Origin: a virus
Direction: 5' to 3' (one strand)
DNA length: 47,616 nt
IMG/VR virus record: IMGVR_UViG_3300036863_000051
Coordinates: 1-47,616 of that record
The notes beneath the pieces were generated by a model. It was not told where the DNA came from and did no database searches. It worked only from the letters and a program-made list of their open reading frames with translations. This document shows, in pieces, positions 1-47,616 of this stretch (positions are counted from its first letter, which is position 1; each line of letters opens with the position of its first letter). Made by a program: the position numbers and the translations under genes.

Positions 1-117
1 ACGATCACCGACTCGGCGGTCGGGCAGGGCACGATCCTCGCGCTCAACCCATCCGGGGCCGCCCCACCGGCCGGAGTGATCCCACCGATCGTCAGCCAAT
101 ACAGCGGACGCTGGTGA
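1..117 (+). CDS. C-terminal end of an unidentified phage protein (5' truncated)
   Basis: An open frame enters from the left edge and encodes 38 residues ending in PPIVSQYSGRW before TGA. It is Ala/Pro/Gly-rich with no recognisable domain. The same last 11 residues end the next gene at 130-303, so the two genes share a duplicated 3' end. It probably belongs to the head/structural operon that continues from the right end of the window on a circular map. Function is not assignable. Confidence 0.6.
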   Translation, partial: TITDSAVGQGTILALNPSGAAPPAGVIPPIVSQYSGRW

Positions 118-301
118 AAGGACCCCATCGTGGCAGCCATATGGATGATCCTGCTCGCCGCTGCGCTGCTCGATAGCCTCGCCGTCGTGGTAGTCCTCGC
201 GTGGTTGCGGCTCGGGGAACTTGAGGATCTGCTCACCCTGCTGCTCTGGCGCCGCGCTGGGCAGCCGCCACCGATCGTCAGCCAATACAGCGGACGCTGG
301 T
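82..301 (+). repeat. 34-bp direct repeat ending two consecutive genes
   Basis: The same 34 bases lie at 82-115 and 268-301. Each copy encodes PPIVSQYSGRW directly before a stop codon and is followed by a nearly identical stop plus Shine-Dalgarno block (tgaaagga and tagaaagga). The repeat therefore duplicates both the C-terminal peptide and the ribosome-binding site of the following gene. Confidence 0.9.
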
Positions 302-303
302 AG
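130..303 (+). CDS. Small single-span membrane protein with the shared PPIVSQYSGRW tail
   Basis: A 57-residue ORF starts at GTG 130, eight bases after AAAGGA. An in-frame ATG at 145 is an alternative but is farther from that site. Residues about 4-26 are strongly hydrophobic (AIWMILLAAALLDSLAVVVV) and look like one transmembrane helix, followed by an Arg-rich turn and the shared C-terminal peptide. It sits between the truncated left gene and a structural gene, so a virion or assembly role is possible. No family is recognised. Confidence 0.6.
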   Translation: MAAIWMILLAAALLDSLAVVVVLAWLRLGELEDLLTLLLWRRAGQPPPIVSQYSGRW

Positions 304-315
304 AAAGGAATCTGG

Positions 316-798
316 ATGGCAAGGTACTCCTCGCACGTCATCAGCCCGGCGGCGCTCGCCAACGACACCGGATTCGCATGGCTCATGGGCGTGGCTGCCG
401 CTGGCGGGAAGCTGCGCCGCGTCATCCTCGGCTGCCGCAACACCACCGTCGCGACCGCGGTCACCGACTTCCAGGCCAAGGTCGGGATCGGTCGGGTGAG
501 CACGGACGGGACCGGTGCCCTCACCGCTGCCACGGTCAACAAGCTCGACCCGCGGCATCCCGCCGCGAGCCTGCGAAGTGGCACCGCATGGGCCACCTCA
601 CCGCCAACCGTCGGGGCTGCGGCAACCGACATCCTCGCGATCACGTTCAACACCAAGAGTGGCGTGGATCTCCCCGCGGAGTTCCTCGAGGAATTCTGGA
701 TCGACAACCTCGTCACCGACGGGTTCGCGTTCCTCAATCGTGGTGGTCTGATGCCAGCCGCGCACGTCTTCGACATGCTGTATGAGTGGGAGGAATGA
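316..798 (+). CDS. Putative phage structural protein, 160 aa
   Basis: ATG at 316 follows AGAAAGGAA. The 160-residue product is mixed beta-rich (alternating Val/Thr/Ala stretches, Gly turns), with no signal peptide, membrane span or long coiled coil. The C-terminal part contains GVDLPAEFLEEFWIDNL. Size and position just before the head-tail connector genes suggest a head decoration or accessory virion protein, but no named family is claimed. An endonuclease cassette begins directly after its stop codon. Confidence 0.65.
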   Translation: MARYSSHVISPAALANDTGFAWLMGVAAAGGKLRRVILGCRNTTVATAVTDFQAKVGIGRVSTDGTGALTAATVNKLDPRHPAASLRSGTAWATSPPTVGAAATDILAITFNTKSGVDLPAEFLEEFWIDNLVTDGFAFLNRGGLMPAAHVFDMLYEWEE

Positions 799-808
799 GG
801 AGGAATAA

Positions 809-835
809 CTGACTGTCACACCCGCACGGTAGGCT
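809..835 (+). promoter_or_regulatory. Putative promoter of the AP2-HNH gene
   Basis: CTGACTGTC at 809-817 is followed by the -10-like TAGGCT at 830-835. ACTGTC begins exactly 18 bases before the -10, the same spacing as upstream of the HNH genes at 4917 and 16610. The -10 match is imperfect. The conserved spacing among three unrelated insertion sites is the main support. Confidence 0.5.
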
Positions 836-836
836 A

Positions 837-860
837 CTACGTGGGTTCCCACTCACGTAG
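837..860 (+). other. 5' stem-loop of the AP2-HNH mRNA
   Basis: CTACGTG (837-843) pairs perfectly with CACGTAG (854-860) around a 10-base loop. A competing pairing GTGGG/CCCAC lies inside. It starts at the predicted transcription start and ends directly before the GGAGG ribosome-binding site. Confidence 0.55.
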
Positions 861-868
861 GAGGCATC

Positions 869-1405
869 GTGATCGAGGTGGAAGTCAGAGGACCCAGCGG
901 CCTACACGTCGCGCTCATCGATGACGAGGACGAGGAACTGCTTGTCCATACATGGCGTCTCGCTGGCGGGAAAGGTGGGCACGGGAAGTACGCGGCAACA
1001 GTGATCGTTGAGGACGGCCAGGCAGCAACGATCTACCTACATCGCGCTGTTGCCGCACGGATGGGACTGATCGACGGCCTCAAGCCTGAAAAGGGCATGC
1101 GTGGCCGATGGTTGTCGAGCATCGACCACGCCAATGGCAACAAGCTGGATTGTCGCCGAGAGAACCTTCGGGTCCGTATTCGCGCTGACCAGATGCGCAA
1201 TCCCAATGACAGGCCGCGCAATACCAACCGTTCGGGCCACCGTGGCGTCTCATTCGTGGCCCGCCGTGAGCGGTATGGCAAACCGTGGATGGCCTACGTG
1301 ACGGTGAACTATCGGACCAAGAACCTTGGCTGGTACGCCACTGCTGAGGAGGCTGCGGCCGCTCGGCGGCGTTGGGATGAGCAGCACGCGAAGGAGGAAC
1401 CTTGA
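869..1405 (+). CDS. AP2-HNH homing-type endonuclease
   Basis: The 178-residue protein starts at GTG 869 after TAGGAGG. Residues about 50-105 form an HNH nuclease core: H58-R59, then IDHANGNKLDCRREN with D86-H87 and N89 as likely metal or catalytic residues. Residues about 122-174 match an AP2-type DNA-binding domain (SGHRGVSF, then GWYATAEEAA). AP2-HNH proteins are free-standing mobile endonucleases that cut a target gene and copy themselves in by repair. It has its own promoter-like site and hairpin, and overlaps the exported-protein gene at 1402, forming a two-gene insert in the structural operon. Base composition is more AT-rich than its neighbours. Confidence 0.88.
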   Translation: MIEVEVRGPSGLHVALIDDEDEELLVHTWRLAGGKGGHGKYAATVIVEDGQAATIYLHRAVAARMGLIDGLKPEKGMRGRWLSSIDHANGNKLDCRRENLRVRIRADQMRNPNDRPRNTNRSGHRGVSFVARRERYGKPWMAYVTVNYRTKNLGWYATAEEAAAARRRWDEQHAKEEP

Positions 1406-1905
1406 GGAAACGAATAGCGCTGATCGTTGCGGCATTGCTCGTTTTCGGTGTCGGTGCCGGGATTGCCTACGCGTCGATCCCTGGCCCGGACGGTGTGATC
1501 CATGGCTGCTACAAGACCTCGAACCCGGCGCAGGGCGCGCTGATCGCCATCGACTCGACCGCGTCCTGTCCGAGTGGGTATGCGGCGCTGAACTGGAATC
1601 AGACTGGCCCGCAAGGGTCGCCGGGGATCAGTGGCTATCAGGCCATCACGCAGACCTTCACTCGATTCGCTGGTGTCGCGGCCAATGGCATAAACACTGA
1701 TCTCTTCTGCCCTAGCGGCAAGAAGATCCTTGGTGGCGGATACGACGTGTTCAATGCGCCGCAGTTCACGGTCTATGCGAGCCGTCCTCTCCTGACTGGT
1801 CCGCAGTCAGCCAATGATGGATGGCGGCTCACGTTCAGCCATCCTGCTCTCCAGAGCGACGTCAACTACGACCTCTGGGCGGTCTGCGCGACCGTCGCGT
1901 CATAG
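1402..1905 (+). CDS. Exported protein of actinobacterial type
   Basis: TTG at 1402 overlaps the HNH stop codon (TTGA), indicating translational coupling. Residues 1-24 are a clear signal peptide or signal anchor (MRKR then LIVAALLVFGVGAGIAYA). The mature part begins IPGPDGVIHGCYK, a segment I recognise from many exported actinobacterial proteins, followed by a short GPQGSPG collagen-like stretch and a beta-rich C-terminal half with several cysteines. A secreted protein in a phage head operon is out of place, so it is probably a cargo (moron) gene carried with the endonuclease. Its function is unknown. It could alter the host surface after infection or in the lysogen. Confidence 0.75.
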   Translation: MRKRIALIVAALLVFGVGAGIAYASIPGPDGVIHGCYKTSNPAQGALIAIDSTASCPSGYAALNWNQTGPQGSPGISGYQAITQTFTRFAGVAANGINTDLFCPSGKKILGGGYDVFNAPQFTVYASRPLLTGPQSANDGWRLTFSHPALQSDVNYDLWAVCATVAS

Positions 1906-1916
1906 TGAGCTAGCCA

Positions 1917-2930
1917 GTGGGCTGGCGGCGTTGGCGTGGCGCGTCTTATCGTCAGGGCCAGCGGTGGGACCCACCCTGGCCGTCCGCCGCGCCCGCGCCA
2001 CCGGCAACACCACCAGAATGGCAGCGGCAGGCGGGACAACGGCAGCCAGCAGCAGCGGTCCGCCGCGGGCAGCGCTGGGATCCACCCTGGCCGTTCGCCC
2101 CGGCGGTGCCCCCAGCCCAGCCGGCGCAGTGGCAGCAGCAGCCGGGCCGACTCCAGCCCGCACCGGCGATACGCCGTGGCGGGTCGTGGAATCCGCCGTG
2201 GCCGTTCGTCGCGCCGCCCCCGCCTCCGTGGGTGCCGACAAGGCTGAGCGCCCGGCAGCGGCCCCGCTACGCGCCGCCACGCCGTGGCCACCGATGGGAC
2301 GCCCCATCTGCAGGTCCACCACCGGCACCGAGCCCATGGACCGTCCAGAACGTCGGCCGGCACGCACGGTGGAGCCCACCCCCGCCACGCGGAGCACGGT
2401 TCGACCCGCCATGGCCGTTCGTCCCAGCAACGCCACCCGCGTTCATCCCACGGCTACTGCAAGCCCACCGGCCACCACCGACACTGCGGCCCCGCGCTGG
2501 CCGGTTCCTGCCGGTCCCACCGGCACTGTCGGGACCGCCACCACGGTTCATCTGCGCCCGACGGCGCAGCCCCGACGTCCGTCCCCGGCGCGGCCGGATC
2601 ACCACCCCACCACCGTTCGTCGGGCCGGTCGCGCCGGGCATCTGGCGGCCAGGCTGGATCACCGCCCGACGCCGCCCGCCATTGGTGCCGAGGGTGGCGG
2701 GTCAGCGGTTCGACCCGCCATGGCCGTTCATCCCACCGCCCGAGTTCGCCCCCGGCCACGGCACGGTTCTCCTGACCGACCAGGCCACCGGCGCCGTCCA
2801 GACCGTCGGCCATGACATCGGCGTCGTGCAGCCCACCAGCCAAGCGATCGGCACCGTCCAGCCGGCCGACCACGATCGCGGCGCCGTGCAGCCAAGCGAA
2901 CAGGCGACAGGAAGGGTGAGACCCCAATGA
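1917..2930 (+). CDS. Proline/tryptophan repeat protein (R-W-D-P-P-W-P-F repeats)
   Basis: The 337-residue frame opens at GTG 1917 and ends in an ATGA overlap with the connector gene, supporting this frame over two other long open frames in the GC-rich stretch. It contains about eight degenerate units of 30-38 residues built on RRGxRWDPPWPFxxPxPP. They are followed from about residue 290 by five ten-residue units of the type QATGxVQPxx (DNA period 30). There is no signal peptide or catalytic motif. Between structural genes, an extended virion surface protein or head fibre is plausible but inferred. The start lacks a strong Shine-Dalgarno. Confidence 0.65.
   Translation: MGWRRWRGASYRQGQRWDPPWPSAAPAPPATPPEWQRQAGQRQPAAAVRRGQRWDPPWPFAPAVPPAQPAQWQQQPGRLQPAPAIRRGGSWNPPWPFVAPPPPPWVPTRLSARQRPRYAPPRRGHRWDAPSAGPPPAPSPWTVQNVGRHARWSPPPPRGARFDPPWPFVPATPPAFIPRLLQAHRPPPTLRPRAGRFLPVPPALSGPPPRFICARRRSPDVRPRRGRITTPPPFVGPVAPGIWRPGWITARRRPPLVPRVAGQRFDPPWPFIPPPEFAPGHGTVLLTDQATGAVQTVGHDIGVVQPTSQAIGTVQPADHDRGAVQPSEQATGRVRPQ
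2777..2921 (+). repeat. Five tandem 30-bp coding repeats
   Basis: The 3' end of the proline-rich gene encodes five successive decapeptides with the pattern x-x-Q/H-x-x-G-x-V-Q-P (TDQATGAVQT, VGHDIGVVQP, TSQAIGTVQP, ADHDRGAVQP, SEQATGRVRP). The units differ at the DNA level, so they are diverged and under protein-level constraint. Confidence 0.8.
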
Positions 2931-3862
2931 CCGCCACGGTCGCCGTATCCACCTACGACACGGGCGACGCCTACCAGCTTCCCTACACCCTGACCGCCGC
3001 CGACCCGACGTTCACGAACTGGGCGGGTGTCACCGTCACCACTACCGTCACCCGCCCGGATGGCACCGCGGATACGCCGACGGTCACCCCTGGCACACCA
3101 GCCGCCAATGTCCGCACATATCTCGCTGTCGGTGCCTGCTCCCAGCCGGGCACCTGGACGTACCGGTTTGTCGCCTCAGGGGCGCTCACTGAGGCGCAGG
3201 ATGGCCAGTTCTACGTCCGGCCGATCGCCGGCATGCAGGTCTACACCACCCTGGCCGAGCTCAAAGCCGGCCTCGGCATCCCCCAAACCGACACGGTCGA
3301 CGACGACGACCTCCAAAACGCGATCCTCACCGCGAGCAGGGCTGTCGAGGGCGATACGCAGCGGGTTTTCTACAAGACCACCGAGACCCGCACCCTCATC
3401 CCCACCGACCTGTGGCATGTGCGGCTCGGCCCCTACATGGATCTCGTCTCCGTCACCACCCTCAAGACCGACGCGGACGGCGACGGCACGTTCGAAACCA
3501 CCTGGGCCACCACCGACTACCAGCTCCTCACCGCCGACGGCACTCCCAACGTCAACGCCGCCCCCGAGGCGCGCCCCTACCGGCGGATCAAGGCGATCGG
3601 CACGCAGACGTTCCCCTGGCTGTGGCAATGGCATCTGGCCCGTAGCGACCTCGTCCAGATCAACGGGGTCTGGGGCTGGCCGGCCGTGCCCGACCGGATC
3701 CGCCGCGCCACAAGGCTCGCTGCGGCCGAAATCTACAAACTGAACTCCGCTCCATTCGGGGTCGCTGGATTCGGAGATCTTGGTCTGATACGGGTCCGCG
3801 CGAACCCGAAATACCAGGCGCTGATCAGCAACTATCAGCTCATGCCGGTCCCGGTGGCCTGA
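2927..3862 (+). CDS. Head-tail connector (gp6-like adaptor) with N-terminal beta domain
   Basis: The 311-residue protein begins at ATG 2927, overlapping the previous stop. Residues about 1-98 form a beta-rich, Ig-like domain rich in Thr/Val ending near FYVRP. Residues about 105-230 resemble phage head-tail connector proteins of the HK97 gp6/SPP1 gp15 type (TLAELKAGLGIP, a DDDDLQNAILTASRAVEG helix, then WPAVPDRIRRATRLAAAE). Such proteins ring the portal and join the tail. The extra N-terminal domain is longer than in minimal connectors and may be exposed on the neck. The next gene overlaps by one base. Confidence 0.78.
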   Translation: MTATVAVSTYDTGDAYQLPYTLTAADPTFTNWAGVTVTTTVTRPDGTADTPTVTPGTPAANVRTYLAVGACSQPGTWTYRFVASGALTEAQDGQFYVRPIAGMQVYTTLAELKAGLGIPQTDTVDDDDLQNAILTASRAVEGDTQRVFYKTTETRTLIPTDLWHVRLGPYMDLVSVTTLKTDADGDGTFETTWATTDYQLLTADGTPNVNAAPEARPYRRIKAIGTQTFPWLWQWHLARSDLVQINGVWGWPAVPDRIRRATRLAAAEIYKLNSAPFGVAGFGDLGLIRVRANPKYQALISNYQLMPVPVA

Positions 3863-4275
3863 TGGCCGCCCCAACCCTGCGGCAGGTCATCACCGCGATC
3901 GAAACCCGGCTGCTCACCATCCAGGGCCTCCGCGTGCTCGGTTACCAGGCCGACGTCATTAACCCGCCCATCGCGATCATCCTCTGCCCCCCCGTCGCCT
4001 CCTACCAGGTCGGCTACGGCGACCGACGCCCCATCCTCCAACCCGTCGTCCACGTCCTCGTGTCCTCCGCGGTCGACCGGGTCGGGCAGCTCCAGTTGGC
4101 GGACTACGCCGACCCCGACTCCCCAACGTCGATTCCCAAGACGATCGCCGCCGACCCGACCCTCGGCGGGGTCGTCGGCCAATGCCAGGTCCTGTCGTTC
4201 GATCTGCTCACCGCAGAAGAGGTCGGCGCGCTCGGCTACTACGGCGGCAAGTTCACGCTCCGCATCACCACCTAG
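3862..4275 (+). CDS. Tail terminator / tail completion protein candidate
   Basis: The 137-residue product starts at ATG 3862 within TGATG. It has the alternating alpha/beta pattern of tail completion proteins: an N-terminal helix (LRQVITAIETRLLTI), beta strands with PPIAIILCPP, and a C-terminal sheet (GGKFTLRITT). It lies between the connector and the tail tube, where siphoviruses encode the protein that caps the tail tube at the neck. Assignment rests mainly on size, fold pattern and position. Confidence 0.6.
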   Translation: MAAPTLRQVITAIETRLLTIQGLRVLGYQADVINPPIAIILCPPVASYQVGYGDRRPILQPVVHVLVSSAVDRVGQLQLADYADPDSPTSIPKTIAADPTLGGVVGQCQVLSFDLLTAEEVGALGYYGGKFTLRITT

Positions 4276-4314
4276 CAGCAACTAAGCGGCCCAGCACTCT
4301 CAAGGAGGTCCGGC

Positions 4315-4803
4315 GTGCCGCCTACCGCAATAACCCCATCCGTCCGATTCTTCCGGCCGGGGACCACCAAGGTGTACTGGGTCCGCGCCATCGTCCTCTA
4401 CACCGCCCCCACCAGGCTCGAGATCAATAGCGGTACGGACTTGAGTGGCGAGATCGCCGAGCTGAGCGGCTGGCAGGTCGCCTCCGACACGATCCCCACC
4501 CCAGACCTCGGCACCAGGTTCGTCCCCAAGATCGCCGGGCGGATCAACGCCGACGATTCCGCCATCAACTTCTACAGTTCGTCCACGGGCTTCACGGACG
4601 CCAGGTCGGTGCTCCCGCGCGACACTACTGGCTTTCTGGTCATAATGGATGGAGGGGACGTAAGCACCACTGGGCGCATGGACGTCTTTCCAGCCACAGT
4701 GACTAGTGTGCCTAAGCTGCGCGCACTGGAAGACCCGGCCCAAGTGAGCGTAACGTTCGCCGTGACTCGGGTGCCTGCGGAGGATTTGGTGATTCCTGTG
4801 TAA
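4315..4803 (+). CDS. Major tail (tube) protein
   Basis: The 162-residue protein starts at GTG 4315 after AAGGAGG. It is beta-rich with the usual tail tube features: an N-terminal strand pair, SGEIAELSGWQVASDTIPTPD, a central INADDSAINFYSSSTG segment and a C-terminal strand LRALEDPAQVSVTFAVTR. Length and place before the tail assembly chaperones fit the siphovirus tail tube subunit. From about 4621 to the stop, codon use changes abruptly (ACT, ACA, GTA, ATA, TTT, CCT) and the gene ends in TAA rather than TGA. The endonuclease cassette starts immediately after. Confidence 0.82.
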   Translation: MPPTAITPSVRFFRPGTTKVYWVRAIVLYTAPTRLEINSGTDLSGEIAELSGWQVASDTIPTPDLGTRFVPKIAGRINADDSAINFYSSSTGFTDARSVLPRDTTGFLVIMDGGDVSTTGRMDVFPATVTSVPKLRALEDPAQVSVTFAVTRVPAEDLVIPV

Positions 4804-4818
4804 TATCCCTTTTCTCCT

Positions 4819-4842
4819 ACTGTCCTGATCTCGTAGTAGAAT
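4819..4842 (+). promoter_or_regulatory. Putative promoter of the HNH gene at 4917
   Basis: ACTGTC at 4819-4824 precedes the -10-like TAGAAT at 4837-4842 with an 18-base start-to-start distance, matching the sites at 812/830 and 16519/16537. The surrounding 4801-4856 segment is AT-rich compared with the rest of the window. Confidence 0.55.
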
Positions 4843-4858
4843 AGTGGTGTACGTAAGT

Positions 4859-4889
4859 GGCGCTCGCGGTGTGTGACCACCCGAGCGCC
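4859..4889 (+). other. Strong stem-loop in the HNH leader
   Basis: GGCGCTCG (4859-4866) pairs with CGAGCGCC (4882-4889). After a single bulged C, GGTG (4868-4871) pairs with CACC (4878-4881) around a six-base loop. The same plan (7-8 bp, bulged C, 4 bp) occurs before the HNH at 16610. Confidence 0.7.
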
Positions 4890-4916
4890 TGGCCGGACCG
4901 CCTGAGGAGGCCCGAC

Positions 4917-5648
4917 GTGAAAGAGGCTACCAAGCGTTGCTCGAAGTGTCGGCAAGACCAGCCGATCACGCTGTTCCGCAAGCGTGCAGATAGGCCGAAT
5001 AGTCTGCTGTCTTGGTGCAGGGACTGCGACCGAGAGTACAACCGCACGTATGTGCGCCCTTACCGGCCATGTACGGTCACCTTGCCCTCGGGGGAGCCTT
5101 GCCCTCGGCCCTATGAGGGAAACGGCTACTGTCACACGCACAACTGGCGTTTCCAGCAGCACGGTGACCCGCAAGCGGACAAGCCTATCGGTCCCTGGCG
5201 CGCTCAGTCGGGCTGTTCCATTCCGGGATGTCCCGGCAAGTTCTACTCCCGCGAATGGTGTGAGCGTCACTACCAGGCGTGGCGAGCGCATGGTGATCCC
5301 CTGAAGCGGATCAATGCACCGGCCGGGCAAGCGGATCATTACACTAGGGAGGGCTATCACCAGATCTCTGTCGATGGTCGGATCGTGCGCGAGCATCGCT
5401 GGGTCATGGAGCAAGCCCTTGGTCGGCCACTGTTATCCGAGGAACATGTCCATCACAAGAACGGCATCAAGGATGACAACCGGCTGGAGAACCTTGAGCT
5501 GTGGGTAGGCTGGGGGAAGCAGCCGAAGGGTCAGCGGGTGGCCGACCTCGTGGCGTTCGTGGTGGAGCGGTACCCAGCGCAGGTGACCAGGATGCTCCGG
5601 GCGCAGCGCCGTGGCGTCAAGCCAACGGAGCATCCCACGCTCTGGTAG
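4917..5648 (+). CDS. HNH endonuclease with N-terminal zinc-binding repeats
   Basis: The start is GTG 4917 after GAGGAGG, giving 243 residues; an upstream in-frame start would lie inside the leader hairpin. The N-terminal half carries several metal-binding modules: CSKCRQD, CRDC, a C-x-H-x-H cluster ([16 protein letters not shown]) and [20 protein letters not shown]. Residues about 145-205 hold the HNH core ([14 protein letters not shown], then [20 protein letters not shown]). Small zinc modules often help homing nucleases bind DNA. It lies between the tail tube gene and a convergent membrane-protein gene, inside the tail operon, so a mobile insertion is the likely explanation. Confidence 0.85.
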
Positions 5649-5651
5649 TGA

Positions 5652-6152
5652 CTACTGGCCGACGGCAGCGCAAGCAGCATTCATGCTCTTGGCCGCGGCG
5701 ATGTAGGCATCGGTGTCCCCGACGGTGATCGCGGCGAGCATGCGCTGTGTTGCAAGGCGGATCTTGGGGATGTTTGACCGTTGGCCGGTATCGTAGAACT
5801 GCTTGGTCTTGTCGCGGATCTCGTTGTCGGTGAGCAGGCTGTTGCCGATGTCGCCCATGACGTTGCGGAAGTGCCCGCAGGACAACTGCGTCGAGGCGTC
5901 CGCTTCCGGCGTGGTCGGCTTGGGCGCGTCGGTGCTGACTGGAGTCTCGACCTGGACGGGTGCGCTGGTCACCTCGGGCGTTTGCGTAGCGGTGCTGGTA
6001 TCGCTGTTGCCATCGACGAGACTAGAGATCCAGCCGATCACGAAGAGCACAGCGAGGACGGCGAGGATGATCCGTCCAACGTGGCGCTTGCGCTTCGGCG
6101 GCGGTGGGGTGGTGAGCGGGCCCCATCCGGGGGTCTGCGTAGACTGACTCAT
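5652..6152 (-). CDS. Membrane-anchored protein with proline/threonine linker (moron candidate)
   Basis: The leftward gene encodes 166 residues from ATG 6152, preceded on its strand by AAGGAGGG. Residues about 20-30 are basic (PPPPKRKRHVGR) and residues about 30-52 form a transmembrane helix (IILAVLAVLFVIGWISSLV). A Thr/Pro-rich spacer of about 40 residues then leads to a C-terminal domain with two cysteines (CGHF and AACAAVG). Topology suggests the C-terminal domain lies outside the membrane. It is antisense to the tail operon and its stop codon is three bases from the HNH stop, so it seems to be cargo of that insertion. It may act during lysogeny, for example in superinfection exclusion, but this is inference. 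Confidence 0.75.
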   Translation of the reverse strand: MSQSTQTPGWGPLTTPPPPKRKRHVGRIILAVLAVLFVIGWISSLVDGNSDTSTATQTPEVTSAPVQVETPVSTDAPKPTTPEADASTQLSCGHFRNVMGDIGNSLLTDNEIRDKTKQFYDTGQRSNIPKIRLATQRMLAAITVGDTDAYIAAAKSMNAACAAVGQ

Positions 6153-6255
6153 GTCGGTCCCTCCTTGGGGGATCGGCCGGGCCCCGGGCTGTCCCAACAG
6201 CTGCGGGGCCGCCCCATGTGGGGCACCGATGAGTATGCGCCTTCCACGCAACCCG

Positions 6256-6279
6256 CGTATAGGCCATTCGGCCTATACG
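6256..6279. promoter_or_regulatory. Perfect 10-4-10 inverted repeat in a divergent intergenic region
   Basis: CGTATAGGCC (6256-6265) and GGCCTATACG (6270-6279) are exact inverted copies around ATTC. It lies between the leftward membrane-protein gene (start 6152) and the rightward tail gene (start 6314), and TATA-like steps occur in both arms. This fits an operator for a dimeric regulator, or a symmetric promoter-operator. No T-tract follows, so a terminator is less likely. Confidence 0.55.
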
Positions 6280-6313
6280 ATGCAGGACCGTTATCCCACG
6301 CGAGGTGGCATAG

Positions 6314-6826
6314 ATGGCGCAGTTCGAGATCAAAGACAGCGGTGATCTCAAGAAACTGAACAAGCAACTCCGCCAGCTGGCCAACGGCAAGGAGATCCGC
6401 AAGGAGCTCACCAGCGGGCTGCGTGACGTGTTGAAGCCGATCGTCCCCGAGGTCCGCGCCGCGTACAAGGCGGCCCCGTCGATGGGCCATGACTCGATGG
6501 CTCGTGGTTCTCGCGGCCGGGCGGACCTGCGGGGGCTGCTGGCCAAGGCAACCCGGGTCGAGGTGAAGCTGACTGGACGGGCGGCAGGTGCCCGCATCCG
6601 AGTGGATGGTCGGCGGCTTCCTGATCGGATGAAGGGCTTGGCGCGGGCATGGGAGGGCGAGGGCCGGCCATGGCGGCACCCGGTCTATGGGGATCGGACC
6701 ACCTGGGTGCAACAGAAGTCACGGAAGACGTTCTACCCGATCGTGCAGCGGCATGAGGCCCAGGCACGCCGGGCGGTCGAGCAGGTCATTGCTCAGGTCA
6801 AAGCGAAGCTGGAGAGAGCGGTATGA
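6314..6826 (+). CDS. HK97 gp10-like head-tail joining / tail protein
   Basis: The 170-residue protein starts at ATG 6314. It opens with a LxxLxxQLRQLA helix and contains KELTSGLRDVLKPIVPEVRAA, then a basic central part and a C-terminal helix (AQARRAVEQVIAQVKAKLE) following a TFYPIVQRH segment. This layout is that of HK97 gp10-family minor tail or neck proteins, which act in tail completion. The gene overlaps the tail chaperone gene by four bases. In a standard order it would directly follow the tail genes at 3862-4803, now separated by the HNH cassette. Confidence 0.7.
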   Translation: MAQFEIKDSGDLKKLNKQLRQLANGKEIRKELTSGLRDVLKPIVPEVRAAYKAAPSMGHDSMARGSRGRADLRGLLAKATRVEVKLTGRAAGARIRVDGRRLPDRMKGLARAWEGEGRPWRHPVYGDRTTWVQQKSRKTFYPIVQRHEAQARRAVEQVIAQVKAKLERAV

Positions 6827-7233
6827 GCCAGTCCAACGGCAAGGTCACGGCCGACCAGGAGGCCGCTGTGGTCGCGCAGCCTATTGGGAAGCTCCGCCCC
6901 GATGCTGATCTGCTCACCTCGGCGGATATGCGTCGCGCCCGCAAGATGCTCAAGGAGCTCCACGGCGATGATGCGCCCGACCCGTACGATCTGGTGAGCG
7001 CATCGGAGTTCGAGGATCGGATGAGCATCATCATCTGGTGCCTGAAGTCCCGCACCGACTCCACCTACACGTGGGAGCAGGCCGAGAACATCCCCTATGG
7101 CGAGCTCGACATCTCGAGCAGGGAACCCCCTCCTCCGATCGGCCCAGGTGGCTCGCCTGGGCCCGAGCCCGCAAAGAGCGCACCGACCGGATCAAGGTCG
7201 AAGCGGCCCGCCGACACCAGCGCGCCCAGCTGA
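6823..7233 (+). CDS. Tail assembly chaperone, upstream frame (gpG-like)
   Basis: The 136-residue product starts at ATG 6823 (ATGA overlap). The first ~100 residues are a helical chaperone-like domain (SADMRRARKMLKELHG, EFEDRMSIIIWCLKSR), followed by a Pro/Gly/Ser-rich tail that looks like out-of-register reading. Position immediately before the tape measure gene is diagnostic for the tail assembly chaperone pair, in which a fraction of ribosomes shift frame to make a longer product. Confidence 0.8.
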   Translation: MSQSNGKVTADQEAAVVAQPIGKLRPDADLLTSADMRRARKMLKELHGDDAPDPYDLVSASEFEDRMSIIIWCLKSRTDSTYTWEQAENIPYGELDISSREPPPPIGPGGSPGPEPAKSAPTGSRSKRPADTSAPS

Positions 7234-7340
7234 TGGCCTTCTACGGCCTGAGCGTCGCCGAGTTCGATGAGCTGACGTTCGAAGAATTGCGCGCATATCT
7301 GTCGTGGATGGCTGGTCCGCAGCCGGCGAGTGAGGACTGA
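6823..7340 (+). CDS. Tail assembly chaperone, predicted -1 frameshift product (gpGT-like)
   Basis: A second frame, offset by -1 from the upstream chaperone frame, is open to TGA at 7338-7340. It encodes RWLAWARARKERTDRI, then LMAFYGLSVAEFDELTFEEL, a helical C-terminal domain typical of the T part of GT chaperones. It lacks its own good start, so a -1 shift is the natural way to express it. The best candidate slip region is the C-run at 7126-7131, where the zero-frame codons are CCC CCT preceded by A. This is not a canonical heptamer, so the exact site is uncertain. Confidence 0.7.
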
Positions 7341-7343
7341 TCC

Positions 7344-9797
7344 ATGGCGCAGGCCATTCGCTTCGATCTGATCGCTGGGGTCGACAAGTGGAACCGCGGG
7401 TTCCGAGATGCGGAGCGGACCTCGAGCCGGTTCGGTGCCCGGCTGCGTGTGGGTATTGCCAGCGGCGCGGCTGCCGCTGCGGCCGGCGTTGGCGCGCTCG
7501 CTGTCGGCGCTTTCAAGCTCGGCGAGTCGTTTGACTCGGCCTACGACACGATCCGGGTGACGACCGGCAAGACCGGCAAATCGCTCGCCGGGTTGAAGAA
7601 GGATTTCAAGGCGGTCGTCCAGGATGTCCCGACCGATTTCGAGTCGGCGGCCACCGCAGTGGGGAAGCTGAACCAGCGGACTGGGCAGACCGGCAAGGGC
7701 CTACAGCGGCTCGCCGAGCAGGAGCTGGAGCTTTCCCGGATCACCAAGACCGATCTGGGCGAGAACATCGCCGCGTCCACGCGGCTGTTCCGGGATTGGT
7801 CGATCCCGACGCGGAAGCAGGCCACCACCCTGGATGAGATGTTCCGCGCCGCGCAGGCGACCGGTATCGGCGTTACGGACCTGATGGAAAAGGTTGTCCA
7901 GTTCGGTTCGCCGCTGCGGCAGCTTGGTTTCAACCTCGACCAGACCACCGCGCTGTTCGGCGAATTCGAACGTGCCGGCGTGGTTACCGAGACCGTGCTG
8001 CCCGGTCTGAAGTTGGCGCTGAAGGGCTATGCGTTGGCGCACAAGGATCCGCAGAAGGCGCTCATCGAGACCATCAGGCGGATCAAGGAATCGTCGACTG
8101 CTGCTGACGCCAACTCGATTGCGTTCAAGACCTTCGGTGCCCGTGCCGGCCCGGACCTGGCCGCCGCGATCCGGGAGGGCCACTTCGACCTCGACAAGCT
8201 GATCAAGCTCATCGCGGGCGGCAAGGACACCATCCGCGGCGCGGCTGCCGACACGGCCGACTTCGCCGAGAAGTGGAAAGTGTTCTCCAACCGCATGAAG
8301 GTCCTTGCTGAGCCGGCCGTCTCGGCACTGTTCACCGCGATCAGCACGCTCGCCACCCCGGCGTTGAAGGGCCTCTCCGACTTCATGACGAACACGGTCA
8401 TCCCAGGGCTGAAGACGCTCAAGAAATGGTGGGATGACAACAAGACATCGGTTGGCGAACTCGCCTCAATCCTTGGCGACACATTCACCACCTCGGCGAG
8501 CGATGCCGACATCAGCATCGGTGGGCTTTCCAAGAAGCTGGGTGGCTTGGCCGGCATCCTCGACCGGATCATGTGGGCGAGCCTGCTCACCACCAAGGAT
8601 TTCATTCAACTGGCCCGTTTTGTCGGCAACCTGGAACTGCGCATCCTCGACTTGGTCGTGGCCGCCGGCACGGCGCTGAAAACGATCGGGTTTTTCGACC
8701 CCAACACCCGCAAGGCCGGTCAGGCGATGGTCGACTGGGCTCGCGACATGAAAGACAAGACCCGCGTGCAGCTTGGCCACCTTGCGGAGGATTCCCGTCG
8801 CACCCAGCGCCAGATCGACAAGATGCATGACAAGACCATCAACATCAAGGGACGGGACCTGGTCGGCCCGGTCGCCCGGCGGATCCGCCGGGAGCTGGCA
8901 GATCTGACCGGGGTGCTGCCCGGCCAGGTGCTCCGCTCGACCCTGCGTGGTGGTGTGCGCCGCGAGGCCAAGGGCGACATCGTGCGCGGTCCGACAATGG
9001 CGATGGTCGGTGAGGGGCGGGCGCCGGAGACGATCATCCCGTGGGATCCGGCCTACCGAAGGCGCGCGTTGGATCTGTGGGCGACCACCGGCCGCCAGCT
9101 TGGTATCCCGGGGTTTGCCGTTGGCGGGTTCGCTAGCCGCCTAACCGATGAGGTGAGCGCATTGCCGGCCCTGCGGACCCGCATGCTTGCGCTTGGCCGC
9201 CAGTTCGGCGCCGTCGCCGGGTTCGGTGGTGGCGCCGAATCTGGGAACGTGATCCGGCTGGCGTTGGCGCAGGCCAAGCGGATGGCTGCCAGCTTCAAAG
9301 TCGCCCTCGCGCTCATCGAGGCGGGGATTGTCGAGTCGGGTTTGCGGAACCTGCCGTACGGTGACCGCGACTCGCTCGGGTTCCTCCAGCAGCGTCCCTC
9401 GCAGGGTTGGGCGCATCCGATGAACATCTCGTACGCGTCGTGGGATTTCCTGCGCCGCGCGATCCCGATCCAGGGCCGCTACGGCACTGCCGGTGCCCTG
9501 GCGCAGGCGGTGCAGCGTAGCGCGTTCCCCGGCCGCTACAACCAGGTGCAGGCCCGCGCGCTTGGCATCCTCCACGCCTACAACTACGACCGTGGTGGGG
9601 TGCTGCTTCCCGGCCAGATTGCGCTGAACGCTACCAGCCGGCCGGAAGCGCTCGGGTTCGACTACGACAAGATGGCCGCGGCGCTGGTGAAGGCGCTGCA
9701 TGCCGCCCCACCCCGGGTGGCGGTGGACGATATCCACACAGGGCTTGTGCGGAAGAAGAACGGCCGGATGGGTGGCATGAGCCTGGGGCTGTCCTGA
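7344..9797 (+). CDS. Tape measure protein with C-terminal lytic transglycosylase-like domain
   Basis: The 817-residue protein is the longest in the window and directly follows the chaperones. Residues about 30-60 are Ala/Gly-rich and hydrophobic. Residues about 60-330 resemble the TP901-type tape measure core (LGENIAASTRLFRDW, FGEFERAGVVTETVLPGLKLAL), and several further hydrophobic helices lie between 330 and 460. Residues about 630-760 look like a soluble lytic transglycosylase domain: ALIEAGIVESGLRN with E664 as the likely catalytic Glu, then GDRDSLGFLQQRPSQGW. It sets tail length, and the muralytic domain probably helps DNA pass the cell wall. It is short for a tape measure, implying a short tail. 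Confidence 0.92.
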   Translation: MAQAIRFDLIAGVDKWNRGFRDAERTSSRFGARLRVGIASGAAAAAAGVGALAVGAFKLGESFDSAYDTIRVTTGKTGKSLAGLKKDFKAVVQDVPTDFESAATAVGKLNQRTGQTGKGLQRLAEQELELSRITKTDLGENIAASTRLFRDWSIPTRKQATTLDEMFRAAQATGIGVTDLMEKVVQFGSPLRQLGFNLDQTTALFGEFERAGVVTETVLPGLKLALKGYALAHKDPQKALIETIRRIKESSTAADANSIAFKTFGARAGPDLAAAIREGHFDLDKLIKLIAGGKDTIRGAAADTADFAEKWKVFSNRMKVLAEPAVSALFTAISTLATPALKGLSDFMTNTVIPGLKTLKKWWDDNKTSVGELASILGDTFTTSASDADISIGGLSKKLGGLAGILDRIMWASLLTTKDFIQLARFVGNLELRILDLVVAAGTALKTIGFFDPNTRKAGQAMVDWARDMKDKTRVQLGHLAEDSRRTQRQIDKMHDKTINIKGRDLVGPVARRIRRELADLTGVLPGQVLRSTLRGGVRREAKGDIVRGPTMAMVGEGRAPETIIPWDPAYRRRALDLWATTGRQLGIPGFAVGGFASRLTDEVSALPALRTRMLALGRQFGAVAGFGGGAESGNVIRLALAQAKRMAASFKVALALIEAGIVESGLRNLPYGDRDSLGFLQQRPSQGWAHPMNISYASWDFLRRAIPIQGRYGTAGALAQAVQRSAFPGRYNQVQARALGILHAYNYDRGGVLLPGQIALNATSRPEALGFDYDKMAAALVKALHAAPPRVAVDDIHTGLVRKKNGRMGGMSLGLS

Positions 9798-9798
9798 C

Positions 9799-11781
9799 GT
9801 GGCCGATTTTCCATGGCAGGTCAAGATCGAGGTCGCCTTCGCCACGCAGCCGATGGCCACGTCGCCAACGTGGACGGACATCTCGGCGTATGGGTCGGCG
9901 ATCAACCCGCTCGGCATCCAGCGTGGCCGTCCGGATGAGTTCTCGGATGTGCAGCCCGGCACGCTAGGCCTGCTGCTGAACAACGCTGATGGCCGGTTCA
10001 CCCGCGATCGTCCCTCGAGCCCGTATTATCCGAACGTGCGGAATGGTCGGCGGATCCGCATCTCGATCATCTATTCGTCCACCACGTATGTCCGGTTTGA
10101 TGGGCATGTGAACGAGTGGCCGACCACGTGGGAGGAGGGCACTGGCGGGGTGCAGTCGTGGGTGCAGGTCACCGCGACCGACCGGTCCAAACGGCTCGGA
10201 CAGACCGGCGAACTTCGCTCCATGGTCGAGGAGGAGATCCTCCGCGACGCGGTCGCTGCCGACTCGACGCACGGGTCCGCGTATTATCCGCTGAGTGAGC
10301 AGGCGGAGGCGACGTCGGCGGGCAACATCACCAAGCAGCCGCAGGACCCGGCCGTGATCCGTCAGGTCGGCAGCGGGGGGACGCTCGAGTTCGGCAGCGG
10401 CACCGGGCCGGGCACCGATCAGCTGTCGGCGCCGCTGTTCACCCCCGCCTCGTCGACCGCAGGGAAGCTGCTGGATGCGACCCTGCGGACCGGGATCGGC
10501 TCGGCCGGGGTCACGTTGGAGGGGTTCTTCCGCGCGGAGGGGACGGTCAGCACGATCGCGATCGTGGGGATGCTGTCCACCCCCGCCGGCGCGACCGCGG
10601 AGCTGCGGATCTCTGCGGGGGGGAAGCTGTCTGCGGCCGCGTGGACCGCGGTGGACGGGGGCTACTACTTCAACCTCGAGTCCTCGAGCCGGGTCGATGA
10701 CGGGCGGACGCATCATGGCGCGTTGACCATGTCGATCTCCGGATCGACGGTGACCGCCCTGCTGTACCTGGATGGCGCACAGGTCGATTCGATCACGTTC
10801 ACCACGACTGCGCTCAGCACCTACTTGCGGCTGTGCATCGGTGGGGATCCGAAGGCGGGTCGGCTGTTCAATGGCACCCTGTCGCATGTGGCCGCCCACT
10901 CCGCCGCGCTCAGCGCCGCCCGGGTTGCCGCGCACGCGCAGGCCGGCCTGACGGGGCTTGCGGGGGAGCGGACCGACCAGCGGATCGGCCGGATCGCCGA
11001 TTGGATCAGCCTCCCCGCCGCGGACCGGTCGTTCGACGCCGGGAACGGGACGATGGGTGCCCAGTCGACCAGCGGGCAGCAGCCGATCGAGGTGCTCCGC
11101 CAGGCCGCGTCGGTCGAGTCGGGGGTGCTGTTCTTCTCCCGCTCGGGGATGCTGACGTTTCACAATCGCAGCCGCCGCTACAATCTCGCCCCCACGATCA
11201 CCCTCGACGTTGCGCAGGGCCACATCGCCCCCGACCTTGCCTTCCCCGGCGATGACTTCGGCGTGGTCAACGACATGACCGTCTCCCGCCCTGACGGGGG
11301 CAGCACCCGGTTCACCGACCAGGCAAGCATCGACGAGTACGGGCTGTACCGGGAGTCGCAGGACATTCCCGCCGGCTCGGCGGATGAACTGTCCAGCGCC
11401 GCCTCCTGGCGAGTCAACACCTACGGGCAGCCCCACATCCGGGTGCCGACCGTAACCGTGAATCTCCACGACCCCCGGGTCGCGTCGCTGATCCCGAGCC
11501 TGCTCGGGGCGGACATCTCCACCAAGGTCCGGTTGGCGAACCTTCCCAGCCAGGCGCCCTCCTCGACGGTGGATGTGTTCGTGGAGGGCTACGGCGAGCA
11601 GTTCACCGGGGACACGTGGACGCTCAGCTTCAACTGCTCCCCCGGCGACGTCTACGACGTGTGGGCGCTTGGCACCGTTGGGCGCAGCGAGCTCGGGACG
11701 ACGACTCGGCTTGCGCAGGCCGGCGCGATCGCCAATACCGAAGGGACCTGGGTGGATACATGGAGCGATACGTGGTCATAG
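9799..11781 (+). CDS. Minor tail protein with central LamG/ConA-like domain
   Basis: The 660-residue protein starts at GTG 9799. The N-terminal ~160 residues resemble distal tail/baseplate hub proteins (WTDISAYGSAINPLGIQRG, then LLLNNADGRFTRD). Residues about 165-370 form a jelly-roll lectin-like insertion (GVTLEGFFRAEG, SSRVDDGRTHHGAL, GTLSHVAAHSAALSAARV). The C-terminal 270 residues are beta-rich and end in TWVDTWSDTWS. It sits where the distal tail and hub genes lie, so a baseplate protein that also binds surface glycans is likely. The DTW repeat at its end also opens the lysin at 17032. Confidence 0.8.
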   Translation: MADFPWQVKIEVAFATQPMATSPTWTDISAYGSAINPLGIQRGRPDEFSDVQPGTLGLLLNNADGRFTRDRPSSPYYPNVRNGRRIRISIIYSSTTYVRFDGHVNEWPTTWEEGTGGVQSWVQVTATDRSKRLGQTGELRSMVEEEILRDAVAADSTHGSAYYPLSEQAEATSAGNITKQPQDPAVIRQVGSGGTLEFGSGTGPGTDQLSAPLFTPASSTAGKLLDATLRTGIGSAGVTLEGFFRAEGTVSTIAIVGMLSTPAGATAELRISAGGKLSAAAWTAVDGGYYFNLESSSRVDDGRTHHGALTMSISGSTVTALLYLDGAQVDSITFTTTALSTYLRLCIGGDPKAGRLFNGTLSHVAAHSAALSAARVAAHAQAGLTGLAGERTDQRIGRIADWISLPAADRSFDAGNGTMGAQSTSGQQPIEVLRQAASVESGVLFFSRSGMLTFHNRSRRYNLAPTITLDVAQGHIAPDLAFPGDDFGVVNDMTVSRPDGGSTRFTDQASIDEYGLYRESQDIPAGSADELSSAASWRVNTYGQPHIRVPTVTVNLHDPRVASLIPSLLGADISTKVRLANLPSQAPSSTVDVFVEGYGEQFTGDTWTLSFNCSPGDVYDVWALGTVGRSELGTTTRLAQAGAIANTEGTWVDTWSDTWS

Positions 11782-11790
11782 GGATGGCGC

Positions 11791-12366
11791 ATGGCTGACT
11801 CCAAATACCTCAATCGGGTCGCTCTGGATGATGATACAACGATTGCCAACGACCCAATCACCGCCGGCACCGCCGGGCTGCTCACCTTTGGGAAGAACGT
11901 CGGCCAGGTATGCCGGGTCGTTGAGACGATGCTGGGGACCGGGTCGACGCTGGCGCCGGCGGCGAGCACCTATCTTGCCGGGACTGGGGCGGGGACGTCG
12001 GAGTGGACCAACGTCTCAGTGTTCCCCCAGCAGCATGATGTGGTGTGGCAGTTTCTCGGGACGGTCACCTCGCCGGTTACCCACGGCACACCATGGCGGG
12101 TCGAGCAGGCCGGGACGCTGCTGTCGATCCGGCTGGTGCTCGGCACCATCGCCGCCACCGGCGCCGCGCTGACCGTGGATCTACTCAAAAACGGCGTGTC
12201 GGTGCTGTCCACCACACCATCGATTACGGTCGGCCAGCAGATCAACACGAACGCGCCGGTGTTCTCCAGCACAGCCTTGTCGGCCGACAACCTGCTGGTC
12301 CCCAAGATCCTGACAGGCGCTGATGGGGTGAACTTGCAGGTGACCCTGAAGTACCGGGACAACTGA
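11791..12366 (+). CDS. Minor tail protein, 191 aa
   Basis: Starts at ATG 11791, ten bases after the previous stop, and overlaps the next gene by one base (TGATG). The protein is Thr/Ala-rich and beta-predicted, with a C-terminal half (TVDLLKNGVSVLSTTPSITV, then LKYRDN) typical of carbohydrate-binding or structural tail proteins. No catalytic motif is visible. It is probably a baseplate-associated component acting with the large tail proteins on either side. Confidence 0.65.
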   Translation: MADSKYLNRVALDDDTTIANDPITAGTAGLLTFGKNVGQVCRVVETMLGTGSTLAPAASTYLAGTGAGTSEWTNVSVFPQQHDVVWQFLGTVTSPVTHGTPWRVEQAGTLLSIRLVLGTIAATGAALTVDLLKNGVSVLSTTPSITVGQQINTNAPVFSSTALSADNLLVPKILTGADGVNLQVTLKYRDN

Positions 12367-14693
12367 TGACGCTATCGCCTCTGCTGGTCCCATCCTCCGG
12401 GGTGCTCTTCGGCAACTATCCCGGCAGTGGCGGTGCCGGATCGTGCGACTCGTCCTCGACCAATGGTGCGGTCCTGTTCCGGAATTTCGAAACGCTGGTG
12501 GAGCGCACCCCGACCACCAACGGGATACTGGACGTTGCCCACTTTTACCACGACTGGAACGACTTTGTAACGACGTTCCCGACCACCAATGAGGATGCGC
12601 TGGTGGCCGAGGGACGCCTGCTGTTCGTGAACTGGACACCGCGGATCTACGGCACCTCCACAATCTTCCAGTGGGCGGACATCGCTGCGGGAATCTACGA
12701 CGCGACCTATGTTGACCCGACCGCACGGAAGATGCGTGACTGGGGCCAGAAGTTCTTCATCGGCTTCCACTCCGAATGCAACAGCGGCTCATCGGCGCAG
12801 GGAGGCGCCTACGGCACTGACGCCGAATATGCCTCCGCCGCGCAGCACGTCCACGACCGGTTCATCGCGCAGGGCTGCACCAACGCGGTCTGGGTGTTCA
12901 ACCCCTCGGGGCACATGGACATGATCAGCCGCATGAGCACCCTCTATCCGGGCGATGCCTATGTGGACTGGATCGGCTACGACCCCTACGGCAACTCCGG
13001 GCAAGACCTCACCTACGTGATGGACACCAAATATCCGGTATACAACTGGGCCACCGTCACCAAGAGCGGATCGCACACCAAACCGTTGATGTGGATCGAA
13101 TGGGGCGACACCGAATCGGCCACCGGCACCTCGAAGGCAACCTACTTCGGGCAGGTCCAATCACAGCTGACCGTCAGCTATCCGCTGGTCAAGGCGATCG
13201 TCTACTTCAACTCACCCACCAGCACCGGCGACTGCGTCAACACCAGCACCGCGGCGGTGAACGCATTCAGGCTGCTGGCGGCCGACCCGAGTTTCAACAC
13301 GGACGTGTCCCCGCAGCCACCACCACCACCGGGAACGATCGCGTTGCGGGGCACGGCGAGCGCAGCGATCAACAAGGCCAAGACGGTCGGGGTGCCGGTC
13401 CCGGCGACCGCGCAGGCCGGTGATGGGTTGGCCGTTTTCCTGGGGGTGACCCGATCGGCGTTGCGGAATTCCTGTGAGGGCACCAACGCGACCAACATGA
13501 CGGTCGCCAACTCCAACTCGAATGGGTCGAACCCGGTCCAGGTTGTCACCGCCACCGCCCCGGTCTATGACACCAGCCAAAAACACAGCGGCTCCTCATC
13601 GTGGCATTGCAGCCTCACCGCTGGGACCGACTGTCATGGCGACATCACCACGAACTTCGGGAGCCCATCCACCTATTACGGGCGGATCTACTTCCGCAAA
13701 AGCGCCTCCCCAGCAGCGATCTGCCGGATGTTCCACCAGAACTCCGCAGCCAACGCGGTCCAGTGGGGTATCGGCCTGGACACCAGCGGGAACCTGATCG
13801 TCCGTGACAACGCCGCCGCGGTGACCCGGCTCACCATGTCCACGACGATCACCACCAACACCTGGCACCGCGTCGAATGGAAGGCGGTGTGGACCGGGGC
13901 GCAGACGACCGTGACGGTGCGGCTGTACCTGGACGCGCTGGCATCGGAGACGACCCTGGACGAGGAGAAGACCTCGACCACGTTCGCGCAGGCCGCCGCG
14001 CCGGGGAACTACAAGTTCGGGCTGATCTTCAGCGCCGCCAACACCTACGACCTGTATGTAGACGACTTCGGTCTGGACACGACCGACTGGCTCGGCCCCG
14101 CCGGCACCGCCGCGGCGATCACCGCGCCAGGCTCTCTTGTGCAGCTTGGCACCGACACCAATGTGGCGGGCTCGATTGAGCTGCTCACCCAGGTATACCG
14201 GAAGACCGTCGCCAGCGGCGATCCCGGCTCGACCCTGACGTTCACCACCGATGTGGAGGTGCACGGGTCGGTGGTGCTGGTCTGCTGGTCCGGGACCGAC
14301 CAGTCCGCGCTCGAGGACGTGATCGCCACTCCCGCGCAACGCCAATCCAGCGCGACCACCATCACCACCCCGACCACCCCGACCACCACCGTGGCTGGTG
14401 ACTGGATCATCAGCGTCGCCTTCGACCGGGCGCAGGCAGGGTCGGCGGCCAACACCTCCTGGACGGTCGCCAGCGAAACGGTTCGCGCATCCGCGTTCGG
14501 GACGGGTACTGACGGGCGGGTGTCCGGCGCGGTCTCCGATGACGGCATTGGCCATTCCATCGCCACCTATGGTGGCAGGGTCGCCACCGCAGTGGCAACC
14601 AGCTTCCTCGCCTCCGCGTGGACGTTGGCGATCCGGCCAACTGCTGCGGGGACCGCGACACAATACGTCGGCGTGCTCGTTCACCAACTCTGA
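12366..14693 (+). CDS. Tail fibre/tailspike with GH26-like glycosidase and nested LamG domain
   Basis: The 775-residue protein has four parts. Residues about 1-310 look like a GH26-type TIM barrel: FHSECNSG with E137 as likely acid/base, YVDWIGYDPYGN, and PLMWIEWGD with E245 as likely nucleophile. A QPPPPPG linker follows. Residues about 325-363 (VGVPVPATAQAGDGLAVFLG) begin a phage tail beta domain that is interrupted by a LamG/ConA-like domain at about 364-584, then resumes (ELLTQVYRKTVASGDPGSTL). It probably cleaves a host surface polysaccharide, acting as a depolymerase on the tail tip. Catalytic assignment is from motif reading only. Confidence 0.75.
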   Translation: MTLSPLLVPSSGVLFGNYPGSGGAGSCDSSSTNGAVLFRNFETLVERTPTTNGILDVAHFYHDWNDFVTTFPTTNEDALVAEGRLLFVNWTPRIYGTSTIFQWADIAAGIYDATYVDPTARKMRDWGQKFFIGFHSECNSGSSAQGGAYGTDAEYASAAQHVHDRFIAQGCTNAVWVFNPSGHMDMISRMSTLYPGDAYVDWIGYDPYGNSGQDLTYVMDTKYPVYNWATVTKSGSHTKPLMWIEWGDTESATGTSKATYFGQVQSQLTVSYPLVKAIVYFNSPTSTGDCVNTSTAAVNAFRLLAADPSFNTDVSPQPPPPPGTIALRGTASAAINKAKTVGVPVPATAQAGDGLAVFLGVTRSALRNSCEGTNATNMTVANSNSNGSNPVQVVTATAPVYDTSQKHSGSSSWHCSLTAGTDCHGDITTNFGSPSTYYGRIYFRKSASPAAICRMFHQNSAANAVQWGIGLDTSGNLIVRDNAAAVTRLTMSTTITTNTWHRVEWKAVWTGAQTTVTVRLYLDALASETTLDEEKTSTTFAQAAAPGNYKFGLIFSAANTYDLYVDDFGLDTTDWLGPAGTAAAITAPGSLVQLGTDTNVAGSIELLTQVYRKTVASGDPGSTLTFTTDVEVHGSVVLVCWSGTDQSALEDVIATPAQRQSSATTITTPTTPTTTVAGDWIISVAFDRAQAGSAANTSWTVASETVRASAFGTGTDGRVSGAVSDDGIGHSIATYGGRVATAVATSFLASAWTLAIRPTAAGTATQYVGVLVHQL

Positions 14694-14703
14694 CGGGAGA
14701 CCG

Positions 14704-15258
14704 ATGGCTGTCCCATCACCGCAAACCTGGACGGCCGCAAGCCTCGTCGCCGACTCCGACCTGAACCGGGAGATCCGCGATCTGGGGAACTTCCTGCTTG
14801 CCCCCCCGCGGGTGTACGCCTACCACACCGCCGGCACCACGTTGACCAACGGGGTGTGGACGCTGGTCTCACTGGGTGGGGAGCTCTACGACCCGTACTC
14901 GGTGACTGGCCACGACAACGTCACCAACAACAGCCGGGTGTTCGCTAGGGAGACCGGCATCTATACGGTCCACTGCCAGATTTCCACCTCGAACACGCTC
15001 GGCGCCACGATCTTCCAGATGCAGGTTCGCCAGAACGCCGCCGGGAATGTCGCCTCGGGCACCAGGGTGTTGCTACAGGCCCAGAACGCCGCTGGGGGGG
15101 GAGTGATCACCTCGATCGGCCGGAGCACTGACTTCCCGCTGACGGCCGGTGACTATGTGGAGCTGTTCGGCTACTTCGACACCGGTGGGACCGCGGGGAC
15201 GTTGGCGACCGGCGCCGACCGGACCTACCTGTCCATCCGCTGGTCGAGCAAGCAGTAG
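14704..15258 (+). CDS. C1q/TNF-like tail tip protein, 184 aa
   Basis: ATG 14704 follows CGGGAGA; an upstream in-frame ATG inside the previous gene is not used. After an N-terminal helix (SLVADSDLNREIRDLGNFLL), the rest is a beta jelly-roll with the pattern of C1q-like phage proteins (ETGIYTVHCQIS, MQVRQNAAGN, LTAGDYVELFGYFD, TYLSIRW). Such domains trimerise at tail tips or fibres and bind receptors. A run of eight G residues near 15094-15101 lies inside the gene and could be slippage-prone. Confidence 0.75.
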   Translation: MAVPSPQTWTAASLVADSDLNREIRDLGNFLLAPPRVYAYHTAGTTLTNGVWTLVSLGGELYDPYSVTGHDNVTNNSRVFARETGIYTVHCQISTSNTLGATIFQMQVRQNAAGNVASGTRVLLQAQNAAGGGVITSIGRSTDFPLTAGDYVELFGYFDTGGTAGTLATGADRTYLSIRWSSKQ

Positions 15259-15262
15259 AGCG

Positions 15263-15727
15263 ATGATCCGCGAGCGGTTCCTCGACCTCGACCACCGGGC
15301 CGCCATGGTGGCGCACCGGGCGGCCCGCAGGGTCGGCTACCGCGGCCTGTTCCTCTCCGGCCTCGCCACGCTGGACCTCTTCTGGGCATGGGGGCTGTGG
15401 GACCGTCGGGCCGCGGAGATACTGGCGACCGCGCCAGCGTTCAGCGGGGTCGTCGGGTTCGGCGCCCGCTTCAGCGCGACCCATCCGCTGCTGGTGTGGG
15501 CGATCCTGTTCGCCCTGGTTGGAGCATTGTGCGGCTGGCAAGTGTGGGTGGATGACGACCGTGCGGCGTTCACCGCCGCGTGGCTCCTCAAGATCCTCTT
15601 GGCGATCCTGACGTTGGCGGCCTGGCCGGATGCGCATGTGCTGATCGTCCGTGCTGCGGGCCAGTGGATCTGTCTGTGTATTCTCGTGGTGGCCGCGCAA
15701 CGCGGCATCCCCTACCGGCAGGATTAG
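15263..15727 (+). CDS. Four-span membrane protein, holin candidate
   Basis: ATG 15263 starts five bases after the previous stop; 154 residues. Four hydrophobic segments are visible at about 28-46, 72-92, 104-120 and 126-145 (for example LLVWAILFALVGALCGWQVW and LLKILLAILTLAAW). The N-terminus is charged. It opens the lysis region, so a holin or host-membrane role is plausible, though it is longer than most phage holins. Confidence 0.6.
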   Translation: MIRERFLDLDHRAAMVAHRAARRVGYRGLFLSGLATLDLFWAWGLWDRRAAEILATAPAFSGVVGFGARFSATHPLLVWAILFALVGALCGWQVWVDDDRAAFTAAWLLKILLAILTLAAWPDAHVLIVRAAGQWICLCILVVAAQRGIPYRQD

Positions 15728-15728
15728 C

Positions 15729-16085
15729 ATGCTCGGCCTCCTCGGGATCCTCCTGCCGACCCTGGCAGCGGCGCTCAGCTCGGTCCTGGTGTGGCAGCTT
15801 GGCACCGCCAACCGCAAGCAGGCCGAGCAGCTCCGCAAGGATGCTGCCAAGAAGGCCAGCAAAGATGAGGTCCGTGAGGCGTTCGACCAGGCGAAGGGGC
15901 TCTACCAGGCTGGCATCGATGAGGCGCAGAGGCGGATCGAGAATTGCAACCGGCGGGTCGCCGCCCTTGAGGCTGACGTGGAGGCCGCACGGGTCCGGGA
16001 GCAGGCGCTGCGCCGATGGATCCGCCAGCTCGAGGATGCGTTGCACCGCGAGGGCATTGCGACTCCTAATGGGGAGCCCCCATGA
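15729..16085 (+). CDS. Membrane-anchored coiled-coil protein, lysis accessory candidate
   Basis: The 118-residue product starts at ATG 15729. Residues 1-22 form a membrane anchor (LGLLGILLPTLAAALSSVLVW), followed by a long charged helix from about 25 to 108 with heptad spacing (QAEQLRKDAAKKASKDEV, RRVAALEADVEAARVREQALRRW). One N-terminal span plus a coiled coil is typical of spanin-like or holin-partner proteins. An actinobacterial host would lack an outer membrane, so spanin function is not assumed. It overlaps the next gene by four bases. Confidence 0.6.
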   Translation: MLGLLGILLPTLAAALSSVLVWQLGTANRKQAEQLRKDAAKKASKDEVREAFDQAKGLYQAGIDEAQRRIENCNRRVAALEADVEAARVREQALRRWIRQLEDALHREGIATPNGEPP

Positions 16086-16483
16086 GATGGACGGTGATCC
16101 TCGGTCTGCTCGCCACCGCCGCATTTATCGCGGCCGTCACGGTCAGCTCGAAGGTGTTCGAGCCGACCGTCCCGACCTCGACGACGCGGCCGCCGGTCAG
16201 TACCCAACCGTCCACGACCGGGCCGCCATCGTCGAGGGTGGCGAGTTCGACCGGGCCGGCGGTGATCGGTGCGCCGGGAGCCCAGGGACCGCCCGGGCCG
16301 CCTGGACCAGCGGGATCGTCGGGATCGTCGGGGATCATCGTGGTGATGCCGCCGCCGACGACCGGGCCGCCGCCGGCCACGGCCACACCCACCACGGTCG
16401 GAGTGACCAGCACGACCTGCCGGACACCCAAGAGCACGATGCACCCTTCGAGTACCCTGCACCCCGCATGCCTTCCGCGCTGA
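16082..16483 (+). CDS. Membrane-anchored collagen-like protein
   Basis: ATG 16082 overlaps the previous stop (ATGA). Residues 1-22 are a signal anchor, then comes a Thr/Pro/Ser-rich stretch, seven collagen-like G-x-y triplets at about 63-84 (GAPGAQGPPGPPGPAGSS) and another Thr/Pro-rich tail. The layout suggests a surface-displayed stalk. The collagen part is short, so trimer formation is uncertain. Function is unknown. It precedes the HNH insertion, and its last codons are part of a 14-bp duplication. Confidence 0.65.
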   Translation: MRWTVILGLLATAAFIAAVTVSSKVFEPTVPTSTTRPPVSTQPSTTGPPSSRVASSTGPAVIGAPGAQGPPGPPGPAGSSGSSGIIVVMPPPTTGPPPATATPTTVGVTSTTCRTPKSTMHPSSTLHPACLPR

Positions 16484-16517
16484 GGAGACGCTAATGGGCG
16501 ACAGCTGAGGAGACGCT
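16479..16517 (+). repeat. 14-bp direct repeat at the left edge of the HNH insertion
   Basis: GCTGAGGAGACGCT occurs at 16479-16492 and 16504-16517. The first copy contains the stop of the collagen-like gene and a GAGGAG ribosome-binding site leading to ATG 16495 (a four-codon ORF, MGDS). The second runs into the HNH promoter. It looks like a duplicated translation start region left by the insertion. Confidence 0.75.
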
Positions 16518-16518
16518 G

Positions 16519-16542
16519 ACTGTCCCGCCTACCTGCCATAAT
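16519..16542 (+). promoter_or_regulatory. Putative promoter of the HNH gene at 16610
   Basis: ACTGTC at 16519-16524 and CATAAT at 16537-16542 are spaced as in the other endonuclease cassettes. TGC directly before CATAAT gives an extended -10 (TGn). The site starts within the second copy of the 14-bp repeat. Confidence 0.6.
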
Positions 16543-16551
16543 GCAGTGAGT

Positions 16552-16582
16552 GGCCCGGCGGCGCCTCCCAACGCCCCGGGCC
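16552..16582 (+). other. Stem-loop in the HNH leader
   Basis: GGCCCGG (16552-16558) pairs with CCGGGCC (16576-16582). After a bulged C, GGCG (16560-16563) pairs with CGCC (16572-16575) around an eight-base loop. The plan matches the hairpin at 4859-4889. Confidence 0.65.
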
Positions 16583-16609
16583 CGGCCGACACCCCACGGA
16601 GGTGCCTGC

Positions 16610-17035
16610 ATGGCGAAGGCTACGCTGGAAGAACGATTCTGGGCCAAGGTCGACAAGGGCGACGGGACCGGTTGCTGGCTATGGACCGGAGCGAAGGATA
16701 CCTGGGGCTACGGGCAATTCAGTCTTGATGGCCGATGGATCGGTGCTCACCGTGCTGCTTACCAGCTAGTCGTCGGCCCTATCCCTAAAGGGCTAGAACT
16801 TGATCATCTCTGCCGTAACCGCCTATGTATCCGTCCCGATCATCTGGAGCCTGTAACTCGCCGTGAGAATCAGCGTCGAGGGGACACTTTCGCAGCTCGG
16901 CATGCGGCCCAGACTCATTGCAAGCATGGCCACCCATTTGATCTGGCCAATACCCATATCGACGGCTTAGGGCGACGGGTATGCCGCACATGCCGTAGAT
17001 TGCGTGAGCGGAGATATCGCGAGGCTCGCCAATGA
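16610..17035 (+). CDS. HNH homing-type endonuclease
   Basis: ATG 16610 is chosen because CGGAGG precedes it and the promoter and hairpin lie upstream; 141 residues. The protein has FWAKVDKGDG, then an HNH core [20 protein letters not shown] with D-H, N and H as likely active residues. A C-terminal zinc cluster (THCKHGHPF, VCRTCRR) is typical of phage free-standing HNH proteins. It is a clear paralogue of the protein at 27043. It sits between the collagen-like gene and the lysin, whose start overlaps its stop (ATGA), so the lysin now depends on translation through this gene. Confidence 0.88.
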   Translation: MAKATLEERFWAKVDKGDGTGCWLWTGAKDTWGYGQFSLDGRWIGAHRAAYQLVVGPIPKGLELDHLCRNRLCIRPDHLEPVTRRENQRRGDTFAARHAAQTHCKHGHPFDLANTHIDGLGRRVCRTCRRLRERRYREARQ

Positions 17036-17940
17036 TCGACGTCTACACCGACGCTTGGACAGACACCTGGACCAATATGTGGGGAGCGGAGCCTGTGGCA
17101 TTACGTAGGATGTGGGACGCAGCCTATCCGCCGACCTCACCACCGAAGTGGGAGGTGGTCGCCGGGTACATCGGCGGGAACACGCCCCACGTGTGGACCG
17201 CGGCGGAGTGGTCCCGCCAGACGGCTCGCTATAGGCTGCCGATCTTCGTCCGCTCCACCGGCGGTGACGCGGCCGCCGACGCGGCCTTCTGCGTCAGCTG
17301 GCTCCGCGGTCACAGTGTCCCCAAGGGCGTGACGTTGGCGTTGGACTTCGAGACCCGCGTCGACGCGGGCTACCTGGAAGCGTTCGATTCCGCAGTCGGA
17401 GGGGCCGGGTGGAAGGTGATGGTGTACGGCACCCGCCGCACTGTTCTGCAGAATCCGAAGCCGTCGGGGGGATACTGGGATGCCCAGTGGACCAACGAGC
17501 CGCATCTGAATGCGGGGTCGGCGGCCACCCAGTACGGCGGGGATACCACCCTCGGCCAACCCTGGGACGCCTCGCTGGTGGCCGACCCCACCCGGCTTTG
17601 GGACATGGAAGGAGATCTCACCGTGCTCGATGACGCTACGAAGACCTACCTCGACAGCAAGTTCGCCGCGGTACAGCAGGGCCTGCTGGTGGTGATCCGC
17701 GGGGACGCCACCACTGACCCTCCCCAGCCGGACACGCACCCCAACAACATCGAGCGGACCCGCCAGGACCTCGCCGCTGGCCTGTCCGCAGTGACCAGCC
17801 GGCTGAACGACATCGTCGCCACCCTGGCCGCTGGCCTGCCGGTCACCCTCGAGCAGGCGCAACTGGACGAGATCAAGGCGTCATTGCAGCAGCTGGAAGG
17901 GTCCGCGCTCGTACAGCTCGCCGTCTCGCCGGCACCATGA
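17032..17940 (+). CDS. Endolysin-like glycoside hydrolase (GH25/DUF1906-like)
   Basis: The 302-residue protein starts at ATG 17032. Residues about 40-190 resemble the lysozyme-like TIM barrel of DUF1906/GH25-related phage lysins: VVAGYIGGN, RLPIFVRST, and GVTLALDFETRVD with D105 and E107 as likely catalytic acids, then VMVYGTRRTV and YWDAQWT. The first 18 residues carry the DTWTDTW-type repeat that also ends the minor tail protein at 9799. The C-terminal ~100 residues are helical and possibly coiled. It probably cleaves peptidoglycan at lysis. A virion-bound role is also possible given the tail-like motif. The first ~26 codons use atypical codons including TTA. Confidence 0.78.
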   Translation: MIDVYTDAWTDTWTNMWGAEPVALRRMWDAAYPPTSPPKWEVVAGYIGGNTPHVWTAAEWSRQTARYRLPIFVRSTGGDAAADAAFCVSWLRGHSVPKGVTLALDFETRVDAGYLEAFDSAVGGAGWKVMVYGTRRTVLQNPKPSGGYWDAQWTNEPHLNAGSAATQYGGDTTLGQPWDASLVADPTRLWDMEGDLTVLDDATKTYLDSKFAAVQQGLLVVIRGDATTDPPQPDTHPNNIERTRQDLAAGLSAVTSRLNDIVATLAAGLPVTLEQAQLDEIKASLQQLEGSALVQLAVSPAP

Positions 17941-18269
17941 ACCCGCCGACGACGCTGCGGGAGATGCCGCCAGGGACCTCATGTTCCTGCGGTGGCCGCC
18001 TCGACGATCCCGGCGCTGTCCACACCCAACTGACCTGTTTTCGTGTCGGTCATGGAGGTGATGCCAGCATGATCGACTACCCAACCGACGCGGCCAAGCG
18101 GGCCCGGCTGCGGGAACAGCGCATCAAACGAGGCCGTCAACTCGGCGAACAGCACGCGCAGGAGACCATGCGCAGCCTCAACTGCCGCAACCGCTGGGAG
18201 AAGTTCGGGGACAACCACGAGCCGTGCCTCAACGACGGGACGTCTTGCCTCTGCAATTGTCATGGGTAA
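17937..18269 (+). CDS. Cys-rich protein of unknown function, 110 aa
   Basis: ATG 17937 overlaps the lysin stop. An N-terminal CSCGG and a C-terminal cluster (LNCRNRW, then CLNDGTSCLCNCHG) suggest metal binding. The middle is Arg-rich and helical (AAKRARLREQRIKRGRQLGEQ). No family is recognised. It lies in the lysis operon between lysin and secreted nuclease candidate. Confidence 0.55.
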   Translation: MNPPTTLREMPPGTSCSCGGRLDDPGAVHTQLTCFRVGHGGDASMIDYPTDAAKRARLREQRIKRGRQLGEQHAQETMRSLNCRNRWEKFGDNHEPCLNDGTSCLCNCHG

Positions 18270-18729
18270 TCCGTCCGGGATGCGGGTGTTGCTGCTGGCG
18301 ATACTGCTCATGGCGGCCGCGTGCACCCCTCGAGCGCAACCAGCACCACCACCCACCACCATCGCCGTCACAGTCGGCCAGCCACGCCCGAACGTGACCC
18401 CCGGGGCCGTGCTCACCACTAACGCCACGGACGTGTGCACGGCTGGGTGGGCATCCAAGCACCGCCACGGTCTCACCACCGCCCAGAAGGCCACCATCCT
18501 CGCCGCCTATGGGTACCCGGCTGGCCAGAAGGTCGCCGAGTACGACCACCTCATCAGCTTGGAATTGGGTGGCGGGAACGGCACGCGGAACATCTGGCCG
18601 CAGGTCGACCATGCCCAGGCGGAGCGCAAGGACCGGCTCGAGAACACGCTCCACGCCAAGGTCTGCACCGGCAAGCTGTCATTGGACCGTGCGCAGACCG
18701 AGATACGCCAGTTCTGGCTGTGGTGGTAG
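18262..18729 (+). CDS. Secreted lipoprotein with HNH-like nuclease domain (DHLISLELGG)
   Basis: The ORF starts at ATG 18262; ATG 18280 is a good alternative that starts the signal peptide directly (MRVLLLAILLMAAAC). The AAAC sequence is a plausible lipobox, so the product may be lipid-anchored outside the cell. The mature region contains YDHLISLELGGGNGTRNIWP, which I recognise from a family of small exported HNH-like proteins (pattern Y-E/D-D-H-L-I-x-L-x-L-G-G, then N-I/L-W-P). A surface nuclease carried by a phage could degrade incoming or released DNA; that role is inferred. Confidence 0.72.
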   Translation: MGNPSGMRVLLLAILLMAAACTPRAQPAPPPTTIAVTVGQPRPNVTPGAVLTTNATDVCTAGWASKHRHGLTTAQKATILAAYGYPAGQKVAEYDHLISLELGGGNGTRNIWPQVDHAQAERKDRLENTLHAKVCTGKLSLDRAQTEIRQFWLWW

Positions 18730-18864
18730 TTGGTGGGAGCCCCAGGTTCCGGTTTCTCACCGTCCATTCCGCCGGCACGGCATCGCGCGAGGCTCCCAGA
18801 GCACGGCTCGTTCCCGCTCGAGCGGAGGACATGCCGGGCCGGATCTCACCAAGGAGCATACGCC
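18730..18864 (+). other. 135-bp spacer with a long inverted repeat
   Basis: No gene is evident between the nuclease and the 18865 gene. TGGGAGCC near 18733 has an exact inverted copy GGCTCCCA near 18793, about 50 bases apart, which could fold the spacer. A good AAGGAG site at 18851-18856 serves the next gene. Confidence 0.45.
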
Positions 18865-19014
18865 ATGAACCCGCTCTTGGACCTGTCCAGCAGCAACACT
18901 GCCGAGGAGTGGTTCGAGTACAAGTGTCGCGCGAACACTCTCCGCCGCTACCGCGACAAGCTGCACCCGGGCTTGGCGGCTGAGCTAGCCGAGCTGGAAA
19001 GGTTGGGTTACTGA
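18865..19014 (+). CDS. Small helical protein, 49 aa
   Basis: ATG 18865 lies behind CCAAGGAG; the product is charged and helical (LRRYRDKLHPGLAAELAELERLG) with no membrane span. Its stop overlaps the start of the holin-like gene, so the two are coupled. No family is recognised. Confidence 0.55.
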   Translation: MNPLLDLSSSNTAEEWFEYKCRANTLRRYRDKLHPGLAAELAELERLGY

Positions 19015-19196
19015 TGAAACTCGCGCGGTACCGCAAGGCCGCTGTGGCCACCCTCGGCGCCGCCGCCGAGATCGCCGTCACCGTCCCCCAGGATTCCAGC
19101 GCGTGGCGAACCGCCCAGATCGTGGTCGCGGTCGCCACCGCCTTCGGCGTCTACGGGGTGAGAAATGCACCTGCGCCCGTTCCACCCAAGGGATAA
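19014..19196 (+). CDS. Holin-like small membrane protein
   Basis: The 60-residue protein begins MKLARYRKAAVATLGAAAEIA and ends VVAVATAFGVYGVRNAP. It has two hydrophobic segments separated by a short polar turn (PQDSSAWRT). This pattern is common in actinophage lysis cassettes, where the protein is usually called a holin or membrane protein. Position at the end of the lysis operon, just before a terminator, supports the assignment. Confidence 0.65.
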   Translation: MKLARYRKAAVATLGAAAEIAVTVPQDSSAWRTAQIVVAVATAFGVYGVRNAPAPVPPKG

Positions 19197-19250
19197 GCTC
19201 TCCCCGGAGCGGCTCTAAGCGCATCCGGTTTCGCCCCTTTCAGGACCGCG

Positions 19251-19280
19251 GAAGGCCCTCACCTACGGGTGGGGGCCTTC
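19251..19280. terminator. Bidirectional intrinsic terminator after the late operon
   Basis: A 13-bp stem (19251-19263 with 19268-19280, one G-T wobble, loop TACG) is followed by TTCTTC. It ends the rightward lysis genes. It overlaps the last codons of the convergent leftward gene at 19263, so it probably serves both strands. Confidence 0.8.
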
Positions 19281-19664
19281 TTCACGTCTAGGATGATCGG
19301 CGTCCAGCAGGCGACGTGCTGCTTCGTCTCTCCTGCTGGTGAGGATGTCTCCCGTGTGGGCGGTCAAAGGATCAATGCTGTAGTCAGGATGGATCTCGAA
19401 TGCCGGATCCCGGAACGAGAACGAGAGCCCGAACAGTGGATCGCCCAGCAAGATCAATTCCTCATCCTCATCGTCTTCGATCTCGACCGTGAACCGGACG
19501 GAGCGGCCATCCTCGGCAACTTTGGCTGCGACGAGGTGCGCGGGCACGCAACGGCCACTCGGAAGACGGATTGGCCAAGGATCACCGATACGAGCGTCGA
19601 AGGCGCCCGTATCGAAACGCTCGTGCGGCTCAGTGTGATACGTGAACTTGATCTGTCGGCTCAT
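19263..19664 (-). CDS. Unknown acidic protein, 133 aa (split-ORF C-terminal part)
   Basis: ATG at 19664 is preceded on this strand by GGAAGGA. The protein (MSRQIKFTYHTEP...) is acidic in the centre (EIEDDEDEELILLG) and beta-rich, with no known domain recognised. The open frame extends upstream into a 34-bp tandem duplication. If one copy is removed, this frame joins the gene at 19729-19938 without a stop, so the two may once have been one gene of about 213 codons. It lies in a leftward pair next to the lysogeny region, suggesting expression in the lysogen. Confidence 0.55.
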   Translation of the reverse strand: MSRQIKFTYHTEPHERFDTGAFDARIGDPWPIRLPSGRCVPAHLVAAKVAEDGRSVRFTVEIEDDEDEELILLGDPLFGLSFSFRDPAFEIHPDYSIDPLTAHTGDILTSRRDEAARRLLDADHPRREEGPHP

Positions 19665-19701
19665 GGTTCCTTCCGTGGCGCTATCGGTCTGGTGCCACGC
19701 G

Positions 19702-19771
19702 GGCACGGGTGCGCTCCAGCGATACGGCTCAAAGAGGCACGGGTGCGCTCCAGCGATACGGCTCATAGAGG
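19702..19771. repeat. 34-bp tandem duplication
   Basis: The unit at 19702-19735 is repeated at 19736-19769 with one mismatch (A732 versus T766) and runs two bases further. The length is not a multiple of three and it shifts the reading frame of the leftward gene, creating its stop codon at 19729-19731. Confidence 0.9.
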
Positions 19772-19938
19772 AACGCGTACATGTAGAAGGTCATGCCTTC
19801 ATCGTTCGTCTGCGGGTAGCTGTAGGCAGTCGCCTCATGCCAAGTGTGCCCGTCGGGCGGTTTCCAGCAGGTGTAGCCGCGGTGCTGGGAGCCGATCCAC
19901 TGTTCTGCCCATGCGCCACAGACGCGCTGGTCGCTCAT
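19729..19938 (-). CDS. Unknown protein, 69 aa, probably truncated by a tandem duplication
   Basis: ATG 19938 follows GGAGGA on the minus strand. The product is rich in aromatic residues (GYTCWKPPDGHTWHEATAYSY, MTFYMYAFLYEPYRW) and ends SAPVPL inside the duplicated segment. The same EPYRWSAPVP sequence recurs in the other frame. No family is recognised. Confidence 0.5.
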   Translation of the reverse strand: MSDQRVCGAWAEQWIGSQHRGYTCWKPPDGHTWHEATAYSYPQTNDEGMTFYMYAFLYEPYRWSAPVPL

Positions 19939-20190
19939 GCTTCCTCCGTGGGTGTGCCCCGCGCGGGGCCCCGACCTTACGGCAGGCCGGTCATGCTCGT
20001 GAGTGGGCCAATGGGACCTCAGGTCGAGATGATCAGATCATCTCGACAGCTGCGCCCGGCCGTTCCGGATGCGGTCGGGGGCGGGACGGTGCGGCCTGTT
20101 CCTGGGTTGCGCGCCGGCCGCGGCGCTAGGTAGACAAGAACTCTTGCATCAGGATATCCTGTCAGGAACCCCTGATGCAAGGAGTGTGTG
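19939..20190. promoter_or_regulatory. Intergenic control region with palindromes
   Basis: This 252-bp gap separates leftward and rightward genes. It holds a 14-bp perfect palindrome GCCCCGCGCGGGGC (19956-19969), a 23-bp perfect palindrome centred on A20035 (20024-20046), and the promoter/operator of the 20191 gene. No tRNA-like attachment core was recognised. Confidence 0.55.
20131..20181 (+). promoter_or_regulatory. Promoter and inverted-repeat operator of the 20191 HTH gene
   Basis: TAGACA (20131-20136) and TATCCT (20155-20160) with an 18-base spacer form a plausible promoter. CTTGCATCAGG (20143-20153) and CCTGATGCAAG (20171-20181) are exact inverted copies flanking the -10 and transcription start, and the right arm overlaps the AAGGAG ribosome-binding site. 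This suggests repression by a dimeric protein, or sequestration of the site in RNA. Confidence 0.55.
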
Positions 20191-20394
20191 ATGCCCGAAT
20201 TCGAGCTTGACGACATCCGCGAGTTCCGCCAGCAACGCGACCGGGCCCAAGCTAGCCTGGACAAGGCCGTGGCCATCGCGCGGGCCAAGGGCGACTCGTG
20301 GACACGGATCGCTGGGGCGCTGGGAGTAACCGTGCAATCCGCCTGGGAGCGCTACCGCCATCAGGTCGGGGAATCTCACCGGCCGATCTCCTGA
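20191..20394 (+). CDS. Small HTH protein, 67 aa
   Basis: ATG 20191 is six bases after AAGGAG and is preferred to GTG 20188. A helical N-terminus (DDIREFRQQRDRAQASLDKA) is followed by a C-terminal helix-turn-helix (SWTRIAGALGVTVQSAWERY), a pattern common in small actinobacterial DNA-binding proteins. It could control the lysogeny region or its own promoter. It ends in a 19-base convergent overlap with the zinc protein gene. Confidence 0.7.
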   Translation: MPEFELDDIREFRQQRDRAQASLDKAVAIARAKGDSWTRIAGALGVTVQSAWERYRHQVGESHRPIS

Positions 20395-20561
20395 CGCAGC
20401 TCCAGCCGTCCACCGCAATTCGGGCAGGTCTTGCGGACGAGTTCCGCCTTGAGCGTGTCGAGTTCGCCCTTCCAGCCGCAGCTTGGCGTTCCGGGAAAGA
20501 CGAGTCCCCGCGCTTGGTCGACTAGGCGTTTGCCGACACACTGCACATTGAGACGGTTCAC
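20376..20561 (-). CDS. Small zinc-motif protein coupled to the integrase
   Basis: GTG 20561 overlaps the integrase stop (GTGA), so it is translated after the integrase. The 61-residue product has CPNCGG near its end and two further cysteines, suggesting a metal site. Function unknown; an accessory role in recombination or lysogeny is possible from position only. Confidence 0.5.
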   Translation of the reverse strand: MNRLNVQCVGKRLVDQARGLVFPGTPSCGWKGELDTLKAELVRKTCPNCGGRLELRQEIGR

Positions 20562-21556
20562 CGGCCGACCTCCTGATGGAGCGGATCGGGGAGCTGGCCG
20601 AGCGCGGCCGCCAGCGTCTCCGGGTCCTGCGTGTAGGTCTCCAACGACCCCAACCCCGCATGCCGCAGCGCGTCCCGGACCAGGAACGGATCCCGGGTTT
20701 GCCGGCGGAGCTGCCGGGCGGCGGTGTGCCGCAGCGCATGCCCACTGTCGCCGACGACCGGCCGCATCACGCTGGCGAGCAGATGCGCGGCGTACTTTGG
20801 GTGCAGGTGCCGGTCAGGGTCACGGAAGTTCGGGATCAGCGGGCCCCGTGCCGGCCGGAGCAGCAGGAAGGTTCGCAGCGGGCCGACCAGCGTCGGCGAC
20901 AGCGGCATCCAGGTCTGCTTACCGCCCTTGCCGTCGATCCGGATCATCGGCGGGTCCGCGCCAAGGGCCAGATCCTCGACGGACAGGCGCACGATCTCGC
21001 CGACCCGCAGCGCCTGGAAGTAGCCCAAGAGCACCATCATGCGGATCCTCGGGTCGACGACCGCCAGCAGCTGCCCGATCGCCTCCAGTGGCAGCGCGCG
21101 GGGCCGCGGTGGCGGCGCCGGCGGCGGAGTCCAGTCCTCCAGCGGGTTGGGGCCGTCCAGCCAGCCGCGGCTGACGGCACAGGCATAGAACCGGCGGACG
21201 ACCCGGCCGTAGGTGTTGCGGGTCCACTCCGCCCTCGGCTGGCTGTCCAGCCAAGCGTCCACGAGTTCCGGGGTGACCTGCCGCCAACCGTGCTGGCGGT
21301 CGGCGAGGAACGTCCACAGTTCTTTGAGGACGACCCGGTATAGGTCGATCGTTTCTTGGCTGCGCCGGCGGCGGCGCAGCAGCAGCGCATACTGATCCCA
21401 TGCGTCGTTGGATGGCAAAGGTCCCCCCTTGGTGCGAAGCTGACCGGCTGGTGCCAGGGCGCCGGGCGTCGCATCCTGGTCCAAGGGGACAGACCGCTCC
21501 AAGTCGCAAACAGCGGATATCGGTGCGGTCGTTGCTGTAGGTAGGGCGATACTCAC
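20558..21556 (-). CDS. int: Tyrosine-type integrase
   Basis: The 332-residue protein starts at GTG 21556, overlapping the upstream stop. Residues about 50-150 form the SAM-like core-binding domain, and 155-332 the catalytic domain. Catalytic residues visible are R184 (QALRVGEIVRL), K213 (GKGGKQTW), H273 and R276 (HALRHTAARQL), H299 (LRHAGLGS) and Y308 (ETYTQ). It should integrate the phage genome at a host attachment site. The first ~48 residues are an Ala/Pro-rich extension. It is last but one in a leftward operon with the repressor, so it can be expressed from the repressor promoter. Confidence 0.95.
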   Translation of the reverse strand: MSIALPTATTAPISAVCDLERSVPLDQDATPGALAPAGQLRTKGGPLPSNDAWDQYALLLRRRRRSQETIDLYRVVLKELWTFLADRQHGWRQVTPELVDAWLDSQPRAEWTRNTYGRVVRRFYACAVSRGWLDGPNPLEDWTPPPAPPPRPRALPLEAIGQLLAVVDPRIRMMVLLGYFQALRVGEIVRLSVEDLALGADPPMIRIDGKGGKQTWMPLSPTLVGPLRTFLLLRPARGPLIPNFRDPDRHLHPKYAAHLLASVMRPVVGDSGHALRHTAARQLRRQTRDPFLVRDALRHAGLGSLETYTQDPETLAAALGQLPDPLHQEVGR

Positions 21557-21756
21557 CAGGCATCACCCGGCTGCCACTGGTTGGCCAACTCGGCACAACA
21601 GGGACCAACCCAGTCCAGCCGCATCGGCACGAAACTGAATGGCTCCTTGATTCCGGTCATGGTGACGACCTGCTCAGGGATGTAGGCCTCGAGCATGTCG
21701 GCGCGGTCGTATTCCTTGCCGCATCCGGCGCAGGGCAGCCGCAGCGTCCGGCTCAT
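21553..21756 (-). CDS. Zinc-binding small protein between repressor and integrase
   Basis: ATG 21756 overlaps the repressor stop (ATGA), giving 67 residues; an upstream in-frame start lies inside the repressor gene. CAGCGKEYDRADM and VGPCCAEL supply four or more cysteines for a zinc site. It is coupled on both sides. No named family. Confidence 0.6.
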   Translation of the reverse strand: MSRTLRLPCAGCGKEYDRADMLEAYIPEQVVTMTGIKEPFSFVPMRLDWVGPCCAELANQWQPGDAW

Positions 21757-22199
21757 GCTGCCACCCGCTCGACCTGGGGGACCAGCCACAGCCGCCGGCG
21801 GCGCTCGGCGCGGCGCCGCTCGAGGTTGGGCACGCCGAGGCGGCGGAGCAGGGCAGCGTCGTCGAGTTCGGCCGGTATGGGAACGGCGTTAGGGTACCGA
21901 GCGGTAAGTTCGCTAGTGGACCGGTCCAGTTCGCGGAGCATCGCGGCAGTGCGCCGCGGTGGCCACACGCCTGCCAGCTCGGCAGTCTCATCAGCCGGTA
22001 AGTCAAGGATCTCGATGATGCGGAGGACAACCGGCCGCGGGATGGCTTGGATGCGTTCGCCGTCCTTCCAGCGTTTGAGCTGCTTGGCGTTGAACGCCTT
22101 GCCGCCGGGCCGTCCGATCTCGTGTTCTAGGGCGTAGTCGCTGATGCCTTTGTCGTCTTGGGCCTTGGCGACCATCTGGGCGAGCCGCTCGAGGTCCAT
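21753..22199 (-). CDS. Candidate immunity repressor (XRE-like HTH)
   Basis: The 148-residue protein starts at ATG 22199 after AAGGAGG. Residues about 1-70 form a helix-turn-helix domain (ISDYALEHEIGRPGGKAFNAKQ, then LKRWKDGER and VVLRIIEILDLP). The rest is helical and basic (NLERRRAERRRR). It is transcribed divergently from a Cro-like gene, with repeated sites between, the classic arrangement of a lysis-lysogeny switch. It has no cleavable peptidase domain, so induction would not follow the LexA-type route. Confidence 0.75.
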   Translation of the reverse strand: MDLERLAQMVAKAQDDKGISDYALEHEIGRPGGKAFNAKQLKRWKDGERIQAIPRPVVLRIIEILDLPADETAELAGVWPPRRTAAMLRELDRSTSELTARYPNAVPIPAELDDAALLRRLGVPNLERRRAERRRRLWLVPQVERVAA

Positions 22200-22377
22200 G
22201 TCGTACCTCCTTCTAGTACCTGTTCCGTAGTAGCAGGCGACAAGACCCTAGACGACACCGTCTGTCGTGTCAACGGACAGTATCACGCTCACATGCTAGG
22301 GGTCCATGTCTTGACTCATGTCATCTGACGTGTCAAGGTGGCCGCACCTTCGACCTGCCGCATGACAAGGAGTCGCA
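22200..22377. promoter_or_regulatory. Divergent switch region with repeated operator-like sites
   Basis: On the minus strand TTGACA (22273-22268) and TAGGGT (22250-22245) with a 17-base spacer form a good promoter for the repressor. Two 15-bp direct repeats, at 22261-22275 and 22324-22338 (13 of 15 identical, core CGTGTCAA), overlap that -35 and the presumed rightward start. The rightward promoter is weaker (TTGACT at 22311, poor -10). Confidence 0.65.
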
Positions 22378-22602
22378 GTGCTGAACCTCGACCTCGCTGC
22401 CCGCAAACGCGGCTGGCTGCGCAAGAGCCAGCGGCAGATGGCGGAGGAGCTGGGCGTCACCGAGCGGACGTTCAACCGCTGGGAGAACGGCCATGTCACC
22501 CCCGGCGTCGAAGATCTCAAGAACTGGGCACGCGTCCTTGGCGTCCCGCTCATCGACCTCCTCACCGAGCCCGAGCCGGACGGGGAGCCGGTGGCGTCGT
22601 GA
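22378..22602 (+). CDS. Cro-like HTH regulator
   Basis: GTG 22378 follows CAAGGAG. The 74-residue product is a single XRE HTH: SQRQMAEELGVTERTFNRWENG, then EDLKNWARVLGVPLIDLL. It is the first gene of the rightward early operon and faces the repressor, as expected of a Cro-type protein. Its stop overlaps the ParB-like start (GTGA). Confidence 0.75.
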   Translation: MLNLDLAARKRGWLRKSQRQMAEELGVTERTFNRWENGHVTPGVEDLKNWARVLGVPLIDLLTEPEPDGEPVAS

Positions 22603-23459
22603 AAGGGCTCATTGCCGCGACGGGCGAGTTCATCGACATCGGCGAGGCACACCCCGTCGCCGACCTGTTCCCGACGCTGGCCGGCGACGACTTGGAGGAA
22701 CTGGTCGCCAGCATCTATGAGCAGGGCCTCCTCCAGCCGATCGTCCTCGACGCCGACGGCCGCGTGCTCGACGGCCGCAACCGACTCGCTGCGTGTGCGC
22801 GGCTGGACATCGTCCCCGAGGTCATCATCTACGACGGTGAGGACCCCGGCGGGTATGCGCTGGCGGTCAATGTGGCCCGTCGGAACATGCGGCCGTCGCA
22901 ACGGTACATCGTCATCGAACAGGCGCGGCGGCTCAGCGGAGTTGCGAAATCGCAAGTCGACGGCGTGAGCAAGTTCCGCATAGCCGAGGCAGCAGTCGTC
23001 CTCGACTTCGCTCCCGACCTGGCCCAAGTCGTCGTCGGCGGCGGCATGTCCCTCGACACCGCGGCCGCCGAAGCTCGTGAGCGGAAGCGACGCGCCGCCG
23101 AATTGGAGTCCAAAAAGGAGCGGTTGCGGAAACGCGCCTCCGACCTCGCCGAGCATGTCGACGACGGCCGGCTCGACCTCGACGAAGCGCTCGCCGCCCT
23201 GAACTCCCGCGAGGAAAAGGCTCGGCTGGATGCCGAGCGTGCGGCCAGTGAAGAAGCCCGAAGGGCGCAGGAGGCGAGCGCCGAGCGGGCCAGGGACATC
23301 GAGTCCGCCCGCTCCGCTGCCAGCTCGATCGTCGCCGATCTCCAGGCCCGTGTCGTCTCCATCATCATCGGCGTTCGCCACGGCGAACCACGGCTCATCG
23401 ACAAGGCCATGGTCCGGCAGCTCCGCGACGCCATCAACCAGCTTGAGGAGCTGCTATGA
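22599..23459 (+). CDS. ParB-like nuclease-domain protein
   Basis: Start GTG 22599 overlaps the Cro-like stop; 286 residues. Residues about 10-90 match the ParB/Sulfiredoxin N-terminal fold (LEELVASIYEQGLLQPIVLD, then GRVLDGRNRLAAC). An HTH-like middle follows (NMRPSQRYIVIEQARRL), and residues about 165-250 form a highly charged coiled coil (EKARLDAERAASEEARRAQ). Phage proteins of this type often act in DNA binding, regulation or anti-restriction. No ParA partner is visible, so a partition role is not supported. Confidence 0.78.
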   Translation: MKGLIAATGEFIDIGEAHPVADLFPTLAGDDLEELVASIYEQGLLQPIVLDADGRVLDGRNRLAACARLDIVPEVIIYDGEDPGGYALAVNVARRNMRPSQRYIVIEQARRLSGVAKSQVDGVSKFRIAEAAVVLDFAPDLAQVVVGGGMSLDTAAAEARERKRRAAELESKKERLRKRASDLAEHVDDGRLDLDEALAALNSREEKARLDAERAASEEARRAQEASAERARDIESARSAASSIVADLQARVVSIIIGVRHGEPRLIDKAMVRQLRDAINQLEELL

Positions 23460-23974
23460 AGGCCGAAGAGGCCGTCGATCAGGCATTACGCACCGTCCCC
23501 CGCAATCCCGACGGCAGCGCCGACGAGAAGAAGGTCGTCGACGAGATCGCCGCACTGCTCGACTTCGACATGGAGCAGGAACGCCGGAACAAGGCGACCA
23601 GGGCGCTCGACCGGCGGAAGAAGCCCGGTGCCAGTGATCCGGATGGGCAAATCACGATTCCTGGTCTCGGTACGTACAGCTACGAGCCAGATCGGCTGGT
23701 CGCTGACAACGACGACCACATCGTCGAGCAGGCCAAAGCCCGACCGAATTTCAAGGAAGCCGAGGCGGCACGAGCGCGGAAGAACGCGCGCCGGCAACAA
23801 ATCTGGGCGGATCGCAAGACGGAGGAATCCGCCCTGTATGCCGAGTGGTCCCTGAAAGAGCTGGCGTCCGGCCGCGACCTAGCAAAGATCACCTTCGATG
23901 CATTCGTGCGCGACACCGATCTTTGGGGTCCGGGTGATGGACCAACGGAGCCTGATGACGGGGATGACTCATGA
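23456..23974 (+). CDS. Conserved early protein of unknown function, 172 aa
   Basis: ATG 23456 overlaps the ParB stop. The protein is charged and mostly helical, with an acidic C-terminus (DGPTEPDDGDDS). It contains IPGLGTYSYEPDRL and a long Arg/Lys/Glu helix (EAARARKNARRQQIW). It is translationally coupled on both sides. Not recognised. Confidence 0.6.
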   Translation: MKAEEAVDQALRTVPRNPDGSADEKKVVDEIAALLDFDMEQERRNKATRALDRRKKPGASDPDGQITIPGLGTYSYEPDRLVADNDDHIVEQAKARPNFKEAEAARARKNARRQQIWADRKTEESALYAEWSLKELASGRDLAKITFDAFVRDTDLWGPGDGPTEPDDGDDS

Positions 23975-24150
23975 CCGAAGACACCGTTGACCTCTACCGC
24001 GCCATCCGTGGCGCGCTCCGCACCGGCGTCCGCACCGGCGCCATCAAAAGCGCGCTGGACGCTGTCCTCATCGACGAGACCACCGAACTTGAGGCCGCGA
24101 TGATCCTCCGCCGCCTCGCCCGGTCGAAGTCGTCGAGGAGGTCCGCATGA
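23971..24150 (+). CDS. Small helical protein, 59 aa
   Basis: An ATGA-coupled ORF: MTEDTVDLYRAIRGALRTG then VRTGAIKSALDAVLID and an Arg/Ser-rich end. An RTG repeat occurs twice. It is real by coupling and codon bias; function unknown. Confidence 0.55.
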   Translation: MTEDTVDLYRAIRGALRTGVRTGAIKSALDAVLIDETTELEAAMILRRLARSKSSRRSA

Positions 24151-24242
24151 GCTACCTCGACCCGACCGACCTGCCGACCCCTGACAGCGATGGCGAAGTG
24201 CCGCCACAGCCGATGCCCGGCGAACCGGAGATGCCCGAATGA
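24147..24242 (+). CDS. Very small acidic proline-rich protein, 31 aa
   Basis: ATG 24147 and stop 24240-24242 both overlap neighbours by four bases (ATGA), so the ORF is likely translated. The sequence is Pro/Asp/Glu-rich (LPTPDSDGEVPPQPMPGEPE), probably disordered. Confidence 0.45.
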   Translation: MSYLDPTDLPTPDSDGEVPPQPMPGEPEMPE

Positions 24243-24529
24243 GCCCAATCCGTGTCACCCACACCAAGACCTACGCGCTGCTTGACCCGTGGGCGCAGAC
24301 GTTCCCATGGGACTGCCTGATCCGCCCCACCAACTGTGTCAGCCCGACCCACGACCACTCACCGATGGTCAACGACCCGTGCGCGGTCTCCGACTGCCAG
24401 GAGCCGCTCAAGGACCGCGAGGTCTGCTACGCCGTGACCCAACTGCCACGCGGCCACGCTAAGCATGAGCGGTGGGTGTGCTGGCGGCATGTGCATCCCG
24501 ACGAAGGTCCGAAAGTTGTGACCTCATGA
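24239..24529 (+). CDS. Cys/His-rich protein, 96 aa
   Basis: ATG 24239 overlaps the previous stop. Cysteines and histidines (NCVSPTHDHSP, CAVSDCQEPL, VCYAVTQLP, WVCWRHVH) suggest one or two zinc sites. Part of the early operon; family not recognised. Confidence 0.6.
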   Translation: MSPIRVTHTKTYALLDPWAQTFPWDCLIRPTNCVSPTHDHSPMVNDPCAVSDCQEPLKDREVCYAVTQLPRGHAKHERWVCWRHVHPDEGPKVVTS

Positions 24530-24677
24530 CCCCAACGTTCAGGGGGGCCGCGTCCCCCGACGCGCCCGTATGCGTCACCGCCGGTACGAGCCGCGTGGCG
24601 GCGACGGCTCCCGACGGTCCCGGTCCCGCGGCCGCCCTGGACCCCACGCAGTCGGAGTCCACCAAGAGGAGTCATCC

Positions 24678-24854
24678 ATGGCAACCGTCCACGTCCCCGC
24701 CCACGTCGGGGCCGACAAGAAAACCGGCGACACCTTCGAGTATGGCGACTACGACGTTCAGCTCAGCGACTGCCCCATCTGTGGCGGGGTCTACGCCGAC
24801 ATGTCTCAGCACGGCGAAACCGCCCGCCATAAGGCCGCCAGGCTCGTCGCCTGA
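24678..24854 (+). CDS. Small C2H2 zinc-finger-like protein, 58 aa
   Basis: ATG 24678 follows AAGAGGAG. The C-terminal half reads CPICGGVYADMSQHGETARH, a C-x2-C and H-x5-H arrangement like a C2H2 finger. The upstream stretch 24530-24677 lies between good genes but shows no convincing coding frame. Confidence 0.65.
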   Translation: MATVHVPAHVGADKKTGDTFEYGDYDVQLSDCPICGGVYADMSQHGETARHKAARLVA

Positions 24855-24969
24855 CCCGGACTCCCAGCCGTCCCGGTTCTGGCTGATCCTGGTCGACGAC
24901 GACGCCCTATGGCTGCTCAACCCCCGCCGGCGGGTCACCACCATCCAAGTCCCAGGCGGTGCGCTATGA
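24855..24969 (+). CDS. Coding tail without a start (possible +1 frameshift extension)
   Basis: The frame reading FWLILVDDDALWLLNP then RRVTTIQVPGGAL looks coding and ends in an ATGA overlap with the next gene, but has no ATG, GTG or TTG after 24854. The zinc-finger gene ends GCC TGA C, and a +1 slip there would enter this frame. Alternatively a start at ATG 24526 reads through in this frame, but its first ~100 codons look non-coding. Confidence 0.35.
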
Positions 24970-25214
24970 CCGCGCCGCGGCCGAGCTTGGAGACCCGCGC
25001 GAGCGGTGTCCGCATCCGCAAACCGAAGCCCGGCCAGGACCGACGCACCGGCGACCAGTACCGTGCCGCGCTCGCCCGGGAGACCGAGGCGTCGCTGTGG
25101 CGGTCCCCGTCATGGCGGAACGGATTGTCCCTGCTCGAAGAGGAGCGGTGGCCCCGGCTCACCACCGCGGACCTGCCCCATTCGGACCTGCCAACCAAAG
25201 GCAGGTGGGCCTGA
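24966..25214 (+). CDS. Unknown basic protein, 82 aa
   Basis: ATG 24966, coupled to the previous frame. Basic N-terminal half (RIRKPKPGQDRRTGDQY) and a helical middle (RAALARETEASLW). No domain recognised. Confidence 0.5.
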   Translation: MTAPRPSLETRASGVRIRKPKPGQDRRTGDQYRAALARETEASLWRSPSWRNGLSLLEEERWPRLTTADLPHSDLPTKGRWA

Positions 25215-25465
25215 TGAGCACCTACAAGATCCGCGTCGAACGCAGCAGCCGCGGCCCCGTCTTCCGCTGGAAGGCGACCGTCATCGAACAGGCGGACCCT
25301 GACCCCGCCTGGCCATGGCCGCCGCCCGAGTACTTCTGGCCAGTGTTCGCGGTCACCCGCAAGGGTGCTATCCGCAAAGCCCACCGCGAGATCCGCCGCC
25401 GGCATCGTGACGCGATTCGCGCCGCAGCCGCCGAGACCATCATGGCGGAGGTCAACGATGGCTGA
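25214..25465 (+). CDS. Unknown protein, 83 aa
   Basis: ATG 25214 overlaps the previous stop by one base. It begins as a beta hairpin (YKIRVERSSRGPVFRWKATVI), has a Pro/Trp segment (PAWPWPPPEYFWP), then a basic helix (RKAHREIRRRHRDAIRAAAA). Not recognised. Confidence 0.55.
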   Translation: MSTYKIRVERSSRGPVFRWKATVIEQADPDPAWPWPPPEYFWPVFAVTRKGAIRKAHREIRRRHRDAIRAAAAETIMAEVNDG

Positions 25466-25877
25466 CTGGCGCTGGTTCGACGACTTCAAGAAAGGCGACG
25501 ACGACGCGTTCAGCAAATCCCTCGTCGCCGAGACCGACCGCAGCTTGGCTCGCAACCCTGAGCGGCAGCCGTGGGGCAAGAAGGTCGAGGACACCGTCGA
25601 GGAGCCCGCTCGGGCCGCGCCCCGCCAGGGCGGCCACGGCAAGCACGGCCGGCCCGGCAAGGGCGGCCAGACCGAACGGCACGCCTGGTCCGACAGCGAC
25701 TGGCGTCGCGCCCGTGAGGACTACGAGCGGCAGAACGCCAACTACCTGCGCGACCAGGAAGAACGGGACCGCAACCTGCGGGAGGAAGCCCAGGAACGCC
25801 GGGACGCCGCCCGCGAGGTCGAGCGGCGGATCCGGGACCAGGACCGGGACGACCCGGGTGGGGGGGGGAGAGGATAG
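25458..25877 (+). CDS. Highly charged, low-complexity protein, 139 aa
   Basis: ATG 25458, coupled to the previous gene. A WRWFDDFKKGDDDAFSKSL start is followed by a Gly/His/Lys-rich linker (GGHGKHGRPGKGG) and a long Arg/Glu helix. It ends in a run of glycines encoded by a nine-G tract that is slippage-prone. Function unknown. Confidence 0.5.
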   Translation: MADWRWFDDFKKGDDDAFSKSLVAETDRSLARNPERQPWGKKVEDTVEEPARAAPRQGGHGKHGRPGKGGQTERHAWSDSDWRRAREDYERQNANYLRDQEERDRNLREEAQERRDAAREVERRIRDQDRDDPGGGGRG

Positions 25878-25882
25878 TTCTG

Positions 25883-26119
25883 GTGAAGGCCGACCTCAAG
25901 GTCTCGGACAAGCTCACCGGCTATGAGGAACTGATCGACGTGCTCGTCACCCTGCAGGTCATCCTGCGGGAAACCCGCCGCCGCAAAGCCATGAGCATGC
26001 GCGACGCCGGTGACGTGCTCGGCGTGGCCGCCTCTACCGTCATGCGCTGGGAGAGGGGCGAGACGGTCGGACTCGGCGTGGAAGGCATCGTCAAGGTGCT
26101 CAGGTGGGCCGACTCATGA
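25883..26119 (+). CDS. XRE-family HTH protein, 78 aa
   Basis: GTG 25883 follows a G-rich Shine-Dalgarno. Residues about 30-70 form an HTH (AMSMRDAGDVLGVAASTVMRWERG), ending VEGIVKVLRWADS. A second regulator inside the early operon, possibly timing later genes. Confidence 0.7.
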   Translation: MKADLKVSDKLTGYEELIDVLVTLQVILRETRRRKAMSMRDAGDVLGVAASTVMRWERGETVGLGVEGIVKVLRWADS

Positions 26120-26337
26120 CCCGCGACGTCCCTGACGACCTGCTGGCCGACTCGTGCTGTCTGGCGGCCATCTTCGCGGTCCCCCGCGTGCTGCTGCGCC
26201 TGCTGATCCCCGGGGTGTGGGCGGCTGCCCACGGCAGCCCGACCGCCGATCAGAGCGTGCAGGCGGGTCACGTTCCCGACGGTACCGGTCCCGCCCACAC
26301 CCCGGGACCTCCCCACCACAAGGAGCTGGCCACATGA
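26116..26337 (+). CDS. Small protein with one hydrophobic segment, 73 aa
   Basis: ATGA-coupled start at 26116. Residues about 12-34 are hydrophobic (CCLAAIFAVPRVLLRLLIPG), followed by a His/Pro/Gly-rich tail. Possibly membrane-associated; not recognised. Confidence 0.45.
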   Translation: MTRDVPDDLLADSCCLAAIFAVPRVLLRLLIPGVWAAAHGSPTADQSVQAGHVPDGTGPAHTPGPPHHKELAT

Positions 26338-26693
26338 CACTGGCCGCCGCCGTTCCCTCTCTCATGCCCCCCGGCTGGGTCGTCGTCGAACACACCCTCG
26401 ACGGCTACAAGGCCCGCAACACCGGCCTCGGCCTAGCCGTCATCGTCTCCGACGTCCACGAGCAGGATAGGCGCCTCTGGCGCCACTTCTCCGTCTCCCA
26501 CCGTGACCGGTTGCCAACGTGGGACGAGCTGGTCAAGACCAAGGAATGGTTCCTCGGCACCGACTCGCGTGCGCTTCAGGTTCTTCCGCCGCGCAGCGAG
26601 TGGGTGAACATCTGTGACCGCGTGCTGCATCTGTTCGTCTGCCTCGACGGGGACGTGGTGCCCGACTTCACCAGAGGAAGCGGGTCGCTATGA
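26334..26693 (+). CDS. DUF7694-like phage protein
   Basis: ATG 26334 overlaps the previous stop; 119 residues. The motifs HFSVSHRDRLPTWDELV, KEWFLGTDSRALQVLPPR, EWVNI and LHLFVCLDGDVVPDF match the pattern I know for this small phage domain, which is common in early operons of tailed phages. Its biochemical role is not established. Confidence 0.7.
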   Translation: MTLAAAVPSLMPPGWVVVEHTLDGYKARNTGLGLAVIVSDVHEQDRRLWRHFSVSHRDRLPTWDELVKTKEWFLGTDSRALQVLPPRSEWVNICDRVLHLFVCLDGDVVPDFTRGSGSL

Positions 26694-26815
26694 GGCTGGC
26701 CGCCGCAGTCCTGATTCTGACGATCCTGGTCACCCCAGCCGTGGCGGTCCGGCTCGCCGCCCACCGCGCCTGCCGTCGCCGATGGGTCACCACCTACCGA
26801 AAGGCCCGCCGATGA
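26690..26815 (+). CDS. Single-span mini membrane protein, 41 aa
   Basis: ATG 26690 and stop 26813-26815 overlap both neighbours. Residues 2-24 are a transmembrane helix (LAAAVLILTILVTPAVAV) followed by an Arg-rich tail. Too short to classify. Confidence 0.5.
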   Translation: MRLAAAVLILTILVTPAVAVRLAAHRACRRRWVTTYRKARR

Positions 26816-27042
26816 CCGCCAACGTCATGTGCCCTGCTGTGGATGCGCTGACCGGCAAGCCCTGTAAATGGACGGGCGAGCGGTTCATCCGAGGGGCAGC
26901 CGTGTCAACCGGTGACGGGTCCGCAGAGCACCCATTCCGATTCGACTTCGAAGCCACCGCCCGAAACGACAGGGAAGCCATGACCCGCAAGCCCTGCCCC
27001 CGCTGTGGCGGCCGTGTGGCCCTCATCGAGGGGGAAACCTGA
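26812..27042 (+). CDS. Zinc-ribbon protein, 76 aa
   Basis: ATGA-coupled. Two CxxC-type halves: MCPAVDALTGKPCKW at the start and PCPRCGGRVAL at the end, as in small zinc ribbons. It directly precedes the HNH at 27043. Confidence 0.6.
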   Translation: MTANVMCPAVDALTGKPCKWTGERFIRGAAVSTGDGSAEHPFRFDFEATARNDREAMTRKPCPRCGGRVALIEGET

Positions 27043-27576
27043 ATGGGCCAGCGACCATGCTCCGAGCGGTGCGCCAACAGTCCAGTGGCTGAATGCCAAT
27101 GCGACTGTGGCGGCCAAAATCATGGGCGTGGATTAGATGTCACAGCCCTTCGCTTCTGGGCCAAGGTCGATACAAGCGGAGAGTGCTGGCCTTGGCTTGG
27201 CGCAACGAACAGTCAGGGCTATGGCCAGTTCACGATCGCTGAGCGCAAGAGGGTTCCTGCGCACCGATGGTCGTATGAGCAAGCCAAGAGGCCTATCCCT
27301 GATGGGCTCCAGCTTGACCATTTATGCCGCAACCGCATCTGCGTGAACCCGGAGCATCTAGAGCCCGTTACTGGCCGCGAGAATGCGCTCCGTGGCGAGA
27401 GTTTCGTTGCTGCCAATGCCCGCAAGACGCACTGCCCAGCCGGCCATGCCTACGACACGACCAACACCTATGTGGACAAGAACGGCTACCGCGAGTGTCG
27501 CACCTGCCATCGAGAACAAGAGCGTGCTCGCGTTGCTCGTTTGAAGGTCGAGCTCATCCCCACAACGAGTCCGTGA
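27043..27576 (+). CDS. HNH endonuclease fused to a phage Cys-rich N-terminus
   Basis: ATG 27043 directly follows the previous stop. Residues 1-30 form a metal-binding piece ([23 protein letters not shown]) of the kind that starts unrelated small phage proteins. From about residue 38 it is a full HNH protein, paralogous to 16610: [50 protein letters not shown]. It lacks the promoter and hairpin of the other cassettes. An HNH gene landing inside a small zinc-protein gene and using its start would explain the fusion. A hairpin follows at 27585. Confidence 0.82.
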
Positions 27577-27584
27577 ACTCAAGC

Positions 27585-27614
27585 GGCGCCGTCCCGAAGC
27601 CCCGAGACGGCGCC
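27585..27614 (+). other. Stem-loop after the HNH gene
   Basis: GGCGCCGTC (27585-27593) and GACGGCGCC (27606-27614) are perfect inverted copies around a 12-base loop. No T-run follows, so it may be an attenuator, RNA processing site or insertion boundary rather than a strong terminator. Confidence 0.6.
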
Positions 27615-27653
27615 ACCCACGACCGAGCTATCAACACCGAAAGGATACAGCGA

Positions 27654-27869
27654 ATGACCCCGACCAGAGAGCGATACCTGACGACCGGCGAGGTCGCCCG
27701 CCTGTTCCACGTCGGCGAGAAAACCGTCCTCCGCTGGGCCAAGCTCGGGAAGCTCCCGTGCGTCCGGACCCTCGGCGGGCAACGACGGTTCCCGGAGCAG
27801 GCGATCAGCATAATCCGCGCCGGACGTGAGGTCCCCCTCGACGCGCCGGACGAGGAGGACGCCTCATGA
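27654..27869 (+). CDS. BldC/excisionase-like MerR-type HTH protein
   Basis: ATG 27654 follows GAAAGGA; 71 residues. The winged-HTH pattern YLTTGEVARLFHVGEKTVLRW, then GKLPCVRTLGGQRRFPEQAI is that of BldC-like regulators and phage excisionases. Candidate roles are excision with the integrase or transcription control. Its position far from int favours a regulator. Confidence 0.78.
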   Translation: MTPTRERYLTTGEVARLFHVGEKTVLRWAKLGKLPCVRTLGGQRRFPEQAISIIRAGREVPLDAPDEEDAS

Positions 27870-28057
27870 CTGCCGCGCCGACCCTGCCAAGCGTCGACGA
27901 ACTCGTCACCACCGCACTCGACCGGCTGTACTACGCCGACAAGAGCCTGGACAAGCCCCTCACCGTCGCACGAATCCACGTGATCCGCGGTCACATCGCG
28001 GCGGCTCGTGCCGCCCTGCTCACCAAGCCACTCCGACCAGAGAAGGTGGCCGGGTGA
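27866..28057 (+). CDS. Small helical protein, 63 aa
   Basis: ATGA-coupled to the BldC-like gene. Helical (VDELVTTALDRLYYADKSL, VARIHVIRGHIAAARAALL), no cysteines. Not recognised. Confidence 0.55.
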   Translation: MTAAPTLPSVDELVTTALDRLYYADKSLDKPLTVARIHVIRGHIAAARAALLTKPLRPEKVAG

Positions 28058-28536
28058 TCGACCTCGACGCCATTGTGGCCCGCGCGGAGAAGGCCACGGC
28101 CGGCCCGTGGGGAATATCTGCAAAGGCCGTCGATGCGCTCATTGCCTATGCGCGAGTCCGTATCAGCTCGGATGGCACCGTTACCGACATCTCCGAGTCT
28201 GAGCGCGACCACTATGGCGGCCCGGTCATCGCTGAGTCGATGCACCCTGCAGATCGCGAGCACATTGCCGGCTTGGACCCGCAGACGGTGCTGGCCTTAG
28301 TCGCTGAGCTGCGGGAGTGCCAGGACGCGTGCGGCAATTGGGAAGCGGTCGCGCGCGTCCACCAGGACGAGGCCATCCGCGCCCGGCAGATGGACGCCGA
28401 GCTGCGCGCCGCGCGGGAGGTCATCGGATCGGCCGCGGCCATCTACGAGGACGGCAATTACGACCCGGTCCTGTTCGCTGAGCTTGGTGACGCCCTCGCC
28501 GCCTACAACAAGGTCACCGGAACGGAGGCCCGCTGA
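28054..28536 (+). CDS. Ead/Ea22-like early protein
   Basis: GTG 28054 overlaps the previous stop; 160 residues. It opens AIVARAEKATAGPWGIS, and has HPADREHIAGLDPQTVLALVAEL, the spacing seen in Ead/Ea22-like phage proteins (ATPGPW ... D-x-x-x-I-A-x-x-x-P-x-x-V-L-x-L-L). The rest is helical. Ea22-like proteins are accessory early genes of unclear function. Confidence 0.6.
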   Translation: MIDLDAIVARAEKATAGPWGISAKAVDALIAYARVRISSDGTVTDISESERDHYGGPVIAESMHPADREHIAGLDPQTVLALVAELRECQDACGNWEAVARVHQDEAIRARQMDAELRAAREVIGSAAAIYEDGNYDPVLFAELGDALAAYNKVTGTEAR

Positions 28537-28754
28537 TGCCGCACGTGCTCGGGAACGCTGGCGGGCCACCACCACCCACCCGCAATGAGACCCTGCTCCG
28601 CGAGGCGGTCGACCAGCTCCGCGCCGAACTGGACGAGTACCGGGAGGCGCTTCGGTGTCACCACGACTACATCGACGGTCTGAGGGGCCGTCCGTGCGGT
28701 TCCGGCGATTGCATCTTGTGTGAGCCGTCCGATCAGGCCACGGGGGGAAAGTGA
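28536..28754 (+). CDS. Small protein with C-terminal cysteines, 72 aa
   Basis: Starts at ATG 28536 within TGATG. A helical centre (ETLLREAVDQLRAELDEYRE) is followed by CHHDYID and CGSGDCILCEP, a possible zinc knuckle. Function unknown. Confidence 0.5.
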   Translation: MPHVLGNAGGPPPPTRNETLLREAVDQLRAELDEYREALRCHHDYIDGLRGRPCGSGDCILCEPSDQATGGK

Positions 28755-29056
28755 TGGCTAATCATGGTCGCAATCCTCGCACAGGCCAGTTCATCAGCCG
28801 CCGTGTCCAGACCCTCCAGCGGCTCGCCGACCTCCCCGAGCGCGAATGGAACCTCGACGAGCAGGCACTGGCCATCCTCGAGGCAGGGACCGCCCTAGCC
28901 ATCAAGGATGGCTGGGTCCCACCCGCCGTTCCCGTCCCGGAACCCAACCCGGGCTGGGTGCAGGCGCACGACCCGCCTGTCAGCGACGTCGGCCCGCAAC
29001 TCCAATTGGACCGTGACCCGTGGATCGACGCGTTGAAAGGCGAGGCGGACCCATGA
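28754..29056 (+). CDS. Unknown early protein, 100 aa
   Basis: ATG 28754 is chosen over the adjacent GTG 28751 on spacing to GGGGGAAAG. The N-terminus NHGRNPRTGQFIS resembles small DNA-binding phage proteins; the middle is helical and the end acidic. Not recognised. Confidence 0.5.
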   Translation: MANHGRNPRTGQFISRRVQTLQRLADLPEREWNLDEQALAILEAGTALAIKDGWVPPAVPVPEPNPGWVQAHDPPVSDVGPQLQLDRDPWIDALKGEADP

Positions 29057-29244
29057 CCCGCATGATCGTCCCGCCGATCATCCCCGCCGCGACCTACGGG
29101 ACCTGCCAGTACTGCGCCCGGCTGCGGCCCATGCAAGCGGATGGGCTGGTGGCGCTCCACTACCTGCGGTACGGGACGAGCCAGCCCCGCCGCCGGCGAC
29201 GCTGCCCCGGTTCGAGACAGCATCCACGAAGGACACAAACATGA
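29053..29244 (+). CDS. Small CxxC protein, 63 aa
   Basis: ATGA-coupled. TCQYCARLRPM gives a CxxC pair; the C-terminus is very basic (QPRRRRRCPGSRQHPRRTQT), as in nucleic-acid-binding peptides. Confidence 0.5.
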   Translation: MTRMIVPPIIPAATYGTCQYCARLRPMQADGLVALHYLRYGTSQPRRRRRCPGSRQHPRRTQT

Positions 29245-29546
29245 GCGTGCAGCAGCAGAATCCTGACGGCTCCTGGAGCGAAGCCGAGGCGCTTCCACCC
29301 CAGCCCGGCTATGACGTCGAAATCGACGGGCACTACCGTTGGACACTCTTCCTGGACTGCCACAAGCACATCGCCTGCGGGCAGGCACGCACTCTCGTCG
29401 GTGCGCACCTGCGGGCATTGGCGGCCAAGTGGCGCAACCAGCGGGACCGGCACCGCAACGAACGGCTGGTGCGACGGAACAGACGACGCGCCGACAGGGG
29501 AGCTTTCGTCGCTACAGATCTGCCACCCCGCGAGGAGCAGCGATGA
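29241..29546 (+). CDS. Unknown protein, 101 aa
   Basis: ATGA-coupled. Beta-like N-terminal half (YDVEIDGHYRWTLFLDCHKH) and a basic helical C-terminal half (KWRNQRDRHRNERLVRRNRR). Not recognised. Confidence 0.5.
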   Translation: MSVQQQNPDGSWSEAEALPPQPGYDVEIDGHYRWTLFLDCHKHIACGQARTLVGAHLRALAAKWRNQRDRHRNERLVRRNRRRADRGAFVATDLPPREEQR

Positions 29547-29845
29547 AGACCAGAGATGTCATGGAGAACGAGCCGTCCATCGTCGACCGGTCCGACCGAG
29601 ACCCCCGCATCAAGGTCGAGAAACACGCGTGCGCCGTAGCAATCGACAAGCTCACCACCCTCATCGCCCAGCTTGAGGAGCGGCTTGAGGCCGTACGGTT
29701 CCGCGGCCCACGCGATGACCGCGAGGAAAAGAACAGTCTAGTTGCGGGCGGCTCGCCGCTGGCCATCGACCTCTCCAGCTACACCGATTCCCTGAAGGAC
29801 CTCCAGCGCCGCGTCGGCATCATCCTCGAAGAACTGGAGATCTGA
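29543..29845 (+). CDS. Coiled-coil protein, 100 aa
   Basis: ATGA-coupled start at 29543. Two helices (IDKLTTLIAQLEERLEAV, YTDSLKDLQRRVGIILEELE) suggest a helical hairpin. Function unknown. Confidence 0.5.
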   Translation: MKTRDVMENEPSIVDRSDRDPRIKVEKHACAVAIDKLTTLIAQLEERLEAVRFRGPRDDREEKNSLVAGGSPLAIDLSSYTDSLKDLQRRVGIILEELEI

Positions 29846-30195
29846 TGAATTGGATCGACCAGCTAGCTGACATCAGGGCGCGCTATGAGGCGTTCCTTGA
29901 GGTCATGCCCGGCGTCGGCCTCTTCCTCCAAGCCGGCGGCCCGACGGACGCTACAGCGCGGTTTCTAGAACGTTCCAGCGCCGATATCGGTTGGCTGCTC
30001 AGCCAGGTCGATCAGTTTCAGGCGCGGTTCCGCGAACTGGAATGGGCGGCTGAGGAGGGCGCGCGCTGCTATTGCCCCGTCTGTCAGCGCACTGAGGTTC
30101 TTGGGCACGCCACTGGTTGTTGGCTGGCGGCTGTCCTGGACGACAGGGGACCGGCATGGTCAGGAACAGCGGCACCACCCCGGGAGGTCCCATGA
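29845..30195 (+). CDS. Protein with CPVC zinc site, 116 aa
   Basis: ATG 29845 within TGATG. An N-terminal helical region is followed by CYCPVCQRTEVLGHATGC, a likely zinc site of Cys and His. Not recognised. Confidence 0.5.
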   Translation: MNWIDQLADIRARYEAFLEVMPGVGLFLQAGGPTDATARFLERSSADIGWLLSQVDQFQARFRELEWAAEEGARCYCPVCQRTEVLGHATGCWLAAVLDDRGPAWSGTAAPPREVP

Positions 30196-30311
30196 CCGAC
30201 CCGCGAGTGAACCCGCTCCGATGGATTTGGGCGCAGGTGGACTGGTGGATTCGCGGGCTGCGGCAGGGTCATCCACTGCATCGGTGGTACGCGCGGAAGT
30301 GGGACAGGTGA
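30192..30311 (+). CDS. Trp-rich mini protein, 39 aa
   Basis: ATGA-coupled at the start. Sequence is Trp/Arg-rich (LRWIWAQVDWWIRGLRQG). Could be a small amphipathic inhibitor-type peptide; this is a guess from composition. Confidence 0.4.
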   Translation: MTDPRVNPLRWIWAQVDWWIRGLRQGHPLHRWYARKWDR

Positions 30312-30315
30312 GCGA

Positions 30316-31239
30316 ATGACCTCTGAGCTTGAACTGAACCAAGACCGACCTACCGCGCTCACCCTATTCGGCGATGCGACCCCACACGCCATCGTCGCCC
30401 GCGCCACCGCCATCGCCGACGTGATCGCCCCACTCATCCGCGAACGCAACCTCATCAAACGCATCGGCGCGTCCGAACACGTCTACCTGGAAGGGTGGAC
30501 GCTGGCCGGGACCATGCTCGGGGTGTTCGCCACCACCGTGCGGACCTGGGAGATCGGCGACGACGATGGTTACGGCGCCACCGTCGAAGCCCGCACCATC
30601 GCCGGCGCGCTGGTCGGCCGCGCCGACGCGGTCGTCATGCGCAACGAGGAGGTCGGCGGCAAACGCAAATGGCTGGAAGCCCCCGCGTTCCAGCTCATCT
30701 CCATGTGCCAGACCCGCGGGGCCTCCAAGGCGCTGCGGATGCCGCTCGGGTTCGTCATGAAGCTGGCCGGCTACGACACCACCCCTGCCGAGGAGATGGA
30801 GGCCGCCGCCGCCCGCGGGGAGACCGTCTCCGGTGGCAAGGGCGTCGCCCCAGGCTGGAAGGACCTCGCCGAGCAGCAGCGCGCCTACGCCGACCTCGGC
30901 CAGCTCATCCAAGACCACGGCCTCCGCGAGTGGGTCGCCACCTGGATCGAGTCCAAGGGGTACACCCGTCCGCTCGCGAAGGGGCAGCTCAACCAGCTCC
31001 GCCGCGCGATCGAGCGGGAACAGGGTTCCAGCCGGCCGGCCGGTGACGACGGCGACCCTGGCCGGCCGGCTGGCACCAAGACGTCGGCGGCGGGAACCGC
31101 ACGCCCCCCGCGAGCCCCCGCCGCCGACCCCACGTCCGACCCAGGGCGAGCGGAGCTACGGGCCATGGGGATGACTCCGGTCTCTGCGACGACCCCTGGG
31201 TCGGACGACCCCGTAGGAGGTGATGAAGTCGATGCCTGA
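30316..31239 (+). CDS. Conserved phage protein, possible recombination (annealing) function
   Basis: The 307-residue protein starts at ATG 30316. Residues about 1-165 form the conserved part: ASEHVYLEGWTLAGTMLGVF, TVEARTIAGALVGRADAVV, then AFQLISMCQTRGASKALRMP and AGYDTTPAEEM. This S-M-x-Q-T-R-x-x-x-K-A-L-R pattern occurs in phage proteins that sit in recombination/replication modules and have been compared with ssDNA-annealing proteins. The last ~90 residues are a disordered Pro/Gly/Ala tail. The annealing role is inferred. The neighbouring CoiA-like nuclease could act with it. Confidence 0.55.
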   Translation: MTSELELNQDRPTALTLFGDATPHAIVARATAIADVIAPLIRERNLIKRIGASEHVYLEGWTLAGTMLGVFATTVRTWEIGDDDGYGATVEARTIAGALVGRADAVVMRNEEVGGKRKWLEAPAFQLISMCQTRGASKALRMPLGFVMKLAGYDTTPAEEMEAAAARGETVSGGKGVAPGWKDLAEQQRAYADLGQLIQDHGLREWVATWIESKGYTRPLAKGQLNQLRRAIEREQGSSRPAGDDGDPGRPAGTKTSAAGTARPPRAPAADPTSDPGRAELRAMGMTPVSATTPGSDDPVGGDEVDA

Positions 31240-31450
31240 ACGATCCGCCGCCGTCACCTGGACAGACGCCGGCCGGCTGGTGTGGACCCACGACCCCGGC
31301 GCGGCGGAGCTTCACCGCCTGCGCGCCGAGGTCGACCGGGTCGCCGACACCATCATTCCCATGCTGGTGTGGGTCATCCATGACATGGCCGGGCTAGATC
31401 TCACCCTGCTCCGGACGTATCTGGCCGCGGAGCGTGGTCGCAGTGGCTGA
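31232..31450 (+). CDS. Unknown protein, 72 aa
   Basis: ATG 31232 lies 11 bases after TAGGAGG; earlier GTG 31220 and ATG 31223 overlap that site. Helical (LHRLRAEVDRVADTIIPML, LTLLRTYLAAERG). Not recognised. Confidence 0.5.
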   Translation: MPERSAAVTWTDAGRLVWTHDPGAAELHRLRAEVDRVADTIIPMLVWVIHDMAGLDLTLLRTYLAAERGRSG

Positions 31451-32225
31451 ACCGGCCGACCCTAAGGGCGAGCAGACCATCTGCATCTGTGGACATCCAG
31501 AGCACCCCGACCATGACACCGAGGAGCCCGCATGGATCTGCCGCACTTGCCAGCGCGAAGACCGTCACCCCGCTGGCTGCTGGGGCTTGTTCCCCCAAGG
31601 ATCAGTGGCGGTCGAGGTCGACGAGCACGGCCAGCCAGTCGGCGACGACCTCCACCAGGCCATCCAGGCGGCCGCCAAGGCACTCGACGACGCGTACAGC
31701 GACGCTGACTGCGGTTGGTTCGGCCCCTACCTTCCGAGCGTTGCCAAGATCGCGGTGGAGGCGGCTTGGCCCCGCATCCGCGCCATCCAGGCGGAGGTGG
31801 CTGTGCTGCGGCACTCGACCGACCAGATGCGCGACCTCACCCGCGAGCAGGACCAGACACTCCAGGCCATCCGGGACCGGCACGCCGATCTCGAGGTGTA
31901 CACCGCCGAACTCCGCGACCTCCTGGAGCAGACCACCGGACTGCTCTATCACCAGCGCTTCATCATCCCAAAGAACCTCGACAACCCAGACCAGGAGTTC
32001 AACGAGCTCCGCGCCCGCTGGGATGCCGCGCTCCAGGTCGACGGGCCCGCCAGAGGCCACGCAATCCTGGCCGAGGTCCAGCGGTTACGGACGCTGCTGG
32101 ACGACCAGGACCGCTGCCCAAACTGTGGCGTGACCCGCAAAGGCGCAACCCACCGGACGGTCAGCATCGGGGTCTGCGAGATCACCCTCGACCAGGCGGC
32201 GCAGCTGGAGGGCGACCATGCCTGA
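31443..32225 (+). CDS. Zinc-site and coiled-coil protein, ~260 aa
   Basis: GTG 31443 is preferred over GTG 31434 on spacing to CGGAG. Residues about 10-50 hold Cys/His clusters (ICICGHPEHPDHD, ICRTCQREDRHPAGC). The centre is a long charged helix (RDLTREQDQTLQAIRDRHAD), and CPNCGVTRKGATH lies near the end. Domain order zinc-helix-zinc suggests nucleic-acid or protein binding. Not recognised. Confidence 0.55.
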   Translation: MAEPADPKGEQTICICGHPEHPDHDTEEPAWICRTCQREDRHPAGCWGLFPQGSVAVEVDEHGQPVGDDLHQAIQAAAKALDDAYSDADCGWFGPYLPSVAKIAVEAAWPRIRAIQAEVAVLRHSTDQMRDLTREQDQTLQAIRDRHADLEVYTAELRDLLEQTTGLLYHQRFIIPKNLDNPDQEFNELRARWDAALQVDGPARGHAILAEVQRLRTLLDDQDRCPNCGVTRKGATHRTVSIGVCEITLDQAAQLEGDHA

Positions 32226-32526
32226 GCAGACCACCATCTGGGCCGACGACTCTGCCGCCATTCTCCGCCAAGCTAGCAGGTACTACCCGCTCCAGAGCCT
32301 CGTCGTAGCTGCGATGGAAGCTGGCGCGGACGCGCTAGACGAGGTCGAGCGGCTACGCACGGCGCTCGCCTACACCATTGAGGTCACCACACCTGAATGC
32401 GAGGTCTGCGAAGACGACGCTGAGGAAGTCATCAGCCGCGACGGCCTCCTCCAGCTTATCTGCAAGCCCTGCGGTGATGGCGTGAGGCCCCTCGACCAAA
32501 CGGTACAGCGGGAGGTCGGCCGGTGA
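32218..32526 (+). CDS. Zinc-ribbon-like protein, 102 aa
   Basis: ATG 32218 overlaps the previous stop. C-terminal half carries CEVCEDDAEE and LICKPCGDG, two CxxC pairs forming a likely zinc ribbon; the N-terminal half is helical. Confidence 0.55.
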   Translation: MPEQTTIWADDSAAILRQASRYYPLQSLVVAAMEAGADALDEVERLRTALAYTIEVTTPECEVCEDDAEEVISRDGLLQLICKPCGDGVRPLDQTVQREVGR

Positions 32527-32762
32527 CCGGCGAAGAGGTCGCGGCGAGAATCGCCGAACGAAAGATGGGCCATCCCGGGCCACTGTCCCGCGCCTGCTTC
32601 GACGCTCGCTGCGACGAATGTGGCCTGTGGGGTTGCCAATGCCGCTGCCACTACCTGTCGGCCGAACAGGTCCGCCGCATCATCGTCGCCGACGCGCTGG
32701 AGGCCAAAAAGCGAATGCGTGAACTGCGGGCCCACTGGGCGGAGGAGGACCTGCACCCATGA
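32523..32762 (+). CDS. Cys-rich protein, 79 aa
   Basis: GTGA-coupled. ACFDARCDECGLWGCQCRCH packs six cysteines in 20 residues, then a helical tail. Likely one or two metal sites. Confidence 0.55.
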   Translation: MTGEEVAARIAERKMGHPGPLSRACFDARCDECGLWGCQCRCHYLSAEQVRRIIVADALEAKKRMRELRAHWAEEDLHP

Positions 32763-32863
32763 CCGCCGCCCGCCGGACATGCGACAGACTTCACAGTGCG
32801 AGATATCGGGAACGCAACCAGGAAAAGCTCCGTGAACGTCGGTGTAAGGCGAGGCTGCAATGA
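32759..32863 (+). CDS. Basic mini protein, 34 aa
   Basis: Overlaps both neighbours (ATGA). ARYRERNQEKLRERRCKARL resembles the YxxRNxEKxxER helices found in phage endonuclease VII-type proteins, so it may be a remnant of such a gene. Codon use is less GC-rich than around it. Confidence 0.45.
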   Translation: MTAARRTCDRLHSARYRERNQEKLRERRCKARLQ

Positions 32864-33051
32864 AGCTGGATAGGATGCGCTGCAATACGTGTGGGCGGCA
32901 AGTCGCGTTCCGACTCATCCGCGTCACCTTCACCATCCGCGGCATGACCGCCCCCGGCATCAGAAAGCCTGTCCGGCACCACCAGCCAGGCTACGCGTTC
33001 AACGATGATGGCGAGCCAGTCAAGCGTTACTGCCCGGCTGGCGAACCATGA
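32860..33051 (+). CDS. Zinc-site protein, 63 aa
   Basis: ATGA-coupled. MRCNTCGRQVAFRLIRVTF and RYCPAGEP supply three or four ligands for a zinc ribbon. Not recognised beyond that. Confidence 0.5.
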   Translation: MKLDRMRCNTCGRQVAFRLIRVTFTIRGMTAPGIRKPVRHHQPGYAFNDDGEPVKRYCPAGEP

Positions 33052-33230
33052 CCGACCAGGGCTGGATGGTCGACGACGGCACCTGTGACACCTGCTGGGA
33101 CGGCCACTGCTGGGCCTGCACCAAACCCCGCGACGACGAGTGGGACGACCGCGGCGCACACCTCACCTGCTGCTGCGACGAGGGCTACGACCTCGGCTGG
33201 GTCGCACCCGACGAAGGAGCCGAGCCATGA
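33048..33230 (+). CDS. Cys-rich acidic protein, 60 aa
   Basis: ATGA-coupled. CDTCWDGHCWACTKPR and LTCCCDEGYDLGW carry seven cysteines plus a histidine, arranged for two metal sites. Strongly acidic otherwise. Confidence 0.55.
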   Translation: MTDQGWMVDDGTCDTCWDGHCWACTKPRDDEWDDRGAHLTCCCDEGYDLGWVAPDEGAEP

Positions 33231-33493
33231 CCGACATCTCGCTCGAGTTCATCCGCGACTGTGGCATCGCCGAAGGCGTCGCCCGCCCAGCACAACTCGG
33301 CACCTGCGCTATCGACGGATGCGAGCAGGACTGTGAGCTGGAGTTCCGCCACACCACCGACGACGCCATCACCTGGATACCACTCTGCGTTGACCACGAG
33401 ATCGACCGCTACCACGGCCACCCGCTCGAATACGTCGTGGAACTCCACGGGTTCCTGCCACGTTGCCGGCCAATCGTGGCGGTCGAGACATGA
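33227..33493 (+). CDS. Cys/His protein, 88 aa
   Basis: ATG 33227 has GAAGGAG upstream and overlaps the previous stop. GTCAIDGCEQDCEL and WIPLCVDHEIDRYHGH suggest zinc binding. Not recognised. Confidence 0.5.
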   Translation: MTDISLEFIRDCGIAEGVARPAQLGTCAIDGCEQDCELEFRHTTDDAITWIPLCVDHEIDRYHGHPLEYVVELHGFLPRCRPIVAVET

Positions 33494-33717
33494 CCGGCAT
33501 GCCCAACCCCAAGGCGCTACCGCCTGACCACGGTGCCCCATGGATCAGCTGGTCCGGCGAGTGGTTCTTCCACGACCACAAACACAAGGGCCATCACCGT
33601 AGGACGCTGTTCCCGCATGAGCACCTGCACTTCCATGCCTTCCCTGACTGGATCGGCGGCAAGAACCGCCGTAATGACCAGCACCACCCCATTGACCCTG
33701 TAGAGGCCGACCCGTGA
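33490..33717 (+). CDS. His-rich protein with MPNPK start, 75 aa
   Basis: ATGA-coupled. The start MTGMPNPK is shared with the next two ORFs. The core is very His-rich (FFHDHKHKGHHRRTLFPHEH, LHFHAFPDW), suggesting metal binding. Confidence 0.5.
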   Translation: MTGMPNPKALPPDHGAPWISWSGEWFFHDHKHKGHHRRTLFPHEHLHFHAFPDWIGGKNRRNDQHHPIDPVEADP

Positions 33718-33869
33718 TCGCCATGCCCAACCCCAAGGTCGGGCGGACGGCCATCCCCCTGTGCCCCTGGTGCGGCTGGCTCGCCACCATCCGAACCCCC
33801 GACAGCTGGGCATGCCCATGGTGCGGCGCCACCACCAACCACCACACATGGCGACGACCGGCATGGTGA
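33714..33869 (+). CDS. Double CPWCG zinc ribbon, 51 aa
   Basis: GTG 33714 overlaps the previous stop; ATG 33723 is an alternative. Two CPWCG motifs 16 residues apart (PLCPWCGWL and WACPWCGAT) form a complete four-cysteine zinc ribbon, followed by HH. Begins with the shared MPNPK block. Confidence 0.6.
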   Translation: MIAMPNPKVGRTAIPLCPWCGWLATIRTPDSWACPWCGATTNHHTWRRPAW

Positions 33870-33910
33870 ACCCCAAGGTCGAGCGGGCCCCGGCGTGGGA
33901 GATTGAGTGA
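33863..33910 (+). CDS. 15-residue mini-ORF preceding the CoiA-like gene
   Basis: ATG 33863 overlaps the previous stop and its own stop overlaps GTG 33907. It encodes MVNPKVERAPAWEIE, the third occurrence of the MPNPK-type start. It may be a remnant of a duplicated gene or a leader that couples translation to the nuclease gene. Confidence 0.4.
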   Translation: MVNPKVERAPAWEIE

Positions 33911-35043
33911 GGTCCTTCATCGTTCACGCGCCGAGCGGGACACTGCTCGACTTCGCCGAGCCCGACGCGTTCTGCCAAGAGGTCGTCGCGGACATCGTGC
34001 GTCGTGAACGTCGCGGCGAATACCGCAACCACCGCACCTTGCCAGAGGAGCTGATCTGCTACTCCCACCGTAACGAGAAGACGCCCTATGTGTATTTGCA
34101 GGAGCGGCCTGGCGGCCTGATCGTTGCGGCGCACTGGCAGGGCTCGGGCCTCGCCGGCAGTCATGAGATCGCTTACCACGGGATGACTCCTGAGCATAAG
34201 CGACAGGCAGAATGCTGGGCGAACGGTGGGACGAGAGCAGGCAATCAAGCCGACCTGGAAGTCTGGTCACCGAATCGACTCGTCCGCAATGACGTGGTCA
34301 TCTTCGGTCCAGCTGTGGAGATGGCAGTCGAAGTTCAACGCTCAGGGCTGGCCATCCCCGCCGCGAAAAGCCGCAACACCAAGACGCGGCGAGAGGGCCG
34401 TGAGCCGCTCTGGGCCGTAGACCGCGACAGCCATCCCATTAAGGAGCATGTCCCAACGATCGGGCTCTCGGGGGGCAGCTGGAGCAGAGTTCCGCCACCA
34501 GAGGCCGTCGCCGTGACGGGACTTCAGACCGTCAAAGCAGTTCGCTGTCAGGATCTCCGAAATGGCACGTGCCCCAATAGGCGCTACGGCTGCAACGAGT
34601 GGCACCCTGACTTCGAACCGATGCGAGGGATGAGCATCGCGGCCGTCGCCGAGATGTTCCCCGCCGGCCAACTTGTCCCAATGCAACACCTACGTGTGGA
34701 CGGAAGGCCGAGCATTCGGGTCGTCCTACTGGGAGGCAAGCAACTCTACGAGGATCTGACAGGTCGATCCGCCGACGTGCCACTCAACGGCTCAACCGTT
34801 CAACGGATCGGCGGCGGGCGGATTGAATGCAAATGGGTTGCCCCCTGGCTTCCGTGGCTGACTGGCCCAAGCGTCCAGCTCGCATTGCCTGTTGAACCAG
34901 AGCAGGCGCCAGTTTTGTCGCCGCGCTGCGCTCAGCATGGCGTCTTCCTCAAGCAACTTGTCCCCGGCACGCTCTACTGCCCGATCTGCCACCGCAGCGA
35001 GATGAACGCCCGCGGTCTCGCCAATTACCCGACCCCAGCTTGA
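33907..35043 (+). CDS. CoiA-like nuclease-domain protein
   Basis: GTG 33907 overlaps the mini-ORF stop; 378 residues. Residues about 85-175 match the CoiA-like PD-(D/E)xK pattern: EHKRQAECWANGGTRAGNQA, then RNDVVIFGPAVEMAVEVQRS (acidic D and the E-x-Q/EVQ motif), then REPLWAVD. Residues about 215-250 hold C/H ligands (CQDLRNGTCPNRRYGCNEWH) and the C-terminus has CAQHG and CPICH. CoiA-like proteins are linked to competence and recombination of incoming DNA. Near the recombination and replication genes, a DNA-processing role is likely. Codon use is clearly less GC-biased than its neighbours, suggesting later acquisition. Confidence 0.65.
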   Translation: MRSFIVHAPSGTLLDFAEPDAFCQEVVADIVRRERRGEYRNHRTLPEELICYSHRNEKTPYVYLQERPGGLIVAAHWQGSGLAGSHEIAYHGMTPEHKRQAECWANGGTRAGNQADLEVWSPNRLVRNDVVIFGPAVEMAVEVQRSGLAIPAAKSRNTKTRREGREPLWAVDRDSHPIKEHVPTIGLSGGSWSRVPPPEAVAVTGLQTVKAVRCQDLRNGTCPNRRYGCNEWHPDFEPMRGMSIAAVAEMFPAGQLVPMQHLRVDGRPSIRVVLLGGKQLYEDLTGRSADVPLNGSTVQRIGGGRIECKWVAPWLPWLTGPSVQLALPVEPEQAPVLSPRCAQHGVFLKQLVPGTLYCPICHRSEMNARGLANYPTPA

Positions 35044-35061
35044 CCGGCCCAGGGAGGTGTA

Positions 35062-35937
35062 GTGGCACGCATCCGGTCTATCAAGCCCGAGTTCTTCCGC
35101 TCACGAAAGCTCAGTGAGCGCTCAGTGAGGGCTCGCCTCACCTTCATTGGCCTGTGGACGCTCTGCGACGACGAGGGCCGCTACGAGTACGAACCGGAAC
35201 TCCTCAAGGCAGACCTCTGGCCGTTCGAGCCGAAGATCTCCGCCGACGTCGTGGACGCCGACGTGCAGGCCTTGGCCGAGCGCTCATTCGTCTGCATCTA
35301 CAAAGCCGCAGGTAAACGGTACCTTCACGTCGTCAACTGGCATGAGCACCAGAAGATCAACCGGCCGACGCCGAGCAAGCTCCCGCCATGCTCACGTGAA
35401 GTTCACGGAGTGCTCAGTGAGCCCTCAAGCGAGGTTGAACCCTCGCGCGCGCGCGCAGGAAGTGGAAGTGGAAGTGGAAGTGGAAGTGGAAGTGGAAGTG
35501 GATCTAACCCCTCTGTCGATGAGCAAGTCTTCAACGCTTGGCGAGCCTCGACCGGCAAGGGCCGCGCGAAGCTCGACCCCAAGCGGCGGAAGCGCATCCA
35601 GCAGGCCCTAAAGGCTTACCCGTTGGAAGACATCCTTGACGCGGTCGTCGGCTGGAAGAACAGCCCTCACCACTGCGGGCAGAACGAACGGGCCACCGTC
35701 TACAACGACCTCGACCTGCTACTCCGCGACGCCGAGCACATCGAACGCTTCCGCGACCTCGCCCGCCACGGCCCAGCGCCACCAGCACCCGGCCGCCGAA
35801 CCACCCAAGCCCTCGGCACCTACCAAGCGATGCTCAACAACCCCCCGGAGGAGGCGAGCAGCAATGGCGATGGCGTGGGAGCAGTGGGCGGAGATCGTCG
35901 CCCGGCTCAACGCGAGCTGGCCCGACCAGCAGATTGA
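35062..35937 (+). CDS. Phage replication initiator (DnaD-like organisation) with Gly-Ser linker
   Basis: GTG 35062 follows GGGAGG. The N-terminal ~110 residues are a winged-HTH typical of phage replication proteins: ARIRSIKPEFFRSRKL, SVRARLTFIGLWTLCDDEGR, RYLHVVNWHEHQKINRP. A low-complexity linker with eight Gly-Ser pairs (about residues 133-148) leads to a helical C-terminal domain (KRRKRIQQALKAYPLEDIL, NDLDLLLRDAEHIERF). It should bind the origin and recruit the helicase, with the next gene as loader. The last 74 bases overlap that gene. Confidence 0.75.
   Translation: MARIRSIKPEFFRSRKLSERSVRARLTFIGLWTLCDDEGRYEYEPELLKADLWPFEPKISADVVDADVQALAERSFVCIYKAAGKRYLHVVNWHEHQKINRPTPSKLPPCSREVHGVLSEPSSEVEPSRARAGSGSGSGSGSGSGSGSNPSVDEQVFNAWRASTGKGRAKLDPKRRKRIQQALKAYPLEDILDAVVGWKNSPHHCGQNERATVYNDLDLLLRDAEHIERFRDLARHGPAPPAPGRRTTQALGTYQAMLNNPPEEASSNGDGVGAVGGDRRPAQRELARPAD
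35109..35129. repeat. Iteron-like tandem GCTCAGTGAG sites inside the replication gene
   Basis: GCTCAGTGAG occurs at 35109-35118 and 35120-35129, eleven bases apart, and again at 35412-35421. GCTCA-N-TGAGC is a palindromic half-site pattern. The two tandem copies are read in different codon phases, so they are not a by-product of a protein repeat. Confidence 0.5.
35444..35502 (+). repeat. Adjacent microsatellites: (CG)6 and (GGAAGT)7
   Basis: A CG dinucleotide run at 35444-35456 is followed at 35458-35499 by seven perfect GGAAGT hexamers plus GGA. They encode the RARAG and Gly-Ser linker of the replication protein. Hexamer slippage would change linker length in frame, while CG slippage would shift the frame. 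Confidence 0.9.
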
Positions 35938-36301
35938 ACCGCCAACCGCCCGTGAGTGGTTCGATGAGCTACACCACCTCGACGCCGGCGACGTGTGGCT
36001 CGCCATCCGAGAACTCCGCACCGAGATCAAGTGGCGCCCATCCCTGGCCGAGATCCTGGCCGGGGTGAAGGTCTACCGTGCCAAGCTCGCCGAGCAGGCC
36101 CACCATCAGCAGCTTGAACGTGCCCGCTCCCGCCGCGGCACGCCGATGCCACCAGAGACCAAGCAGGCGATGGAGATCCTGGCCGACTCGATCAGCGGGA
36201 AGGTCGACAAGATGGAGGCCCGCCAGATGATCGATGCGCTTGCCGCCCAGCTTGAGGCCAGGCTGGAACGTGAGCAGCTCATGCAACTGGAAACCGGATA
36301 A
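35864..36301 (+). CDS. Helicase loader-like replication protein
   Basis: ATG 35864 follows GGAGGAGG, inside the 3' end of the initiator gene; 145 residues. The pattern EQWAEIVARLNASWPDQQ, TAREWFDELHHLDAGDVWLAI, IKWRPSLAEILAG matches the N-terminal domain of phage helicase-loading or G39P-like proteins; a charged helix follows. It probably works with the initiator and a host helicase, since no phage helicase is visible. Confidence 0.65.
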   Translation: MAMAWEQWAEIVARLNASWPDQQIEPPTAREWFDELHHLDAGDVWLAIRELRTEIKWRPSLAEILAGVKVYRAKLAEQAHHQQLERARSRRGTPMPPETKQAMEILADSISGKVDKMEARQMIDALAAQLEARLEREQLMQLETG

Positions 36302-36317
36302 CCCCGAGGAGCATCCC

Positions 36318-36545
36318 GTGTACGCGTCCAACGGCAACATCACCATCCACACCCGACCCGGCCAGATCATCATCATCACCGACCGGTTCGGCACCGCCGT
36401 CCACCTGAGCCCCGCCGACGCCACGTTCGTCCGGGACAACGTGGATCCGGTCGAGTCCGCCCCCCGACCCAAGGAGCACCCATGCCCGACCCTGACCAGA
36501 CCGGCACGCTCATCAGCCCCGCCATCGACGACGAGCTCGTGCTGA
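36318..36545 (+). CDS. Small beta protein, 75 aa
   Basis: GTG 36318 follows GAGGA. Residues 1-50 look coding (ITIHTRPGQIIIITDRFG, LSPADATFVRDNV); the last ~20 residues overlap the next gene and look arbitrary. Not recognised. Confidence 0.5.
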   Translation: MYASNGNITIHTRPGQIIIITDRFGTAVHLSPADATFVRDNVDPVESAPRPKEHPCPTLTRPARSSAPPSTTSSC

Positions 36546-36757
36546 CCGTCCGCATCCGCCTCGCCGGCAAGACCGTGCTGGAAAGCGTCCAGAGCTACCT
36601 GCTCGACACCGTCGCGATGCGGCTGGACGAGGGCGTCGCCGAGCTGCTCAACCGGCCCGGGATGGAGCTGGCCGGCATCGAGATCATCACGCCGACGTTC
36701 AAGCCGTACCACACCGTCTACCAGCGCAACAGTGAGCCGGCGCCGGAGATCGGCTGA
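36482..36757 (+). CDS. Unknown early protein, 91 aa
   Basis: ATG 36482 follows AAGGAG. Beta strands then a helix (LVLTVRIRLAGKTVLESVQS, MRLDEGVAELLNRPGMELAG), ending with strands. Not recognised. Confidence 0.5.
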   Translation: MPDPDQTGTLISPAIDDELVLTVRIRLAGKTVLESVQSYLLDTVAMRLDEGVAELLNRPGMELAGIEIITPTFKPYHTVYQRNSEPAPEIG

Positions 36758-36861
36758 TGGCTGACCTTCCCGCCAGCCACCCCTGCGCCACCTGCCCCCG
36801 ACCCATCTGGACCGGAAAGCAATGTGGGGCTTGTGAACGGAACGAGGCAGAGAGCCAATGA
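36757..36861 (+). CDS. Mini zinc knuckle, 34 aa
   Basis: Overlaps both neighbours. CATCPRPIWTGKQCGACERN is a compact four-cysteine zinc site. Confidence 0.5.
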   Translation: MADLPASHPCATCPRPIWTGKQCGACERNEAESQ

Positions 36862-37166
36862 ACCACGACGCAGAGACGTGGCGACCCGTCGTCGGCTACG
36901 AAGGCTGGTACGAGGTCAGTGACCATGGCCGCATGAGCGACCAGCGGCACGCGATCGCCGGTCGCATAGTCGGCCGCTCCGGTGTCGTGACGTTCTGCTA
37001 CTGCGGCTTGGCATTCTTCATCGCCTATGACGGTGAAGAGACGTTCGAGTCCAGGACTGCGGCGCGTGAAGGTGCCGACGAACGCTGGTCGCAACACTGG
37101 AAGCAGGTCCGCCCCGAGCAGTGGTTGATCGCCCATCCCCAGTCCGGCCCCAAGGAGACCAGTTGA
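36858..37166 (+). CDS. Orphan NUMOD4 protein lacking an HNH domain
   Basis: ATGA-coupled; 102 residues. ETWRPVVGYEGWYEVSDHGR is a good NUMOD4 motif, a DNA-binding module normally found in front of HNH nucleases. The rest (CYCGLAFFIAYDGEETFESR, a helix and PEQWLIAHPQ) has no HNH residues. It is probably the domesticated or decayed remnant of a homing endonuclease. Confidence 0.65.
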   Translation: MNHDAETWRPVVGYEGWYEVSDHGRMSDQRHAIAGRIVGRSGVVTFCYCGLAFFIAYDGEETFESRTAAREGADERWSQHWKQVRPEQWLIAHPQSGPKETS

Positions 37167-37666
37167 GCTTGCCGCCTGGCTACCGTGGACCCGCCGACCA
37201 AGGTCGAGACAGCCGACTGTGCGCCCGCTGCGGCGACCCAATCCACCGGCTCGCCGAATCCACCAGCCGTGCACTGGGTCTGGACAACGCATGGCTCGAC
37301 TCTCTGGAAGCCGTCGATCCTGAGGCGCTCGAACAGCTGACCGGTTATCTGCATCAGCTCGCTACGCTCTGGCATTGGACGCAATGGGCGCTGGATGGTG
37401 GTGCCCGCCCCAACGGGATCGATGAGATCCGCACCCATCAGCGCGGTGGTGACCCGACCAGTGACCGGATCAGCCCTGCGGGCAGCATCGCCGACGCCGC
37501 CGCAATCCAGCTACGCAACCGTTGCAGCGCCGAAGCGAAACGGCTCCGGGACGCCACCCTTAACCTGCGGCGCTATCTCGCCGACTGCGAACTGGTTGAC
37601 AGCCCGAACCTGGAACGGGAACGGCGCCGCCACCTCCGCGACGAACACGGAAGACTAGTGCCCTAA
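37163..37666 (+). CDS. Unknown protein with CxxC, 167 aa
   Basis: TTG 37163 is chosen because it follows AAGGAG and overlaps the previous stop (TTGA). LCARCGDPIH near the start is a zinc-type motif; the rest is helical (LEQLTGYLHQLATLWHWTQW, RCSAEAKRLRDATLNLRRYL). Such proteins occur in actinophages near the terminase; role unknown. Confidence 0.6.
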   Translation: MSLPPGYRGPADQGRDSRLCARCGDPIHRLAESTSRALGLDNAWLDSLEAVDPEALEQLTGYLHQLATLWHWTQWALDGGARPNGIDEIRTHQRGGDPTSDRISPAGSIADAAAIQLRNRCSAEAKRLRDATLNLRRYLADCELVDSPNLERERRRHLRDEHGRLVP

Positions 37667-38017
37667 ATGTCCCGGTCCCTACGAGCATGGTTAAGCGTCG
37701 ATGCTGGTCAGCTACTTGCAGGGGTTGACAAGATGGTCGAAGATGCGGGTGGTCAGATGCGTGATGGCTACGATGACGTGGTGCTCCGTGGCCATTGGCC
37801 AGACGGGACCCTCGAGATCATCGAGGCGGCCCCCCGCTCGCTCATCGATTATCGGCTCCTCAACCAGATCTGCGACGGCTCCAGTCCCCACGTGACACTC
37901 GACGGTGATGTGCTCACCATCCGTGCCACCAATCGGATGCTGGTCTACCGCATCGTCGGCAGGCACCCGGACCGGATTAACCATCCGCACGAGTGGGTCA
38001 TCGAGTGGCCGGACTGA
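37667..38017 (+). CDS. Unknown protein, 116 aa
   Basis: ATG 37667 directly follows the previous TAA. Beta-rich (VVLRGHWPDGTLEIIEAAP, HVTLDGDVLTIRATNRMLVY). Codon use is less GC-biased at the start. Not recognised. Confidence 0.5.
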   Translation: MSRSLRAWLSVDAGQLLAGVDKMVEDAGGQMRDGYDDVVLRGHWPDGTLEIIEAAPRSLIDYRLLNQICDGSSPHVTLDGDVLTIRATNRMLVYRIVGRHPDRINHPHEWVIEWPD

Positions 38018-38211
38018 TGGGCGTTGACTTCGACCCTCGGTGGGAATGGATCCACGTTCCCGAACTCGGGAACCCTGACCAGTGGGTTCGCGGGCAGTGC
38101 AAGCATCTGGATATCGAGGAGGTCCATGCCGTCGACGGGGTGCTGGTCGCCGCCCTCTGCCTGACCTGCGACACGCAGTGGACCTTCCCCTACGACCCAC
38201 TGTTCCGATGA
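38017..38211 (+). CDS. Small zinc-site protein, 64 aa
   Basis: ATG 38017 within TGATG. GQCKHLDIEEVH and ALCLTCDTQWTF give a C-x-H plus CxxC metal site. Not recognised. Confidence 0.5.
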   Translation: MGVDFDPRWEWIHVPELGNPDQWVRGQCKHLDIEEVHAVDGVLVAALCLTCDTQWTFPYDPLFR

Positions 38212-38375
38212 GTCCCCGTCGCCTCCGCATCCCAGATTCTGTGGCCTGCAACATCGCAGGCTGCGACCAGCAGGCGGCGGTCGCCTTGACCCCGGCGCTT
38301 GGATTCTGCGCGGTGCACTGGCCGAAGTACGTGGCCTATGTCACCTGCTGGTGGCAGGCGATGCTAGCGCCATGA
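38208..38375 (+). CDS. Small Cys-containing protein, 55 aa
   Basis: ATGA-coupled. ACNIAGCDQQAAVALTPALG then FCAVHWPKYV form a likely zinc site (C-x4-C, C-x2-H). It leads directly into the terminase-linked HNH gene. Confidence 0.5.
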   Translation: MSPRRLRIPDSVACNIAGCDQQAAVALTPALGFCAVHWPKYVAYVTCWWQAMLAP

Positions 38376-38725
38376 GCCCATCCCGCATCTGCAATGGCCC
38401 AGCTAACGGCACTCCGCCCTGCCCCGCTCGGACGCTGGTCCCGGCCACGCCCGGCAGCAAGCAGGCATCACGCTGCCCCCCATGCAAGGCCCAATGGCAG
38501 GCCAACCGTGGCACCACCACCCAGCGCGGCTACGGCCCCGAACATCGTCGCCTTAGAGCCCAAGCCATCGCCACCTACCAGCCATCCGACCCATGCTGGC
38601 GCTGCGGCCAACCGCTCGGCCCCGACCCCTCAGTGCTCGACCTCGGTCACACCGACGACCGGACCGGCTGGATGGGCCTCGAACACGCGGCCTGCTCCCG
38701 TGGTCATCATCTCCCGATGGGGTAG
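38372..38725 (+). CDS. Terminase-associated HNH endonuclease
   Basis: ATGA-coupled; 117 residues. CWRCGQPLGPDPSVLDLGHT, then GLEHAACSRG is the HNH core with two zinc-binding CxxC pairs (CPPC earlier). HNH proteins next to terminase genes are common in HK97-type phages and take part in DNA packaging and cos cleavage. Unlike the homing cassettes it has no own promoter and sits in the usual packaging position. Confidence 0.82.
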   Translation: MSPSRICNGPANGTPPCPARTLVPATPGSKQASRCPPCKAQWQANRGTTTQRGYGPEHRRLRAQAIATYQPSDPCWRCGQPLGPDPSVLDLGHTDDRTGWMGLEHAACSRGHHLPMG

Positions 38726-38739
38726 GGGGGAGGATCGGC

Positions 38740-38784
38740 GACGCAAACGTGGGCACATCGGACGACCCCGCGCCCATTTGCGTC
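38740..38784 (+). other. Hairpin between HNH and small terminase (terminator or packaging site)
   Basis: GACGCAAA (38740-38747) pairs with TTTGCGTC (38777-38784). After a two-base bulge, TGGGC (38750-38754) pairs with GCCCA (38772-38776). A short TTTCC follows. A smaller hairpin CCGTT/AACGG lies at 38805-38820. Either may end early transcription or mark the terminase recognition (cos) region. Confidence 0.5.
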
Positions 38785-38828
38785 TTTCCGTGGTACCAGC
38801 CGCCCCGTTTTTGAGAACGGTGATTGTT

Positions 38829-39356
38829 GTGCCGAGAGCCAAGAAGACCGCCGGGACCGCAGTCGACAAACGCAACGGGCAGCGGACGTTGCTGGGCGTG
38901 ATCCCTGGGCTGAAGGTCGAGCGGTTCGATCCGCCTGAGGGATTGTGTGCCGCGGCCGTGGCGGCGTGGGAGGCGTTCTGGGTTGACCGGCAGGCTGTGC
39001 TGCTGACCCCGTCAGCGAAGGTGGTGCTGCTGCGGTGGGTTGATGCGCTGGACCGGTATTTCCGGACACTCGGCAAGGCCGACGAGGAGCCGACCTCGAC
39101 CGGCTCCCAGGGCCAGGAGGTTGAGAACCCGCTGTACAAGGTCGCCGACAAGGCGCGGGCGACGGTGGAGGCGTGCGAACGGCAGCTCGGCATCGGTGGG
39201 CTGAACGCCTCGCAGCTTGGTCTGGCAGCGATCAGCGAGGCGCGGTCGCTTCAGGACATGAACGCACGGTACGGAGGTTCCAGTGGCGACGGCGACCAGG
39301 TCGAGGAGCGGGACCCGCGCCGCCGCGCCATCAGGATCGCCCCGGGTTCCTCGTGA
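38829..39356 (+). CDS. terS: Terminase small subunit, P27 family
   Basis: GTG 38829 (MPRAKKT...) is preferred, with in-frame GTG 38820 as alternative; no strong Shine-Dalgarno is present. The 175-residue protein shows AAAVAAWEAFWVDRQAVLLT, VVLLRWVDALDRYFRTL, NPLYKVADKARATVEACER and LGIGGLNASQLGLAAI, the pattern of P27-like small terminases that bind phage DNA and present it to the large subunit. It overlaps the large subunit gene by 74 bases. Confidence 0.85.
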   Translation: MPRAKKTAGTAVDKRNGQRTLLGVIPGLKVERFDPPEGLCAAAVAAWEAFWVDRQAVLLTPSAKVVLLRWVDALDRYFRTLGKADEEPTSTGSQGQEVENPLYKVADKARATVEACERQLGIGGLNASQLGLAAISEARSLQDMNARYGGSSGDGDQVEERDPRRRAIRIAPGSS

Positions 39357-40911
39357 GCTTGGCTGCCTGAACTGTGGCTGGCATCCCAAGCGTGGGAAGC
39401 TGTGGCCAACGGAGGGACCGGTCGCGGTCCGCTGGATCCAGGAGAACCTGATCCAGCCGGAAGGGGACTTCTTCGGCCAGCCGTTCCTGTGTCGCGATGA
39501 CCAGAAGCTGTTCCTGTACCGCTGGTACGAATGCTGCGAGTCTTGTGGCTGGTGGCGCTACGACGAAGGCGTCCGCGGCGCGGCGACCGGGGACGGCAAG
39601 ACGACGCTCATCGCCGCGATCGGGCTGCTGGAGTTCGCCGGCCCACCACAGATCGCGCCGACCTCACCGATTGTGTCGGTCGCGGCGGCGGCGTTCGACC
39701 AGGCCGACGAGCTGTTCCGCAAGGCCGGGCAGATGGTCGGCGGCCAGCGGGACGAGATCACCGAGGCGCCGCTGTGCGGGTTCTTCGAGGTCTACGACAC
39801 TGAGATCCGCTTTCGCGACGGGCAGCCCGGGGTGCTGGAGCGGGTCGCCGCAGTGGCGGGAACCAACGAGGGTGGCCTGCCGAGCCTGTTCATCGGCGAC
39901 GAGCTCCACGAGTGGGGCGACATCGGGGACCGCAAGGCCCGTGTCCACACGGTGATCGGCAAGAGCACGAAGAAGCGTCGCACCGCCCGCGGGCCCGGCA
40001 GGATCCTCGACCTGTCCACCGCCGGGTTCGACGTGGATCACTCACTGCTCGGCGCGATGTACAAGCGTGGCAAGCGGGCGTTGCATAACCCGAGAGTCGC
40101 GCCGAAGCTGCTGTTCGACTGGCAGGAAGCCCCAGACGGATTGAACTACGACCGGGTCGTCGACCGGCGCAAGGCGGTGCGGGCGGCGTCGAAAGCGGCT
40201 GGGGTGCTGTGGGACGTGGAGTCCCGCGTCCGGGATTGGGGCAAGCCGGACATGCCCCGGCACGAGTGGATCCGCTACTACGCCAACCGATGGGTCGACG
40301 TCGTCGAGGATTCCTGGCTGAAGGACCACCCGGGCGCGTGGAGTGATTGCAAGGGCACCTGGACCTCGGATGACGCGAACCCGTGGGTGCTGGTCGTCGA
40401 CATGGCGTTGCGGCACGACTCGGTCGCGGTCAGCCGGGTCGAGCGGCTCCCCGATGGCAGGTTCCCGATCACTTCGCGGATCTGGCGGGCTGACGATCAT
40501 GGCGGCCGGATTCCCCACGACGACGTGTGGGCCTACATCCGCACCGGGGCGCGAGGGCTCGGGTTCCGTGGCGTGGTGTATGACCCTCGGTTCTTCGAGG
40601 TTCCGGCGCGGCTGCTCGAGGACGATGGGGTCCAGGTCATCGAGTTCGACCAGTCGCCGCAGCGGATGGCGCCGGCGTGTGGGCTGGCGTACCAGCTGAT
40701 CCTTGACCGGAAGGTCGTCCATGACGGCGACCCGGATCTTGCTGCGCATGTGAAGAACGCGGTGGCGGTCCCCCAAGAGCGTGGCGGGTTCACGCTCAAG
40801 AAGGGGAAGTCCAAGGGCCACATCGACGGGGCGATCACGTTATGCATGGGCGTGTGGATCCTGCACGAGGCGCCTGAGAAGCCGGCGCCGTTCCTGGCCG
40901 CATGGCGCTGA
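39283..40911 (+). CDS. terL: Terminase large subunit
   Basis: The 542-residue protein starts at GTG 39283. The ATPase domain has Walker A GAATGDGKTT (about 99-108) and Walker B LFIGDELHEW with D206-E207. The RNase H-like nuclease domain shows acidic residues D373 (LVVDMALRHDS), D434 (VVYDPRFFEV) and D515 (GHIDGAITL). It pumps and cuts DNA at the portal. The N-terminus carries unusual cysteine pairs (CLNCGWHP and CCESCGW), which could form a zinc site. Confidence 0.95.
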   Translation: MATATRSRSGTRAAAPSGSPRVPRELGCLNCGWHPKRGKLWPTEGPVAVRWIQENLIQPEGDFFGQPFLCRDDQKLFLYRWYECCESCGWWRYDEGVRGAATGDGKTTLIAAIGLLEFAGPPQIAPTSPIVSVAAAAFDQADELFRKAGQMVGGQRDEITEAPLCGFFEVYDTEIRFRDGQPGVLERVAAVAGTNEGGLPSLFIGDELHEWGDIGDRKARVHTVIGKSTKKRRTARGPGRILDLSTAGFDVDHSLLGAMYKRGKRALHNPRVAPKLLFDWQEAPDGLNYDRVVDRRKAVRAASKAAGVLWDVESRVRDWGKPDMPRHEWIRYYANRWVDVVEDSWLKDHPGAWSDCKGTWTSDDANPWVLVVDMALRHDSVAVSRVERLPDGRFPITSRIWRADDHGGRIPHDDVWAYIRTGARGLGFRGVVYDPRFFEVPARLLEDDGVQVIEFDQSPQRMAPACGLAYQLILDRKVVHDGDPDLAAHVKNAVAVPQERGGFTLKKGKSKGHIDGAITLCMGVWILHEAPEKPAPFLAAWR

Positions 40912-40926
40912 TGAAGGGGCAAGCAG

Positions 40927-41151
40927 ATGGCGATACGGGCGCTCGAGCGTGTCCCCGTCGACCAGATCGAAACCGAAGCCACCCAGATCCAGCCCGCCCG
41001 GGGCCTGCGCACCCTGCTCATCGGCATGTTCTACGCGATTGGATGGACAGCGGGGAAGGTCAGCGTCGGTGGACGGCTGGCGATGGCGGGCATCCGGCGT
41101 GGCTGGAAGGACGCCCGCGCCGGCCTGGACGGGCCCCGTGGCGGACGCTAA
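40927..41151 (+). CDS. Small protein between terminase and portal, 74 aa
   Basis: ATG 40927. A central segment is hydrophobic with a Gly/Ala pattern (GLRTLLIGMFYAIGWTAGKV) followed by a basic helix (RRGWKDARAGLDG). Possibly membrane-associated; small proteins at this site are common in actinophages. Not recognised. Confidence 0.5.
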   Translation: MAIRALERVPVDQIETEATQIQPARGLRTLLIGMFYAIGWTAGKVSVGGRLAMAGIRRGWKDARAGLDGPRGGR

Positions 41152-41173
41152 CGATGCGAGGACGGGGTGAGCG

Positions 41174-42610
41174 GTGGGGCTTCTGGAGCGGGTCGCTGAT
41201 GAAGCGCGAGCGCCACGCCACCGCGACCGGGCCGAGCGGCGGTCCTCCATCGACACGTGGATCAGCGACTACTTGATCCCGTCGGGGCTGTTCGGCTATG
41301 GCGGGAACCAGTACGGCTACGGTGGCTATGGTGGCGCGTATGGGCTGAACCAGACATGGCCTGGCGGTCGGGTCCAGGAGATCGCCGCGACCCTGCCCGG
41401 CTACATGGCGGCGTTGCGGACCTGCCCGCCAGCGTTCGCGGCGCAGCTGGTCCGCGGGCTGGTCCTGTCGCAGGCACGGCTGGTGTTCCGCAACGTCCCC
41501 GGCCATGCATTGACACCGCGACGGTTGTGGTCGAGTTCGGCGCTGGCACTGCTTGAGCGGCCATGGACGAATGCGACGACGGGTGAGCTGCTCTCCCTGA
41601 TGGAATGGCATGCGGGGCTGGCCGGCAACGCGTACGTGGTCCGGCGGCCGGGCCGGTTGCGGGTCCTGCGGCCTGACTGGGTCGCGATCCTGTACGGCTC
41701 CGACCTCGAGCCGGACAACCCGGCGCATGCGCTGGATGGCGAAGTGCTCGGCTACGTGTACGCCAACGGTGGGTTCGGGGTCGGCGAGCCGCAGACGCTT
41801 CGCCCCGCTGACGTGGCGCATTGGAGTCCGCTCCGCGACCCGGAATGCGCCGGCGTCGGGATGTCATGGATCACCCCGGCAGTCCGGGATATCCAGGGTG
41901 ACCGCGCCGCGACGGACCACAAACTCGCGTTCTTCAAGCAAGGCGCGACCCCGAACATGGTCGTCAAGGGCCTCCCGACCGACTTCACGCAGTTCAAGGA
42001 GATCGTGGAGCTGCTCGAGGAGGAACACGCCGGGGTCGCCAACGCCTACAAAACCTTGTACCTGTCCACCGGTGCGGACGTGACCGTGGTCGGCAAGGAC
42101 CTACAACAGATCGACTTCGCGAACGTGCAGGGCAAGGGCGAAACCCGCATCAGCGTGCTGTCGCGGGTGCCCGCCCCGATTCTGGGGGTCAGTGAGGGGC
42201 TGGCCGGCTCCAGCTTGAATGCGGGGAACCTCGGGGTCGCACGACGCAATTTCTCGGACGGATGGATCTACCCATCCCTGAAGAGCTTGGCGGCGGCGCT
42301 GGCACCGCTGGTGGCTGTCCCGTCGGATTCGGAGCTCTGGTTCGACGTCGCGGACATGCCGATCCTCCGGGAGGACGCCAAGGACGCCGCCGACATCGAG
42401 TTCGTCAAGGCGCAGACGATCCGCCAGCTCGTGGATGGCGGGTTCACGGCCGATTCGGTGATCGCCGCAGTGCAGGGCCAGAACATGGGATTGCTCGCGC
42501 ACACGGGCCTGACAAGCGTGCAGCTGAATCCCCCGAACAAGGCGCAGCCGCAGGCGGACGGGCAGGGCAACGGGCAGGTGCCGGCGGTGGCCGGCTCACA
42601 AGGAGCGTGA
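41174..42610 (+). CDS. Portal protein (HK97 family)
   Basis: GTG 41174; 478 residues. Typical portal features: GGRVQEIAATLPGYMAALRT, SLMEWHAGLAGNAYVVRRPG, DVAHWSPLRDPECAGVGMSW, DHKLAFFKQGATPNMVVKG, and the loop VPAPILGVSEGLAGSSLN. An N-terminal Gly/Tyr-rich stretch (YGGNQYGYGGYGGAYG) is unusual. It forms the dodecameric ring for DNA entry, between terminase and protease. Confidence 0.93.
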   Translation: MGLLERVADEARAPRHRDRAERRSSIDTWISDYLIPSGLFGYGGNQYGYGGYGGAYGLNQTWPGGRVQEIAATLPGYMAALRTCPPAFAAQLVRGLVLSQARLVFRNVPGHALTPRRLWSSSALALLERPWTNATTGELLSLMEWHAGLAGNAYVVRRPGRLRVLRPDWVAILYGSDLEPDNPAHALDGEVLGYVYANGGFGVGEPQTLRPADVAHWSPLRDPECAGVGMSWITPAVRDIQGDRAATDHKLAFFKQGATPNMVVKGLPTDFTQFKEIVELLEEEHAGVANAYKTLYLSTGADVTVVGKDLQQIDFANVQGKGETRISVLSRVPAPILGVSEGLAGSSLNAGNLGVARRNFSDGWIYPSLKSLAAALAPLVAVPSDSELWFDVADMPILREDAKDAADIEFVKAQTIRQLVDGGFTADSVIAAVQGQNMGLLAHTGLTSVQLNPPNKAQPQADGQGNGQVPAVAGSQGA

Positions 42611-42611
42611 C

Positions 42612-43601
42612 ATGGCGACGTGCGCAGACTGCGCAGCGCGGGCGCATCAGACCGGCGAGCGCGCTGTCGACAACACGGCGTGGGATGGCCCGGCGGCCAT
42701 GAGTCGCTGCGCGAATTCGGATACGCCCGCGTCGTGCTACGGGTCGATCTGCGCAGGCAAGAAGGCCGGTGACTCGAGCTTGCAGTCAAGCTGGGCGCTA
42801 CCGCACCACAAGAACGCGGGCGGCCCACCCAACGCTGCCGCGGCAAGATCGCACCTCCAGGCCCACCTCGCGTCGATCAACGCCGGGTCCGCCTCGGCCG
42901 ACCCGCCGACCGACAGCCTGTACCGGTCGATGGAGCTGGAGCTCCGCGAGGACGGGCAGGGCATGCCGACCCTGTTCGGCTACTTCGCCCTGTTCAACCG
43001 GTGGAACGAGATCAACTCGTTCTTCGAGGGCCGGTTCCTAGAGCGGAACCATTCCAAGTCGATGGATCGCACCTTCGCCACCGAGCGTGACGCGATGCGG
43101 GTGCTGTTCCAGCATGGCCGTGACCCGATGGCCGCCGACAAGCCGCTCGGCCCGCTCGCCACGCTGGAGGCGCAACGCAAGGGTGCCTACTACGAGGTGC
43201 CGCTGCTGGACACTCAGTATGTTCGGGAACTGCTGCCAGGGTTGCGCGCCGGCCTGTACGGGGCCAGCTACCGGTTCCAGGTCCGCGAGGAGTCCTGGAA
43301 CAAGAAGCCGGACCGTTCCGATTTCAACCCGGATGGGCTGCCGGAACGGACTATCCTCGACCAGTCGGTGCTCGAGCTTGGCCCGGTGACGTTCCCGGCC
43401 GAGCAGGACACCACCGCCGGGGTCCGGTCGTTGACCGACCGGTTCCTCGGCTTCGAAGACTTCACCGGGCGGGGAGACCAGCGGATGGCTCCTGGCGGTG
43501 ACCATGCCGACCCGTCAGGACACGACGAGACGGCTATCCAGGAAGCCCTCCACGCCCGCGACCGGACGTGGCGTCTCAGGAGAACCTTGCATGTCCACTA
43601 G
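42612..43601 (+). CDS. Prohead protease (HK97/S78-type) with Cys-rich N-terminus
   Basis: ATG 42612; 329 residues. The protease core (about 105-275) has TLFGYFALFNRWNEI, VLFQHGRDP with H168, and LYGASYRF with S219, the expected His/Ser of HK97-type maturation proteases. The N-terminal ~95 residues hold several cysteines (CADCAAR, CANSD, CYGSIC) and WALPHHKNAGGPPNAAAA, a segment seen in many actinophage proteases. It overlaps the capsid gene by 11 bases. Confidence 0.9.
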   Translation: MATCADCAARAHQTGERAVDNTAWDGPAAMSRCANSDTPASCYGSICAGKKAGDSSLQSSWALPHHKNAGGPPNAAAARSHLQAHLASINAGSASADPPTDSLYRSMELELREDGQGMPTLFGYFALFNRWNEINSFFEGRFLERNHSKSMDRTFATERDAMRVLFQHGRDPMAADKPLGPLATLEAQRKGAYYEVPLLDTQYVRELLPGLRAGLYGASYRFQVREESWNKKPDRSDFNPDGLPERTILDQSVLELGPVTFPAEQDTTAGVRSLTDRFLGFEDFTGRGDQRMAPGGDHADPSGHDETAIQEALHARDRTWRLRRTLHVH

Positions 43602-45180
43602 CTACAAGGCCACCATCGCCGCGGCCCTCGCCCGCAAGCACGGCCTCCCCATCGCCGGCTACGACCGGCACGGCCGCCCCCTGCCCATGATCGCCGGCGG
43701 GTCGACCACCGCCCCCGAGACCGACCCAACCTCCAACCTGCTCCCCCACACCCTCGAGGACCTGAAGGGCAAGACCCCCGAGGAGCTCCGCAACATCGTC
43801 GAGGTCCTGGACGCGCACCTGCGCGACATGCACCAGACCGAGACCGGCGAACTCCGCGACATGGACGGCGACACCCGCAAGGCGTTCGACCTGGGCTGCA
43901 AGGTCCGCGAGACCGCCATCGACATGGTCGAGGAGCACGAACGGATCTCCGCGATCTTCCGCCGCCGCCCCAAGGCCGTTGAGCGGGTCTACGCCAACAT
44001 CCGCCACGGCCTGGACGACACCGCCAGCGACGTCCGCAGGCTCACCAACCCGGAGGCCCGCGACCGGGCGCTGCGGATTCTCGACAGCCAGGCCAGCCGG
44101 GAGCTCACCGCCCCGCAGAAGGACGAGGTCGAACGGCAGGTCCGCCGTGACACCGACATCGCCCGGCGACTGCTCGTCACCGAGAACGAGCATTACCGCG
44201 AGGCGTGGATGCGGCTGGTCACCGACCCCAACGCCGGCATGACCCTCACCGACGATGAGCGGCAGGCCGTCCGGGCGTGGCAGGAATACCGGGCTATGGG
44301 CGAGGTCGCCCCCTCCGCAGGCGGGTTTGGGATTCCCGTCCTGATTGACCCGAGCATCATCCTTACGGCACAAGAGACGGACAACCCATTCCTCCAGCTT
44401 GCCCGGCAGGTCCCCGTCAACACCAACCTGTGGAAGGGCGTCAGCTCGGCCGGTGTGACCTGGGCGTTCCAGACGGAGGCTGCGGAGGTCACCGACAACG
44501 CCCCGACGCTGGCGCAGCCGAGCGTCACCGTTCATATGGCACGGGGATTTATTCCGTATTCGATAGAAGTTGGACAAGACTACCCAAGCTTCGCGAACGA
44601 GATGGCCACGCTGCTCGCCGCCGGGTACGACGAACTCCTGATCGACAAGTTCACCCGCGGGTCCGGCACCGGCGAGCCGCAGGGCCTACTGACCGCCCTG
44701 TCCGCCAACACCAACGTCCGCGTCCAGATCGCCTCCGCGCTGGCCGGCATCGGGACCGGCGACCCGTACAAGGTCTGGAAGGCCTTGCCGCAGAAGTACC
44801 GCCGCGGCGCTGCCTGGCTCATGTCGGTGGACGTCAACAACGCAATCCGGCAGCTCGGCACCTCCACCCAGTTCCACGCCTTCACCGCCAACCTGCGGGA
44901 GGAGTGGCTGGACGAGCTGTTCCGCAAGGGCGTCTACGAGTCGCCGTACATGCCGGACACGACCACCTCGACGGCAGCCACCATCGGCCTGGCGATCGTC
45001 GGCAACTTCCAGAACTACCTCATCGCCCGAAGGGGAGGTATGAGCGTAGAACTCGTGCCTCAGTTGTTCGCTTTGGCCAATAACCGGCCTTCTGGCCAAC
45101 GTGGCTGGTTTGCCTACGCGAGGATCGGTGCTGGCAGCGTGAACGACCTCGGGTTCCGGCTGTTGGTTCAGACTGGCTAA
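43591..45180 (+). CDS. Major capsid protein (HK97 fold) with N-terminal scaffold domain
   Basis: ATG 43591 follows CAGGAGAA; 529 residues, long for the family because residues about 1-250 form a helical delta/scaffold region (LEDLKGKTPEELRNIVEVLD, ERISAIFRRRPKAVERVYAN), cut near FGIPVLIDPS. The shell part shows FIPYSIEVGQDYPSF, GSGTGEPQGLLT and WLMSVDVNNAIRQL. Codon use changes sharply in two places: a short tract at about 44527-44590, over the conserved FIPYSIEVGQDY, and the final 150 bases from about 45028, which end in TAA next to the EndoVII cassette. Confidence 0.93.
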   Translation: MSTSYKATIAAALARKHGLPIAGYDRHGRPLPMIAGGSTTAPETDPTSNLLPHTLEDLKGKTPEELRNIVEVLDAHLRDMHQTETGELRDMDGDTRKAFDLGCKVRETAIDMVEEHERISAIFRRRPKAVERVYANIRHGLDDTASDVRRLTNPEARDRALRILDSQASRELTAPQKDEVERQVRRDTDIARRLLVTENEHYREAWMRLVTDPNAGMTLTDDERQAVRAWQEYRAMGEVAPSAGGFGIPVLIDPSIILTAQETDNPFLQLARQVPVNTNLWKGVSSAGVTWAFQTEAAEVTDNAPTLAQPSVTVHMARGFIPYSIEVGQDYPSFANEMATLLAAGYDELLIDKFTRGSGTGEPQGLLTALSANTNVRVQIASALAGIGTGDPYKVWKALPQKYRRGAAWLMSVDVNNAIRQLGTSTQFHAFTANLREEWLDELFRKGVYESPYMPDTTTSTAATIGLAIVGNFQNYLIARRGGMSVELVPQLFALANNRPSGQRGWFAYARIGAGSVNDLGFRLLVQTG

Positions 45181-45193
45181 GCCGGACATCTGG

Positions 45194-45199
45194 TATAAT
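45194..45199 (+). promoter_or_regulatory. Extended -10 promoter of the EndoVII gene
   Basis: TGG followed by a perfect TATAAT (45194-45199) lies just after the capsid stop. GACTGG at 45171-45176 is the nearest -35-like element. ACTGTC is not present at the spacing used by the other endonuclease cassettes. Confidence 0.65.
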
Positions 45200-45201
45200 G
45201 G

Positions 45202-45233
45202 TGAGGCGGGAGAGTTACTGCTCTCCCGCCTCA
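45202..45233 (+). other. 13-bp perfect stem-loop after the capsid gene
   Basis: TGAGGCGGGAGAG (45202-45214) and CTCTCCCGCCTCA (45221-45233) are exact inverted copies around TTACTG. It begins three bases after the TATAAT box, so it is at the 5' end of the EndoVII mRNA. It could also slow or stop transcription from the capsid operon. Confidence 0.8.
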
Positions 45234-45264
45234 GGCCACCACCCTGACGAGGAGGGCAACGGCC

Positions 45265-45918
45265 ATGACCGATCGTACCTGCGCATGCGGCGAACGAGCC
45301 GCAAACTCGAAAGGTCCGCCGCGCTGCGCCAGCTGCAAGCTGGAAGGGCGGCGTGCCTATCACCGTGATTACGAGCGAAATAGGCGCCGGGAGGAAGCCA
45401 GCCGCAAGGGATTCCCGCAGGCTGGGGACATCGTTACTGCTGACTGCCGCTGGTGCGAGCGTCCGTTTGATTACGTATCCTGCGGGCGGCCACGCTTCAA
45501 ATGTGATGCTTGCAAGAAGCGGAGTGGTGCGGCGCTGACCACGGCATGGGCGAAACGCAACCCCGATCGCGTCAGAACCAATCACCGTCGTTATCGTGCG
45601 ACGACAAACGGTAAGACGGCCGAGACGGCATACAACCGCGAGTATCGATTCCTCAAGTACGGAGTCGATCGCGCTTGGTTCGATGTGAAGCTGCTAGCGC
45701 AGGATGGCAGGTGCGCGATCTGTCGGACCGAGACGCCTGGTGGCAAGACCAACGCTTGGCATATCGACCATGACCGATCTTGCTGCGGGACACAGCAGGC
45801 TTGCGGTAAGTGCGTCCGCGGCATCCTCTGCGCCAAGTGCAACCAGGGCCTCGGCCAGTTCGATGACGATCCGCAGCGATTGCTGCAAGCGGCCACATAC
45901 CTGGCCAGTTTCGCCTGA
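45265..45918 (+). CDS. Recombination endonuclease VII family protein
   Basis: ATG 45265 follows GAGGAGGG; 217 residues. The C-terminal ~75 residues are a clear EndoVII domain: QDGRCAICRTETP, NAWHIDHDRSCCG, CGKCVRGILCAKCNQGLGQF, PQRLLQAATYL, with zinc cysteines and the catalytic HIDHD. The N-terminal part has extra cysteine pairs (CACGERA, CASCK, CRWCERPF, CDACKKR). EndoVII proteins resolve branched DNA and also occur as mobile free-standing nucleases in phages. Placement after the capsid gene with its own promoter and hairpin suggests the latter. Confidence 0.88.
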   Translation: MTDRTCACGERAANSKGPPRCASCKLEGRRAYHRDYERNRRREEASRKGFPQAGDIVTADCRWCERPFDYVSCGRPRFKCDACKKRSGAALTTAWAKRNPDRVRTNHRRYRATTNGKTAETAYNREYRFLKYGVDRAWFDVKLLAQDGRCAICRTETPGGKTNAWHIDHDRSCCGTQQACGKCVRGILCAKCNQGLGQFDDDPQRLLQAATYLASFA

Positions 45919-45933
45919 CCTGAGAGGAGACCA

Positions 45934-46110
45934 ATGGCCCAGGCATATGAGTACGACACGGTGCTTGCTGGCGACGCGGCGAGCTTTGAGTCCGCATTGG
46001 CGACTCAGGATGCGGCTGGTTGGGAGGTCGTCGGCTACTCAGGCACCTGGAACGGGACAAGTGGAAGCCAGCCGATCTTCTACACGGCACTGTTGCGTCG
46101 CCGCATCTGA
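45934..46110 (+). CDS. Small protein downstream of EndoVII, 58 aa
   Basis: ATG 45934 follows GAGAGGAG. Sequence MAQAYEYDTVLAGDAASFES then AAGWEVVGYSGTWNG and FYTALLRRR resembles small single-domain proteins with a WEVVGY strand. Codon use (GCA TAT, ACT, GGT, TCA, AGT) matches the EndoVII cassette, not the following genes, so it probably came with it. Confidence 0.55.
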   Translation: MAQAYEYDTVLAGDAASFESALATQDAAGWEVVGYSGTWNGTSGSQPIFYTALLRRRI

Positions 46111-46120
46111 GAGGAGTCGC

Positions 46121-46321
46121 ATGGCAGAGACCAAGCAGTCCACCCAGGCCGCCGTGAAGGCGGCCGCTCCATCTGCGCCCCCGCTCGCCCGCGCTGGCGA
46201 GTCCGGCGACCCAGCCGTCCACCAGCTCCTCGCCGAACGCCAGACCGCCCTGATCAATGGCGACGCCGTAGCGATCGCCGAGGTCGACCGGCGCCTGGCC
46301 GAGCTTGGCTACGGGGCATGA
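46121..46321 (+). CDS. Small structural-region protein, 66 aa
   Basis: ATG 46121 follows GAGGAG. Ala/Pro-rich N-terminus, then a helical hairpin (HQLLAERQTALINGDAVAIA, VDRRLAELGYGA). Overlaps the next start. Possibly a head accessory protein; not recognised. Confidence 0.5.
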   Translation: MAETKQSTQAAVKAAAPSAPPLARAGESGDPAVHQLLAERQTALINGDAVAIAEVDRRLAELGYGA

Positions 46322-46686
46322 CCATGGATCTGGTGTTCGCGACCACCACGATGCGGGTGGAGCTGCCAACCGGTGGTTATGGGGTGATCCAGAAGGGCAC
46401 CCACTGGCCCGCCGACGACCCGATCGTCCAGGCGCACCCGCAGGCATTCTCGCCCGACCCCCGGTATGGGCTGAGCTTCAGCCGCCAGCCGGCCGGCTAC
46501 GACGCGCCGGTCGAGCAGGCCACCGCCGCACCCGGCGAGAAGCGGATGACCGCTCGGCCGAAGGTGGACGAGGCATTCGATGAGGCAGACAGCCTCCGCA
46601 GCGAGCTGACCCGGCTCGGCCGTGACGTCGATGGCCGCTGGAGCCTACGGCGGCTCCGCGAGGAGATGGAGAAGGTCAGCCAGTGA
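46318..46686 (+). CDS. Unknown head-region protein, 122 aa
   Basis: ATG 46318 overlaps the previous stop; ATG 46324 is an alternative. N-terminal beta part (MRVELPTGGYGVIQKGTHWP, DPIVQAHPQAF) and a C-terminal helix (ADSLRSELTRLGRDVDG, LRRLREEMEKVS). This two-part layout is common for small proteins after actinophage capsid genes. Role unknown. Confidence 0.55.
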   Translation: MTMDLVFATTTMRVELPTGGYGVIQKGTHWPADDPIVQAHPQAFSPDPRYGLSFSRQPAGYDAPVEQATAAPGEKRMTARPKVDEAFDEADSLRSELTRLGRDVDGRWSLRRLREEMEKVSQ

Positions 46687-47616
46687 CAGAGACCGTGCTG
46701 GCGGCCGATGAGGCGGTCACCGTCGCCTACATCCATTCCAACCAGGTCGCCTACTCGTGGCATCACTCCATGACGGAGCTGCTCGGCTACGACCTTGCCA
46801 ACTCCGCCAGGGTCATTGCTGGCGGCTACATCGGCATCCGCTGCGGCGCCGACGGGCTCGTGCAGGCCCGCAACAAGGCCATCGTCGAGTTCCTCACCGA
46901 ACGGCGCGCGGACTGGCTGCTGTGGGTCGACACCGACATGGGGTTCCCCCCAGACGCCGTCGACCGGCTACTGGAGGCTGCCGACCCTGAGCGACGACCG
47001 GTCGTTGGCGCATTGTGTTTCTCCCAGCATGAGAACTTGACCGACGAGCAGGGCGGATGGCGATGCGAGGCCACCCCGACCGTCTACGACTGGGTCAAGC
47101 TCGACGACGGGCAGATGGGTTGGGCGGTCCGCTGGGGCTACCCCGTCAACGCGCTTACCCAGGTCGGCGGGACTGGCAGCGCGTGCATCCTGATCCACCG
47201 GTCGGTATTCGAGCGGTTGGAAGCCAAGTTCGGCCGCATCTGGTACGACCGGGTCCCGAACACCACGACCGGGCAGCTGATCGGTGAGGACCTGTCGTTC
47301 TGCCTCCGGGCCGGGTCGCTTAGCATTCCCCTATACGTCCACACCGGGGTGCGAACCACCCATCTGAAGGCGGTGTGGCTCGCGGAGGAGGACTACGCCC
47401 GTCAGGTCGGCGCGGCGCCGGCCACCGAGGAGACCGCCGTGATCGTCCCGGTGCTGGGCCGCCCGGAGCATGCTGCCCCGTTCATGACTTCGCTGCGCGC
47501 CTCCACCGGGCTAGCACGCACCTACGCTATTGCCAGCCCCGATGATGGCGAGGTCGCCGCAGCATGGAAGGCAGCGGGCGCTGAGGTGCTCCTTGGCGAC
47601 TTCGAGTGGGTCGGCG
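46683..47616 (+). CDS. Glycosyltransferase-like protein, two domains, cut by the window end
   Basis: GTG 46683 overlaps the previous stop; 311 codons are present and the frame is open at the edge. The first domain resembles GT-A transferases: GYIGIRCGADGLVQARNKAI, then WLLWVDTDMGFPPDAVDRLL with the DTD metal motif, and TTGQLIGEDLSFCLRAG. A second domain begins ETAVIVPVLGRPEHAAPFM, the usual start of a GT2 fold. Phages use such enzymes to glycosylate virion proteins or DNA, or to alter host glycans. Position next to the capsid genes favours virion glycosylation, by inference. Confidence 0.75.
   Translation, partial: MTETVLAADEAVTVAYIHSNQVAYSWHHSMTELLGYDLANSARVIAGGYIGIRCGADGLVQARNKAIVEFLTERRADWLLWVDTDMGFPPDAVDRLLEAADPERRPVVGALCFSQHENLTDEQGGWRCEATPTVYDWVKLDDGQMGWAVRWGYPVNALTQVGGTGSACILIHRSVFERLEAKFGRIWYDRVPNTTTGQLIGEDLSFCLRAGSLSIPLYVHTGVRTTHLKAVWLAEEDYARQVGAAPATEETAVIVPVLGRPEHAAPFMTSLRASTGLARTYAIASPDDGEVAAAWKAAGAEVLLGDFEWVG

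Follow-up and report, generated by a model that had tools for sequence, protein, structure and literature searches.

The locus described here raises the question of how the last third of a phage tail tube gene came to be written in other synonymous codons than the rest of the gene, directly ahead of a gene for an HNH endonuclease. A first-pass annotation of this DNA had proposed that the recoded tract was imported with the nuclease. We analysed the whole stretch of 47,616 nucleotides (IMG/VR record IMGVR_UViG_3300036863_000051; hereafter the window), which is from a soil phage, alongside related contigs referred to by L-numbers. The codon switch at the 3' end of the tail tube gene is a real feature. 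The reading that we prefer, with a probability of about 0.6, is intronless homing, in which free-standing HNH genes turn over at a hot-spot behind the tail tube gene and drag pieces of that gene along.

The codon switch and the nuclease gene behind it

The tail tube gene (4315-4803, + strand; 162 aa) is identified by two matches that agree, Pfam Phage_TTP_16 (E 2e-26) and phrog_2491 major tail protein, and it is mosaic, with the nearest relative of each block shifting along the gene. As the first-pass annotation had it, the 3' third is written in other synonymous codons from about position 4620: GC3 is 0.89 up to codon 103 (92/103; nt 4624) and 0.61 after it (36/59; Fisher p 4e-5), the best change-point in the gene falls after codon 103 (permutation p 0.0008), and a 60-codon stretch of the gene, with a GC3 of 0.62, lies in about the lowest 5% of windows over the whole contig. 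The recoded tract (4624-4803, + strand) is saturated at silent sites relative to its relatives, with approximately 92% of residues kept. The recoding that had been placed at 4621-4803 is thus present, but it is not confined to that stretch; codons 1-17 and 35-102 have also diverged silently from relatives, and the recoding of the gene is wider than first described. The TAA stop and the HNH reading frame just downstream were both given correctly, the frame starting 54 bases past the stop. The HNH promoter said to begin 15 bases past the stop was not confirmed; a promoter -10-like TAGAAT box, common to the leaders of related HNH genes, lies at 4837-4842 (+ strand), 34 bases past the stop.

The HNH endonuclease gene as called (4857-5648, + strand; 263 aa) matches phrog_20891 (E 4e-20) and Pfam HNH_3 (PF13392; E 4e-9; 36.4 bits against a curated cut-off of 24.8), the latter over residues 180-215 with the HNH core present, and its product is 97% identical in L003. 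It is free-standing, lying outside any intron or intein between the intact tail tube gene and a phrog_11991 gene. Its true start is probably GTG 4917, because a stable hairpin falls in the stretch of the first 20 called codons and a GGAGG stands ahead of 4917. The leader hairpin, GGCGCTCG-CGGTG..CACC-CGAGCGCC (4859-4889, + strand), is present before HNH genes of several families. Indeed, HNH and EndoVII-type genes of different families share a leader made up of a TAGAAT or TAAAAT box, a AAGTGGCCCCGG...CCGGGGCCTGGCC hairpin with a variable inner part, and then a ribosome site; it is found in the window (4837-4889) and in L002, L003, L004, L007-L011, L014, L016, L075, L204, L205, L207 and L209. 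RNAalifold gives the hairpin 9 pairs, 5 of them with two-sided changes. A strict version of the leader pattern had 12 viral matches, about half of which stand before a nuclease gene, the exceptions including an integrase-like gene (L199), and Rfam returned no known RNA family for the leader near the HNH gene.

The same insertion holds a gene for a small membrane-anchored protein (5655-6152, - strand), which also adjoins the HNH gene in L011 (6297-6791) and L014 (2022-2516); proteins with a similar N-terminus are encoded in L004, L008 and L009. In L004 (4616-4876, - strand; phrog_66) and L010 (~6246-6785, - strand), the insertion region that houses the HNH gene also contains a small excisionase-like HTH gene. 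The next conserved tail-region gene of the window, phrog_11991 (6314-6826, + strand), has a counterpart in L005 that follows the tail tube gene directly, the two genes overlapping with no insert between them; L005 therefore carries the empty version of the site.

A sporadically filled site and its exchanged blocks

The tail tube sample used for comparison comprised 108 usable relatives obtained from scans. HNH or EndoVII-type genes from at least three Pfam families stand directly behind the tail tube gene in the window, L002-L004, L007-L011 and L014, and the GC3 of the last 60 codons in these contigs is 0.60-0.73. The site is empty in L005, L012, L013, L015-L019 and L058; the same measure is 0.92-0.97 in the insert-free L012, L013, L058 and L015-L019. 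The 3' drop in GC3 is larger in the 13 detected HNH carriers than in the 89 others (p 6e-4, uncorrected for kinship, most carriers belonging to one clade). Low-GC3 tracts thus occur mainly, not only, with an HNH gene downstream: L153 and L154 have an HNH gene behind the tail tube gene and no drop, and the drop is weak in L003 and L007. Brief GC3 dips over the first or final ~17 codons often occur in tail tube genes without HNH and were for that reason left out as evidence. An independent case of a codon switch beside an HNH-like gene (phrog_5351, phrog_1271) is L075, whose tail tube gene is only about 51% identical and falls in GC3 from 0.97 to 0.65 at codon 36; a search for close relatives of L075 with and without HNH found none. 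The clade of the window is known from metagenome contigs alone: for isolate relatives, a nucleotide search returned only HNH fragments elsewhere, and a protein search of a phage collection returned none of this clade, only Streptomyces phage ZL12 at 35%.

The clearest cases of exchange are few, with one full block swap among them. Between L011 and L014, identity is 95-100% upstream and as far as nt ~115 of the tail tube gene; it falls to approximately 55-75% over the rest of that gene and the HNH gene, and returns to 98-100% from +1200. Because the divergent block is flanked by 95-100% identical DNA, the tail tube gene from codon ~38 to 162 and the HNH gene have been exchanged as one block that runs to the 3' end of the HNH gene. 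A filled and empty pair exists at a neighbouring site, where L016 has an HNH gene between the tail terminator gene and the tail tube gene and L015 has none; the two are 99.5% identical downstream of the HNH gene and 84-87% identical in the preceding gene, where 16% of bases differ and the codon changes are 39 silent and 11 replacement, a pattern that shows, as we read it, that the L016 HNH gene came together with this upstream gene. In L133 and L135, identity is about 92% as far as nt ~327 of the tail tube gene; the next 2.7 kb, with an EndoVII/HNH gene in them, are 100% identical. In each of these three pairs the nuclease is accompanied by a stretch of the preceding gene that has either changed or is shared, although L133/L135 would equally fit plain recombination. 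L015 and L016 also differ within the tail tube gene itself: codons 103-119 form a 17-codon patch in which 9 codons differ, vs 2 of 145 elsewhere (p 7e-9). Since L019 has the L016 version of this patch without the L016 HNH gene, the patch is an exchange hot spot and not a flank of that gene. Separately, L002 and L008 share a tail tube gene end and a leader, with about 96% identity over the first block past the gene, and what follows is an EndoVII-type nuclease in L002 and an unrelated HNH nuclease in L008; behind a constant leader, one nuclease seems to replace another.

For the tract in the window, the proposal of joint import is partly supported. The GC3 drops linked to HNH genes, L075 and the L011/L014 block speak for it; the comparison of the window with L003, the patchwork of the tract, L006 and L134 speak against it. 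Compared in 60-base blocks, the HNH genes of the window and L003 are 93-100% identical at the DNA level along most of their length, the tail tube 3' ends of the same two contigs are about 70% identical, and their intergenic regions differ, so that a tract inherited with its HNH gene is seen for L011/L014 and L016/L015 but not for window/L003. The tail tube gene of the window is itself a patchwork, nearest to L003 in codons 37-54 (96%), to L008 in codons 55-72 (98%) and to L002 in the last block, and the recoded tract matches no relative at more than 87% in any block. Delivery of a single tract with the present HNH gene is ruled out by the window/L003 comparison together with this patchwork; the tract is a composite that was not delivered intact with that gene. 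Recoded 3' tracts without an adjacent HNH gene, which the first-pass annotation had named as the finding that would refute import, are present in L006 and L134. The L006 tract is 84% identical to that of the HNH-carrying L010, and L006 keeps part of the promoter region that precedes the HNH genes in L009, L010 and L014, a remnant which suggests that L006 lost its HNH gene. The tract of L134 resembles the one in L133/L135, and no HNH gene stands there behind the tail tube gene or behind the next gene. The nuclease and the tract of the window have partly separate histories, and import of the tract with the nuclease is too simple an account.

Silent divergence and what could produce it

Synonymous agreement, corrected for the agreement expected from codon usage and taken over pairs with at least 0.90 amino acid identity, was 0.06 in codons 1-17 of the tail tube gene, 0.39 in codons 18-34, 0.11 in codons 35-102 and 0.10 in codons 103-162, vs 0.42-0.91 in neighbouring genes. 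Silent sites are therefore near saturation over codons 1-17 and 35-162, with the protein kept. Between these stretches lies an island of synonymous conservation (codons 18-34; 4366-4416, + strand), and pairwise breakpoints cluster around its 3' boundary (codons 34-40, nt ~4414-4434), several of the pairs concerned having a member in common. In 9-codon windows the silent difference rises from 0.11-0.18 (codons 19-36) to 0.36-0.51 (codons 37-90) and then to 0.56-0.67 (codons 91-162). The predicted jump in synonymous divergence near 4620 was thus found, but it is the second of two steps and smaller than the one at codon ~36.

It is possible, though we consider it appreciably less probable than homing, that these patterns reflect ordinary phage mosaicism, with the tail tube gene as a frequent crossover point between modules, the HNH gene as passive cargo, and the tract acquired from a lower-GC3 relative by homologous recombination. 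This account would agree with the tail tube breakpoint at nt 308 between L019 and L018, where no HNH gene adjoins, with the mosaic nature of the genes next to the tail tube gene, and with the finding that, among 10 carriers, similarity of the tracts did not follow that of the HNH genes (Mantel r -0.20, p 0.79). However, it does not predict that low-GC3 tracts should be concentrated in HNH carriers, that the exchanged blocks of L011/L014 and L016/L015 should end at or near the 3' end of the HNH gene, or that silent saturation should be limited to the tail tube gene when neighbours at equal protein identity are unsaturated.

We regard as improbable a history without any import, in which the tail tube gene gained silent changes in place, selected for escape from several nucleases with the protein held constant. 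The comparison of the window with L012 fits such a history, with silent and replacement codons at 33:27 in codons 1-102 and 36:3 in codons 103-161 (p 5e-5), as does the recoded L015/L016 patch, set as it is within nearly identical DNA; yet the sharp block edges and the blocks common to relatives are marks of recombination, and multi-base codon swaps (AGC/TCC) in short patches fit conversion better than stepwise mutation. Very unlikely, finally, is a local nucleotide constraint that keeps the 3' end AT-richer as a promoter or unstructured region for expression of the following gene: the only consensus promoter match (9/12; 4619-4646), which lies inside the tract, the GC3 dips in the last ~17 codons of HNH-free tail tube genes such as L088 and L107, and the ability of T4 nuclease promoters to sit towards the 3' end of the preceding gene (PMC2988022) are in its favour, but the tract, at 180 bases, is far above promoter size, the CATAAT box is absent from most carriers, and a functional signal should lower synonymous divergence where the tract shows saturation.

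Probable homing at the tail tube gene

Under intronless homing, the tail tube gene is probably the target of the HNH nucleases behind it. When two related phages infect the same cell, the nuclease of one would cut or nick the 3' part of the other's tail tube gene, and repair from the HNH-carrying phage would copy the HNH gene and part of the tail tube gene into the recipient. The recipient would then have a tail tube gene with different codons, an almost unchanged protein and no target, and repeated rounds by different nucleases, followed by nuclease loss or exchange, could leave a patchwork of synonymously diverged alleles. Three of these steps we infer from sequence comparison: the cut in the tail tube gene, its location, and the protection that recoding would give. 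The overall picture is in keeping with published work: free-standing nucleases cut at a distance of hundreds of bp or more from where they are encoded, with co-conversion of the DNA in between (PMC2988022), and a phage homing endonuclease is blocked by silent recoding of PhiKZ gp178 with 17 silent changes (PMC11620839). A more tentative extension is that several unrelated HNH nucleases aim at one conserved stretch of the gene, for instance codons 103-119, and that phages survive by gathering synonymous versions of it through exchange and selection. If true, this would amount to an arms race at silent sites, with silent diversity peaking in an essential gene, the protein staying the same and neighbouring genes unaffected.

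The mechanism class is already known, and the tail tube locus is a new case with an unusually clear comparative record. As in the free-standing homing systems described previously (PMC2988022), the gene lies between conserved genes, is sporadic in relatives and has its flank exchanged with it, and the target is expected in a conserved neighbour some hundred bp away; here, in contrast, the neighbour encodes the tail tube of actinobacterial-type phages, nucleases from several families take turns at a single site, and cleavage is presumed. HNH endonucleases of lactococcal Skunavirus likewise have recurrent insertion sites beside less conserved core genes, read as a possible result of homing (PMC12724721); those sites are mostly in the early region, whereas ours is in the structural tail region and the divergence is resolved to synonymous blocks within one gene. 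The PhiPA3 endonuclease gp210 attacks an essential gene of a co-infecting relative, and silent recoding of its target protects (PMC11620839), but gp210 is intron-encoded and experimentally proven, unlike the free-standing HNH gene of the window, for which such a role is proposed from sequence. Furthermore, in yeast mitochondria the exons beside mobile introns show an excess of nucleotide diversity near the nuclease element, which would fit co-conversion with donors foreign to the population, and such diversity requires templates of outside origin (PMC5378118); there it concerns mitochondrial introns and SNP gradients, here saturated blocks.

Free-standing homing at a structural gene of a phage would here have left its record in nature, with filled and empty versions of the site and one clean block swap, in a clade whose tail tube silent sites are saturated and whose neighbouring genes are not. 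Homing predicts a target region within the tail tube gene. Trees built from tail tube genes of such phages may mislead, because pieces of the gene have separate histories.

Several further observations were made around the locus. In L015-L019, codons 8-17 of the tail tube gene have very low GC3 (0.11 over codons 10-18) in all five contigs, with or without an upstream HNH gene, and this may reflect translation start. We rejected an 'upstream cassette' by which recoded codons 1-17 would have come in with HNH genes ahead of the tail tube gene, as the same codons occur in L015 and L017-L019 with no HNH gene there; it is also weakened by the low GC3 common in the first ~17 codons of HNH-free tail tube genes. 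The tail terminator gene of L006 (4541-4954) has a GC3 of 0.72, vs 0.84-0.92 in most close relatives, and silent sites saturated relative to the window with a protein 81% identical, and is possibly another recoded gene. The window has a second HNH gene (869-1405; phrog_99), without a homologue in L002-L011 or L014; a recoded flank was considered there and set aside, since no clear recoding marks the 3' end of the gene upstream of it (316-798). A long proline/arginine-rich reading frame (1917-2930) that lies upstream of the head-tail adaptor gene has a GC of ~0.75 and repeated PPWPF motifs.
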